Below are positions 1 through 64,000 of a stretch of DNA of 64,000 bases, piece after piece (positions within the stretch are counted from its first letter, which is position 1; every line of letters begins with the position of its first letter). The position numbers and the translations under genes were made by a program. A model generated the notes under the pieces. The model did no database searches. It saw nothing but the letters and a program-made list of their open reading frames with translations, and had not been told where the DNA came from. The DNA comes from Dactylorhiza incarnata. Lineage: Eukaryota; Streptophyta; Magnoliopsida; Asparagales; Orchidaceae. Location of the stretch: NCBI GenBank assembly GCA_033032865.1, contig JAWHQI010000099.1:4267501-4331500 (forward strand), written 5' to 3'.

Positions 1-1069
1 AGCCACTTCCGGTGCCGGAGTGGAAGTTCGACGACATCGCTATGGACTTTATACACTGTCTTCCCCGATCTCGTGCGGGAAATGACTCGATTTGGGTGAT
101 TGTCGACAGATTGACGAAGGTGGCCAGGTTTATTCCGATCAGGAAGGACGATTCGGTTAGTGTTTTGGTGCGAAGGTTTGTGGAGCAGTTTGTTCGATAT
201 CATGGTGTGCCGAGGACGATCGTGTCGGATCGGGATGGACAATTCACGTCAAGTGAGTGGAGAGCAGTGCAGGCCTACCTAGGCACCCGGTTGACCTTTA
301 GTACAACATTCCACCCCCAGACAGATTGGCAAATAGAGCGTACTAACCGGACCCTAGAGGATCTTTTACGTCTTTTCATTCTGGACCGCGGGGAGCCATG
401 GGAGAGACTGTTGCCTTTAGTCGAGTTCTCGTACAACAAAAATCATCAGGCTAGTATAGGCAGGGCACCTTATGAGGCTTTATACGGACGGAGATCCAAA
501 ACACCATTGTCTTGGATTCAGGATGAGGATCCCAAGGCACTTGGCTCAGAGTTCGTGGAGGACACGGAGGCTCAGGTGAGGCTGATTCGAGATAGGATGC
601 TGGAGACCCAGAGCAGGCAGGCCAAGTATTACGATACGCGTCATCATATGGTGGAGTTCCAGGTGGGAGACCGGGTTTTATTGAAGATACGTCCGATGCA
701 TGGAGTCTCGCGGGTTCGCGGGCAGAAGAAGCTCAGCTCGAGGTATATGGGACCTTATAGGATCCTGGAGCGGATCGGTCCCCTGGCCTACAGACTAGAG
801 CAACCTCCAGAGTTGGAGGGACTGCACGACGTTTTCCACGTCTCCTCACTTAGGAAGGCTCTACTTCGGCCAGAGCAGCAGGTTTCTACTTCAGAGGGGC
901 TAGTAGCTACTGATCGGTCGGTTCACCTGGAGCCGGTTAGGATAGACGATACAGAGTTACGCTCTTGCGGCGCAAGAAGGTTCTACTGGTCAAGGCCCTA
1001 TGGAGGAATCATGGACAAGAAGAGCATACTTGGGAGCCACTGGACTTGATGCAGCAAAAGTACCCGTAG
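1..1069 (+). pseudogene. GYP1 polyprotein C-terminus: integrase core and chromodomain-like tail (5'-truncated by window)
   Basis: The frame is open from base 3. It reads an integrase catalytic core of gypsy type. Counting from the Met at base 12, the triad is D12 (in MDFIHCLP), D73 (in VSDRDGQF) and E109 (in QIERTN), with 35 residues between the last two. The usual QTDGQ motif is QTDWQ here. The tail contains the conserved KYYDTRH, VGDRVLLK, MGPYRILERIG and LHDVFHVSSLRK blocks. A frameshift near 960-990 makes the first frame end at 1049. A second frame carries the expected chromodomain-like ending (HTWEPLDLMQQKYP) to a TAG at 1067-1069. In an intact element this enzyme inserts the cDNA and the tail targets chromatin. 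gag, protease and RT lie outside the window. A Tekay/Del-like chromovirus fits the tail and long LTR, but the lineage is my inference. Confidence 0.9.
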
Positions 1070-2096
1070 CTTTTTACGTCAGGTATAATTTAATTTTTCC
1101 GGGATGTTACTTTTTCTTCCTAACAGTAGAAACCCCCTCAGGCTTAACTTGAATTTCGAGGACGAAATTTTTATTTTTATGTATTGGGATTTATAACATC
1201 CCCCAAACAACTAGACCCCTAAGTTGGTTTTGTCATGACTAGGTCATGACAAAACCATAGGAAGAGCCCAAGACCTTGTGAACTTAGGAGAGAAGAAGAA
1301 AACCCAAGTGGTCTGCAAATAGCAATTTTCAGATATCAAGCCTAGGGTTGGATTTTAGGGGCCCCACCTTGAACCTTGACCCCACCATAGCATCCCTAAC
1401 CCATTAGGGGTCCTCATGGAGCACCAAGGACCCATTGGAGTCAAATTAAGAGGCCAATTAGACCAAAGTCAACCTTAACCCCGAATTGGTCAAACTAACT
1501 CAATTAGGGTCAATTAGCCTCCACCATGCCAAATTGACCTTACCCCTTCCCTAATAGGGCTACTAGAAACCTAATGGACCAAAGCCCCATCATGAGACTT
1601 GCAATTTGACCAATTTACCCTTAAGCCCAATTTAGGTCAATTTACACCCAATATAACCTAATCTAGCCCAATCCATTTGGGCTAGGCCCAATTAAGTGAT
1701 CCATCATCTAGTGAGCCTGCTGACTTCTGATTTTACCTCTTAATTTCTGTAATTGCTGAGTAGGAGAGAGAGAAATTGGAGTTTTCCCCCAAATCGGAGA
1801 GAGAGAAAGAGAGCATTCATGGAATTGAATGCAATTGATCCTTCATTTCCCTCCCAATAGATGTGCATTTGTTCCCCCCTTCAGTTACATTTGTTTTTCT
1901 GGAGTTTTCTATGGCCAAGGGGGCTGATTAAGGGAATTTTTAGAGTAACCGAAATTTAGCTTAATGGCCATTAATGACTTTTAGAAATAAAGCCATCCTA
2001 GCCGATTGAAACCCCTCCCATTTCCTTCAGTGCTCAGAGAGGAAGAGATCCCCCATTTTTCCAGTGAGTTCTCGTGCAGAGAAATCCTAGATCAGC

Positions 2097-2165
2097 ATGG
2101 CACCGAAAGCTCCAGCACCGTCAATGGCAACTCGCCGGAATTCGCGCAACCAAGCCCCTGCTCAG
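2097..2165 (+). CDS. Candidate LTR leader exon ending at a splice donor (GYP1)
   Basis: A short ORF starts at 2097 and its last residues are MATRRNSRNQAPAQ. The reading frame is interrupted by CAG|GTACGA with GT at 2166-2167, so the exon would be 23 codons in phase 0. A second LTR on the opposite strand (7110-7151) has the same layout: MADRRSTRLQATSQ followed directly by CAG|GTCC. The shared RRS/N-x-R-x-QA-x-x-Q pattern and the identical donor position argue against chance. I infer that the gag start codon may lie inside the LTR and be spliced over the PBS. The acceptor is not in this window. It could instead be an unrelated upstream ORF. Confidence 0.45.
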
Positions 2166-2336
2166 GTACGATCCTCTTCTCCTCCCTTGGTGCTAGATCT
2201 CTTCATATTTCGGGGCTTGATCCGTGCTCAAAAGGGCTCGGATTGTGCTTCCGAAAGGGTGCAATACATGCTATTTTTCCTTCCTCTAAAACTAGATCCG
2301 ACCACCTCCGGTCGGCCAACCACCCCTATCGCCGGC

Positions 2337-2358
2337 CACCACCTCAACGGAGGTGGTG
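2337..2358 (+). other. Conserved hairpin CACCACCTC-AACG-GAGGTGGTG (GYP1 LTR)
   Basis: Nine perfect base pairs close an AACG loop 171 nt after the candidate splice donor. The same stem and loop occur in the GYP2 LTR (6914-6935, read on the minus strand), although the flanking sequence has diverged. Confidence 0.65.
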
Positions 2359-2504
2359 ATGTCATTGGCTGGCCGGTAAGAGGAGTAGGTGGCCGGGAAA
2401 TCACCCCGCAAAGAGGCCCAGGACGGGCTGTCGCGAGCCGTCCAACGATTGGGGATGATGATGGAAAGCCGTCGGATCTTTATATTAATGTTTACCGTTA
2501 TATC

Positions 2505-2985
2505 ATTTATTTCGTTGAGCGCTGTAAGAAATTCGTCGAACGAATGATTCGTCGAACGGTAGGTGTTAAGCTTTAGTCGAGCTCTGTTATAATAGAATTT
2601 AGTCGAGCGCTGAATATTAAAATTTAGTCGAACGAAAGGTTTTCGTCGAGCGCTGTTTTACTCTGTATTAGTCGAGCGCTGTTATGCTCTGACTTAGTCG
2701 AGCGAATATTTCGTCGAACGCTGATGTGTTCAGCGTTCGTCGAGCGCTGTTATATGTTAACTTAGTCGAACACAGTTAGATGTCAACTTAGTCGACCGCA
2801 GGAAATAATTCATCGAACGAATATTTCATCAAACGCATAGTTGTTCTGCCTTCATCGAGCGCAGTTAAGATCGTCGAACGCAGAGTTGTTCTTCCTTCGT
2901 CGAGCGTAGCTAAGATCGTCGAACGCAGAGTTGTTCTGCTTTCGTCGAGCGATATTTAATTTTCGTCGAACGCAGAAACAGTTAT
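2505..2985 (+). repeat. Array of degenerate inverted-repeat word TTCGTCGAACGC / AGTCGAGCGCTG
   Basis: About 20 irregularly spaced copies of a 10-15 bp word around a TCGTCGA or TCGAGCGCTG core lie in 480 bp. The fullest copy (2731-2749) is CAGCGTTCG, a central T, then CGAGCGCTG, an inverted repeat with one mismatch. The spacers are unique AT-rich sequence, so this is not a head-to-tail satellite. Confidence 0.8.
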
Positions 2986-4882
2986 ATAAATAAATGTTTA
3001 TGCAATTTCTGTCACTTATTTTGCTGTACCTAGATCTAATTATTAAAAATACTTAGGCCCCTCTACAGAAAACGTGGTCAACACCAAAGTTGTATCCCTT
3101 AGGGTCTACTTTATTTTAAAATTGATTTCTCCCGAAAAGGAGTTATGTATCTCCCTATAGAACCAAAATTGTGGGACTGGTCCCTAGTGTAGGACAGCCA
3201 CCATTCCTTGAATATTTTTTACTGGTAGTAGATATGGCCTTGATACTTTAAACCTAGGCTAGCTAAATACACACACACAACATACAAGAAGATGGGATTT
3301 TTAGAAGAACCTTTTTCTAAGGTTTCTGAAATAATTCCATAAATCATCTAATAATTAATTAGTGGGCTAAATGACCTCCATTGCCCTCCAAATTTGGTGG
3401 GTGCTCCTTAGGGTTACTGTATGGCCTTAGTAAAATTATCAGCCCAATTGAGACTGTTTTGTTTGAGTTTTTGTAAACCCAAGTTAGGACAAATAGGGTC
3501 AAAGTTAGGGTATGGTGTTTACCTTGGGGTATGGTGGTCAAAACTCATCACCATGAAGTGAAACCTTGGTAACTGGTTTAGGATCACCTAAGACACCTCC
3601 ATGAGTGATATGGGGTGGTGTGGAGGTGGTTAAGCCCTAGATCACAAGTTCTATTCCTAGGTGTGCATTTAGGACCTTGTGAAGGCCATGTGGTCAAAAT
3701 TCCCTTGATGGTTATGAAACTTGGTGGATAGATTCATAGGGTGTAAATAGGCACTGGGTAATTTTATAAGAATTTTAGGAGTCAATATTCCCTTTGAATT
3801 AGGACATAACTCATTTAGGGAAACTTCATATAAGAAACATTTACATGCTTAAAATGTCTTGGATGATGATGAAACTTTGGTGCTGCCCTTATAATCATGG
3901 TTTAGAACTCTGGTAATTTTTGTGGATTTTATTAAATAATTTAATCAGTACTTCTTTCACAAGGCACCTGTTTTGATTTAGACTTAAGGAAAATATTTTG
4001 TCCAATACTATTTTATAAATTGTGCAAATTAGTTATAGGACATTTCAGAACATTATAAAGCTCTATGAATTTTTATAGAATTTTTGAAGACTTAAATCAG
4101 TAGGCTACTTCACAATTCATTTAATTTGAGGTTTTCTTAAAGTATTTATTTTAGTGAGAAAATTATTTCCTTAAATCCTGAAACTTAGTCAGTAGCCTTT
4201 TCTGGTGAATACAAGAGTTTGGTAATTTTCCCATAATTTTAGTGTTGATCTTTTTGGTGGTTCCTTCATAAAACTACTATTTTGGATAGGTGATAAATAA
4301 TTAAATTAGAGGACAATTTCTTACTGTAAAAATATTATATGCTGTTTCTGCTGTTATTTGATCATCATAGATTTATCATAATTTTCAGAGAGCCATATCA
4401 TAAGATTTACTTACAATTCATGTTCATTTTCATACTTGGCAAATGTTTGGAGAAATTAAAATAAATATTAATTAATTAGGGAAAAATATGATTCTCTGGA
4501 ATTAGTCTTTTAACATCATGATAGACCTCCAGTAAATAGCTTGAGTCGGTTGGATGATTATTTGGAGTACCTCTAGTTGTAAGCTTCATATAATTAGTTT
4601 GGTCTACGTATAGTAAGACTGTGAAACTTAGATTTTTAGTGGCCTACAAGGTGGAAATGGTGTGCAGATGGTGCACATGGGTTGATCGGATGGTTGGAAG
4701 TTCACCCCAGGAAGTGTATGTGAGGAAAGTGTACTTGGTGTGTTAAGAGTAAGGTTGTCCTGGGGATTGACGAAGGATCGTCTTTCCCTGGTGTGTCTTA
4801 AAGCACTTAGGTCTAATTCAAGTGAAACGGTAGAAGGGAATTCTTAATGGTAGATACCAATAACAGTAAGTGTCTTGAGAAA

Positions 4883-4968
4883 GGGAACTTTGGGGTGTCA
4901 TCCCATTATAGTTCCTAGTACCGTAGCGAGCCCCTTACAGGGTAACCATCGGGAAGTCCAAGATTAAC
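4883..4968 (+). other. ~85-bp block shared with the tRNA-Asp element ASP-1
   Basis: The string running from GTCATCCCAT through GTTCCTAGTACC to GGGAAGTCCAAGA also occurs at 14751-14837, just downstream of the ASP-1 PBS. The copies agree over about 85 bp with scattered differences, while the host elements are otherwise unrelated. No tRNA-type A or B boxes are visible and the function is unknown. Confidence 0.75.
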
Positions 4969-6913
4969 CTTAAGTTGTAGGAGTATAGAAGATGCTCAGA
5001 CAAACTAATAACACATTCAGTCACACTCTGTTGTCACGGGAGTTGGTTGGTTTGGTACCCCGAGTTGTAGGCTCGGTGGTGGTTGGTGCGGATTGTTGAT
5101 TCGGTGAGTTTGTGACTCAGATATGTTTTTGGTTGGGCAAGTTAAGCCCAGGTGGTTTATGTTTGGAGTTTGTAGATAGATAGTAGAACATGATGCATGT
5201 GCACAAGGTGGTGGGTCCTTAGTGTCGAAGGTCGTTGCACTGACGTTGGTACTCGGGCTCGGCAAGTGTGGACTTTGCACTTAGCCATAAAAGTCTAGTG
5301 GTCCAGCCAGTAAGAATACGCAGATGCTCCGCGATTTTGCGTTGAGGCGTACGATAGGTCTAGGTTAGGTAGTGCATATACCAACCTAGAGGTGGGCGTG
5401 GCCCAACCCACAACTTCCGTTTGCCACTACGGGTGTATCCTGGGAGTCTTGCTAGCTCCAAAAAGGGGGAACTAAAGGTCGATGCACATAGAGTCAAAGT
5501 GGGTGAATTGCACTTGTATGAACATAGCATAACTGCATACCTTGCTTGTCATAGCATAAACATTGCATTTCAACCCCTACCCCTATCGTATAAGTCGGTT
5601 ATGGGACTTCTTATACGATAGGCCTTGCTAAACGACCTCTTGGTCTATTGGTTTGTGTGGGCATTCCTATAAATCAATGGTTACTTTTATATTATATACT
5701 TGTCTTTATTTACTGCACTTTACTTATTCCTTACCTGCTCTTGCTATGCTTATTAACTGTTTCATTTTTGTATATATATACTTGAGTAGTGGTAGAACTC
5801 TTCTTGTAGAATATACCCTGTCATCTGCTATTGTTATTACCCCTTGTTTGTCCTCCGCTTCATCCTTCCCGCTCGGTGCCTAGGAGTCACCGGGGGAGGG
5901 GTGGGGGATTGGCTTAGTATTTTTAACTAACGGTCGGTGGACCTTATCATTTTAGTAGACCGCGGCGACGGAGCGGCACCAGAGGCCGGTGTAGATGGAG
6001 GAGGGGCAGCCTAGCACGGGAGCACCGATGACAAGATCCGTGAGTGGCTATTAGTTCTAGTTATTTTGCTTCCGCGAGGGAATTTGTAGTGAGGCTTGAT
6101 GTATCGGGCAGGAGCCCTTGTTATCTCTTCCTTTATTTCTGTTATATTTATGTGGACATCTCGTCGTGGGTGCTTTACTTTTTATGTGATGTGGACTTGG
6201 CTTTCTATTTAGCTTATCTTTCTTTGCTTCTTCGTGATCGATTTGGCCGGCAGCATCGGCGTTTTGTAGTGGCGACCTTTCCGAGTGAGGGTGTCACCGC
6301 AATGCGGCGGTTCTGGGTCTAAGACCCGGATGTTTGAGAAACAAAATGGGGTCTTACACCACACACCAAAATTTGGAAGGGGTTGGAGGTCTCTAGAACC
6401 TAAAATTAATTCATAGATGAATTATTAAATGTTTGCAAAAACTATAGGAAAAGGTACTCCAAAAATTCTCATTTTTGGATATGTTGACGGAAAGGGTAAT
6501 CTAGACTATGCTCCAAATTTCAAAGCATTTAGATTTCTGCATTAGTGGGGGCACTCAAATCGATCTCTAGTCAACCCTATGTACAGGTTGCACCATTTTG
6601 ACTGCTGCAGTCAAACCGGTAGGCCAAATCGGCTCAAATTCTTTTTATATTAAACTAGACCCAAAGATCTACAACTTTAGTCTCTGGCCATTTTTCCTAA
6701 AACAGCTAAGGGGGATCAAATTTCAGTTTTAAAAATGTGCATTTCTAGGTGAAAAATATGACGTTAATTAATCATAAAATTAATAATCCATCCAAATGGA
6801 GGGCATTAATTCATCTTCTCCAATCAGCCAACGACCACGATTGGCCCATCCTGTACTAACTTGGGAGGTCATTTCCCGTCCATCTAGATGCTCTCCCGGT
6901 TGGCCAATGCCTC

Positions 6914-6935
6914 CACCACCTCCGTTGAGGTGGTG
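6914..6935 (-). other. Conserved hairpin in the GYP2 LTR
   Basis: On the minus strand this reads CACCACCTC, AACG, GAGGTGGTG, identical in stem and loop to 2337-2358 in GYP1. Confidence 0.65.
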
Positions 6936-7109
6936 TCCGGTGATGTACGATGGTTGGTCAGTCGGAGCGGCCGAAATCAGGGATTTGAACAAGAAAAGAA
7001 AAGCTTGAACACAAGATTTCGGCCATGCCGATCCAAGACCACTTGGCCCCAAATATAGTGGCCAAAATGATGACATCTACCCACTAAGAAATAGATGAGA
7101 GGAGAGGAC

Positions 7110-7151
7110 CTGAGAGGTGGCTTGTAGCCGTGTCGATCGTCGGTCCGCCAT
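7110..7151 (-). CDS. Candidate LTR leader exon ending at a splice donor (GYP2)
   Basis: The ATG at 7151-7149 opens 14 codons, MADRRSTRLQATSQ, ending CAG|GT with GT at 7109-7108. The layout and peptide resemble the GYP1 leader at 2097-2165. A TATA box lies about 100 bp upstream (7251-7257), so this ATG would be near the 5' end of the transcript. The downstream exon is not present in this fragment. Confidence 0.4.
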
Positions 7152-7250
7152 GGTTGGTCGAGAGCTCTTGGGTGCAATGCCGATAGGTGCTTAGATGCTA
7201 GAACTCTTTTGGAAAGTGGGGAAAACTCCTTCCCTTCACCTCTTGAGCCC

Positions 7251-7257
7251 TTTTATA
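7251..7257 (-). promoter_or_regulatory. TATA box of the GYP2 LTR
   Basis: The minus strand reads TTCTATAAAAGGGCTC. This good TATAAAA box lies about 100 bp upstream of the leader ATG. Confidence 0.55.
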
Positions 7258-7430
7258 GAACCAATCCTGGTAGGGGAAGAGATGAAGCTTGCGATTCCTC
7301 CATTAACACCATTCATGGTAAAAATTTCGGCCATCCCCAAAGGTCACCAAATTCATCCTCCTTAAGAGTTGGAAAACCTCTTAATCTTCCCTTAATTGAT
7401 AGGGGGAATGAATCCCCATCAGTTGAGCTA

Positions 7431-7625
7431 CCACCGACGCTAGTGCTATCGCCAATGCTAGCATCTCGAAGACGTAATGCTCACCAGTTCGGAAACCTCC
7501 GCCAGCGCTCTGTGCTAGCACTAGCACTGGCGCCTGTGCTAGCATCTCGAAGATGTACAGTTCGTCTCAGTGGTTCAGTGTTCATCTCGACGGTCCGGCT
7601 AAACCACTAATAACGCCAGTGCTAG
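7431..7625 (-). repeat. Array of GTGCTAGCAC-type words (GYP2 LTR)
   Basis: Variants of GCTAGTGCT and TGCTAGCA recur, including the perfect palindrome GTGCTAGCAC at 7512-7521. Partial longer units (TGCTAGCATCTCGAAGA) occur twice, at about 7458 and 7537. Confidence 0.7.
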
Positions 7626-7911
7626 CCGCTAGTGCCACATTCAATACACCCCCTTCTTTCTACGGTCGAATAATTGGGGTGTTACGAGGAGACCCCCTTA
7701 CTATGTTAGTCATGTCATGGTGGGGTCATGGGTCATGGTGATTCCCTAAGGCTAACCCTAGGCCTGGTAATTGGAAATTACTATCTACAGACCATGGTGA
7801 TTTTCGCCTCGAGCCTAAGCTCTTACGATCTCTTCGTGCATCCGAGGATTTTTTCATGATCTAGTCATGACAAAAATGTCCTAGGGGTCTAGTCGTATGG
7901 GGAATGTTACC

Positions 7912-8118
7912 TTCTGTGGACTTATAAACTATCTTGTTAATCATGGACTTCGGCTTTATTCTTAATTGATGGGTTGGCAGATGATATTGGTAATAACCAG
8001 CAGAAAAGGCGCCTTATGGTGGAGGTTAGCCCGTGTGCTGGCACTACCGCAAGGCGGCTGTTCTGAGCATAAGACCCTCCTTGGCCGTTTCCAATTCCCG
8101 AAAGGTGGAGATCTTACA
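7912..8118 (+). repeat. GYP3 5' LTR remnant, followed by a PBS
   Basis: The end of this stretch (CCGCAAGGCGGCTGTTCTGAG, shortened here, then CATAAGACCC and GATCTTACA) parallels the end of the GYP1 LTR. It is followed after two bases by TGGTATAAGTG at 8121, a decayed form of the initiator-Met PBS TGGTATCAGAGC. The LTR start is lost at the junction with GYP2. From 8140 to 8954 the sequence should be leader and gag, but I could not read a coherent gag frame. Confidence 0.6.
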
Positions 8119-8954
8119 AATGGTATAAGTGTTGCACTCAATCTTGAGATAAAGAAGTCCATTAAACCACTAGGCCACCCTGCTCGGTAATTCATTTTGA
8201 GGACAAACTGATATAGCGCAAGCAGTGGTGTGCTCATATGTGATTCATATTAAGTATGCCCACTAATCCTTAGAATTAGTGCCAACCTAACTAGGATACC
8301 ATTTTGGTTTGACATAGCATGACATTTCGTTATGTATCCTAGCCTTATATCAACCTTGAGTATAGATTGGTAAAGTATGAGGATACCCAAAGTGACTAAG
8401 GGAAAGTGTTTAACGTGAGTGTAAGTGTTCAAGGATTACACTCTAATGTTTCTACTTCACTGATCAAGTAATATCATCACCCCTTACTCAAACTATTAGG
8501 ACAACCTCAATGAGTCTTGGTGCTGGTAACCTACTCTCACATTAGCAAGAGACTACTAAGCGTAACTCTTATACCTATATGTGGATACCTCCCACTTATA
8601 TTTCTGTAGGGCTATCATGTGGATAGGATACAATAAGAATTCATAACTTTGGAAGGATCATTTTCTAAATTATATATTGACCTCTGGAAAAGTTGTCGTA
8701 GATGTTAATTCTGAGGGCCTAGAATATGTAATATATCAACAAGTCTCAGAGACTGGCATACACGTGCTTTGATGTGAAGACTTTGTTGTAGAATTCCAAG
8801 TTGAGGATTGTATACCCTAAGGATTGTGTGCGTACATGGGACGAATGCACCATATTGGTGGTAGAAGAAACTCAGCCAGAGATGTACGATGGCTTATCTT
8901 GTTTCTTCATTTATTGAGCTAGTTATGTACCGACTTGATTTTCTCTAGAAATTG

Positions 8955-9481
8955 ATGCTAAAGGAGTTAGCAGAATTTAGAGTGCAGATCCAATAATTGG
9001 TAGATTCAGGATTCGTCTGACCCAGCTCTTCTGCTTGGGGAGCACCCTTGCTCTAAGTGAAGAATAAGGATGGATCCCTCCATCTCTCATAGACTACCAA
9101 GAGTTTAACCGGCTGTCTATGAAGAACACCTATCCTCTTCCAAGGATAGAAGACTTGTTTGATCAGTTGGAGGGGGCTCATTGTTTCTCCAAACTCGACC
9201 TCTGATTGGGGTACTATCAGCTCAGGATTGAGAATAGAGACATTGGGAAGACTGCATTCTGCTCTCGTTATGGGCAATATGAGTTCACGGTGATACCATT
9301 CGGTCTCACCAATACCCCAACAACATTCATGTCTTTGATGAATCAAGTGTTTGAGCCATTCCTCAACCATTTTGTCATCGTATTCATCGATGACATCCTA
9401 GTATACTCTGCTTATGAAGAGTTGCATGCCACGCACTTGGAGAAGGTGCTCCAGAAACGCATGTGTATGATGACATTATAA
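8955..9481 (+). pseudogene. GYP3 reverse transcriptase fragment
   Basis: Reading in two frames gives the gypsy RT palm and fingers: AWGAPLL, KNKDG, then [44 protein letters not shown] and the active-site box FIDDILVYS. Stops interrupt LDL*LGYYQL and several upstream positions, and one frame change is needed near 9075. The thumb, RNase H and integrase that should follow are absent after 9481. It is clearly dead. Confidence 0.88.
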
Positions 9482-10590
9482 TCACCATTGGAAAGATTCA
9501 TGATTTTTAAGAATACATTATGATTGTTGATGTGTATATTTTTGAAATTACATGATTACTGCTTGGTTTTAATGAAATCTTCCTTATGACGAGATTGACT
9601 CGTGACAAATCTTGGGGTTTGGAAAAGATTTTAATTTTATATCTTATAAATCTAACTCATGTTGGGGAATTGATTTGTAAGTCAATTATGGGCATCACTA
9701 TTACATATGATTACCTCATATTTAATCTGAAGATTTAAAGATGTAACTTCTTGAATTTTAAAGTTGATAACCCACTCGACCTTGTGACCAGTCTCATTAA
9801 ATGCTAAATTTCGGAAAAATTGAAATGATTGTATTGATTGACTACTCATGCATACTTGATGGAGACACAAAATTTGATCACGCTTAGAAAATTTACATGT
9901 TACTACCTGTACAAGCCATGGGGATCTTCGTCACGAAGGCAAATTTATACTTACCCCGATCATGTTGACGTTGCTAGTGTTAAATGTTATTTGGATGATG
10001 ATATCTTGTATTAGAAGAACCAATATTGCATAAGCTAAAAATATATTATACTCTTGGAAGATGAGACTAACTCTTATTTGCATACATGAGTGCTAATCTC
10101 AAGTGTGTAAGGATCATTGATCATGAAATAGTTTAGATCTACGGTATAATCAAGGTTAATTTATTACAGTTGATGGAACTAATGATAGACCCACTAGATT
10201 GGAATCACATGCTTGTGATGACATTATATTAATGATTATGAGTTTCGATGGTGACCAACTCTCATTTAGTGACAACATAACTTCAAACCAAATTGTGTCT
10301 TCCTACCATTATATACATTTTCATCAAGATAAGTGATATTCCAGAGCCCTCTTGTACATGATTTTGATTATAAGTATCATAAGATATAACAAAAGTAAAC
10401 TTGGGAGAAATTGAGGGTGAAGCGATGTGGATGAGTTGTGAACCTTACTAGTGTTGAGTGGGAGTCGTGATGTACTAAACTATTGACTTCTTCAAGTGTA
10501 CTATAAAGTTAATTTTCATAATCTGAACATCAACCCCTGGAGCACCAACCTAAATTTCAGGGATGAAATTGTTTCTTCATTTATTGGATT
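9482..10590 (+). other. AT-rich GYP3 interior without recognisable domains
   Basis: No domain, long ORF or repeat is recognised. The last 35 bases (AATTTCAGGGATGAAATTG, then GGATT) resemble the pre-LTR region of gypsy elements, so the stretch probably replaces a deleted RNase H-integrase region. Confidence 0.4.
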
Positions 10591-11435
10591 TGTAACATCC
10601 GAATTCAAACTAGAATCCTTGAGTGATAGGTGTCATTGAGAGTTGGCTTGGACTAGGTAGTAGCCCAAGGGTCTTAAGGGATCAAGGATGACTCATGGTC
10701 TGGTCGACCTGAGGGGTGGAGCACCCCACGACACAATATTAAAGAAATAAGAGAAAAATCTGGTCGCAGAAGAGCTAGCGCTGAGCGGTAGCATTACCGA
10801 TTATGGTAGCATTTGACTAGAAGTCTAGCTGATCGACTAGAAGCTTTAGCTATGTCGACCAGAAGAACTAGCTTCGAGCAGTAGCGGTAGAGTTCAACTA
10901 GAAGTCTAGCTAATCAACTAGAGGTATATGCGATCGACTAGAAGCCTTAGTTGTGTCGACCAGAAATGGTAGCGCCACTCGGTAGGTATATCGCTTGTGG
11001 TAGCATTTGAATAGAGGTATGAATGATCATCTAGAAGCCTTTATCACCTTGAAGGCAGGGTGTCACCTACAAGCACTAACACCACGCGGTAGATTTTATG
11101 GCCGAGCAGTAGCGTTCGACTAGAAGATAGCAGCCCGATAGTCAGGAGTCAACCCTTGAGTACTATCGCCAGCTGTAGCCGTTACTGCCGCTCGGTAGCT
11201 GGCAGGCAGGCAGAACATGGCGCGGCTCTCCATTCTAACAGTACCTTTACAACATATCCCAAGACTGAAAGGAGACTCTTGGCCACTAGGAGGAGGACAC
11301 ATGGCGTGGGTTGTCTTTCCAAGGCATGGGAAATGCTTTGCCATTATCTCCCAACTGACTTCATGATAGATTTCCACATATAGCTCTCATCCTCCCCCAT
11401 CAGAACCTTTGCCCTATTTCTCTTTACTCAAGCAG
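10591..11435 (+). repeat. GYP3 3' LTR, truncated, with inverted-repeat array
   Basis: TGTAACATCCGAATTC starts a typical gypsy LTR. From about 10755 to 11140 it holds a dense array of GTCGACCAGAAG, TCGACTAGAAGTCTAGC and GCGGTAGC variants. GACT-AGA-AGTC at 10815-10825 is an inverted repeat. The LTR end motif is missing. At about 11435 the sequence changes abruptly into the GYP4b pol fragment. Confidence 0.65.
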
Positions 11436-11598
11436 CGGAGCTAAGAGTCAAAGAGAGTTCTCGCTGTATAGTTAATTATTAGCACGAAGCCTAATACAAA
11501 CAAGTCAAATAAGCAATTGCACACAAGGTATAAAGTACAATAAGGTTTGAAAGCTACTAACTCATACATGTCACGACATCGCTCTGATGGATGGATTC
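11436..11598 (-). pseudogene. GYP4b gag-protease junction fragment
   Basis: The minus strand reads CNCLFDLFVLGFVLIINY, close to CNCLFDLFVFGFVLILNY upstream of the aspartic protease in GYP4a (about 55700-55790). The fragment is cut on the right by COP-A, whose target duplication gattc is 11594-11598. It resumes at 40992: removing COP-A restores the sequence found intact at about 55845. The left end is cut at the GYP3 junction. Confidence 0.85.
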
Positions 11599-12919
11599 TG
11601 TTGGGAAAAAACCCTTGTGATTTATCTAACAAATTACTTAAAGTGATTTCATCAGTTAGGTTATATTACCCACATTGTATAGAAAGGGTAAAATGGTCAT
11701 TAGATGTCCTAGGATGTCACACTCACCTTAGAATGTCAAGATAGGGTCAAGATAATCACAAAATCTATTAAGTCAAGACTTTCGTCGAATGGAAGTCGAC
11801 GCAACTTCGACTTGATGTCGATGCAACTCTGACTAGAAGCCGAAGCAACTCAGACTGACTGTCGAAGTATCAAGTTAAGTCGACGCAACGTCGAAATGAT
11901 CTCAACACAGGAGACAAAGCTTGTCAAAGCTATATTAAAAGTCGATGCAACATCGAAAGGAACTCGACGCAGAAGGAAGAGCCTGTCGAAGCCATCTCAG
12001 AAGTCGACGCAACTTCGACTTCAATTTGACGCAGAAGATAAATTTCAAGTCCAAGTCTTCAACTCAACGGATACGTCGATAAGTAATCGACGCAACATCG
12101 ACATCTGAGTTCAGCCAGAGCTAAGAAGGAATTTGAAGCTACTTCCATAAGAACTCAGAGGTGCGTCGATATGACAAAAGATGAAGTTGATGCAGCGTCA
12201 AATACATACAAAAGTAGAAGGTTTTCTGCTATCATTTCTAATACCTTTTCAGAAGATCTACATAGCTAAACACTATTCTCCAATGGCTTGTTTCTTGTCA
12301 AGAATGGAACGGAGTAATCTAGAAATACAGCAAAGACATTCTTGGAAGTTATTCAAATCAGATGGACGGGTCGGGAATAAAATAAGAAGAAAATATCAAT
12401 TGTCCAATGGACATTCCTTCTAAGGACAACCCAAAAGAAGAAAGAAATTCTAATTCAAATGATAGAGAATAAGTATGCTGAGGAGAGAAGAAAAAGACAA
12501 CCAACTCATTTATTATTCTGTCTGTCGAAATAGTGCTTCTTCTTCTTCCTCCTTCAACCATAAGATAGAACAAAAGAAGATCTCTCTCTGCACAGGAAAA
12601 TAGCAACAGAGCCGCTCTTTCTTCATCATCACATAACAATAAGTCTACAAGAGTGCTCTGAGAATCAGGATCAAGCTCATAACCCTTGCAATCATCACAA
12701 TCATAAGCAAGGGTTCATCATATTTAGATCCTGTGATAAAGAGAAGCAACAGTTCAAAGAAATAGCTTCTGAAGAATTCTGACAGCAGAATTATGATCTC
12801 TTCTTTCTTTCTTCTCCTTCATTCACCAACTGTAAAAGAGTTTTAAGAATCCCTCTTTCAAAGGATTCAGTAGTTCTAAGAGTCTCCTTATCAAAAGACT
12901 CGGTGTTTCTAAGAGTCTC

Positions 12920-14605
12920 TGATAAATAGTATTTTGACCTACTTTTAGTGGGGTATTTATTTTAATATTAATATAAATTTGTAAATAATATGTAGATTTT
13001 ACTTAAATAATCATTTGATTTATAATTATTTACTAATTTCAGGTTATTTTCTATTTTGCAGGATATTTGGAGCTTTTGGCTAAAATTGCAAGTACACGCC
13101 CTCAGTTACGCCCGTGACCAAGGGCGTGGCAACATAAAGACTCATTCCAGCTCACTACCGGGATTCTAAAGCTGAAAATGTGAAGAAATACAAGTCACGC
13201 CCTCGGTCACGCCCGTGATCGAGGCCGTGTAAGATGACATGGCCTTGGCTAGTCAAATTCCAACTCAACCAAACAAATCACCCAGTATACGCCCGTGTTA
13301 GTCAAGTCATGCCCGTGACTTTCACTTGTCATGCCCGTGTAACCTCCAGCCGATCCCACGGATCCTCCAACAGTCACTCCCCTGACCCAACCAAGTAGAC
13401 GCCCGTGATCACCAGAAGTAATGCCTGTGTAGCTTCTCTGTTGCCAGATCATGCCTCTGTCCCTCCAGAATTCCCCTCCAGCTGCACTTTAATTAATACA
13501 CTCCCTGGGTCACGGGCGTGACCTAGGGCATGACGCGCACATAACGCCAGCAATGACTCCATAAGGCGCCCTCTCTGCACCATCTTCGATCATGCCCCTT
13601 ACACTCCCTTGGTCACTGGCGTGACCGAGGGCGTGTAACCTCAACCTTTTGCCTATTTAAAGATAGCTCCTCCAGATCTCAAATCATCCAATTTTCCACC
13701 CCTCTTGGGCCAAAACTACTTCCCTCTGCCCCCTCTTGGGGCAGAAATGCTTTTCTTTCTTCTTTTATTTTCTTATTTCTTTTAGCTTAGATTTTGATTC
13801 CATGTAATTTTAATTTTATGCAATGTAGTCTTAGATTTCATTTCATGCAAGGCTTTCAAATTCTTGTACTCCTTTCCTTTATGCAATTCAATTTTCTCTT
13901 AATAAAATGTTTTTTCAATTCCTTTCATCTTTGTATTTTCATGTCCATTAATATTTAGTCTTGGTCATTGCAACCGATGAATGAAATTATCTATCCTTAT
14001 TGTCTCTCTCTTCTTCCTTCGATTTATTCTTGAATAATAATGTATCGAGTTCATATACCGCTTGTGAATTTCGATAGTTGTTTTCGCATTCTAGTTAGCC
14101 GAGAGGCTCGTGCGTGTGAATCAATTACTCAAGAATAAAAAGAGTTGATCGCAACCCTCGAGAGAGGATGACGGAAATCTTCTGGATTGGAGTCAAGTTC
14201 TATAGCGGGATTCACCTCAATAAAGCGAGTATTAGGTTATCGATTATAGAATGAGAATTCAGTTGATATTCCTAATCTTAGTTGGGCGTAGTCCTCGAGA
14301 GAGGTACATTCATAATTCGGGAATCTCCACGGTCAAGGATCGGATCAGAAGCATATAAGTCAATTCTTTCTATTTCACTCGAAGTTTGCTTTGCTCAAGT
14401 TTAGATTTCTTTTCTTTAATTTAGTTTAGTTATAAAATTTCTTCTATGTATTATTTGATAAAATAATAGTTTGTTTTTCCGAAGTAAAAGTACTCGACAG
14501 ACCCGTGGATTTATTCGATCTTGATATTTTCATATCCTATGCTATGAACGATGGGTACGCTTGCCTAGTCCGTTTATCATTTAATAATTTAATTTTTATG
14601 TATCA
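12920..14605 (+). repeat. ASP-1 5' LTR
   Basis: It is 1,686 bp from TGATAAATAGTATTTTGAC to ATGTATCA. From 13090 to 13640 it holds about 15 variants of CACGCCCGTGAC. GGTCACG and CGTGACC arms around two G/C bases form an inverted repeat. A TATTTAAA box lies at about 13653. Confidence 0.9.
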
Positions 14606-16161
14606 TGTTTTTGGCGCCGTTGCCGTAGACTTTTAATCGATATTTCAAAAAAGGGAAACACTATTAATTTTATATTTCTTTTTTCTTTACTTTTTTCCCT
14701 TTATATATATATAAATGAAAAAAATTTATGCTATAATTAAATTCTTGAAAAGGAAGCTTTGGGCTTGTCATCCCATCGTAGTTCCTAGTACCTTGCGACC
14801 CCTTCACCGGGTAGACCTTGGGAAGTCCAAGACTAATTAAAACATATAAAAAAATCTCTCTTTTTATTTTATTTTACACAAAAAATATAAACTTATAAAA
14901 CAACCAATTTTTTTTTTCTTTTTGTTTTATTTGTTTTGTGTTTTGTTATTTAATTTTTATACAGGTATTCGTGTTGGTCTCACCGTCTTCAAATCAGAGA
15001 CGTGCTATTCTTCCTCTCTTTGTTCATGTTTTTCTTGTTTTTCTTCTTTTTTTACTTCGTGCTTAGTTTTCAACATTGGGAAAATGTTGAATTTTAAGTA
15101 TGTGGGTGTATTTCCTAATCTTTAAATTTTTTTTTCAAAAACTTAAAAAAATTTAATATATATATATGTATATATATATAATAATAATAAAGTAAACCCT
15201 TACTTTTGTTTTTGTTATTTCCAAAATCAAATATTTGAGAGTTTATTTATAAGCATTTTTACTATTTTTAATTTCCTAATCTTTTATTTTATCATGGTTA
15301 GTAAAATATAATTTTTAGGTGATTTAGTTTTAAGGAATATATTGTGATCTTAATTTGATTAGAGTAATTTATTTAGCACTTTTTCTCTTTTATTTTAATT
15401 AGTCTCAATTTTGTAGCAATTGTGCCTAACACCTTGAAATTTAATTATTTCTACCCCATGCTTTTAGATTCTTAGGAAATTATAATTTACTATAGTTGCT
15501 CTCAAAATGTTTTAATTTAGAATTTATTTTAGCCCTTTACCCTTTAGCCTTACCCAAAAAAGAACAAAAGAATTATTAAGAGATCATATGCCATGGAAAT
15601 AAGAGGATAAAATTTATTATTTCCTAAACATATGCCCCCTCTCAATGAAGAATATTTAAAAAAGATTATATGTCATTGAAAATGAGAGGATAAAATTCAT
15701 CATTTTCCTAAACATATACAAATAGAAAAGAAAAAAGATGGGGTGAGAGGATAAAATTCATCACCTCCAATCAAAGCAATCTTCATGATTACCCAAAACC
15801 CTTGGCCAATATAAATGATTTTATACTTAAATTAAAATATTAGGAGAGCATAATTAGTAGTTTGAAAGTTTCCGTAAGCGTCTTTAAAGTTGGAGTATTC
15901 TTATAATTTTAATCTAATTTTGTTCGCAAATTACTCAACTTTGTCAACTAGTTAATCTATTTGAGAATTTTTAGCTAAATATTTCTCTCTTTTCAAACTA
16001 TTCTCATAATTTAGGACTTATCTCTTAAATCCCTAAATTTTAATTTTGGCTTTCTTTTGATTTAAATGAAATTTTAGTTTAATTAAAAATCTTATAAATG
16101 TCTTATGAATATTTCTCATATTTTTGCTCTGGAATAGGAAAAGCTTAAGTATGTGGGTACT
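14606..16161 (+). other. ASP-1 interior: PBS, shared block, hairpin cluster, PPT
   Basis: TGGCGCCGTTGCCG at 14612-14625 is complementary to the 3' end of tRNA-Asp including CCA. The block shared with the GYP1 LTR follows at 14751-14837. A 67-codon ORF at 14922-15125 is low-complexity and not credible. Three hairpins lie at 15585-15634, 15667-15718 and 15740-15767. The PPT is AAGTATGTGGGTAC just before 16162. The remainder is AT-rich sequence. Confidence 0.75.
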
Positions 16162-17849
16162 TGATAAATAGTATTTTGACATACTTTTAGTGGGGTATTT
16201 ATTTTAATATTAATATAAATTTGTAAATAATATGTGTATTTTACTTAAATATTCATTTAATTTATAATTATTTACTAATTTCCGATTATTTTCTGTTTTG
16301 CAGGAGTTTTGGAGCTTTTAGCTAAAATTGCAAGTACACGCCCTCAGTCACGCCCGTGACCAAAGGCGTGTCAACATAAAGACTCGTTCCAGCTCACTGC
16401 CGTGATTCTAAAGCAGAAAACATGAAGAAATGCAAGTCACGCCCTCGGTCACGCCCGTGACCGAGGCCGTGTAAGATGACATGGCCATGAATAGTCAAAT
16501 TCCAGCTCATCCAGACAAATCACCCAGTACACGCCCGTGTTAGTTAAGTCACGCCCGTGACTTTCACTTGTCACGCTCGTGTAACCTCCAGCCGATCTCG
16601 CAGCTCCTCCAGCAGTCACGCCCCTGACCCAGCCAAGTACATGCCCGTGACCTCCAGAAGCCATGCCCGTGTAGCTTCTCTGCTGCCAGATCATGCCTCT
16701 GTCCCGCCAAAATTTCCCACCAGCTGCACTTTAATGAATACATGCCCTAGGTTACAGGCGTGACCTAGGCGTGGCGCGCACGTAATGCCAGCAATAACTC
16801 CATAAGGCACCCTCTCTGCACCAGCTTCGATCACGCCCCTTACACGCCCTTGGTCACGGGTGTGACTGAGGGTGTGTAACCTCAACTTTTCGCCGATTTA
16901 AAGACAGCTCCTCTAGATCTCAAATCATCCAATTTTCCACCCCTCTAGGGCCAAAACTCCTTCCCTCTGCCCCTCTTGGGGCAGAAATGTTTTTCTTTCT
17001 TCATGTATTTTATTATTTCTTTTTAGCTTAGATTTTGATTCCATGTAATTTTAATTTTATGCAATGTAGTCTTAGATTTCATTTCATGCAAGGCTTTCAA
17101 ATTCTTGTACTCTTTTCCTTTATGTAATTCAATTTTCTCTTAATAAAATGCTTTTTCAATTCCTTTAATCTTTGTATTTTCTTGTCAATTAATATTTAGT
17201 CTTGGTCTTTGCAACTGATGAATGAAATTATTTTTCTCTTTATTGTCTCTCTCTTATTTCTTCGATTTATTATTGAATAATAACGTATCGAGTTGATACA
17301 CGGGTTGTGAATTTCGATATTTATTTTCACATTCTAGTTAGCTGAGAGGCTCGTGCGTACAAATCAATCGCTCAAGAATAAAAAGAGTTGATCACAACCC
17401 TCGAGAGAGGATGACGAAAATCTTCTAGATAGGAGTCAAGTCCTATAGCAAGAGTCACCTCATTAAAGCGAGTATTAGGTTATTAATTATAGAATGAGAA
17501 TTCGGTTGATATTCCTAATCTTAGTTGGGCGTAGTCCTCGAGAGAGGTACATTCATAATTCGGGAATCTCCACGGTCAAGGATCAGATTAGAAGCATATA
17601 AGTCAATTCTTTCTATTTCACTCGAAGTTTGCTTTATTCAAGTTTAGATTTCTTTTCTTTAATTTAGTTTATTTATAAAATTTCTCCTAAAGTATTATTT
17701 GATAAAATAATAGTTTGTTTTCCCAAAGTAAAAGTACTCGACAGACCCATGGATTTATACGACCTTGATATTTTCATATCATATGCTATGAACGATATGT
17801 ACGCTTGCTTAGTACATTTATAATTTAATAATTTAATTTTTACATATCA
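16162..17849 (+). repeat. ASP-1 3' LTR
   Basis: It is 1,688 bp and aligns along its length with 12920-14605, with scattered substitutions that make it clearly older than ASP-2. The CACGCCCGTGAC array is at 16335-16885. Confidence 0.9.
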
Positions 17850-18219
17850 GTTTCCTTATCAAAAGACTCAGTGGTTTTGAGAGTATCCTTATCAAAAGAC
17901 TCAGTGGTTCTGAGAGTCTCCTTATCAAAAGACTTAGACACAGTTAGTGCAATCCTACTAGGGAGGTAGAAGAGTGGACTACCCATATTTTGGGGAACCA
18001 CTATAAAAATCTTGTGTCTTCTGGATTTATTTACTGTGCTGTCCCAGTTTTCTGTTTTCTGTATTTATATTTTCTGCATTTACTTTATTCTGTTTTGGTA
18101 GTGTTGATTGCATATTACTTAGTAGTTTTATTGGGTGTGCACATTTAGGGTATAAAATATTTAAAACTCTATTCACCCCTCTCTTGACAATACTTAGAGG
18201 CACAGTATGCACTTTTATT

Positions 18220-18232
18220 TGGTATCAGAGCG
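18220..18232 (+). other. COP-A primer-binding site
   Basis: TGGTATCAGAGCG directly after the LTR is complementary to the 3' end of initiator-Met tRNA, the usual copia primer. Confidence 0.9.
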
Positions 18233-18326
18233 AGGTTGATCATAAAAAGCTTAACACCTTGATCAAAAGATCTCCTCGCTCTTATTTCTTTATTTTAAAT
18301 TAACTAAAACTGTTTTATAAAGAAAA

Positions 18327-18487
18327 ATGAGTTCTAAGGACTATGCATCAACAAGACCACCAGTTTGTAATCTTAACAAGTTTACACTCTGGAAGGCTAG
18401 AATAAAGCTTTATACGAACTCTATTGATGAAGACATCTTTAATGTCATTATTTCAGGTCCTCCTATTCCATTCAGGAAAGATGCAAG
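18327..18487 (+). pseudogene. COP-A gag N-terminus
   Basis: The ATG at 18327, 108 bp after the PBS, opens MSSKDYASTRPPV, then LWKARIKLYTNSIDEDIFN and ISGPPIPFRKD. The FTLWKARI and GPPIP motifs are typical of copia gag. COP-B interrupts it after 54 codons. The 5-bp duplication gcaag is at 18483-18487, and the frame continues at 35270 (SGTITHELLPRDEW). Confidence 0.85.
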
Positions 18488-20038
18488 TGAAAGTGTACAA
18501 TGTGCCTCTGAGAATCCTCTAGAGGTGTGGTGAATAGAGATCTAAAATATTTTCTATTCTATTTATGCACACATAATAAAAACTCTAGTATTATGCATTC
18601 AACAAAACCAAGGACAGAATAAAATAAATGTAGTTTGCTGAAAATAAACACAGAATAAATAAGTAGGGACAACACAAAAAATCACAACCTAGAAGTCACC
18701 AGTATTTTATAGAGGCTACCCAAAATGTGGGCACTCCTCTCTTCTACCTTCCTGGTAGGATTGCACAACCTGTGCCTGAGTCTTTTGATAAGGAGACTCT
18801 TAGAACCACTGAGTCTTTTGATAAGGAGACTCTTAGATCCACTTAATACTTTGAAAGAGGGATTAATAAAACTCTTTTACAGTGTGAAGAATAAGGAAAA
18901 GAAAGAAGGAAGATGAAGAAAAGAATTCTGAGAAGGGTTAGAAGCTTTTTCTCAAGTTCAGCTTCTGTTTGTCTTTCACTGGATCTGTTGATTATGAACC
19001 CTTGCTTATGATTGTGATGATTTGCAAGGGTTATTTATTCAGATCCTTTTCTCTAAAAGCTTCTTATAATCTGGCTGTTATGTGGTGAAGAAGAAGAAGC
19101 AGCTAAGTATGTCTCCTATGCAGAGAGAGCACTGTATTTCTGTCTTAGGGTTAGAGAGGAGAAGGAGAAGAAACCCTATTCGACAGAATGCAATAATGTA
19201 ATAACTCTATTCTATTCTTCTTCTCTTTTTGCATACTTATTCTGTATGATTGGATTTCAAAAACCTTTCTTCTTTTGGACTGTCCTGAAAAGGAATTTAT
19301 CTTTCCCACTTATTTTTCTTTCTTCTTTTGTTCTCGACCCGTCCATCATTTTTGAATACCTTCCAAAAATGATTTGTTGTGTCCTGAAAAGCTCCATTCC
19401 ATTCTTGGCAATAAATGAGCCGTTGGAGAACTGTCTCTAGACTGGTGGTCCTTCTGAAAAAGGTCTCAAAAGGACAGCAGAAAAAGCTTCCTTTTCTGAC
19501 TATATTCGACGCTGCGTCGACTTCATCATTCTTCATATCGATGCACCTCTGAGTTCTTATCAGAGTAGCTCCGAATTCCTTCTTAGCTTTGGCTGAACTT
19601 AGATGTTGATGCTACGTCGATTCCTTATCGACGTATCCATCGAGTTGAAGACTTGGACTTTGAGCTTTAACTACCGTGTCAAATTGTAGTCGAAGTTGCA
19701 TCGACTTCTTGAATGGCTTCGACAAGCTCTTCCTTCTGCTTTGAGTTCCTTTCGACGTTGCGTCGACTTGAATTATACTTCGATAACCTGAATAAGTTGC
19801 TTAGACTTCTAGTCAGAGTTGCGTCGATATCAAGTCAAAGTTGTGTCGACTTTCATTCGATGCAAGTCTTAACTTAACTTATTTTGTGATTGTCTTGACA
19901 CTCAAAGGTGAGTGTGACATCCTAAGACATCTAATGACCAATTTACCCTTACTATACAATGTGGGTATTATAACCTAAGAGGTAAAATCATTTATAGATA
20001 ATTTGTTTAAGTTAAATCAAAAGGAGTTTTTCCCAACA
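18488..20038 (-). repeat. COP-B 3' LTR
   Basis: The minus strand runs from TGTTGGGAAAAACTCC to GTACACTTTCA, 1,551 bp. The GTCGACGCA-type array is at 19500-19870. Two copies of the 33-bp repeat occur at about 18775-18845. The PPT (GATAAATATGGGGATA) is at about 20039-20055. Confidence 0.9.
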
Positions 20039-20212
20039 ATATCCCCATATTTATCTTAACAAATTTTACATATTATTTAAGGTGATTTTACATATTCTTT
20101 GACATAAACACAAATACAAGCAAGACATACATAGACAATATGATATAATAGATGAAAATATCTGATTGATATAACTGAGTGTTTATCAGAGTTAATTTAC
20201 CCAAGATATGTT

Positions 20213-21733
20213 TCACTTTTTCTTTCTAAGAAATGTTGACAAAGCCTCATATACTTTTCTGGATTTCCTCTCCACATATTTGAAATTAGTTGGAATGGCT
20301 TTTTTTAGATTTCTCTGGGTTCTCTCATGCCCCTTAAAAAGCTTTTCTAGACCAGCTTCTATTTCAGGATATACATCACTGAGCTTTGATCCCATACTGA
20401 TAACTTTAGCAGTCAGCGGGTTAATTTCTTCCAGATCTATATCCTCTGCATCAGGATCAGGTACTATGAAAGTTGACTGAGGAAGTCCTGAAATTGGAGC
20501 TATTTTGAAAGTAATCTTCCTTTTCTTTTGATATGGCAGGTCTTCTAAATTTTGATTGATTTCAAGACCCTTTGTACCTTGTTGCCCTTTCTCTTCCCTG
20601 AGTTTGGCCTGAGGGTTCTTGGCAGTATATTTAGAAAGATCAAACAAAGTGCTGGGAATCTTGAATGCTTCTTCTAATTGTTTTTTTTCCACAACCTCTT
20701 TACCCTTTTCAGCCTTTCAATGAACAAGCTTCAAATTCATGTTTCTCTTTTTCTCTGATTTTGTTTAGAGCACTGTCATGTTTTGGATCAACATATTCCT
20801 TCATTGTATTTTCAGGAATATCAACTTTCTCATAAGTCTTGTAATAAGATTTGTCCTTTTTATACATTTTTCTTTGTTCTTTTGTATACCTCTCCCAGAT
20901 GGGTATACTTCTTCCATGACCTCTTCCTTTGAGATTTCTTCCCTGAACTCTCCCTCTGTATGGAGGTCTTCCTCTGAGAGCAGATCCTTGAACAATATGA
21001 GTGGATGCTGGAGTGGGATCAGGAGGGAGCTGAGCTAGTGGTGGAGATGATGGAACATGATCAGGAGCCTGGTCAGTAGGCTTGGATGATGGGACTATTG
21101 TAGATTCTTCATAGTAGGTCCAGAACCCCTATGTCTTAGGGATGGACAAATTAGTTGACTCTTGTTGTTGTTGCACACTTTTCAAGTAACCAATGTCATC
21201 TGAAAAGAGGTCACTCACCCCCTATTTTGATGACTCCCCCTATATTAAGGGCAGGGTTATTGGAGGAGAGTAAAATGCTGGGAGTGAAAGAAGCTTAGAG
21301 GTGATGACATGCTCACCTTTAGACACAAAGGATAAAGGAAGAACTGTAGTGTATACTGAGTCTTTAGGTGGCTTCCTACTGATACACTCCTCCCCCTGCT
21401 TTATATCGTTGATCAAAGATATAAAGACATCGACAGACAATACTGACAATCTCATTTATGTATCAAGGGCCTGATTTCACCCGTGAGGTCTCGCAACCTT
21501 CTATGCTGAGCGCACAACTTGCGATAGCAATCCTTCGAGAAGTCAAGATACTGAGCACTAAACTGAGATAGTAAGGTCTCGAGAGCAAGATCTACTGTTC
21601 GATAATGTGTCTTTAATTCGATGGAGTCGCCATTGAAATCCTGTGCGTACCTACAGAGAAACAGAAAGAGAGAAGTAGAAGGGAAAATGGAGGAGAGTGA
21701 AAGGGGAGAAGTCGAAAAGCACAATAAGGTCAT
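20213..21733 (-). pseudogene. COP-B env-like ORF, decayed
   Basis: It lies between RNase H and the 3' LTR, where Sireviruses carry a third ORF. An ATG at 21633-21631 follows a pyrimidine tract and a TAG|GTACGCACAG acceptor-like site, the same arrangement as in COP-A. The frame closes after six codons. Fragments remain at 21452-21733 (LLSQFSAQYLDFSK, shifted) and a 159-codon open C-terminal piece at 20213-20692, which is charged (LEKLFKGHERTQRNLKKAIP, FLRKKK). Several CTCCCCCT strings (AGGGGGAG on the coding strand) lie at 21190-21400. The protein's function is unproven even in intact relatives. Confidence 0.6.
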
Positions 21734-21829
21734 ATGCTTGAGTTGCTTTGAATAGATGAATCATCACAACGTAGGGATATATTGGAAGAAATGTTGAAAG
21801 GAAATGAATTCAGCGCACCAAAATATGTC

Positions 21830-22050
21830 GATGTCGCTTCTGTGCGCACTTTGCAAATTCGACATAGCGTCGAGAATAATTCGATGTGGCTCCGAATATA
21901 GTTCAGCAACCATAATGTCGACGTAAGCATAGATATGTATTCGACGCTACGTCGAGTGCTATTCGAAGGATATATCCCAATCTGCTCTCGACGTTGACGT
22001 TGAGTAGAAATTGATGGTGCGTCGATTGTTATTCGACGCAGCTCTGATTT
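21830..22050 (-). repeat. Inverted-repeat array between COP-B RNase H and env-like ORF
   Basis: Multiple TTCGACGCTACGTCGA-like words with ATTCGA and GTCGA arms recur. They are the same word family as in the COP-A and COP-B LTRs. The equivalent COP-A array is at 36840-37110. Confidence 0.65.
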
Positions 22051-22146
22051 AAATAGTTACATTTTTCTTAAAATTTTTTGTTGTTTTTCCTAGCAATATC
22101 TTTCTATATAAAAATAAGCTTGACTACATAATATAGTGGGAGTGAC

Positions 22147-23336
22147 CTAAAAGGCTCCGTCAAGCATTCTCAGTGCATTGATGAAGAACTTGGGTTTACT
22201 TTCATCAAGTGGCTTAGTGAAGATGTCAGCCCTTTGAATATCAGTGGAAATATATTAAAGGTTGATCTTACCCTTCTCAACATTATCCCTGAGAAAGTGT
22301 TGCCTTATCTTTATGTGTTTAGTTCTGCTATGGAGAACATGATTGGAAGCTATAGAAATAGCACTAGAGCTATCACAGAATATTATGGAATTGACAAGAG
22401 AAAAATTGTAATCTAACAACTGATTTTGCAACCACGGTATTTGTGAGCAGCAACTTCCTGCAGCTATATACTCAGCTTCAGTTGTAGAAGTGGAGACTGT
22501 GGTTTGCTTCTTGCTAAACCATGAGATCAGTCTAGCACGCAAGAACTGACATGTTCCTGAGGTTCTTTTTCTATCCAGCCTGCATGCAACATAGTCAGCA
22601 TCTGAATAACCTACTAATTCAAATCCAGATTCAGCTGGATACCATAAGCCATGTTCAGGTGTACCCTTTAGATATATGAGTATCCTTTATATAGAACTCA
22701 TGTGAGATTCCTTGGGGTCAACGTGAAACTTAGTACATATGCAGGTGGCAACATTATATCTGGTCTGCCAACTGTCAGGTAGAGAAGAGAGCCAATGGCT
22801 GCTCTGTAAGTCTTCTGATCAAAGGACTTACCCTTTTCATCTCTATATAAAACAACATTAGTAGCCATGGGGGTTTTCATAATAGAGGCATTTTCCATCC
22901 CAAACCTCTTGATGCATTCTCTGGTATACTTGGATTGAGATATGAAAATGCCATATGCATTCTGCCTTACTTAAAGGCCAAGGAAATAAGATAGTTCCCC
23001 CATGCTACTCATTTCAAATCTTGACTGCATTAGGTAAGCAAACCTTTTGCATAGAGATTGATCTATTTACCCAAATATAATGTCATCTACATATATTTGT
23101 ACTAGCAAAAGCTGATTATTATGTGCTCTTGTGAAGAGTGTTTTATCCACTTTCCCTCTTTCAAAGAAGTGTTCCAGAAGGAAAGTGAATAAGGTCTCGT
23201 ACCAAGCTCTTGGAGCTTGCTTGAGGCCATATAGTCCTTTATCTAACCTATATACAGAAGAGGGAAAAGATGGATTGACAAAACCCGGGGGTTGCTCCAC
23301 ATTCACTTCTTCCTGAAGAGTTCCATTTAGGAATGC
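22147..23336 (-). pseudogene. COP-B reverse transcriptase C-part and RNase H
   Basis: Downstream of the ASP-2 insertion the minus strand gives [29 protein letters not shown] and the active-site box YVDDIIFG, then the connection (KTPMATNV, YRAAIGSLLYLT, RPDIM) and RNase H (SWFSKKQTTVSTSTTEAEYI, FCDSSSAISIA, SRTKHI, ADIFTKPLDE) to a TAG at 22149-22147. In an intact element these copy the RNA and degrade the template. Frame changes between 22540 and 23066 and scattered stops break it. Confidence 0.92.
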
Positions 23337-24208
23337 TGATACGTTTTTTGATTAGTTTGTTTCTCTCTTTTCTTTGTTAGAAAGAGAGAAAGAAAAGGAA
23401 AAGCTCTTTCTTCCTTTTCGATTCAACCTTGGGCGGACGTTTTCGAAGAGCCCCGCGAGTAATCCTACTTCGAGGAATTATCCGTTATCCTATCGAAGGA
23501 TAGAAGTAACGAACTCTTTCTCTTTCGAAATATCGAGGATTCCTCCTCGGCCGCGTCCTTTGAAGGCTGAATGAAAAGAATGAAAGGGGGCTTCTTTTTA
23601 TGTAAAATTAAGATTGAAAGCTTTTGAAAATATTGTTGCAACAATTTTTTGAGTAGTTGCAACAATTCTTTAAGAGCGCTTTAAAACTTCTTTTACCTTG
23701 AGCTAGTTGCAACAACCAAAGATGTTGCAACTATTTTTTAAGTGTTTTTAAAAGAGTTTTAAAGAGTGCTTTAGAGAGAAAGCTTTTGGGTTTATGTAAT
23801 TATCCGGACTAAAATCAATAAAGGCAAGTGGACCTTATCGATAGTAGTTTAGGATATTTCTTTTGAAATATCAAGGTCGTATTTTTCCAAGGTCGTATCG
23901 ATTATTTCTACTTTTTAGGAACGCGCTATTATTTTATCGAGAAAAGTTTGAAATTGATTTTTATGATTTTATAGAAAAGTTAGTGACGAAAATGATAACT
24001 ATCGCGGGCTTGGTGTGCGTTTAGCAAAAACCAAGAAAAGCGATGAAAAGAAAAAGAACGAAAACGTTAATTTAAAAAGTAGTTTTGCGGGTAGCGGATT
24101 TAAGCAACAAGCAAATATATATAAAAAAATTAAAAGACGCACTAATTGAAAACTCACGCACTCTACGGAATTAAAATGAAAGCTGTAAATTGCAGAAATT
24201 GAAGAAAT

Positions 24209-24418
24209 GCGATCCCTACCCAAATAGGTAGAGGGGAAATAAATGCGTGAGCAAGTCCTATCCAAACGGATAGGCGGGAAATAAATGCGTGAGCAAGTCC
24301 TATCCAAACGGATAGGCGGGAAATAAATGCGTGAGCAAGTCCTATCCAAACGGATAGGCGGGAAATAAATGCGTGAGCAAGTCCTATCCAAACGGATAGG
24401 CGGGAAATAAATGCGTGA
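24209..24418 (-). repeat. 42-bp tandem hairpin repeat, 4 exact units plus 1 diverged
   Basis: Units at 24251, 24293, 24335 and 24377 are identical, each with CCTATCC-AAAC-GGATAGG, a 7-bp stem. The diverged unit at 24209-24250 has CTACC and GGTAG arms, so both sides changed together. The other LTR has the same array at 29337-29546. Confidence 0.9.
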
Positions 24419-24446
24419 CGGAAATGGAAACTATTCGATTACAAAA

Positions 24447-24905
24447 AAGGCGCAAACTTTATACTCATACACACACCCACTCTACGTTAATGAAATCTAA
24501 TTAAAATAAAACAAAAGTTAACTCATACACTCACACACACAACATAAAATGAAGCTAAGTTAAAAAGAAAAACAAATCTATTCTCATACACTCACACACA
24601 CTAACAACAAAATGAAAATAAAATAAGAACAATTTACTCTCATACACACACACACACTTACAAAAAGAGAGAAAGAAAGTAAAAACACCAAATCAAAACA
24701 AAACAAAACAACAAAAAAAACTAATTAACCTCCTACACTCACACACACTAACATAAAACCATCTAAAAATTACAACAAAGCTAAAAATATGAAAATTACA
24801 CTCATACACACACACACCCAAATTAAAATGACAAACTAACAAAAATTACAAAGATTACAAAAACTAAAAAAAAAAGAAAGGAAGATAAACACACACACAC
24901 TTTCA
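24447..24905. repeat. CA-rich quasi-periodic stretch in the ASP-2 LTR
   Basis: Strings such as CTCATACACACACACAC recur roughly every 50-70 bp, separated by A-rich spacers. The second LTR has the same at 29575-30033. It is simple sequence. Confidence 0.7.
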
Positions 24906-25109
24906 CAAGAACAAGGAGAGAGTTACAAAAAAAGCAAATTTAATTTTATTATCATCATAAAAAGGGTTACAAAGCTAGAGAGAGTGCACAAAATTACAAA
25001 AATTACAAAACACCAAAAATCAGCAAAATGGAACAAAACCTTAAGAGAAGCTCCCAAAATTTTGAACCCTTGGACTCAGCTGAAACTGGCTATTTATAGA
25101 AAAAAATTT

Positions 25110-25590
25110 TGGATTACACGCCCTCGGACACGGGCGTGTCTGAGGGCGTGACACGGCTTGGGGTGCGAATAGCCAGAACAGCTGGATCCAGGCAGGCATC
25201 TGGAAGGCTTGACCGGCGACTTCGGAAGTACACGGGCGTGTTCCAAGTAACACGGGCGTGTTCGATGTCGGCATTGTGTTGTCGGCTGCTGGGCGTGACG
25301 GGCGGCGTGTCCTTTGTTCTTCCGAAAGAAATTGAGGGGTCACGGCCTCGGTCACGGGCGTGACCCGATCACGGCCGTGACAGTGGGCGTGACATTGACA
25401 TCTTGGCTTGAATCTGGGCTTGGTCATTCAACACGGGCGTGACTGATGTACACGGCCTCGGTCACGGGCGTGACCGAGGGCGTGACTTGATGTTTGAGTT
25501 GGAAAAAGAACAGGGAAAAGAAAATGTTAGGGATTAGTGAACACGCCCTTGGACACGGGCGTGACCAAGGGCGTGACTTAACAAAATTAC
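25110..25590. repeat. GGTCACGGGCGTGACC word array, ASP-2 LTR
   Basis: About 15 ACGGGCGTG or GGGCGTGAC variants occur. The best (25456-25479) has CCTCGGTCACG, GG, then the exact reverse complement of the first arm. The second LTR copy is at 30238-30720. ASP-1 carries the same word although most of its LTR no longer aligns. Confidence 0.85.
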
Positions 25591-25742
25591 AAAAACTTTA
25601 CAAAAATTAAAATAAAACTAAGTTAAAAACAAAAATAACAAAAACAAACATTTTATTCATTAATTTACATATATTATTTAGAAATCTAATTAAAATTATA
25701 CTAAAAATTATAAAGAAAAATGCGTATATTTACTATTCATCA

Positions 25743-28207
25743 AACACCCCCATACTCAAGCTTTTGCTATTCCAGAGCAAAAGTAAGGGATACCTATAAG
25801 ACGTTTAATAAAATTTCTAATTTACTAAAGTTTTTATTAAATCAAAAGTAAGATCGAAATAAATTTAGGGTATTTAAAGAGGTAAGTCCAAAACTATGAA
25901 AGTAATTTAAAAAGAGCGAAAAAATTTTAGCGAGACTTCTAAAGTTAGCTAAATAGCATCGATTATTGCAGTCTTTGGTACCTTTTAATTAGAATAGAAT
26001 TATATAAAACTATAACCTTTTTTAAGAAAGTTTTTAAGAATAAATAAAGCCTACTAATTATGCTCTCTCAAACTTTTTTTAAATTAAAATCTAGGTACAA
26101 TTTTATTGGCTAAGGGGTAGGGAAAAAAGGTAGCCTTGGCAAAAAGAAGAGTGCTTGGATATAGGGGTGACGGATTTTATCCTCTCACCCCACCTTTTTG
26201 GTGGTTTTGCTTTGGTTCCCAGCGTTGGTTTACGCGGGATAATTGAAATCTTTTCTAAACTTAACCCAATGCCCGTGTTTACGGAATTAAATTCCCATTG
26301 ACACGGGATTTCTTTTAACAATATTGGGTGCCTGTATTTACGGAATCTTTTTATTCCCATTGACACAGGATTTCTTTTAAAACTCCTTTTACTTTTTTAT
26401 GCCAAGCTAAAGGGGTGTTTATAAGGGGGGGTTTCAAGAGAAATTCTAGATTAATAAAGAAAGATTTTGAGAGCAAGTTTAATAGATTAAAAACATTCCT
26501 AAAGTTTCACAAGTTTAGAGTTAGAATAATTGAATCTAAAGATGGTTTGCCAATATAATACAAAAATGAATCTATTTAGGGTAAACCCGAGGTAATGCTA
26601 AAAGTTCTGTTCTCAAATTAAATTAAGATCGCAAGATTTTCTTTACTACTGAAAATTCCTCGATTTAAATTTTTCAAACTATGAAATAAATAAAATTGAT
26701 TTAGCAAATCATAAATAATGAAAAGCGCTTAGAGATAAAACTAACCTCGCCTTGGGAATAACAAAAAGCTAAGTAGGGGTTTTATTTTATTTTTGGGTTT
26801 TTTGATAAGTTTTTCAAATTTATTTTTTTTTTGTTTTTAAGATATGATATTTTTTTTTTTTGGATTTTTGATTTTCTTTATAACAAAATGCATATATAAA
26901 TACAAAATATTTTTGATTTTTCTAAGATTTTTTTTATTTTATTTTTTTTTTGTTAAAAATATGTACATATAAAAAAAAGGAAAAAAGGAAAGAAAGAAAA
27001 GAACATAAATATTTTGGTGTTATGACAAAATTAATTTTGTTATAACAAATTTTTAAGTACTTTTTTTTTCATCATTTTTTTTTATTTTGATTTATAACAA
27101 AAAAAAAAACATAAGTAAATACATATATATTTACATTAATACTAAAAAAGGAAAAACATAAATATAAAAAGACATAAATATAAAAAGACATCATTTTTTT
27201 TTTTTGAATTTTGATTTTATAAATAATGTTTATTTATATACAAATAAAGACATAAATATAAAACATGTAAAATTTTTTTTGATTTTTCATTTGATAAGGG
27301 AGGGGCAAAAATAATTACAAAAAAGAGGGAAAACACGCCCCCATACTTAAAACCAACATTGTCCTCAATGTTGAAGGTAAGTGTGAGGAACGAAAATATT
27401 TACAAAAAAAAAACGAAGATTTTAATTACAAGAAAGAAAAAAAAAATACAAGAATAAAAAAAAGGGACTCCATGAATATATACAAAATTGTTTTTTGGTT
27501 TGTTTTAGTTTTTCGAAATGTACAAAACACGAATAAAATACGTATAAAGGAAGTTAAAAAAAACATATATTTTTTGGTATGATAAAAATAAATTTTTATC
27601 ATCTTTTTATGTTATTATTTATATTATATGTATTTTTTTTTTTTTGGTTTTAATTTTAAAATATGCATGTTTTAAAATATATCTAAATTCTAAGAAAGAT
27701 AAAATAAAGTAAAATAAAGAAAAGGCTTTAAGATAAAAACCAAGGAAGAAAGAAGAGAAATAAAAAGGTAAAAGCAACGGGGTTTTCTCGTTTCGAAATA
27801 TCGACAAAAATCCCCTCTCGGGTCTGTCGAGTAATCCTACTTTGAGAAACTTCCTATTGTCTTATTTTTAAAATTCTCAAAATTCTTTTTGATTTTTGTT
27901 TTAAAGTTTTTTTTTTTTGCATTATTTTATTTTGTTTTATGTTTCTTTTTTAAAAAGGAATGATAATTTAAAATATGCATAATTATTAATATTATTTTTT
28001 TTTTCATTTTTAATTTATTATTATTATTTATTATTATTATTTTTGTTTAAGTTTTTATTTTTTGAAATGAAAATTTATTTCATCTTTTTTTTTTGTTTCA
28101 AGTAAATAAATAAAAAAAAGAGCGTAATTGGATAATTATGGGGGTGCCTCCCACGAGCGCTTTGTTTACCGTCTCGTAGCTTGACGCGTTGGCGGGGTAC
28201 GATCTTT
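25743..28207 (-). other. ASP-2 3' noncoding interior with hairpin cluster and PPT
   Basis: On the minus strand, pol's stop is followed by about 2.4 kb without coding sequence. The PPT (GAGTATGGGGGTGTT) abuts the 3' LTR. Four hairpins lie at 26331-26369, 26272-26307, 26218-26239 and 26164-26191. An AACATTGTCCTCAATGTT inverted repeat at about 27355-27372 resembles one in ASP-1 at about 15071. The 26780-28130 part is dominated by A/T runs with nothing else recognised. Confidence 0.7.
26164..26369 (-). other. ASP-2 hairpin cluster
   Basis: Read on the minus strand, two hairpins have outer stems CTGTGT/ATACAG and CCGTGT/ACACGG, inner stems GGAAT/ATTCC, and the same internal-loop strands (CAATG and GTAA). 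A third is TCCCGCG/CGC-GGGA with a bulge. The fourth is GGGGTGA, a GAGGATAAAAT loop, then TCACCCC, matching the last hairpin of ASP-1 at 15740-15767. Confidence 0.75.
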
Positions 28208-28387
28208 TTAGAGGTGGGGGAGGGGTATGGAATTTAACTTCCCTCCCAGTTGATCCCCCGCGTGGTAGAGTTTTAGTCGGTGACCGTTAACTTTTAAGTC
28301 GCCTTTTTCCGGGTGGGTGATAAGGACGGTCCCGTATGGCCAAACCTCTTTCACTTGAAAGGGGCCGGACCAACGGGATTTTAGTCG
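28208..28387 (-). pseudogene. ASP-2 pol C-terminal remnant
   Basis: About 59 codons remain: RLKSRWSGPFQVKEVWPYG, then LITHPEKGDLKVNGHRLK and YHAGDQ, to TAA at 28210-28208. This is the post-integrase tail found in gypsy elements of the Athila/Tat group (SRWSGPF, FKVNGxRLK). It is open and in one frame, but starts inside the protein: its first codon overlaps the first bases of the tRNA copy (GTCG, 28384-28387). It cannot be functional alone. Confidence 0.9.
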
Positions 28388-28455
28388 TTGTAGTATAGTG
28401 GTGAGTATTCCCGCCTGTCACGCGGGTGACCCGGGTTCGATCCCCGGCAACGGCG
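28384..28455 (+). tRNA. tRNA-Asp (GTC), full length, embedded at the ASP-2 PBS
   Basis: The 72-nt sequence folds as a complete cloverleaf: acceptor stem GTCGTTG/CAACGGC, anticodon GTC at 28417-28419, A box TAGTATAGTGG (28391-28401), B box GGTTCGATCC (28434-28443) and discriminator G. It is followed directly by CCA (28456-28458), which plant nuclear tRNA genes do not encode. Its 3' 18 nt plus CCA are the element's primer-binding site. The LTR adds a T6 run 14 nt further on. I infer a copy of the primer tRNA rather than a host gene. Whether RNA polymerase III transcribes it is unknown. Confidence 0.95.
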
Positions 28456-28464
28456 CCAAAAACT

Positions 28465-30870
28465 TGATACGTTTTTTGATTAGTTTGTTTCTCTCTTTTC
28501 TTTGTTAGAAAGAGAGAAAGAAAAGGAAAAGCTCTTTCTTCCTTTTCGATTCAACCTTGGGCGGACGTTTTCGAAGAGCCCCGCGAGTAATCCTACTTCG
28601 AGGAATTATCCGTTATCCTATCGAAGGATAGAAGTAACGAACTCTTTCTCTTTCGAAATATCGAGGATTCCTCCTCGGCCGCGTCCTTTGAAGGCTGAAT
28701 GAAAAGAATGAAAGGGGGCTTCTTTTTATGTAAAATTAAGATTGAAAGCTTTTGAAAATATTGTTGCAACAATTTTTTGAGTAGTTGCAACAATTCTTTA
28801 AGAGCGCTTTAAAACTTCTTTTACCTTGAGCTAGTTGCAACAACCAAAGATGTTGCAACTATTTTTTAAGTGTTTTTAAAAGAGTTTTAAAGAGTGCTTT
28901 AGAGAGAAAGCTTTTGGGTTTATGTAATTATCCGGACTAAAATCAATAAAGGCAAGTGGACCTTATCGATAGTAGTTTAGGATATTTCTTTTGAAATATC
29001 AAGGTCGTATTTTTCCAAGGTCGTATCGATTATTTCTACTTTTTAGGAACGCGCTATTATTTTATCGAGAAAAGTTTGAAATTGATTTTTATGATTTTAT
29101 AGAAAAGTTAGTGACGAAAACGATAACTATCGCGGGCTTGGTGTGCGTTTAGCAAAAACCAAGAAAAGCGATGAAAAGAAAAAGAACGAAAACGTTAATT
29201 TAAAAAGTAGTTTTGCGGGTAGCGGATTTAAGCAACAAGCAAATATATATAAAAAAATTAAAAGACGCACTAATTGAAAACTCACGCACTCTACGGAATT
29301 AAAATGAAAGCTGTAAATTGCAGAAATTGAAGAAATGCGATCCCTACCCAAATAGGTAGAGGGGAAATAAATGCGTGAGCAAGTCCTATCCAAACGGATA
29401 GGCGGGAAATAAATGCGTGAGCAAGTCCTATCCAAACGGATAGGCGGGAAATAAATGCGTGAGCAAGTCCTATCCAAACGGATAGGCGGGAAATAAATGC
29501 GTGAGCAAGTCCTATCCAAACGGATAGGCGGGAAATAAATGCGTGACGGAAATGGAAACTATTCGATTACAAAAAAGGCGCAAACTTTATACTCATACAC
29601 ACACCCACTCTACGTTAATGAAATCTAATTAAAATAAAACAAAAGTTAACTCATACACTCACACACACAACATAAAATGAAGCTAAGTTAAAAAGAAAAA
29701 CAAATCTATTCTCATACACTCACACACACTAACAACAAAATGAAAATAAAATAAGAACAATTTACTCTCATACACACACACACACTTACAAAAAGAGAGA
29801 AAGAAAGTAAAAACACCAAATCAAAACAAAACAAAACAACAAAAAAAACTAATTAACCTCCTACACTCACACACACTAACATAAAACCATCTAAAAATTA
29901 CAACAAAGCTAAAAATATGAAAATTACACTCATACACACACACACCCAAATTAAAATGACAAACTAACAAAAATTACAAAGATTACAAAAACTAAAAAAA
30001 AAAGAAAGGAAGATAAACACACACACACTTTCACAAGAACAAGGAGAGAGTTACAAAAAAAGCAAATTTAATTTTATTATCATCATAAAAAGGGTTACAA
30101 AGCTAGAGAGAGTGCACAAAATTACAAAAATTACAAAACACCAAAAATCAGCAAAATGGAACAAAACCTTAAGAGAAGCTCCCAAAATTTTGAACCCTTG
30201 GACTCAGCTGAAACTGGCTATTTATAGAAAAAATTTTTGGATTACACGCCCTCGGACACGGGCGTGTCTGAGGGCGTGACACGGCTTGGGGTGCGAATAG
30301 CCAGAACAGCTGGATCCAGGCAGGCATCTGGAAGGCTTGACCGACGACTTCGGAAGTACACGGGCGTGTTCCAAGTAACACGGGCGTGTTCGATGTCGGC
30401 ATTGTGTTGTCGGCTGCTGGGCGTGACGGGCGGCGTGTCCTTTGTTCTTCCGAAAGAAATTGAGGGGTCACGGCCTCGGTCACGGGCGTGACCCGATCAC
30501 GACCGTGATAGTGGGCGTGACATTGACATCTTGGCTCGAATCTGGGCTTGGTCATTCAACACGGGCGTGACTGATGTACACGGCCTCGGTCACGGGCGTG
30601 ACCGAGGGCGTGACTTGATGTTTGAGTTGGAAAAAGAACAGGGAAAAGAAAATGTTAGGGATTAGTGAACACGCCCTTGGACACGGGCGTGACCAAGGGC
30701 GTGACTTAACAAAATTACAAAAACTTTACAAAAATTAAAATAAAACTAAGTTAAAAACAAAAATAACAAAAACAAACATTTTATTCATTAATTTACATAT
30801 ATTATTTAGAAATCTAATTAAAATTATACTAAAAATTATAAAGAAAAATGCGTATATTTACTATTCATCA
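28465..30870 (-). repeat. ASP-2 5' LTR
   Basis: It has the same length (2,406 bp) as the other LTR and differs at about six positions, for example 29121 and within 30230-30540. Five bases (AAAAC plus a few) separate it from the tRNA CCA. Confidence 0.95.
28472..28477 (+). terminator. Possible Pol III terminator (T6) supplied by the LTR
   Basis: Six T residues lie 14 nt after the tRNA CCA, a suitable distance for a Pol III stop on the tRNA-sense strand. It may be coincidental LTR sequence: the same T6 exists in the other LTR copy. Confidence 0.4.
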
Positions 30871-32890
30871 AATGCACTCTTCAAATCCATCTGATAGACT
30901 TTAATCCTCATGTGAGCTGCATATGCAAGGAACATTCAGATGGCCTCCATCCTTGCTACTAGAGCAAATGTCTGGTTGAAGTCAATCCCCTCATGTTTCC
31001 TGTATCCTTGGGCCACAAGTCTAGCTTATTCCAGATTATGACTCCTGTTGAATCCATTTTGTTTTTGAATACCCATTTGGTACCAATGACTAGGTAATTC
31101 TTTGGTCTTTCAACCAATGTCCAGACCTTGTTCCTCTCAAACTATGTTAGCTCTTCTTGCATTGCAGATATCCAGTGAGGATCACTGTCTGCTTCTTCAA
31201 ACCTTTTAGGTTCATTTTGAGAGAGGAAACACTGCAACATTGTTTCATTTGTGAGCTGATTCCTTGTTTTCACTCCAACTATCAAATCTCATATAACTTG
31301 TGTTGAAGGATGATCCTTTAAGGTCATCCTGGATCTTGTTGAGTTATTAAGGAGATTTTCTTCTTCCTGAAGAGCCACTTGCTCAGTGACAGTGGGAGCA
31401 CCATCTTCATTCACTAGAATGATCTTAGTGGCCGGTAGTTCATGTGCTATAATTTCCTCTTCATCTGCTGCAGAATATTCATTTGAATCAGTGTCAACTG
31501 TTTGTTTTCCTTTATCTTGACATATTGATGGATGATCCATGATGCTGACTCTTTCAACCTGATCTGTTAGCTGGTCTTCTTCCTGCAGAACAGTGCTTGT
31601 GGAAGTTTCCTTCCCCTTATAAAACATGTTAGTTTCATCAAAGACCGCATACATAGACTCCTCAATAATGACCGAGCTTTTATTATAGCACCTATTGGCC
31701 TTGCTTGATGAGGAATATCCCAAAAATATCCCATCATCAGCCTTCTTGTCAAATTTGGCAAGATGATTTTTGCCATTGTTAAGGATAAAGCAGGTACAAC
31801 CAAAGATCCTAAAGTAAGTGACTGTAGGTGTCTTTCCCTTCAATAACTCATTGGGAGTCTTCAACTTTGTCTTGTGAATGAGACTTCTATTCAGAACATA
31901 GTTGGCAGTATTCACTGCCTCAACCCAAAAGGACTTTGGCAAGTTGGATTCAACCAACAATGTCCTTCCTGATTCAATTAGGGTTCAATTTTTCCTTTCA
32001 GCCACCCCATTTTGTTGGGGGGTTTTAGGAGCTGAAAAGCTTTGTCTTATCCCTTCATCCTCACAGAATCTACATATTAATTGATTTTCAAACTCAGTAC
32101 CATGATCACTTCTGATCACAGCAACCTGAGGGTTGAATTCAGATTGAATCTGTCTAATGAATCTTGAGAGGATCTTGAAGGTGTCTGACTTAGCTTTTAG
32201 AAATAACAACCAGCTGAATCTAGAAAAATCATCTACAATGACTAGAGTGTAGGACTTACCTGCTAAGCTCTGAGTGGAGATAGGACCAAATAGGTCCATG
32301 TGCAACAGGAATAGGATTCTAGGGGAATCATTCTTACCAATTGGTTTGAATGATGATTTGATCTGCTTTCCTAGTTGGCAGGCTCTACAGGGATGGTCTT
32401 TATTGAACTTACCTGTTGGTAAGCCTCTTACGAGGTTAAGCTTAGATTGTTTGGCAAGGGTCTTAAAGTTTAGGTGACTAAGTTTCCTATGTCATAACTC
32501 AATATTTTCAAACTGGGAATTAAACAAGCAGATCTATGATTTTGTATACTCAAATTCTACAACATAGACCTTACCTTTCCTAAGACAAGTCAATACTATT
32601 TGGTTAGTTATAGAACTAACTATATGACACAAAGACTTAGTGAATACAACTTTGTATTCGCCATCACAGAGCTGACTAATATAAATTAGATTATGTTGGA
32701 GACCTTCAACATAAGCAACCTTAGAAAAAGAGACTTCCCCAATCCTAAGCAGACCATACCCTTTGGTTTGACTAGAGTCAGAATTCTCAAAGATTACCTT
32801 AGGCCGTTCCTTGGCCTTGTAATTTTCCAGCAGTTCTTTTGCTCCAGTCATATGCATGGAGCATCCACTGTCCAGATACCACTACTAGTT
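30871..32890 (-). pseudogene. COP-B protease, integrase and RT N-part
   Basis: From high to low coordinates: protease active site WYLDSGCSMHMTG (about 32855-32890), GAG-pre-integrase region to 32534, integrase D-D-E core with MHMDLFGP, IRSDHGTEFEN and PQQNGVAERKN (31985-32305), integrase C-part (FGCTCFILNN, FLGYS, YKGKET; 31289-31960), then RT N-terminus (NKVWTLVERP, TKWVFKNKMD, YQMDLKSAF) cut by ASP-2 at 30870. The key catalytic residues are still visible, but the frame closes at 32534, 31985 and 31289 and at several RT codons. Confidence 0.9.
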
Positions 32891-33586
32891 TGTGGTTGAA
32901 CAGTCTCCCTTCTGCACATGAAATTAAACATTAGTATAGACACTCACATGCTGGGGTCTCTTTCTTCTATCATCATATGGAGTTATGAAAGAATAAGATG
33001 GTCTTTCAGTATACCCCTTATGGTGAAGAAGTGCTGCATTATTATGCCAACAATGTTTGGCTATATGCCCAAGTTTAGAACATCAGAAACATCTAGGAAT
33101 AAAGGTAGAGAGTGGTTGAGATGTATGATAAATTTTTGCAGGAAACATGCGCCGAGAAAAAATTGATGCATCTTTAGAGTTGCATCGAGTGTAATTCGAT
33201 GTGTCTGCATAATTCTATCGATAATAATTCGATGCAGAGTATTGGTTGCGTCGAATATAATTCAATGCATCCTCATAATTGCTTTGAATTGATGTCGACG
33301 CATATGCTGAACTCCGTCAAGTTGCATTCGACGCATCTTTAAAATTGCGTCGAGTTAAATTCGACGTTTGATTCTTTTTATTAAGTTTTTTATTATTTTT
33401 ATTTTGCTTTTCTAATGGGTGTTTACCTAAAATTCCTGGTTGATTAGTAATGTTTACCCTATTAAATATAGTTATATTATTAGGATTATTATTATGATGT
33501 TCACATGATCCTAAGTTGTTATTAGGTCTAGACCTAAATAATGCTACAGTATTTTCCCAAGCAAGTGTGTTAGGGATTAGTGTGCT
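32891..33586 (-). pseudogene. COP-B gag C-terminus with an 11-residue repeat
   Basis: The frame reads FNRVNITNQPGI (COP-A has FNRVNINNQQGI at about 36213), then about seven 11-residue units of the type NYxDASNYTRR encoded at 33165-33372, then a CCHC knuckle (C-x2-C-SKLGHIAKHC) in which a stop lies between the first cysteines. In DNA the units are GCGTCGA and TCGACGC inverted words, the same word as in the LTR. The gag N-terminal half is missing: the mid-gag sequence begins right after the 33587-33643 inverted repeat and the PBS. Confidence 0.8.
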
Positions 33587-33643
33587 AGGTTACGATCCTA
33601 AGTCCTGTGGGTTATGGGCCCACATGTCATAGCATCGTAACCT
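33587..33643. other. 57-bp nested inverted repeat beside the COP-B PBS
   Basis: AGGTTACGAT (33587-33596) pairs with ATCGTAACCT (33634-33643), and inside it TGTGGG (33606-33611) pairs with CCCACA (33619-33624). It replaces the deleted gag start. The decayed PBS (TAGTATCATAGATAGG on minus) follows immediately to 33658. It could be a deletion scar, a miniature insertion or an RNA structure. Confidence 0.7.
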
Positions 33644-33658
33644 ATCTATGATACTAAT

Positions 33659-35264
33659 TAAAAGTACGCAGTGTGCCTCTGAGAATCCTCTAGAAGGGGG
33701 TGGGGGAAGGGGTGAATAGAGATTTAAAATATTTTCTATTCTATTTATGCACACACAATAAAAACACTACGTATTATCATTCAGCAAAACCAAGGACAAA
33801 ATAAAATAAATACAGTTGGCTGAAAATAAACACCAAATAAATAAGTAGGGACAGCACAGAAAATCACAAGACAAAAGACACCAGAATTTTTATAGAGGTT
33901 CCCCCAAATGTGGGTACTCCTCTCTTCTACCTCCTTGGTAGGATTGCACAACCTGTGCATGAGTCTTTTGATAAGGAGACTCTTAGTACCATTGAGTCTT
34001 TTCATAAGGAGACTCTTAGAACCACTGAGTTTTTTGATATGGAGACTCTTAGAAACATTGAATCCTTTGAAAGAGGGATTAATTAAACTCTTTTACAGTG
34101 TGAAGAATATGGAAAAGAAAGAAGGAAGACGAAGAAAAGAATTCTGTTCTCAGAATTCTTTAAAAGCTTTTTCTCAAGTTCAGGTTCTGTTTGATTTTCA
34201 CTAGATCTGTTGATGATGAACCCTTGATTATGATTGTGATGATTTGCAAGGGTTATTTATTCAGATCATTTTCTCTGAAAGCATCTTGTAATCTGGCTGT
34301 TGAGTGGTGAAGAAGAAGAAGCAGCTAAATATGTCTCCTATGTAGAGAGAGCACTGTATTTCTGTCTTAGGGTTGGAGAGGAGAAGAAGCCCTATTCGAC
34401 AGAATGCAATAATGTAATAACTCTATTATTTTCTTCTCCTCTTTTTGTATACTTATTATGTATGATTGGGATTTCAAAAACCTTTCTTCTTTTGGGCTGT
34501 CCTAAAAAGGAATTGATCTTTCCCACTTATTTTTCTTTCTTCTTTTATTCTCGACCCGTCCATCAATTTTGAATACCTTCCAAAAGTGATTTGTTGTGTC
34601 CTGGAAAGCTCCATTCTATTCTTTGCAATAAACGAGCCAGTGGAGAACTTTCTCTAGCATGGTGGTCCTTCTGAAAAGTTCTCAAAAGGACATCAGAAAA
34701 AGCTTCATTTTCTGACTATATTCGACGCTGCGTCGACTTCATCATTCTTCATGTCGACGTACCTCTGAGTTCTTATCAACATAGCTTCAAATTCCTTCTT
34801 AGCTTTGGCTGAACTCAGATGTCGACACTATGTTGATTCCTTATCGACGTATCCGTCAAGTTGAAGACTTGGACTTTGAGCTTTAACTTCTGCGTCAAAT
34901 TGTAGTCAAAGTTGCATCGACTTCTTGAATTGCTTTGAAAAGCTCTTCCTTCTGCGTCGAGTTCCTTTCAACGTTGCGTCAACTTGAATTATACTTCGAC
35001 AGCCTGAATAAGTTTCTTGGACTTCTAGTCAGAGTTGCGTCGATATCAATTTGAAGTTGCATCGACTTTCATTTGACGTAAGTCTTAACTTAACTTATTT
35101 TTTGATTGTCTTGACTTGGTCTTGACACTCTAAGGTGAGTGTGACATCCTAAGACATCTAATGACAAATTTACCCTTACTATATAATGTGGGTAATACAA
35201 CTTAAGAGGTAAAATCACTTATAGATAATTTGTTAAGTTAAATCAAAATGAGGTTTTCCCAACA
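33659..35264 (-). repeat. COP-B 5' LTR
   Basis: It is 1,606 bp and aligns with 18488-20038. It has three rather than two copies of the 33-bp repeat (33958-34060). The word array is at 34720-35090. The LTRs differ by many substitutions and small indels, so COP-B is much older than ASP-2. Confidence 0.9.
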
Positions 35265-35269
35265 GCAAG

Positions 35270-36608
35270 TGGGACTATTACACATGAACTGCTCCCTAGG
35301 GATGAATGGACAGATGTGGAACATAATGCAAAATCCTGTGATGCTAAGGCTATGAATATACAAGTATCCACTATGTCAGATGACATATTTCAGGAAGTGG
35401 CTGAATGCCAGTCTACAAAATAAATATGAGATACAATGATCAGTTTAGTTGAAGAAAGCTCTGATGAAAGGAAGGAACAGAAGAATGGAAGAAGTTTCAT
35501 AGCTGAAACCTAGAGTGACTCAGAACCTGAGTCATGTTCCTCATCTACAACTGAGCAAGAAGGTGTGCTCAAGAAGCCTGTCTGATGGCTTTGGAGGCCT
35601 CCTCAGATAATGAAGAAGATCATGTATCATATTTTGATAATTTTGATTTCTCTTCCAATGAATTTAAAACTTGCTTTAAAGAGTTCTGCAAAGATCAATT
35701 AGAGGCAGAAAATCAAATAAAAATACTTAGGAAAGAGTTAAAAGAACTAAAAAGTAAAAGGATATAAGAAAATCATCACTATGATAATCAACTCAGGATT
35801 GAGGTAGGAGAGTTAAGAAAACAAATATATGAAATTAATGCTGAAAATCTAACACTAAAGGATGAAAATCATCACTATGATAATCAAATCAGGATTGATT
35901 GTAGGAGAGTTAAGAAAATAAATAGATAAAACAAAAGATGAAAATCAAACACTTAAAGAAGAGCTTACAAAGGCAAAAGCCTTTGAAGACTCACTCAATG
36001 GAGGAGTCAAAAACTCAAAGACATCACACAAAATCTCTCCATGAGATTTAAACATCTTGGTTTAGGAGAATAACCATCCACTAGCGCAGAAGTCCCTAGG
36101 AGACCTGCCTGGAATAATCCAGTAATTTTTGTTGGATCTAGTGAGAATCAAGTAAATGAAAACAGTGAAAGTTGTGAAGAATTACATGATCATCCTGATA
36201 AAGTTATAATATTTAATAGGGTGAACATTAATAATCAACAAGGAATACCAACCAAACTTCTAGTAGAAAAATCCATAAACAATAATCATCTTGATAAAAT
36301 CACTACATTTAATAAATTGAATCCAACTAATGAAAGGAAAACTCTAGGAAAAAACAATTCAGGAAAACCAATGAATCTCAATCAAAGAACTAAAACTATA
36401 AGAAAAATCATTAGGCACACTACAGATCTGCTATATCAAGATGTATTTTATGCAAATTTCAAATATCAGATAATAAACATTGGTTAAATAGATCTATCTT
36501 ATGTCATCCAATAGTGTATCATGAAAGACCCTCTTATTCTTTCATATCTCCTTATAATGGTAAAAGCAAAGGACCCAAGGTAATCTGGGTACCCTCTAAT
36601 GTTTGAGC
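35270..36608 (+). pseudogene. COP-A gag, continuation after COP-B
   Basis: The frame reads SGTITHELLPRDEW, SDDIFQEVAECQSTK, then acidic and coiled-coil-like stretches (LEAENQIKILRKELKELKSK), PAWNNPVIFVGS, VIIFNRVNINNQQGIP and finally GPKVIWVPSNV near 36600. The WVPS motif normally sits just before the protease in Sirevirus polyproteins. There are several stops and frame changes (35421, 35766, 35926, 36054). Nothing of protease or later domains follows. Confidence 0.8.
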
Positions 36609-37280
36609 TACTTGTGTAGGATAAGGTAGGATCCTTCCTAAGAGATAATGGAGGCGGAAGGAAGAACTCGGGCTTAATAAAGAACTAAATCCAATAAAGG
36701 GAGTGATTTCTTCTCTGAATTCCATTGTTATTTTCTTTGGTTCATGAAAATAATAGTATAAATATTATTTTCAATAAAAATCATTGCTGGGAAAAACAGC
36801 AAGAACTTTCTAAGAAAATAAATCTGTTTATTAAAAGTTGCGTCGAATAGAATTTGACGTACCGTTGAATTCTACTCGACTTCTTCTTCGAGAGCAAGAT
36901 GAACAGATAATTTGAATAGCATTCGACGTGACATTGACTTCATATCGACGCATACATCAATTTAATAGTTGCTCATCAAATTCGAAGGTGCGTCGATTTC
37001 TAATCGATGCAACATCGAAATGACAAGCAACTCAGTTTCACTTCTATAAACTGCTTCAACACATTTTGGTGTGCTGACTATTAATCTTTGTCGACGGTGC
37101 TTTGAATAAAACCCTAAGTTGCGATGAATCATCTTCTTTTGAGCAACTTAGGCGTCGAATTCATTATGATTTCGAATTCCCTCCTTCTTGCTCTCGTGCT
37201 TTCTTTCTCCTCAGCTCTCTTATATTTTGTCTCTCTTTCTCTCTCTCTCTTTTATTTGTAGGTACTTCAGCTCAAAATCA
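36609..37280 (+). other. COP-A spacer with word array and candidate 3' splice site
   Basis: The region replaces pol. From 36840 to 37110 it holds TCGACGCA and TGCGTCGA inverted words. From 37214 a 45-nt pyrimidine-rich tract leads to TTTGTAG|GTACTTCAG (AG at 37260-37261), 20 nt before the env-like ATG. COP-B has the same TAG|GTAC sequence before its ATG. Confidence 0.65.
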
Positions 37281-39088
37281 ATGGCTCCACCTAAGGTGAA
37301 CTCTGGGTTCGATGTGGATGCGAAATCATTCAACGCAGCATCTGATAACTTCAAAGCCATTCTCGGCTTATTTCATAATGTTGGATTGACAAAGATGATC
37401 TCAACAAAGTGCAAAATCTATGATGTTGAGTTGACAGAGATGAAGGACAACATTCACCTAGGAGATGATGCATCCCTCAATGGGAGAATCTCAGGAACTG
37501 ACATTAATATTTCAGAGGAAATGTTATCTCACACATTTGACTTACCAATAGGTGATGAGTCCGATGAACTGACAGGGGAAGAAATCAGTAAGGCATTGCA
37601 GATAAAGCAGTTTAGAAATGACAAGCCAATCAATCTTAAGAAGAATGACTTTTCTGAAGAATACAAATTCCTGACAGACATTATAGGCAAGGTTCTACTA
37701 TGTAAAATCTCTGCTCATGATGCAATTCCCAAACAACTACTACAAGTAATAGGAGTTCTGGTTCTGAACAAAAAGATAAACTAGGGGAGGTTTCTTCTGA
37801 AGATGATAGGACACAAATATGCTAATAAGGAGAATTCTTACATGAGAATAATGAGCCATGTTTTTCTCCATCAATATCCAAATGTATGCAAGTCAAAAGG
37901 AGTGTCTATTCCTCCAGGAAAGAGAATGAACATTAGAATCTTCTCCAAGTGGACCAGGCAAAGCCTAAAGCCTGGTCAGGCAGTTCCCTCTCCTCCTTCT
38001 CAAACTCCTCAAGATCAAGAGACAATTCTACCAGACCCTCTAGCACAGGACATTCCAGCAGCCCAACAAGGTATAATCCCAGATAATACTACTGCTCATG
38101 ATTTCCAGTCCATCCCATCTACTACAGCCCCAGAACCTCCATCACGGATCTCTATCGAACAACCACAACGACAACTATCCATCACCCCTCCTACAGAAAA
38201 TCCTCAAGACATCCATTTTCTTGATGACAGATCTCCCCTATCTCAATCTGACATAACTCCATAGAATAATCAATCACTATCACCAATATACCAAAATCTT
38301 CTAGACTTCAATGAGGATTCCACAACAATTCCTCCAGTTATCCTATCCTCACCAACTCTTACCACACCCCTTATCTCTACCACACATCCTACTCCTTCCT
38401 TTGACATTGAACAAGTGATTTCAAAAGCAGTAGGATTGGCTACTAGCACAATTGCTGACCTACTAGCCACTCAAGCCAGAAAGTTTAATAAGAAGTACTC
38501 CCAGATGGAGACAGAGCTGCAAGAATAAAAAGAGTCCCTCCTGTCACTCAAATCAATTGTACCCTCCTCCATGATAACTACATATTTCTTAACCTCCCTT
38601 GTATGTACGGTTCAGAAGGGGGAGAGGATCCAAGAGGAGGAGAGGCTTATTCAAGGAAATGTTAGTGACCAGGAGAAGGACAAGAGTGTACAAGAAGAGA
38701 TTGTTCCAAATACCCCAGCTGCTGATATTCCTGATCCCAACAAACTCACTATTTTTCAAACAGGAATAGAACAGGAGGAGCTTCATGCAGGAACTCAGGG
38801 GGAGATATCTACATTAAACCAGGGGGAGCATGGGGAGATGCTTGTATCAATCCAGTGGGAGCCCTTAGAAAAAATCAGCTCTTGGATGAGGTTGCAAAGA
38901 TTGCTAAGGAGGCTGCTCTAACTGTTGAACAAGATGCGCAATCCCAGGGCGAGCCTCCCAAAGAGAATGAAACTCATCAAGATGCTGTCAAGGCTACTGA
39001 AGAAGAAGACGAGCCAATGAAATTTGCACCAAGAAATGTAATACCACAAGTGTTCTTAAGGAAGAGGAAAGCTCCAGAAGAACTATAG
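37281..39088 (+). pseudogene. COP-A env-like ORF
   Basis: The ATG at 37281 begins MAPPKVNSGFDVDAKS. One frame runs to 38921 with nonsense codons at 37782 (TAG after LNKKIN), 38262 (TAG) and 38526 (TAA). A frameshift near 38850 is needed to reach the tail (EDEPMKFAPRNVIP, FLRKRKAPEEL) and stop at 39086. The N-terminal ~200 residues (ISGTDINISEEMLSHTFDLP, FLTDIIGKVLLCKISAHDAI) resemble the COP-C protein (ILSDIVGKAILCKPGSHDTI, by position) and the domain seen in other plant retroelement third ORFs. The middle is Pro/Thr/Ser-rich. Near 38800-38840 AGGGGGAG motifs are translated as QGE. No signal peptide or clear membrane segment is visible, so an envelope role is unsupported. Confidence 0.75.
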
Positions 39089-39306
39089 TATTATACATGT
39101 GAACAAATGATATTTTATCATCTGGTGGATACAATTACCATGATTTTGATAATCAATATGATTTCTTGAAAGCCTATCATACTGTCTATGTGTTTACAAT
39201 GACGTTATTGATCTATGTATAGTTGTTTGTATTTAATTTTATGTCAATGTTTGTTTGAAATCACTTAATCAAATTGTAAAATTTGTTAAGATAAATATAG
39301 GGAGAT

Positions 39307-40986
39307 TGTTGGGAAAAACACTTGTGATTTATCTAAGAAATTACTTAAAGTGATTTTCATCAGTTAGGTTATATTACTCATATTGTATAGAAAGGGTAAA
39401 ATGGTCATTAGATGTCCGAGGATGTCACACTCACCTTAGAGTGTTAAGATCAGGTCAAGATAATCCCAAAATCAGTAAGTCAAGACTTGTGTCGAATGGA
39501 AGTCGATGCAACCTCGACTTGATGTCGACGCAACTCTGACTAGTTGTCGAAGCAACTCAGACTGACTGTCGAAGTATCAAGTAAAGTCGACGCAATGTCA
39601 AAATGATCTCGACGCAGAAGACAGAGCTTGTCAAAGCTATATCAGAAGTCGATGCAACATCGAAAAGAACTCGACGCAGAAGGAAGAGCCTGTCCAAGCC
39701 ATCTCAGAAGTCGACGCAACTTCGACTTCAATTTGACGCAGAAGATAAAGTTCAAGTCCAAGTGTTCAACTTGACGGACATGTAGATAAGTAATCGACAC
39801 AAAGTCGATATCTGAGTTCAACCAGAGGTTAGAAGGAATTCGAAGCTACTTCTATATGAACTAAGAGGTGTGTCGCTATGTTGAAAGATGAAGTCAACAC
39901 ATCGTCGAATATAGACAGAAGTAGAAGGTTTTCTGCTATCCTTTCTAATACCTTTTCAGAAGATCTACAAAGCTGAAGACTGTTCTCCAATGACTCGTTT
40001 ATTGTCAAGAATGGAATGGAGTAATCTAGAAATACAACATAGACATTCTTGGAAGTTATTTAAATCAGATGGACGGGTCAGGAACAAAATTAGAAGGAAA
40101 TATCAATTATCCCATGGACATTCCTTCTTAGGACAACCCAGAAGATGAAAGAAATTCAAATTCAAATGATAGAGAATAAGTATGCTGAGGAGAGAAGAAA
40201 ATGACAACCAATTCATTCATTATTATTTCTGTCGAAATAGTGCTTCTTCTTCCTTCTCCTTCAACCATAAGATAGAACAGAAGAAGATCTCTCTCTGCAC
40301 AGGAAAATAGCAACACAACTGCTCTTTCTTCATCATCACATAGCAGTAAGTCTATAAGAGTGCTCAGAGAATCAGGATAAAGCTCATAACCCTTGCGATC
40401 ATCACAATCATAAGCAAGGGTTCATCATATTCAGATCCTGTGATAAATAGAAGCAACAGTTCAAAGAAATAACTTCTGAAGAATTCTGACACCAGAATTC
40501 TATACTCTTCTTTCTTTCTTCTCCTTCATTCACCAACTGTAAAGAGTTTTAAGAATCCCTCTTTCAAAGAATTCAGTGGTTCTAAGAGTCTCCTTATCAA
40601 AAGACTCAGTGGTTCTAAGAGTCTCCTTATCAAAAGACTCAGTGGTTCTGAGAGTCTCCTTATCAAAAGACTCAGTGGTTCTACGAGTATCCTTATCAAA
40701 AGACTCATGCACAGTGAGTGCAATCCTACCAGGGAGGTAGAAGAGTAGACTACCCACATTTTGGGGAACCATTATAAAAATCCTGTGTCTTCTGGATTGA
40801 TTTTCTGTGCTATCCCAATTCAATGTTTTCTGTATTTATATTTTCTGCATATACTTTATTTTATTTTGGTAGTGTTGATTGCATATTACTTAATAGTTTA
40901 TTGTGTGTGCACATTTAGGGTATTAAGTATTTAATACTCTATTCAACCCCTCTAGAGAATACTCAGAGACACACTGAAAACTTTCG
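39307..40986 (+). repeat. COP-A 3' LTR
   Basis: The PPT (AAATATAGGGAGAT) precedes TGTTGGGAAAAACAC at 39307. The word array is at 39480-39800, and four 33-bp repeats lie at 40572-40707. The last bases are CTTTCG where family members have CTTTCA. The target duplication gattc follows. From 39089 to 39306 is unremarkable AT-rich 3' sequence. Confidence 0.9.
40572..40707 (+). repeat. 33-bp tandem repeat in the COP-A/B LTR
   Basis: Four near-identical units (GTGGTTCTAAGAGTCTCC, then TTATCAAAAGACTCA) occur. Copy number varies among the four COP-A/COP-B LTRs: 4, 4 (split by ASP-1), 2 and 3. AAGAGTCT and AGACTC arms could pair. Confidence 0.85.
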
Positions 40987-40991
40987 GATTC

Positions 40992-42110
40992 TTGTCGATT
41001 AAGAGAGAACACATTTGGTTGAGTTGGAGGATACTGGGATGCAGACGACTCCGCTTCTTTCTCTATCTCCGCATATGAAGCATCAACCTTTTTTTTCACC
41101 TTCGGAAGAACACTACAACACTCGCAGGCAATGTTTCCCACCTTGCCGCAAATATAGCAAGTGAGCGAACCTCACCCAGTAGTTTCTCCCGGCACAACAG
41201 AGGGGTTTGGCTCCGAAAATATAAACTTCTTCTTGTACCTTCGGAACCTAAACTTTGTAGAGCTCCGCTCCTTGAATTCCAGTTTCTTTGCACTTAGGCC
41301 ATTCTTTCTTTTGACCCTTTTCATATCCAGTTCCAAAGATCTAGCAGTATTGGCCAAGGTGAGAAAATCAAATGCCATCGGGCCTGCTAGGAGCAGCCTC
41401 AGGTCATCTCGCAGACCTTCATAGAACATGTTTGTTTTTTCTCCTCATTCTCCAGCATCTCTCCAGTATAGTTGTTAAGCCTAGTAAACATATGGAAGTA
41501 ATTGTCTACCGAATGATTGCTTTGAGTTAGAATGAGGTTGGGTTTAGCAAAGCGATGTGGTGGGCAGAAGGAATGCAACGCTATAGGAAAATCTTCTCGA
41601 ACTCTTTCCACGAGATATCAATAATTTCCTTTCCTGTGAAATTATGCATTTCCACATCTTCCCACCAAAGCAGTGCTTCCCCCTTCAAAAGGAAAGTTGA
41701 TAAGGTAACTTTCTTCACTTCTTCCATCTCCATATCTGTCAAGGTTCGCTTTATCCTAGAGAGACAATCTTCAGCTTCAATTGTGGATTCTATCCCTGAG
41801 AATGATGGAGGATCAAAGCCATAAAGTGCTTCAACTATTGGTCCATCGCGCATTTCACCACTACCGTCTCTTCAGATTCGCGTCAAACAGCAACCGGCTC
41901 AACTACGCCAACTGTCTCCGGGGCCACGCAGAGGGTAGGAGGTTGTACATGCCTTCCTTGTTGTGCATTGATAAAATCAAACCCGACTTCAACAACCAAC
42001 CGTATCATTTCAGCAGAAGGTGGGGTTGTAGGCACCTCAGTAGATGCACTACTCTCTGCAAAGTGATGGGGTTAGGACTGCCCCACACCACTCCTAGTCG
42101 CCTATAATTG
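40992..42110 (-). pseudogene. GYP4b gag
   Basis: The minus strand reads the retrotransposon gag domain: EALYGFDPPSFSGIES, AEDCLSRIKRTL, LSTFLLKGEALLWWEDV and SWKEFEKIF, then a knuckle-like CYICGKVGNIACEC in which His is replaced by Asn. Frameshifts near 41580 and 41400 and several stops break it. It parallels the GYP4a gag at 55880-56700, so the two are copies of one family. From 42111 to 42261 is the 5' leader (AAATTCTTTTAGGGGG on minus). Confidence 0.85.
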
Positions 42111-42279
42111 CGCCGCACATAATTTAGTGACTAACATCATAAAAAAATTTCATTCATAATTGGATATTCGTTGTATATTATCATTTTAAGGTGACACACT
42201 ACACCTACTCTCCACCCCCTAAAAGAATTTCACCACAAATTCAGAAGACATCGGACTAACCCGTAAGCTGATACCAAAT

Positions 42280-43100
42280 TGTAACACCATGAATGTAACA
42301 AACAATATAACAGTAGTTCCCACCGGGAACCTACACCATATCGAGTACACAAATACGCACCGCAGAGATAAAAGACAGCAGAAACATTTTATATAATTAA
42401 CACGAATGTCCACAGTATCACTAGGAATGAACACACAACCAATTGTTTGGCCTTAAGGCCTTATATGCTTTTGAACAAAAGTGTACATAGTAGTCTACAT
42501 GGTTTTCATACTTCGGCACGCATGCCGACAATACATGAAAACTACAGAGCAAACTTGGCCTTCGAGGGCCAGCTCAACACTGGTCTTCAGCCTGCTATTT
42601 CCTGCTCAGCTCGCTAATACCTATACTATCCACAAAAAAGTGGTAAATAAGGGTCATCTATGAGCTAATCAAAAACCATGTAATTATCCCACACCCACCA
42701 GCCATTCTAGCCGACTCCATGGCGATGGTACCGCACTCCTGCAAGCAAGCCATACAGGCTATATATATACCAAATGAAAGTGAAACTACTCTAAACATAG
42801 TGAAGTTTCAAGCATGATGTTGGTTGGTCTAACAGAAGGTTCCTTCAACTGCCTAAGCATAAGGCTAACCAACATCAATCACAAACGTTGGTTTGCACGA
42901 CCACACGTCTTCATGCTCTCAAGGCATATTTAAGTGAACTATAACACGAGCAGTTCCGCCACTCAAAGTATTGTCAACTCAGATTCCGTTTGAGCAATTT
43001 ACTAGTCAAGCGCATCAGCTCTGACTCAGTCTCTCCCATGCTAACAATGATACTTTTCTCAAGCCGTCGAGCTGAACAACATGGTGCATGTTCGATTCAG
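42280..43100 (-). repeat. GYP4 LTR between GYP4a pol and GYP4b gag
   Basis: The minus strand ends TGGTGTTACA at 42280, and after three bases comes a PBS, TGGTATCAGCTTACGG (42262-42276), an initiator-Met type with a variant tail. A TATA box lies inside. The upstream boundary is uncertain (about 43050-43200) because GYP4a integrase sequence fades into it. Only one LTR lies between two element bodies, so it serves as 3' LTR of one and 5' LTR of the other. No inverted-word array is visible here. Confidence 0.65.
42761..42769 (-). promoter_or_regulatory. TATA box of the GYP4 LTR
   Basis: The minus strand reads GGTATATATATAGCC about 480 bp before the LTR end. Confidence 0.5.
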
Positions 43101-43229
43101 CTAGTGCCCTTTGTTCAAATCACCATGTCTAGACAAACACAATGCGGGAATAGCTTTACGTCAGCCCGTTCATCAACAAACATGCTACACACCTTATCCA
43201 CTCGATAGGACATAGGCTTCATGATCACA

Positions 43230-44333
43230 ACCATCATAGGAGGTCCAAGTGCACTCCACTATGGATATGTGGAGTGGTTTGCATTCTACCATCATAACAA
43301 TGGGGTTTCTACTAAGTGCACTTGGTCAAATGAGTCTCGTACATCAATTCCTCCCATAATTTCCCAAAATTTAGGACGCGCAACCGGCTGTCTTTCCACA
43401 GAAGACCATAGTCGAAGGAGAAATCAACATTTTACCCATCCACAGTCTCTGTAACATAACGATTCATGCCTTTATCGAGCTCCAAGGACTGATGGATCCG
43501 ATCCGCAAGAACGCACTACACCTTGGTCCAGTTCAAGCATGCACTAGCAAATTTCCTCCTATCGATACACTGAATCGAAAGGGACTCCAAGTCACTAATT
43601 AGATGCTCATCATGCATCTGAAACCAGTTTTCTTGTATAGAAGCCCTCCGACTTAACACATTTGCGACAAGATTTACCTTCCTAAGAGTGTAATGAATAT
43701 CGAAGGTGTAGTCCCCAAGGAACTCCATCCACTTCCTCTGTCGCATATTCAATTCCTTTTGATTTAACAGATACTTAAAGCTCTTATGGTCTGTAAAGAT
43801 GTCAATCTTCACGCCATATAAATAATTTCGTCATAACTTAAGAGTGAATATTACGGCCGCCAACTCCAAGTCGTGGACCAGGTATTTCCTCTCTTGCACT
43901 TTCAATTGGCGAGAGCCATAAGCAATAACCTTCCAAACAAAAGAAGAGTCCTTGAGGCATCAATATAGAATTCATAGCCTTCCGTACCACATGGCGAACA
44001 CAAAAATGACGTTGTGGTCAGATGGCCCTTTAATTCCTCAAAAGCTTGGCGCATGCTGGCGACCAAATGAACTTATGCTCCTTCCTAGTCAACATTATGA
44101 GAGGTAGTGCTATCCTCAAAATGTTCTCTACGAAGCACCTATATTAGCCAGAAAATCCTAAGAAACTTCATACTTCTACCATATTAGTCAACACAGGCTA
44201 CTCTCGTATAGCAACTATCTTTCCTGGATCCACTACAATACCCTCTCCACTTACCACATGACCTAGGAATGCCACTGATGATATCCAAAACTCATATTTA
44301 GAGAACTTGGCATAAAACTAACTTGTTGGGAAA
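43230..44333 (-). pseudogene. GYP4a RT C-part, RNase H and integrase N-remnant
   Basis: Below the COP-C insertion the minus strand continues RT ([30 protein letters not shown]), then RNase H (IDIFTDHKSFKYLLNQKELN, MRQRKWMEFLGDYTFDIHY, VNLVANVLSRR). After one stop comes an integrase N-remnant (FSFDYGLLWKDSRLRV). The catalytic D of FTDHKS is present. The integrase core is gone before the LTR. Stops and shifts throughout. Confidence 0.88.
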
Positions 44334-45687
44334 GTGACCCTCAATGTTCCCTTGATTTGAAGAGACCTCACACTCAATGTTAAGTACAAGTTGTATTTGA
44401 TAAGCCCTATTTCTATCTCATAGTTATGCAGGATAAGGACACACCATGGTGTATGTAATGTATGATCAGCTGAGACAAGCTCTCTGTCTCAGCTGAACCG
44501 CTGAGATAAGACCAGGAGCCGCTGAGAAGGCATCTGGGTAAGCTGAGTTGCAGATAGAAGAAACCGCTGAGACAACTGTCTATCTCAGCGGATCCGCTGA
44601 GACGGGACAGAAGCAACCGCTGAGACGGCTGACCATCTCAGCCCAACCACTGAGACAACTCAAACATGATCTGGCAGGTTCTGCTTTTGGCGCAAGCTAC
44701 AGAAATGCATATTGGGGACCACCAATCACTCCTATACCTGTCAGGAGGACAGCTAAGAGCCGTTGGCGGTCAGTGGTGTATAAAAGGAATAAGATAGGGT
44801 TGAGAGAACAAGCTTTTTGCTACTCATCTATCTCTTAAGCACGCAAGCGAGCAGAACATTACTGCTCCATTGTCTGCAGCCAAGAACTGAGCTAACACAA
44901 GGCTGCAAGGAGAAAAGAGATAGCTCATTTTTTATTCATCTCAAGATAGAGCAAGTAGATCCAGTCCTTCATCTGAAGGGCTGATCAAGAAGAAAAGGCT
45001 TAGCAAGTAGATCCAGTCCATAATCTGAAGGGCTGATCAAGAAGAATCAAGTTGGAGATGTACTTCTCCTCCCTGGTTCATGTCTGCAATAGCAGCTGTT
45101 AAGAAGAAGAAGAACAGGCTTGATCTTTTCTTCCTTCAATCTGTAAACCTTTCTGTATCATTTGTAGGAGCCTTTGGGTTCTGAGTTTGTAAGGCTTTAT
45201 TGCCTGAGTGTGTAAGGATGATTGGCCTGAGTTGTATGAGGTGGATTCCTCTGAGGTAGGATCAGTGTGTGATTTGAGGTAGGGATGATTATCCTGAGTT
45301 GTAGAGCTGAGAGATCAGCTTGAGGTTGGACCAGGAGGTGGTCTGAGTTGTAGGAGGTGGATTCCTCTGAGGTAGGGCTGCTGTGCCTGAGGTAGGGTTT
45401 GGGAAAACCTGAGAGATCCTATGGGATCTGTGTTGTAGTCTCTTGGAGCTGAGTTTGGAGAAGCTGGCCTTGTCTAACTCATTGTTAGAAAGGTGAAGGG
45501 GGAAAGAGGACTACTCAAGACACCCTGTCTTGAGGAACCTCTATAAATCTCATTGTGTTTTCCGTGTGCTTGATTTATTACTAATACTAACTCAGAAAAC
45601 AGCTAGGCTAAATCTTAATATAAAAAGAAACCTATTCACCCCCCCCCCCCTCTAGGTGTTTAAGACCACATCCTACATAAACTATCA
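44334..45687 (+). repeat. COP-C 5' LTR
   Basis: It is 1,354 bp. From 44460 to 44665 lies an array of CCGCTGAGAC and CTCAGCGG words, including a perfect 20-bp palindrome at 44583-44602 (TCTCAGCGGA and its complement). The TATA box TATAAAAG is at 44779-44786, and the second LTR has it at 53719-53726. The GAGGTAGGAT/TGAGTTGTAG words in 45220-45420 form a second degenerate repeat. Confidence 0.92.
44779..44786 (+). promoter_or_regulatory. COP-C LTR TATA box
   Basis: GTGTATAAAAGGAATAAG lies about 115 bp downstream of the CCGCTGAGAC array, so the array occupies the upstream promoter region of the LTR. Confidence 0.6.
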
Positions 45688-45689
45688 AG

Positions 45690-45703
45690 TGGTATCAGAG
45701 GCA
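45690..45703 (+). other. COP-C primer-binding site
   Basis: TGGTATCAGAGGCA two bases after the LTR is complementary to initiator-Met tRNA. Confidence 0.88.
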
Positions 45704-45763
45704 GGTTGGTCAAGAAGGACATAACTATCTGACCAGATTTTATAAAAGAAGTCTTATCAATCC

Positions 45764-48303
45764 AATGGCTTCCTCTGGATTGCAGAAGGAGATGGGATCC
45801 ATGAAGTTGCCCATATGCAACACTGAAAACTTTGGCATATGGAAGCAAAGGGTTAGATTGTTTATGGAAGCATCTGATGCAAGGATCTACATAACTGTAA
45901 AGCAAGGGCCTTTCACCTTTCAAACTGCTCCACCATAGATCCAACAAGAAGAGTGCCCAAGACATTCAATGATTTAACCAAGGATGAACTTGCACTATTC
46001 ACTATGGATAAAAGGGTTACAAAACATAATTGTCAATGCTATTGATGAATCTACATTTCAGAACTTGGTACATTGCACATCTGCCAAGGAAATGTGGGAC
46101 ACATTAGTAGTATATATGGAAGGGACAGCTGAAGTGAGGGATGATAGAAAGTCACTCCTCAACCAAGAGTTTGAAGCCTTCAGGCAGCTCAGCCAGGAGA
46201 GCATCTCAATGTGCTATGAGAGGTTCTTCAGAATAGTCAATGAGCTGAGAACCTATGAGAGAGTGTTCACTGATTATGTGCTGAATGATAAGTTCCTTAG
46301 ATCTCTAACTAGGGATTGGGACACAAAAATCTATGCAATCATGGAAGTGGCTAAGCTTGGTGAGACCCCCACTCATACACTGTTTGGAAAACTGCTCTCT
46401 TATGAGATGCAGCTCTCTGCAAGAAAGGAAGAGGACACCTCAACAAGGGCTCAGGCAAGGGAGAAATCTGTAGCTCTCAAAGCTGATAGCTCCAAGAAAA
46501 GCAAGGGCAAGATGGTGTCTCCTCCAAGGAGAAGTGCTGAATCTGAAATCAGCACCTCAGATAGCTCTTCCTCTGATGAAGAGTTTGCTTCCTTCTCAAG
46601 GCAGTTCAAGAAGATGATGAGCAGGAAGCAATGGAAGAACAAGCCCTCCTCCTCATCACACTCCAAGAAAGATCACAGGAAACCTAAAAGACAGCACCCA
46701 AAGGGTGACAGGTATGATTCCAATTCTAGTAAACATGTTTCAAATAACATAATTTGTTATTGCTGCGGCAAACCTGGACATGTCATAGCTGATTGTCTAG
46801 CCAAAAGAAAGGAGAATGGTGATAAGAAGCACCATCACCAAAAGGATAGGAAGGGTGAAAAATCCTTCCTAGCAAAGAAAGGAAAAAGCTGGTGTGAATC
46901 TGAATCCTCAACTTCAGATTCAGAGAATGAAGAAGAAGCCTGCATAGGGCTGTTTGCAGCAGAAGAAGATGAAGATTATCCTGCTGCCAAGGTTGGAGTC
47001 AGGGCCCCTCTATCACACTCAGATAGTGATATAAAGAAGGATAAAGATGACAATGTTCAGCTAGGCCTCATGGCCATCACTGATGAGGAGGACAGTCAGA
47101 ACATCTCCGAAAATGAACAGGTATTAATTCATTCCTTATCCTCTTCTGATTATGAGACTGGCCCAGAATCTGGAGGACCTTCATTAATTGATGGAAGTGA
47201 TTCAGAAGTTGAAGTGGATGTCAATCAATTGATTGACACGTATGATGCTTTCTTGGAAGCTCTGAAAAGGAGCAAAAAGCTAGCCAAGAGGCAAGCCCAA
47301 GAGATTGATTCCCTTAAGACGGGAAAACAATAATGCACTGAATCTTCTACCAAGATGAATCAGATGTATAGGGAAATTAGCCATCTAAAGGGGATAAATA
47401 TCACCCATCTGAGTACCATATCCCTGAAGAACAAGGTCATCAAGGATCTTGAGGAGAAGCTTGTGAAAGAAAGAAGCCTAGTGGCTCAATTCTCCAAGCA
47501 AAAATCTGTGCTCCCTATTTTTGACTCCTTCTCTTCTCAATCCAATAGAAGAGGACTAGGATTGAATAAAATGGAAGCAGGAGAAGGGAGTGGAGAAAAG
47601 AGCAGGGGTAAGGCTAAGCCTCAACCCACCTTTCAAAAGGTATTACTCGCTTCCAACAGGTATGACCATGACAACATGTATGGTCACTGGAAGAATGGAA
47701 GTACCTATAGGAAGTAAAACACTCCTTCCCATAGTGGAAGAAAGGGAATGGGATTGAGTGATATGAAGGCTCGCCATGAGGAAATTCAAATGGCCCAACC
47801 TGGACCATTTGTATTTGGTACATCAGCCCCTTCACTCAAGAATAAGAAACCAAGCCCTTCTAAGGTTGATTCAGCCAAGAATATGACTGCTGTCAAATCA
47901 GTGGACATGTCTAATTGCTCAGTGTCTAATGCCATCAAAACTTGCATTGCACAAAAGCCAAAGCAAGCTGAAGCCATTGATACAAAGACCACTAAGACTA
48001 TCCACAGATTGACTTTCAGCCAAATCCTTGCTGAAAGAAACAAGAGAAAAGTTGTTGTCTCTCCTCCTGAACATGTGGACTGTGCTGCACACTCCTCAAG
48101 AAATGTTCAGAAGAGGAGATACAACATTCATGAATGTTGGTGCTGTGGTAAAGTAGGACACTTTGCCATAGACTGTTGGCACAATCCTAATGTGCCATGT
48201 GCAAAGATGAGCCTTCCTGCAAAGGGTGCAGCTAGTGTAAGGTCATTTCATCATGCTAGCATGTACCTAGGACCCAAAGCTTTTTGGGATCCTAAGGATA
48301 ACT
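45764..48303 (+). pseudogene. COP-C gag with two zinc knuckles
   Basis: The ATG at 45764 opens MASSGLQKEMGSMKLPI, NTENFGIWKQRVRLFMEA. A stop at about 45937 and a frameshift near 46008 precede a long open part to 47333 (NAIDESTFQNLVHCTSAKEM, LLNQEFEAFRQLSQESI). Knuckle 1 is CYCCGKPGHVIADC. After a shift near 47320 and stops at 47331 and 47715 the frame continues with a coiled-coil-like segment, then knuckle 2, CWCCGKVGHFAIDC (about 48137-48178), and ends GPKAFWDPKDN. Gag packages the RNA. Two CCHC knuckles about 460 codons apart is a long gag, as in Sireviruses. Acidic Ser/Glu stretches separate the domains. Confidence 0.85.
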
Positions 48304-48344
48304 AAACTCCTTGCAGGATAGTTCAAGTACTAGCCTCAACCAAA

Positions 48345-48771
48345 TTTGGTACTTTGATAGTGGGTGATCAAGGACATGACAGGAAGAAGGTTGATATCAT
48401 GGAGCAGCAAAAAGCAGACAAGTGTGGCTATCTCCACTACTGAGTCTGAATACATTGTTGCAGGGAGCTGTTGTGCACAACTATTGTGGATTCAACACCA
48501 GCTAGAGGACTACAACCTCAAGGTAAGTAACTCTCCTCTTTATTGTGACTCATCTAGTGCTATCTCTATTGCTAAGAATCTTGTCTCTCACAGCAGGACT
48601 AAGCATATAGATATAAGATATTATTTTATAAGAGAACATGTAGAATCTCAAGATATCTGCCTTGAATTTGTCCCCACTGACAGTCAAGTGGCTGATATCT
48701 TCACTAAGCTATTGGATGATGCCAAGTTTAATGCCTCCAAGATTGAACTAGGAATGTTAAATGTAGAATAG
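48345..48771 (+). pseudogene. COP-C protease stub fused to RNase H
   Basis: WYFDSG (48345-48362) is the start of the copia protease active site. After a TGA and a 1-base loss the sequence reads HMTG and passes directly into RNase H, RRLISWSSKKQTSVAISTTE, SEYIVAGSCCAQ, CDSSSAISIA, SRTKHIDI, ADIFTKLLDD, ending at TAG 48769. The missing part is the protease body, the whole integrase and the whole RT. The junction lies in ACATGACAGGAAG, which fits both the HMTG codons and the RNase H entry, as expected for deletion by microhomology or template switching. Confidence 0.9.
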
Positions 48772-48904
48772 TGTAAAACACTTCATTCTTCCAATCTTGA
48801 TTTAATATAACTTAAAATGTTGACACATCAACCCTATGAGAGACATGATTAGGCATTCAAGTAATCCTATCTCTAATGGTTTTAAAGTAGTATAACCAGC
48901 CTTT

Positions 48905-49510
48905 CCACAAACTCTTTCCTGGGTTCGACGAACTCTTTCCTGGGTTCGACGAACTCAGCTTTGAGTTCGACGAACTCAATTTTGTGTTCAGCGAACTCAG
49001 CTTTATGATGTAGTTCAGATGAACTCAGCTTTGTGTTCGACGAACTCTAGTTTGTGTTCGACGAACTCAGCTTTGAGTTCGACGAACTCAGCTTTATGAT
49101 GTAGTTCAGATGAACTCAGCTTTGTGTTCGACTACTCCAGTTTGAGTTCGACTAACTCAGCTTTATGATATAGTTCAGATGAACTCAGCTTTGTGTTCGA
49201 CGAACTTAGCTTTGAGTTCGACGAACTCAGCTTTATGGTGTAGCTCAAATGAACTCAGCTTTGTGTTCGACGAACTCCAGTTTGAGTTCAACGAACTCAA
49301 CCTTGAGTTCGATGAACTTAGCTTAATGATGTAGTTTCAGACGAACTCAGCTTTGTGTTCGACGAACTCAGTTTGAGTTCGACAAACTCAGCTTTATGAT
49401 GTAGTTCAGATAAACTTGGCCTCGTGTTCGACGAACTCAGTTTGAGTTCGACGAACTCAGCTTTGTGTTTGACGAACTTAGTTTGTGTTCGTCGAACTCA
49501 GCCATATGAT
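48905..49510 (+). repeat. GTTCGACGAACTCAGCTT array upstream of the env-like gene
   Basis: About 28 copies of GTTCGACGAACT, many followed by CAGCTTTGTG or CAGCTTTATGATGTAG, lie in 600 bp. The inverted repeat extends to TTGAGTTCG, A, CGAACTCAA at 48961-48979. Spacing is partly regular at about 24-26 bp. Confidence 0.9.
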
Positions 49511-50617
49511 GTCGTTTCATTTTCACTTACAATTATAAGAGCAATCAAATCTAATTACTAGGTTTAATTTTACCTAGGTCTTAAGCCATATAAATAGCCA
49601 ATCTGATTAGTGAAAAGCACATGACCCTTCTATTCCAGCCGCCGAGATGAAAAACTTACTCTTCCATCCCAGCGCATTCCTCCACCACTGCAATGTCTCC
49701 CAAAAGCTCTAAAGATCTTCTTGAAGGATATGAGATAGTAAGGCATGGGTTTGCCCATGATCCAGAAGAAATTAAGGGAGCGATTCAACTCCTAGAAGAC
49801 CAAGGCCTAGAATTTCTACTTTCTGAACCCTGTGTCATTCTCAGAACTGAAGTTCTGGAATGGTTTGGTAATGTCAAGTTGTCCACCTCCAAATACTCCC
49901 TCAAGTCAAAGATTGGAGAAGATAGAATCAAGATAACCCCAACAAAACTACAAAAAGCATTACATCTTCCATCCTGCAGTCCAAGTGAGGAGGATGACAT
50001 CTCTAAAAAGGACAAGAAAAATGCTGTAAAATGGACTGAGTACAATGATGCCAAAATTGGCTCATTGAAGAGGAAATTTTTCAACCAAAAGGGAAAACTT
50101 CTATCAGATATTGTGGGAAAAGCCATTCTTTGCAAACCAGGGTCCCATGATACAATCTCAAAGTACATGTTTGACCTCATGACAAGAATAATTCTGAAAA
50201 AGAAAACCTCTTGGGGAGAGGTCATCTTTCAAAGAATAAAGGAATGCCTTCAGGCACCCAATATGGGAAGAATTCTCTCCCTATACCAACTGCAAACCCA
50301 CCCTGACAAGTTCAACACATAAAAAGGAGCAAATCTTCACTATATCAAGAGAATGGACATAAAAACTTTAGAAAGATTCACCATGGTATTGCCTATGAGT
50401 CAGCCCTCTGAAACTAGAGGAAAAGAGAAGACAACCGCCTCATCTTCTAAGAAAACAAGGTTGACCATGTCCAGTTCTGAGTCTGATCATTCAGACAAAG
50501 ATGAAGATGCTGGTGCTGACATTGGGTCACACAGAATTCTTGACAAAGAGGCTACACCAAATGACCTACCAACTGAACCTGTCCATCCACAGCAGCTGGT
50601 CAAAGTCATAACTTCTG

Positions 50618-50705
50618 GTAACTAATTCAACTCCTCCTAACTCATTAATCATAGCTAATAACAATAGTTAGTAAAATCTGACATTTAATTTATGTGGAAC
50701 TCCAG
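50618..50705 (+). other. Candidate intron 1 of the COP-C env-like gene (88 nt)
   Basis: The donor is CTG|GTAACT, a CTGAC branch-like site lies near 50675, and the acceptor is AACTCCAG|ATCC. Splicing is phase 1 and joins VITS to PQELVCASSEGE through a new Asp codon, bridging two different frames. Confidence 0.65.
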
Positions 50706-50987
50706 ATCCTCAAGAACTAGTGTGTGCTTCATCTGAGGGGGAGTATCAACAAAAACCATCACAAATTGATATTACAAAAATCAATGATGATGATGTGAAC
50801 ATAAGACCATCACCTCAAAATTTACAAGGTCAGATTGACACATTTATCTTCAGTCTTGAAGAAAGAATAAGAAACATCCATAAAAATGCACCAGCCCTGT
50901 GGTCATTACCTTCAAAAGGTTCATCTGAAGCCCCATCTGAGGGGGAGCAGCCACAAGAGCCATCAGCTGATAAAGATCAGGTTATAG

Positions 50988-51054
50988 GGAAGCCCTAAAA
51001 ACCCAGCCTAAATATTCAGAATCATAAAATCTAACTTTACAATTCTTGTTCTAG
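50988..51054 (+). other. Candidate intron 2 (67 nt), donor mutated
   Basis: The acceptor is TTGTTCTAG and a CTAAC site lies upstream. By position and phase 1 the donor would be ATAG|GGAAGC, that is GG instead of GT. Joining there leads into EFLDSSIQVDLSEEE in the right frame. Confidence 0.55.
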
Positions 51055-51138
51055 AATTCCTAGATTCATCCATTCAAGTTGATTTATCTGAGGAGGAGGT
51101 GCAGAATGCTCCTCCTGCAGAGAAAGATGAAGTTCTAG

Positions 51139-51205
51139 GTAAATCTTACATTATTATCCTTAGAACCTCTAAGTAGTTCAATCTAACTCCGGCTCATTGT
51201 CCCAG
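51139..51205 (+). other. Candidate intron 3 (67 nt)
   Basis: The donor is CTAG|GTAAAT, the branch-like CTAAC sits in AATCTAACT (shared with intron 2), and the acceptor is TTGTCCCAG. Phase 1. It has the same length as intron 2. Confidence 0.65.
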
Positions 51206-52884
51206 CATTCCTGGACTCAACAGAAAAGAATGTTATCTCTGAGGGGGAGGAGGATGATAATGTTGATGATGTAAATATGAGTGATCATCAAGATGCTGAC
51301 ACTGAAGATGAACAGGATGATGCCCCAGCTGCTGTTATTAACATTCAGCAAGCCTCTTCCTCCACCTCACCCAATGAGGCTCTTCTCAGTGCCATAAACC
51401 TACTACTACAGTCCCATCTCACCACCATGCAATCACATGTAGATCAATCAATTACATCTGTCAGGGGATACATTGATCAGTGCATCTTGAATGTGAAAGC
51501 TGAGATCATGACTGAGGTCAAAGAAATAAAGGAAAAAACTGACATGCTCACCAAACAGATGACCAGGTGGTTTGAACTTGCTGAAAAATCTGTAACTTCT
51601 CAGAATTCCATCTTAAGATCCATGGACAAACATCTCCAGCTTTCTGAAAAGGACATGGGATATGCCAAGAATTATGTAAGTCAGACAAATGAGGTGATAG
51701 AGAAGTCAACCAATCATCTTCAAGAGTATGTCTATTCAACTGCTATGCAGTTAAATGAAGAAGCTGACAGGTAGAAGGAAGAGCTGAGAGCAGAAATTGC
51801 AACTGTCTCTCAAGCCATTGCTGCAAGAGCCACCTCTTCCCATCTGAATGAAGAAGTTGGCAAGTTAAAAGATGCACTTCTAGCTGACCTTGAGAATGTA
51901 TTCCAAACTCTCTCTGGCACAATAACAACAGCTAAGCAAGACCTCCATCAACTGATCTATGAAGAAGCCAGAAAGGGGGAGGATACAAATGCAGTCATCA
52001 ATTCTGACCTCACACTGAAAGTCCTACAAGGTACAAGGATAGCTCTGAATCTTCCTATGTTAGATGTTAATAGGGCAGAAGACGGGCATTTCCCTCATCA
52101 AGTGGCAATAACACAAAATGAGAGATTGAAAAAGAAAAGATAAAGAGAGCATGTGTTGCTCACTGAGGAATTCATGGCCAAACAAAGGGATGACAACAAT
52201 AGAGACCCTGATTTTGAATATTGGAGTGATGAATCCAAAGAGATAATCCTAAATGCCTGGCTAAGCCATTGCCAAATAAGCAAAGACATTGATAAGCTAT
52301 ATCCACCCGAGGAATGGATAAAGCATTTAGAGAGGAACACAAAAAGAGATAATGTACTAAAAGCAAACCTTGTAAGAAAAGATAACCCAAGAAGGATGCC
52401 ATCTAAATACATCCCAAAGCCATTCATGTATTTCCAAAGGCAAGAGAACAAGAGGAAGATAGCTGAGATTGAAGCAGCAAATGCTGAAAAAGACACAGCC
52501 ATAAATCTGCCTGAAGACATGGCTGTACCTGCTGAAGATAAGGAGCCTCCAGTCCAAGAAGAAGTGGTTGCTGAAATTATGGATGCTGAAGATAAGGAGC
52601 TCCCAGCACAAGAAGAAGTGGTTGTTGAAGACATGGATGCTGCAGCAGACCAACTGGTCTCAGCTAAAGGAAAAGAAGCAGCTGATGATATTCCTGAGTG
52701 CTCCTCTTCAAAGAAAAGAAAATTCTAAATGAATGCATAAATATCTTATGAATATCTGAATGACTATTGAAATAGTTTATGTATTCAATTAATATTGAAC
52801 TATAATGACTTATGATTATATGAATGCAAACTGTGCTTTGAATTGCTACTCTATCTGGATTGAAATTGATGGATTGTTAATCAG

Positions 52885-53035
52885 CCTTGTGTTCGACGAA
52901 CTCGAGGTTGAGTTCGACAAACTCAACTTTGTGTTCGACGAACTCAGATTTGAGTTCGACGAACTCAGCTTTGAGTTCGACGAACTCAGCTTTGTGTTCA
53001 ACGAACTCAGTTTGTGTTCGTCGAACTCAGCTTTA
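52885..53035 (+). repeat. Second GTTCGACGAACTC array, downstream of the env-like gene
   Basis: About eight copies of the same word as at 48905-49510 occur, with spacers CAGCTTTGAG and similar, so the env-like gene is bracketed by the word. Confidence 0.88.
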
Positions 53036-53263
53036 TGATTGGATAATTCAATCTATGTTGCATTGTTATGTTTATCAAATCTTACTAAGGGATTGATTAA
53101 ACTCTATGGTAATATGACTTTCATAAACATTATATGTTATAAAATTATTGACGCAATGAGCATGATATGTTGAACTCATTATTGCAATAACACATATAAA
53201 GAATTTATGAGTAATGTACTCTAGCATTTGAGGGTGTTCTGCCTTCTTCAAATAGGGGGAGAT

Positions 53264-54620
53264 TGTTGGGAAAATGACCCTCAATGTTCCCTTAATTAGA
53301 AGAGACCTCACACTCAATGCTAAGTACAAGTTGTATTTGATAAGCCCTATTTCTATCTCATAGTTATGTAGGACAAGGACACACCATGGTGTATGTAATG
53401 TATGATCAGCTGAGACAAGCTCTCTGTCTCTGCTGAACCGCTGAGATAGGACCAGGAGCCGCTGAGAAGGCATCTGGGCAAGCTGAGCTGCAGATAGAAG
53501 AAATCGCTGAGACAACTGTCTGTCTCATCGGATCCGCTGAGACGGGACAGAAGCAACCGCTGAGACGGCTGACCATCTCAGCCCAACCGCTGAGACAGTT
53601 CAAACGTGATCTGGCGGGTTCTACTTTTGGCGCAAGCTGCGGAAATGCATATTGGGGACCACCAATCACTCCCATACCTGTTAGGAGTATAGCTAAGAGC
53701 TGTTGGGGGTCAGTGGTGTATAAAAGGAATAAGTTAGGGTTGAGAGAACAAGCTTTTTGCTACTCATCTATCTCTCAAGCACGCACGCAAGCAGAACATT
53801 ACTGCTCCATTGTCGGCAGCCAAGAACTGAGCTAACATAAGGCTGCAAGGAGAAAAGAGATAGCTCATCTTGATTCATCTCAAGATAGAGCAAGTAGATC
53901 TAGTCCTTCATCTGAAGGGCTGATCAAGAAGAACAAGGCTTAGCAAGTAGATCCAGTCCATCATCTAAAGGGATGATCAAGAAGAATCAAGTTGGGGCTG
54001 TAGTTCTCCTCCCTTGTTCAAGTCTGCAACAGCAGCTGTTAAGAAGAAGAAGAACAGGCTTGATCTTTTCTTCCTTCAATCTGTAAACCTTTCTGTATCA
54101 TTTGTAGGAGCCTTTGAGTTCTGAGTTTGTAAGGCTTTATTGCCTGAGTGTGTAAGGCTGATTGGGCTGAGTTGTAGGGTGTGGATTCCTCTGAGGTAGG
54201 ATCAGTGTGTGATCTGAGGTAGGGATGATTAGCCTGAGTTGTAGAGCTGAGAGATCAGCTTGAGGTAGGACCAGGAGTTGGTCTGAGTTATAGGAGGTGG
54301 ATTCTTCTGAGGTAGGGCTGTTGTTCCTGAGGTAGGATTTGGGAAAACCTGAGAGATCTTATAGGATCTGTGCTGTAGGCTCTTGGAGCTGAGTTTGGAG
54401 AAGTTGGCCTTGTCTAACTCATTGTTAGAAAGGTGAAGGGGGAAAGAGGACTACTCAAGACACGCTGTCTTGAGGAACCTCTATAAATCTCTTTGTGTTT
54501 TCTGTGCGCTTGATTTATTACTAATACTAACTCAGAAAACATCTAGGCTAAAGCTTAAAACAAAAAGGAACTTATTCACCCCCTCTAGGTGTTTAAGACT
54601 ACATCCTACATAAACTATCA
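53264..54620 (+). repeat. COP-C 3' LTR
   Basis: It is 1,357 bp and aligns throughout with the 5' LTR. The CCGCTGAGAC array is at 53402-53605, where the long palindrome has one mismatch. A C-run of 12 or more in the 5' LTR (45641-45652) is only 5 here. Confidence 0.93.
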
Positions 54621-54625
54621 TAACT

Positions 54626-55530
54626 CCTCCTCAGTGTGCTCAACACCGCTTACAGATGATCTGCATGCTCTTTCTTTGACTGAGAGTACACCAATATATC
54701 ATCAATGAAGACAATCACAAACTGGTCCAAATATTCTCTGAATGTTTTGTTCATCAAGTCCATGAATACCGATGGCGCATTTGTTAGGCCGAACGACATC
54801 ACCGTGAACTCATAATGCCCATAATGGGTACTGAATGCCATTTTTGTAATATCACATTCTCTTATTCTCAATTGGTAGTGACCAGACTTCAGATCTAGCT
54901 TCGAATACACAGTTGATCCAACTAACTGATCAAACAAATCATCGATTCTCAGAATCCGATATTTATTCTTCACTGTCAGCTTATTTAGTTCATGATAGTC
55001 CACACATAGACATAAGATTCCATCCTTATTCTTCACAAAAAGGACCGGTGCACTCCAATGAGATAAACTCAAATGTACATAGCCTTGCTCAAGTAGCTCT
55101 TGCAACTGAACTTTCAGCCATCTACTTTGGCGCTATTCGGTACGGTGAACGTGACATAGGTTTGGCACCTGGCACCAACTCAATAGTGAAGTTGATCTCT
55201 CACTAAGGCAGAGCTCCAGGGAGATCTTTTGGAAACACATCGACAAACTATGATACGATTGAAACATCAATCAAACTGGGTTTGGGCTTTGAAGACTCCA
55301 ACAACATGAAAAATAACTTCGCGCCTTTTTGAACCACCTTGACCACTTGGAGAGCAGACATCAGTATCTTGCTCGATAATCGCATACTAGAAAACATAGT
55401 CTCGCATTCAGCGTTTTGCCCAAGTGGACTTCCTTCAGACTGCAATTGATGCATATCCACTATTTTAAGAGCCAGTACATGCCAAAGATCACATCAAACT
55501 CAGATATCATTAGCATTGACGATTCCAAGT
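54626..55530 (-). pseudogene. GYP4a reverse transcriptase N-part
   Basis: The minus strand from 55105 reads [89 protein letters not shown] and the catalytic FIDDILVYS, then stops at the COP-C insertion. 152 codons are open. From 55110 to 55530 is the protease-RT link with stops. Confidence 0.92.
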
Positions 55531-55535
55531 CAAAT

Positions 55536-55787
55536 TCATGATTTCCTATTTGTACCTTCACATAAACAATTCATATCCGCACTCATCCTGCACCCATTTG
55601 GCAACACTATATCCAATCTATCTTTCGATACGAAAGAAGGTACTCCAATACGCAATACAAAGTCCTCAGACAGAAAGGAGTGAGATGCTCCAGTATTAAA
55701 GAGAGCTCTCATAGGATAGTTAAGTATTAGCACGAAGCCAAATACAAACAAGTCAAACAAGCAATTGCACACATGGTATAAGTACAA
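55536..55787 (-). pseudogene. GYP4a aspartic protease
   Basis: It reads CNCLFDLFVFGFVLILNY, then ALFNTGASHSFLSEDFV, GVPSF and LDIVLPNGCRMSAD. In gypsy proteases the active site is DTGASHSF. Here the catalytic Asp is Asn, which would abolish cleavage of the polyprotein. 83 codons are open. Confidence 0.88.
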
Positions 55788-55790
55788 TAA

Positions 55791-56925
55791 GCTATGAAAG
55801 CTACTAACTCATACCTATCACGATATTGCTTTGACGAATGGCTTCTTGTTGATCAAGAGAGAACACTCTCGGTTGAGTTGGAGGATACTGGCATGCAGAC
55901 GACTCCGACGCTTTCCCATTCTCTGCATAAGAAGCACCTGCCTTTTTATCCGCCTTTGAAAGACCATTGTGACACACTCAGGCAATGCCTCACCTTGCCG
56001 CAAGTGTAGGAAGTGAGCGGACCATGCCCAGTAGTCGCTCCTGACATAGCAGAGGGAGTTGGCTCTAAAAATCTAAACTTCTTCTTCTACCTTCGGTACC
56101 CAGACTTTGTAGAGCTCGACTCATTGAATTCCAATTTCTTTTCACTTAGGCCCTTTTTTGGATCTTTTTCATATCTAGTTCTAGAGATCTGATAGTATTG
56201 ACCAAGGTGAGAAAACCAAATGTCATCAGGCCTGCTAGGAGCAGCCTCAGGTCATCTCGCAGACCTTCATAGAACTTGTTTGTTTTCTTCTCCCCATTCT
56301 CCAGCATCTCTCCAACATAGCGGCTAAGCCTAGTTAACTCATGGAAGTAATTGTCTACTAAACCATCGGCTTGAGTCAGACTCAAGAATTGGTTTAGGAA
56401 CGCAATGCGGTGGTCAGAAGGAACATATCATTGTAGGAAAATCTCTGCGAACACTTTCCACGAGATATCAGAAATTTCCTTTTCCGCGAACTTATGCATT
56501 TCCACCTCTTCCCACCAAATCATCGCTTCCCTGTTCAGAAGGAAAGTTGTTAAGATAACTTTCTTCACTTCTTCTATCTCTGTAGCTGTCAAGGTTCACT
56601 TTTTCCTAGAGAGCCAATTTCAGCTTTAGTTGGGGATTCATTCTCTGACAATGGAGGATGAAGCCCAAAAAGTGCATCAACTGTTGGTTCTCCGCACATT
56701 TCACCACTAACAGCTCTTCAGACTCACGTCTCACAGCAACTGGCTCAACTACACCAACTGGATCCGGGGCCACCCCAAGGGTAGGAGGTCGTACAAGCCT
56801 TCATGGTTGTTCATTGATCAAAGCAAACATGGCTTCAACAACCCACTATATCATCTTAGTAGAAGGTGGGGTTGTAAGCATCTTAGCAGATGCACTATTC
56901 TCTATATCGTCTTGACATCTCGACT
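55791..56925 (-). pseudogene. GYP4a gag
   Basis: The gag domain parallels that of GYP4b: a PTVDALFGLHPP-like start near 56690, the WWEEVE stretch near 56510, SLTQADGLVDNYFHELTRLS, YVGEMLENGEKKTNKFYEGL, RDDLRLLLAGLMTFGFL, then a poor knuckle near 56010 (CGKVRHC). Stops and shifts interrupt it. Its upstream leader is cut at about 56925. Confidence 0.8.
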
Positions 56926-57513
56926 ATAAACAACCCATGTCATATAGACCTCTAGTCGACATGGCTGACCTTCTTCAAGATGATTTTGTGGAATTTCTTA
57001 CCATTGGGAAATGGGGTATTACACCTCCCCTCTCCCTTGGTGCTAGATCTTTAGATCGAAATAGGAGAGATATCTAGCTCAAAAGAGCTTGATTTTAGTG
57101 AGACCATGGAGAAATTTGTTAGGAGAGACCATGCTAGAACTTGCATTCTATGACATCATTTGCCGCAAAAATAGCTTCAATCAACTCCTCTCTTCAATAC
57201 GAAGCTGTAGGACTTGATCTTGTGAAGAATGGTGGTCTATAGAGGGAGTATTTAATGATAGAAGGTCGGGCTCATCCTATTCGCTATCTTAAAGATCTGT
57301 GCAGATCTGTAATTTTTAGACCAGATTGAATCTATCTTGTTTATACAGCCATGTTCAAGTTAATTTTTAGGCAAGATACATTTAGATCTGGACCTCGGGA
57401 TCAACATAAAAGTTTTAGCCCTTGGAAAGACCTTTCCAAAATGTGGTGCTACATTTTTTAAGGTGCACTGTAGCTCCCTAGATCATATTTTGAAAATGTT
57501 GTGTCACAATTTG
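56926..57513 (+). other. Unassigned repeat fragment, weakly GYP1-LTR-like
   Basis: CTCCCTTGGTGCTAGATCTTT at 57028 (one run shortened) matches GYP1 at 2185 (CTCCCTTGGTGCTAGATCTC), and AGCTCAAAAGAGCTTG resembles GTGCTCAAAAGGGCTCG at 2223. GGGGTATTACA at 57002-57012 looks like an LTR end. No coding potential is visible. Confidence 0.4.
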
Positions 57514-57921
57514 TTGAAAATGTTGAAGTGGAAGTTTGTGAAGTTGGCGGTCTGGGGGGAGACCGCGCGGTCTGGTCTGACCGCACGGTCTTGCGGTCTC
57601 CTCTAGCGGTCGGACATCTTTGGTCTAGCTGCATGCTATTCAGCGTGACTGCCGTTCTTCTGTCCAAGGATGCCGAGGTAAGGCCGCACAGTCTGGTCGT
57701 GTGACGGCGTGGCGAGTTAGAGTAACCTCGCGATCTGGTGCTTTTGATCGTGTGGTGGGGGCAGCCCGGTCTCGTGGCTGTCCGGTTTCTTTGTGGTGCG
57801 CGTGGACTAAGGTCTTCTTAGCCGCGCGGTCTCCGGTTTGTGTTCGCATGGCTGGTCCTTCGGCGATCAGCTGGCATATGCGGTCACTGGTGTTTGGTCG
57901 ACTTGGCGGGCTGGTGCCCTA
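57514..57921 (+). repeat. Truncated plus-strand LTR of the COP-G family
   Basis: TGTTGAAAATGTTGAAGTGG begins it. The sequence is the reverse complement of the COP-G LTR start (58791 downward) and keeps a part (57704-57900) present only in the right COP-G LTR (about 63640-63980). It ends exactly where COP-G begins, so COP-G appears to have inserted into an LTR of its own family. It carries GACCGCGCGGTC (57561-57572). Confidence 0.85.
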
Positions 57922-58791
57922 TGTGAAAATTTCTGATGATCTAGGAGTGATCAGGAATAGAATAACTAAAAGTTCAAGCCAAACAACCAGAAGCACATGA
58001 AGTAAACACAATCTTTATTGATAAGCAGAATTCTTCATTACAGGGTGAGGTATACATGGCGAGACATGATTTCGCCAGTACACAAAAAATAGAAGAGAAA
58101 AGCAGCTGAAAGGAAAACCAGCGGTCTGCCAACTTGAGACCGCCTGACCGCCCGACCTGACTATCCGCCCGGCTAGAAAACCAGATCGACCGAACTGCCT
58201 TCCTGCGCCTTGAACAACACCAACTAAGAACCACGCGAACTCCCGAACTCCACTGATCCTCCCGAACTCCAGCAACAACCAGCACTGCAAGCCGCGAGAC
58301 CGCCCAAACACCTTCAGAAGAGGAGGTGACCGCTGCTACCCGCACATTCCGCAGAAGCTGCACAAAACAAGTTCGATCAGCAAGACGGCCGAATACAAAA
58401 AATAGACCGTAAGGACAGGTCGCGAGCTCAGCTTACACTTGGTGCTATATATTTTCTTCTACAGTGGCTCCTATTTATAGGCAAGCGACCTGATCTAGTC
58501 ACCACCCTATGAGATAGGATCACCACCCTTTGGCCGCGCGACCAGACTAGTCAACTCGCGCGACCAGCAAAAGATTCTCCTGCTTAGTTAGCTTGCCGAC
58601 TTCAACAGAAGCCGCGGCCTCACCTTGGCACCCTTGGATAGAAGAATGGCGGTCACGCCGAGTAGCCTGCGGCTAGACCAAAGAGGTCAAACCGTCAGAA
58701 GAGACCGCAAGACCGTGCGGTCAAACCAAACTGCGCGGTCTCTCCCCCAGACTGCCAACTTCACAAAACTCCCACTTCAACATTTTCAACA
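57922..58791 (-). repeat. COP-G 3' LTR with an internal deletion
   Basis: It is 870 bp. Relative to the right LTR it lacks about 360 bp at position 58609 (AGAAGC joined to CGCGGCCTCACC). GACCGC/GCGGTC words occur around 58125-58380 and 58535-58760, and a TATAAATAG box is at 58471-58480 (minus). Confidence 0.9.
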
Positions 58792-61700
58792 CTCCCCCTT
58801 GAAATGGGAAGTTGAAAACAGTCCAAGTAAACTCCTTAGCCGAGTAAACGGCCCCTTCGCCAGCGCCTTTGTGAAGATGTCAGCAATGTTGTCCTGACTC
58901 CGAACATACTCGACCGAAAGAGACCCCTCTAGCACCTTCTCACAAATGAAATGATGCTCGATCTCGATATGCTTGGTCCTCGCATGACAAACTAGATTAG
59001 TAACCAGTTTGAGAGCACTCTCATTGTCATCGCGGAGCAGAGTCGGACCCCGAACCTCCTTATGGACGTCTCCAACCAACCACCTAAGCCAGATGGCTTC
59101 TTGAGCTGCCAAGGCCGAAGCCTTGTATTCTGCTTCCGTGGTTGAGACAGACACGGAATCCTGCTTCTTACTGCACCATGATATAGTCGTAGTGCCCGCC
59201 ATGAAGACGTATCCAGACGTTGACTTCCGATCATCCGAATCTCCCCCATAATCGGCATCCATGTGCCCATGCACCTCGAAGCCTGCATCCCTTCTATAAA
59301 GAAGACCCATATCCGAAGTCGCCTTGACATACTTCAGTATATTCTTGGCCGCTAGAAGATGAGGCATCTGGGGTTCCGCCATATAACGGCTCACCCTGCC
59401 AACTGCATATGCAATATCCGTCCTGGTAATCGTCAAATAGATCAAGCTCCCAACCAGATCCCGGAACACCAGCGGATCTTCCAGAATCCTCCCCTCATCC
59501 TTGCGAAGTTTCATGCCCTTCTCCAGAGGTGTGGAAATGGACTTCCCTTCCTTCATGCCGAATCGCTCCACGATTCGCTCCACATATCCAGCCTGGGACA
59601 CCAGCACTCCACTTTCCTTCCTCTGCACCTCGAGTCCAAGAAATGGTGAAGCTCACCTAAGTCCTTCATCTCGAACCTGATAGATAGCTCAGCCCGAAGC
59701 CTTGCTACTTCCTCCTTCGAATTCCCTGTCACGATCATATCATCGATGTAAAGCAGCACGATGACTTGAAGCTCCCTGCTCTTCTTGACGAACAAGCTTG
59801 AGTCCGAGTCTGAAGCACCAAACCCGCAGAATAAGAGATACTCTACTATCTTTCCATACCACGCCCTCGGCGCTTGCTTCAACCCATACAGGGCCTTCTT
59901 GAACATGCAGACATGCTCCAGAAAATCTTCAGATACGAAGCCTGGCGGTTGGACCATGAAGATGTCCTTGTCAATCTCGCCGTACAAGAACGCATTCTTT
60001 ACGTCGAGCTGCCAAATCTCCGACCCCCAACACCCCGCCAATGCAATCACAACCCGAACTGAAGTCGTTTTTGCCACCGGACTGAATGTCTCTTCATAGT
60101 CTTCACCGTATTGCTGCGAGAACCCCCGAGCCATAAGGCGAGCCTTGTACCGCTCGATACTGCCATCTGCCTTCTTCTTGAGCTTGTAGACCCACTTGCA
60201 TGTCACAAGGGTGATACCCTTAGACTTGGGAACCAGAGACCAAGTCTCGTTCTTCTCAAGAGCACTCATCTCTTCCTGCATAGTTGAATCTCACTGTTCC
60301 ACGCCTTTGGCTTTTTCAAAGATCGACGGATCCCTCTCATCCAAGGGACCAGCAAAGAAACACGAGACAAAGCTCACCATGTTTCGTCCTGTATAGCGAT
60401 CAGGGGCAATGATAGTTCGCTTCGATCTCCGCAACGCCTTCCCCTGACTCGCAGTATCCTCAGCTGCTTCTTCCCTAGCTCCCCTTCCAGACGTACTAGG
60501 AGCATCGCTCCCCCTACTTCCTGAACTGGAAGCCTCCGTCTCAGAACTAGAAATTGATGGACCACCTGGTGACACAGGTAGCTCCACCTGAAGATTTTCC
60601 ACATCTTTCTCCGGCTCCTCCACCCTGCTTTCTGGTAGCTCAACACCAAAACTCCCCTTGTAGGATGTCACCTCGTCGAACACGACGTCACGAGATACAA
60701 CAAATCTCCGCAACTCCGGGTCCAAGCACTTCCAGCCCTTCTTCCGGTCATCATAACCCACGAAGACTAGCTTCCTTTCCTTCGCATCAAGCTTCATCTG
60801 AAGCGCATCTGGAACGTGCACACAGCAGGTGGAACCAAACACCCGCAGGTGTGCCACGCTTGGCTTTTCCTTGAACATCAATTCATTCGGGGTCTTCATA
60901 TTGATGGGACTGAGAGGCATCATGTTAATGACGTAGGCAGCACAAGACATTCCCTTCGCCAAGAAGGACTTTGGGATACTCTTGGCATGTAGCCAACACT
61001 TTCAGGTCTCCATCAGATGATGGATCTTCCGCTCTGCAACTCCGTTTTGCTGTGGAGTATGCGCACAAGTAAGCTCCCTCCGGATGCCTACCTTCCTGCA
61101 AAAAGTAGAGAACTCACCAGAGGTGAACTCCCCTCCGTTGTCAGTTCTCAGCTACTTAACCCGCAGACCAAGCCGACCCTCCACGAGCTCCTTGAACTCC
61201 ACAAACTTGGCAAACGCCTCCGCCTTCTCCTTTAAGAAATATACCCAGACATATCTGGTGTAATCATCAATAAGCACCAGCATATATCTGCTGCCTCCGA
61301 GACTTGGGGTATCAGTCGGTCCCATCAAGTCACCTTGGATGCACTCCAATGGCGCACTACACCTTGTCTGCGACTTGTCAAACGGTAGTCGATGAGACTT
61401 GCTGAACTGACATCCCGCGCACACATGACCATCTCCGTAGGAAGATAGACTAGGCAGGCCCTTGACCAGACCTTTCACCATCATAGCTTTCAGCTTGTCC
61501 ATCCCTACGTGCCCCAACCTCTCGTGCCATATGACGGCACTATCATTCGTCCGCATCTTGTCGACATAAGAACTTGTCGATAAAATGAACAAGTCTTTAG
61601 CTCTCCTCCCAACATGAACGACATCCACCTTCACTCCTTCAACATTCCGAAGAAATCTCACTTCTGTTGGGCCAAACAGAACGTGATACCCAGCGTCTAC

Positions 61701-62855
61701 AACATTGGTCACGGAGAAGAGGTTTTTCCTCATTCCAGGCACATGATAGACACTCTTCAACGTAAGCGGCCCTCTATCACTGCCCAAGGAAACAACCCCC
61801 ACCTTTTCCACAGCATGCACAATATTATCAGTAGTAATAATAGCATCATTACCTGAGTACGGCTGAGCTGAAGAAAGCTTCGACTCATCCCCGGTGAGGT
61901 GATGACCACACCCCAAGTCCACGATCCAGTCCTCATGATAGTTGATAGAAGCCGCAGCTCCAACAGAAGCTGAGAAGGCTCCTCCCCATCCTCCATCAGT
62001 CTGTCTGGAATCAGCTTCCTCCTTTCCTGCAGCAGCATGCCCCGGCTGAAGATTCACCCGGCAATCCTTCCTGATGTGACCAACCTTTTCGCACCTGAAG
62101 CACTTGGGACCTTCTCCCTTCTTCTTCCCTTCAGCCTTAGGAGCATAGCCCCTCTCCTGCTGCCCAGAAGTTGAAGGCCCATTGCCTCCTCCAGCGGTCT
62201 TCTTCTTATCCCACTTCTTCTTCCTGGTGACGAGAACTTCGCCATCTCCCCCAGACACTGACACCCCCGCCATCTGCCTTGCGAGACTCTCCTGCGAAGC
62301 AAGCAGATTTTCCAGCTCCAGCAGAGACGGCTGATTTGCCCAACCCTACACCGACGTCACAAAGGCAACATATTCCTTCCGCAAGCCACGGATGATGTGC
62401 CTCTTCAGCTTCGCCTCAGAAATTGGCTCATCAGGATCCAGCGCTGAAATTTCAGCGCACAAGTTCTTCATCTTCAAGAAGAACGTAGAGATGGAAAGGT
62501 CACCTTGAGCCGATCTGGCCAGCTCATTCTCCAGGAATTGAAGTCTTGCCACATTCTTCTTGTTAAACAACCCATCCAGGGTTCTCCAGATCTCTGCAGC
62601 TGATCCACACCCCAAGATGTGATCAAATAGGTCAGGTGATATTCCCCTCTTCAGGGCAAACTCCGCTTTGGCATTAATTCGCCTCCAGTTCCTCACCTCA
62701 TGACCGTTATCCCCAATCAGAATAAATTCCTCCGTGCTCTCTCCTCCAACGACCTCCCAGAGGTCCTCACCCATAATATAGCTTTCCATAGACGACTTCC
62801 ACTTCTTAAAGTTAGTCGATGTAAGCATCTCAATTCCAAGACCCCTTGCTTCCAT
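58786..62855 (-). pseudogene. COP-G gag-pol polyprotein
   Basis: It is one frame from ATG 62855 to about 59640, then +1 relative to the last part ending at 58786. Order: gag (TNFKKWKSSMESYIMGEDLW, LFNKKNVARLQFLENELA), CCHC knuckle CFRCEKVGHIRKDC, protease site WIVDLGCGHH (the usual Ser is Leu), GAG-pre-integrase (WHERLGHVGMDKL), integrase (GDLMGP, RTDNGGEF, PQQNGVAERK), RT (LDVKNAFLYGEIDKD, QAPRAWY, YIDDMIVTG), RNase H (DADYGGDSDDRKSTSGY, STTEAEY, RTKHIEIEHHFI). Nonsense codons are at 62346 (TAG), 61152 (TAG), 61002 (TGA) and 60291 (TGA), and a 1-base deletion lies near 59636. About 1,355 codons is the normal copia length. Confidence 0.95.
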
Positions 62856-62928
62856 GGCTCTACCACTGGTTCCTTCTACACAAAGGCGATGGCAACTTTT
62901 AGTTATTCACTGCTCTTTCCACTCCAAC

Positions 62929-62943
62929 CTCCCTCTGATACCA
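62929..62943 (-). other. COP-G primer-binding site
   Basis: TGGTATCAGAGGGAG on the minus strand abuts the 5' LTR end TTTCACA and is complementary to initiator-Met tRNA. Confidence 0.92.
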
Positions 62944-64000
62944 TGTGAAACTTTCTGATGATCTAGGAGTGAGCAGGAATAGAATAACTAAAAGTTCAAG
63001 CCAAACAACCAGAAGCACATTAAGTAAACACAATCTTTATTGATAAGCAGAATTCTTCATTACAGGGCGAGGTATACATGGCGAGACATGATTTCGCCAG
63101 TACACAAAAAATAGAAGAGAAAAGCAGCTGAAAGGAAAACCAGCGGTCTGCCAACTTGAGACCGCCTGACCGCCCGACCTGACTATCGGCCCGGCTAGAA
63201 AACCAGATCACCCAAACTTCCTGCCTGCGCCTTGAACAACACCAACTGAGAACCACGCGAACTCCCGAACTCCACTGATCCACCAGAACTCCAGCAACCC
63301 GCACTTCAAGCCGCAAGACCTCCCGAACACCTTCAAAAGACGAGGTGATCGCTGCTACCTGCACAATCCGCAGAAGCTGCACAAAACAAGTTCAATCAGC
63401 AAGTCGGCCGGATACAAAAAACAGACCGCAAGGACGGGTCGCGAGCTCAGCTTACACTTGGTGCTATATATTTGCTGCTACAGTGGCTCCTATTTATAGG
63501 CAAGCGACCTGATCCAGTCACCACCCTATGAGATAGGATCACCACCCTTTGACCGCGCGACCAGACCGGTCAACTCGCGTGACCAGCAAAAGATCCTCCT
63601 GCTTAGTGAGCTTGCCAACTTCAACAGAAGCTCTGCGATCATGACAACTCGCTCGGTCATGTCGCTCACCACCTATGTTCGCCACCCGATCTCCTCCAGA
63701 GACCGCGAACACACCAGACCGACTAGGGAACAGCCCTCCAAGTCGATCAAACACCTGTGACCGCATATGCCAGCTGATTGCTGAAGGACTAACCATGCGA
63801 ACACAACCCGGAGACCGCGCGACTAAGACGAACTTAGTCCGCGCGCACTCTAAAGAACCCAGACATGCTCCAGATCGGGCTGCCCGCACCACGCGGTCAC
63901 AAGCACCAGACCACACGCTGCCCTTACCAGGTAGAGACCTGCTCCGCCATGCGGTTAGACAACCAGACTGCGCGGCCTCACCTCGGCACCCTTGGACAGA
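62944..64000 (-). repeat. COP-G 5' LTR (partial)
   Basis: It aligns with 57922-58608, then continues with about 360 bp absent from the 3' LTR (63630-63975), then realigns at GCGGCCTCACC. It is dense in GACCGCGCG/GCGGTCA words, and its TATAAATAG box is at 63490-63499 (minus). Confidence 0.9.

Follow-up and report, generated by a model that had tools for sequence, protein, structure and literature searches.

Covarying tandem hairpins outline a candidate cis-acting RNA domain in a tRNA-Asp-primed gypsy family of Dactylorhiza incarnata

Background

Cis-acting RNA structures that steer genomic RNA have been well studied in retroviruses and in yeast Ty elements. The known CTE, RTE and MTE elements are placed towards the 3' end of the genome, between the coding region and the 3' LTR, and packaging signals typically include tandem hairpins with conserved unpaired purine-rich loops. 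The cis elements of genomic RNA include the MPMV CTE, the IAP RTE, the MusD MTE and the RSV direct repeats, several of which are multi-stem. The cited portions of the literature describe cis RNA export elements in simple retroviruses, IAP and MusD, as well as long-range interactions in the MTE (PMC12786077, PMC3856414, PMC11379458). In its position, the domain described here, a putative cis element as well, agrees with these elements, forming a structured segment of the 3' noncoding portion of genomic RNA. It differs from them in its plant host and in having no Rfam match. The packaging and dimerisation signals of Ty1, Ty3 and retroviruses are likewise structured cis RNAs of LTR elements; however, the Ty1 packaging region is placed at the 5' end in the cited part of its description (PMC4974528), whereas the present domain is situated after pol, ahead of the 3' LTR.

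With its tRNA-Asp primer, LTRs longer than 1.5 kb and RT-RNase H-integrase order, the family resembles Athila, Calypso and Diaspora, and its lineage is probably Athila/Calypso-like, judged by primer and layout. According to the cited sections, the primer binding site (PBS) lies 5 bp from the LTR in Calypso and Diaspora, compared with 6 nt here, and no such RNA domain is mentioned in that part of the Diaspora description (PMC1142308). Unlike these elements, the coding relative found here (L141) has no frame of at least 120 codons, and hence no env-like frame, in the 2 kb after pol. In Retand, too, the region from pol to the 3' LTR carries repeated units, described as tandem repeats in the cited excerpt (PMC11963269). 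In contrast, the repeats here are structured RNA units with covarying stems, and the lineage differs by primer and layout.

Results and discussion

Two LTR elements and the layout of their hairpins

The analyzed DNA, referred to as the window, is a 64-kb stretch (C3183:4267501-4331500) of the 3.27-Gb genome. It contains nested LTR elements, two of which, ASP-1 and ASP-2, bear hairpin clusters and share a tRNA-Asp primer site (Table 1). The identity of its LTRs indicates that ASP-2 is young. The longest interior frames reach at most 67 codons in ASP-1 and at most 87 codons in ASP-2; a decayed gene over the ASP-2 hairpins is unsupported, as the 87-codon frame there has no homologue. For the pol remnant of ASP-2, all 20 protein candidates matched at E<=0.01 (best 9.5e-17), those with names being Tanacetum RT-domain or hypothetical proteins, and a Pfam search with this short remnant gave no match.

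Table 1. Coordinates and composition of the features in the window
Feature	Position	Strand	Description
ASP-1 element	12920..17853	+	LTRs ~1.69 kb (91.2% identical); no long frames in the interior
ASP-1 primer binding site, tRNA-Asp	14612..14625	+	
Whole ASP-1 RNA domain	15478..15868	+	consensus fold with ASP-2
ASP-1 closing long-range helix, 5' arm	15497..15503	+	TGCTCTC; pair probability 0.96-1.0
ASP-1 hairpin 1	15585..15634	+	outer stem CATATG/CATATG, 4x4 internal loop CCAT/TAAA
ASP-1 hairpin 1, upper part			inner stem GGAAATAA/TTATTTCC, loop GAGGATAAAATTTA
ASP-1 hairpin 2	15667..15718	+	outer stem TATATGT/ACATATA, internal loop CATT/CTAA
ASP-1 hairpin 2, upper part			inner stem GAAAATGA/TCATTTTC, loop GAGGATAAAATTCA
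ASP-1 hairpin 3	15740..15767	+	apical unit without outer stem: GGGGTGA - GA GGAT AAA ATTC A - TCACCTC
ASP-1 closing helix, 3' arm	15844-15850	+	GAGAGCA; within 17-mer GAGAGCATAATTAGTAG (15844..15860)
Predicted unpaired parts of the domain			CAWU/NUAA internal loops and GAGGAUAAAAU loop
ASP-2 element	23337..30872	-	LTRs 2,408 bp, 99.75% identical
ASP-2 hairpin 3	26164..26191	-	apical unit GGGGTGA - GA GGAT AAA ATCC G - TCACCCC
ASP-2 closing helix, 3' arm	26061..26067	-	GAGAGCA
ASP-2 hairpin B	26272..26307	-	CCCGTGT/ACACGGG, CAATG/GTAA, GGAAT/ATTCC
ASP-2 hairpin A	26331..26369	-	CCTGTGT/ATACAGG, CAATG/GTAA, GGAAT/ATTCC
ASP-2 closing helix, 5' arm	26469..26475	-	TGCTCTC
ASP-2 remnant, C-terminal end of gypsy-type pol	28208..28384	-	58 codons, then stop
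ASP-2 primer binding site, extended	28384..28458	-	complement of whole 75-nt tRNA-Asp(GTC), CCA included
TCACGCCCGTGA repeat regions	13106-13624, 16348-16865, 25352-25564, 30480-30692		in the LTRs of both elements

The hairpin sequences and coordinates given for both elements in an earlier note on this DNA were reproduced, and the hairpins form a related family in noncoding sequence that precedes the PPT, as had been proposed. Taken as 7 bp, the outer stem of ASP-1 hairpin 1 contains one C.A mismatch, and that of ASP-2 hairpin A contains one G-U. The apical loops of ASP-2 hairpins A and B measure 6 and 3 nt. The third hairpin had been said to carry the same loop in both elements; the loops are indeed similar, with a possible small GGAU-AAA-AUYY stem, but not identical (GAGGATAAAATTCA and GAGGATAAAATCCG). 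The arms of the closing helix TGCTCTC/GAGAGCA lie ~340-400 nt apart and pair with probabilities of 0.96-1.0 in both elements; being identical in ASP-1 and ASP-2, they speak for conservation and not for covariation. A second TGCTCT adjoins the PPT in each element (16125-16130 on the plus strand, 25779-25774 on the minus strand) and is a possible alternative partner for the 3' arm, as seen in one alignment; this would allow the RNA to switch between two folds. After ASP-2 hairpins A and B follows, at similar spacing, a degenerate third basal stem (ATCCCGCGT...ACGCTGGGA; 26217-26240, minus strand), scored weakly by the ASP-2-only model R3 (E 3.9), which suggests that the hairpin array grew by tandem duplication.

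Folding and covariation within the window

Single-sequence folds gave z-scores of -3.15 for ASP-1 and -4.91 for ASP-2, with none of 200 shuffles as low in either element. The four double-stem hairpins (ASP-1 1 and 2, ASP-2 A and B) were aligned with MAFFT by sequence only, and 27 of the 28 outer-stem cells proved to be standard pairs. The claim that both arms changed together in every pair stands for four of the seven outer pairs; the others comprise an invariant pair, a pair with a one-sided change and a pair with a broken cell. None of 500 shuffles reached the covariation score, which upholds the earlier suggestion of selection on RNA shape. For two of the five measures the contrast was smaller: the number of double-changed pairs was reached by 26 and the number of pair types by 419 of 500 shuffles. 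When the partner was slid by 1-3 columns (six registers), pairing fell to 8-64%, and the covariation score was below that of the true register in all of them. The RNAalifold consensus of the four hairpins has 7 bp in the outer stem and 4 bp in the inner stem, separated by a 4x4 internal loop, and an energy of -9.95 (shuffled mean -0.25; 0 of 500 shuffles as low). The apical units of ASP-1 hairpins 1, 2 and 3 and ASP-2 hairpin 3 also share a fold, the loop of which contains the small GGAU-AAA-AUYY stem (0 of 500 shuffles). Under a tree-aware null with a freely mutating 3' arm, the outer stem was matched in 11 (uniform) and 282 (transition-biased) of 2,000,000 cases, to be weighed against the 52 helices of at least 7 bp available for picking in ASP-1.

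Double-stem hairpins per se are not rare in the AT-rich DNA studied here: ASP-1 contains six, compared with a shuffled mean of 2.0 (maximum of 40 shuffles, 4), and ASP-2 contains two, compared with 3.55. What distinguishes them is the location and loops they have in common, together with the covariation. The 63 pairs of the domain consensus fold divide into 13 with double-sided change, 8 with one-sided change and 42 unchanged, and none is broken. In 100 column shuffles of the domain, double-changed pairs averaged 4.45 with a maximum of 10, compared with the 13 observed.

Held-out models and locality of the signal

When the covariance model R2, built from the ASP-1 hairpins only, was run against both strands of the 64 kb, its own two training matches ranked first. 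They were followed by ASP-2 hairpin B (E 0.0019), ASP-1 hairpin 3 (0.0046), ASP-2 hairpin A (0.0089) and ASP-2 hairpin 3 (0.081), with the following match only at 0.77. Conversely, R3 recovered ASP-1 hairpins 2 (E 0.013) and 1 (E 0.039), and its following match had an E of 0.75. Sequence-only nhmmer profiles from the same alignments did not find the cross-element hairpin pairs in the 64 kb, and the ASP-1 profile detected only the apical loop of the third hairpins. Since structure models succeed where sequence profiles fail, the relation between ASP-1 and ASP-2 is carried by shape more than by letters. With two-sided pairing changes and cross-element recovery by structure models both observed, we classify the hairpins as a new RNA motif family.

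Compared with the adjoining blocks, the fold signal is local to the domain. Consensus-fold z-scores were 0.40 for the upstream block, -15.3 for the domain and -0.62 for the downstream block, at aligned identities of 0.65, 0.69 and 0.67, respectively; block borders were chosen with the hairpins known, and each block was aligned by sequence alone. None of 100 column shuffles folded as low as the ASP-1/ASP-2 domain consensus, for which two analyses of the same alignment gave z-scores of -11.6 and -15.3. The sense strand of the domain folds better than the antisense strand (-53.0 vs -46.3).

At the gathering score, Rfam 15 matched only the tRNA in the window and assigned the domain to no family; the weak matches below cut-off in the two interiors (E 1.2-4.3) were dismissed. 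The plant and fungal ENE, a poly(A)-binding triple helix, has a U-rich internal loop on both strands and was rejected in view of the CAWU/NUAA internal loops found here. H/ACA snoRNA, CTE loops and kissing palindromes were dropped by eye because of unfit loops or sizes.

Copies across the genome

First-look searches of the 3.27-Gb genome yielded 2,529 candidates for the ASP-1 cluster and 2,099 for the ASP-2 cluster. Forty of each were scored, and all matched, at 88-100% and at least 99%, respectively. The 17-mer GAGAGCATAATTAGTAG occurs exactly 1,132 times in the genome and its reversed control not once. From its places we took 70 of the first 72 listed, blind to hairpins, on contigs C11-C222 (C188:7355768 and C221:1657630 were omitted). 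Each of these 70 loci contains at least two matches to R1, a model built from both elements (67 have two, three have three). Another 21 loci, picked by similarity to the ASP-1 hairpins, each contain both hairpins, which gives 88 loci with two and three loci with three matches among all 91. The ASP-2-only model, applied to 20 of these 21 ASP-1-like copies, found at least two matches at E<=1 in each (42 in total).

The alignment of the matches from the 70 loci, A5, was fitted to R1 in a way that favours pairing. It holds 143 matches in 80 distinct rows, with 95.2% of cells paired (90.3% in shuffles) and 57 double-changed cells (14.9 in shuffles). Its number of double-changed pairs, one of five measures, was reached by 9 of 500 shuffles and its covariation score by none; with two to three hairpins at each of 91 loci, the expectation of covariation among 20 or more copies is thereby borne out in part. 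By subfamily affinity, 69 of the 70 loci are nearer to ASP-2 and one is intermediate. Over the pieces that could be aligned, four loci (L085, L115, L126 and L129) share only 70-72% identity with ASP-2 and 72-74% with ASP-1; the third subfamily rests on these four. When majority states were compared for the two hairpins of all three subfamilies, 41 of 42 pairs were standard and four of seven positions double-changed; the sole exception, in the third subfamily, is a G.A where the second hairpin has its pair 7. Most of the covariation lies between the three subfamilies, by our estimate 4-6 double changes, and thus comes from few independent events. Among ASP-2-type copies, one outer pair is broken in 21 of 66 cases for the first hairpin and in 9 of 66 for the second; such broken pairs in single copies are the decay expected of dead insertions.

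The internal loops are nearly invariant, with mismatch rates of 0.000 and 0.007 over 593 and 594 cells. The spacer between hairpins A and B (0.004) and the stem of the third hairpin (0.008) are equally steady, and stems are not uniformly better kept in letters, as the outer stem of hairpin A (9.6%) shows in comparison with the A-B spacer (0.4%). The wobble asymmetry of the outer stem is weak (17 G-U vs 13 C.A in 41 distinct rows). Mismatch rates for the 5' arm and first spacer are unreliable, since 66 of 70 loci have TGCTCTC at 390-425 nt upstream. When a strict pattern was required of single-sequence folds, 4 of the 70 loci had three double-stem hairpins, 40 had two, 19 had one and 7 had none. 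The 3' arm pairs at p>0.5 with some partner in the first 59 nt in 69 of 70 loci.

Elsewhere, six scans of a viral contig collection found no relative of the hairpins, and a scan of a genome contig collection gave two matches, both in bacterial MAGs, which we estimate to be about the chance level for such a pattern. The motif is nowhere mentioned in the titles and abstract openings covered by our literature search.

A coding relative and the origin of ASP-2

The hairpins of the neighbouring copy L141 lie 3.8 kb outside the window, and all 216 letters of its hairpin stretch are identical to ASP-2. The two interiors agree at 99.7% over 2,243 nt, a match that begins in the final two bases of the tRNA copy. 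The L141 pol frame has 1,215 codons with RT, RNase H and integrase in order (a protease match stays under the cut-off) and ends where the 58-codon remnant of ASP-2 ends. A near-identical domain behind this frame places the structure in the 3' noncoding portion of a family that encodes proteins, and the earlier suggestion of an element without proteins that needs a helper's Gag is not supported.

In ASP-2, the 58 pol-end codons stand directly behind the tRNA copy. When this junction was used as a query (45 matches; 40 of 2,063 candidates scored), only ASP-2 extended more than 5 nt beyond the tRNA end; the next best match stopped there, with 158 vs 273 bits. Another copy with the same junction should have ranked second, and none did among the scored matches. 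ASP-2 thus looks like a one-off deletion copy joining a whole tRNA-Asp copy to the pol end. LARDs are LTR elements with a noncoding interior shared by many copies; ASP-2 resembles them in being an LTR element with a noncoding interior, but its junction, unseen in other scored matches, makes it look like a single deletion copy and not a member of an established nonautonomous family.

Ten loci (the L011-L020 set, ASP-2 included) all show an LTR end, a 6-nt spacer and the full 75-nt tRNA complement, which terminates exactly at the tRNA 5' end. No two of them are alike throughout in the sequence that follows, and parts of three tails are similar. The tails of L013 and L015 have their first 11 nt in common, repeating the PBS, and L011 and L020 continue in pol. 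This looks like plus-strand synthesis that copied the whole primer and then transferred to varied internal sites, and such read-through looks like a recurrent route to deletion copies. LTR ends bearing tRNA or PBS sequence were also seen joined without a gap, head to head at C555:8376144-8376302 and C555:8370486-8370644 and in tandem at C2446:2755466-2755582 and C2617:3330899-3331011, which is suggestive of two strong-stop products fused together.

Proposed role and alternative explanations

The preservation of shape under changing letters suggests that the fold does a job in the life cycle of the element. The hairpins are almost certainly parts of a conserved RNA domain, and we infer that this domain very probably works at the RNA level and in cis on genomic RNA. 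A role in transport in particular, argued by analogy, is put forward tentatively. We propose a multi-branched domain of ~390-450 nt, located after pol and ahead of the 3' LTR, in a large and recently active gypsy family that is primed by tRNA-Asp and would be Athila/Calypso-like by primer and layout. Beside one hairpin with the apical loop GAGGAUAAAAUYYR, its interior contains two tandem double-stem hairpins whose conserved internal loop reads CAW(U)/(N)UAA. The domain would act in cis on the genomic RNA of its own element: the repeated internal loops would serve as protein docking sites, and the closing helix would insulate them from the remaining transcript. The domain would thereby govern the fate or transport of unspliced genomic RNA (export or cytoplasmic routing), like the animal CTE, RTE and MTE. 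Transport is favoured because simple retroviruses, IAP and MusD carry cis export elements; identical loops in several copies would also lend themselves to cooperative docking. As a whole, a cis RNA domain of a tRNA-Asp-primed gypsy family, with transport slightly preferred over packaging, has in our judgement an even chance of being the right explanation. More speculatively, it may be a plant counterpart of retroviral RNA transport elements that recruits a host RNA-binding protein via the CAWU/NUAA loops.

Packaging by Gag comes close behind transport, and the two roles could be combined. The domain would then be a packaging signal, or a packaging and dimerisation signal, for the family's own Gag, with the conserved loops as nucleocapsid sites; we consider this possible but less likely than not. 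ASP-2 has lost gag and nearly all of pol and yet retains the whole domain, and localisation and packaging of the gypsy element Ty3 depend on UTRs or POL sequences in the cited part of the source, although the same part places the Ty1 packaging region within 580 nt of the 5' end (PMC4974528). Moreover, with its junction absent elsewhere among scored matches, ASP-2 gives no evidence of repeated mobilisation, and the apical loops (6 and 3 nt in hairpins A and B) show no consistent palindrome.

Template switching (quasi-palindrome correction) during reverse transcription or replication could maintain pairing with no RNA selection, since it alters both arms jointly and the hairpins are short inverted repeats. 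It should, however, mend the internal loops too, and these are unpaired and alike (mismatch 0.000 and 0.007); the closing arms lie ~340-400 nt apart, and adjacent AT-rich blocks lack a fold signal, all of which makes this account very improbable. It is a little less likely still that the fold acts on the host side, as a small-RNA source or a DNA cruciform. Inverted repeats do feed Dicer-like enzymes in plants, but the stems here are short (7 and 4-8 bp) and interrupted and so do not resemble long perfect duplexes. In addition, folding favours the sense strand, and the only Rfam miRNA match (E 1.2) is on the opposite strand, with a score far below cut-off. The last account, chance pairing in AT-rich DNA combined with common descent, could draw on the frequency of double-stem hairpins here and on related copies that count one inherited change repeatedly; with held-out models, slid and shuffled controls and flank controls all contrary, we regard it as hardly credible.

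According to the cited part of a review, export of plant LTR-element RNA has never been studied directly (PMC12786077), so that a transport role has no plant precedent there. If the domain does act in transport, a gypsy family of over 1,000 copies would have genomic RNAs that bypass splicing-coupled export or nuclear retention. The domain with its conserved loops, present in 70 of 70 examined loci (of 1,132 places), would offer a concrete bait for a reader protein, and it provides a structural marker for the poorly understood region between pol and the 3' LTR.

Other repeats in and near the elements

A 96-bp stretch of the ASP-1 leader (14743-14836) is 81% identical (E 1.5e-17) to 4873-4967 in a different repeat, with no further copy listed outside the two elements; it is possibly a shared small module. 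An inverted repeat recognized by eye, CAACATTG...CAATGTTG (CAACATT...AATGTTG in ASP-1), lies at 15070-15109 on the plus strand and 27376-27331 on the minus strand. In both elements it directly precedes an internal purine-rich tract resembling a second PPT (TTTAAGTATGGGGG in ASP-2), and three spellings of this repeat type were not found in the literature searched. The LTR start shows a separate consensus-fold signal (z -6.8) that is stronger in antisense (-11.4), and it contains TCACGCCCGTGA repeats. This near-palindrome recurs in the LTRs of both elements in both orientations, with 21 matches at no more than one mismatch, compared with 0.05 expected.
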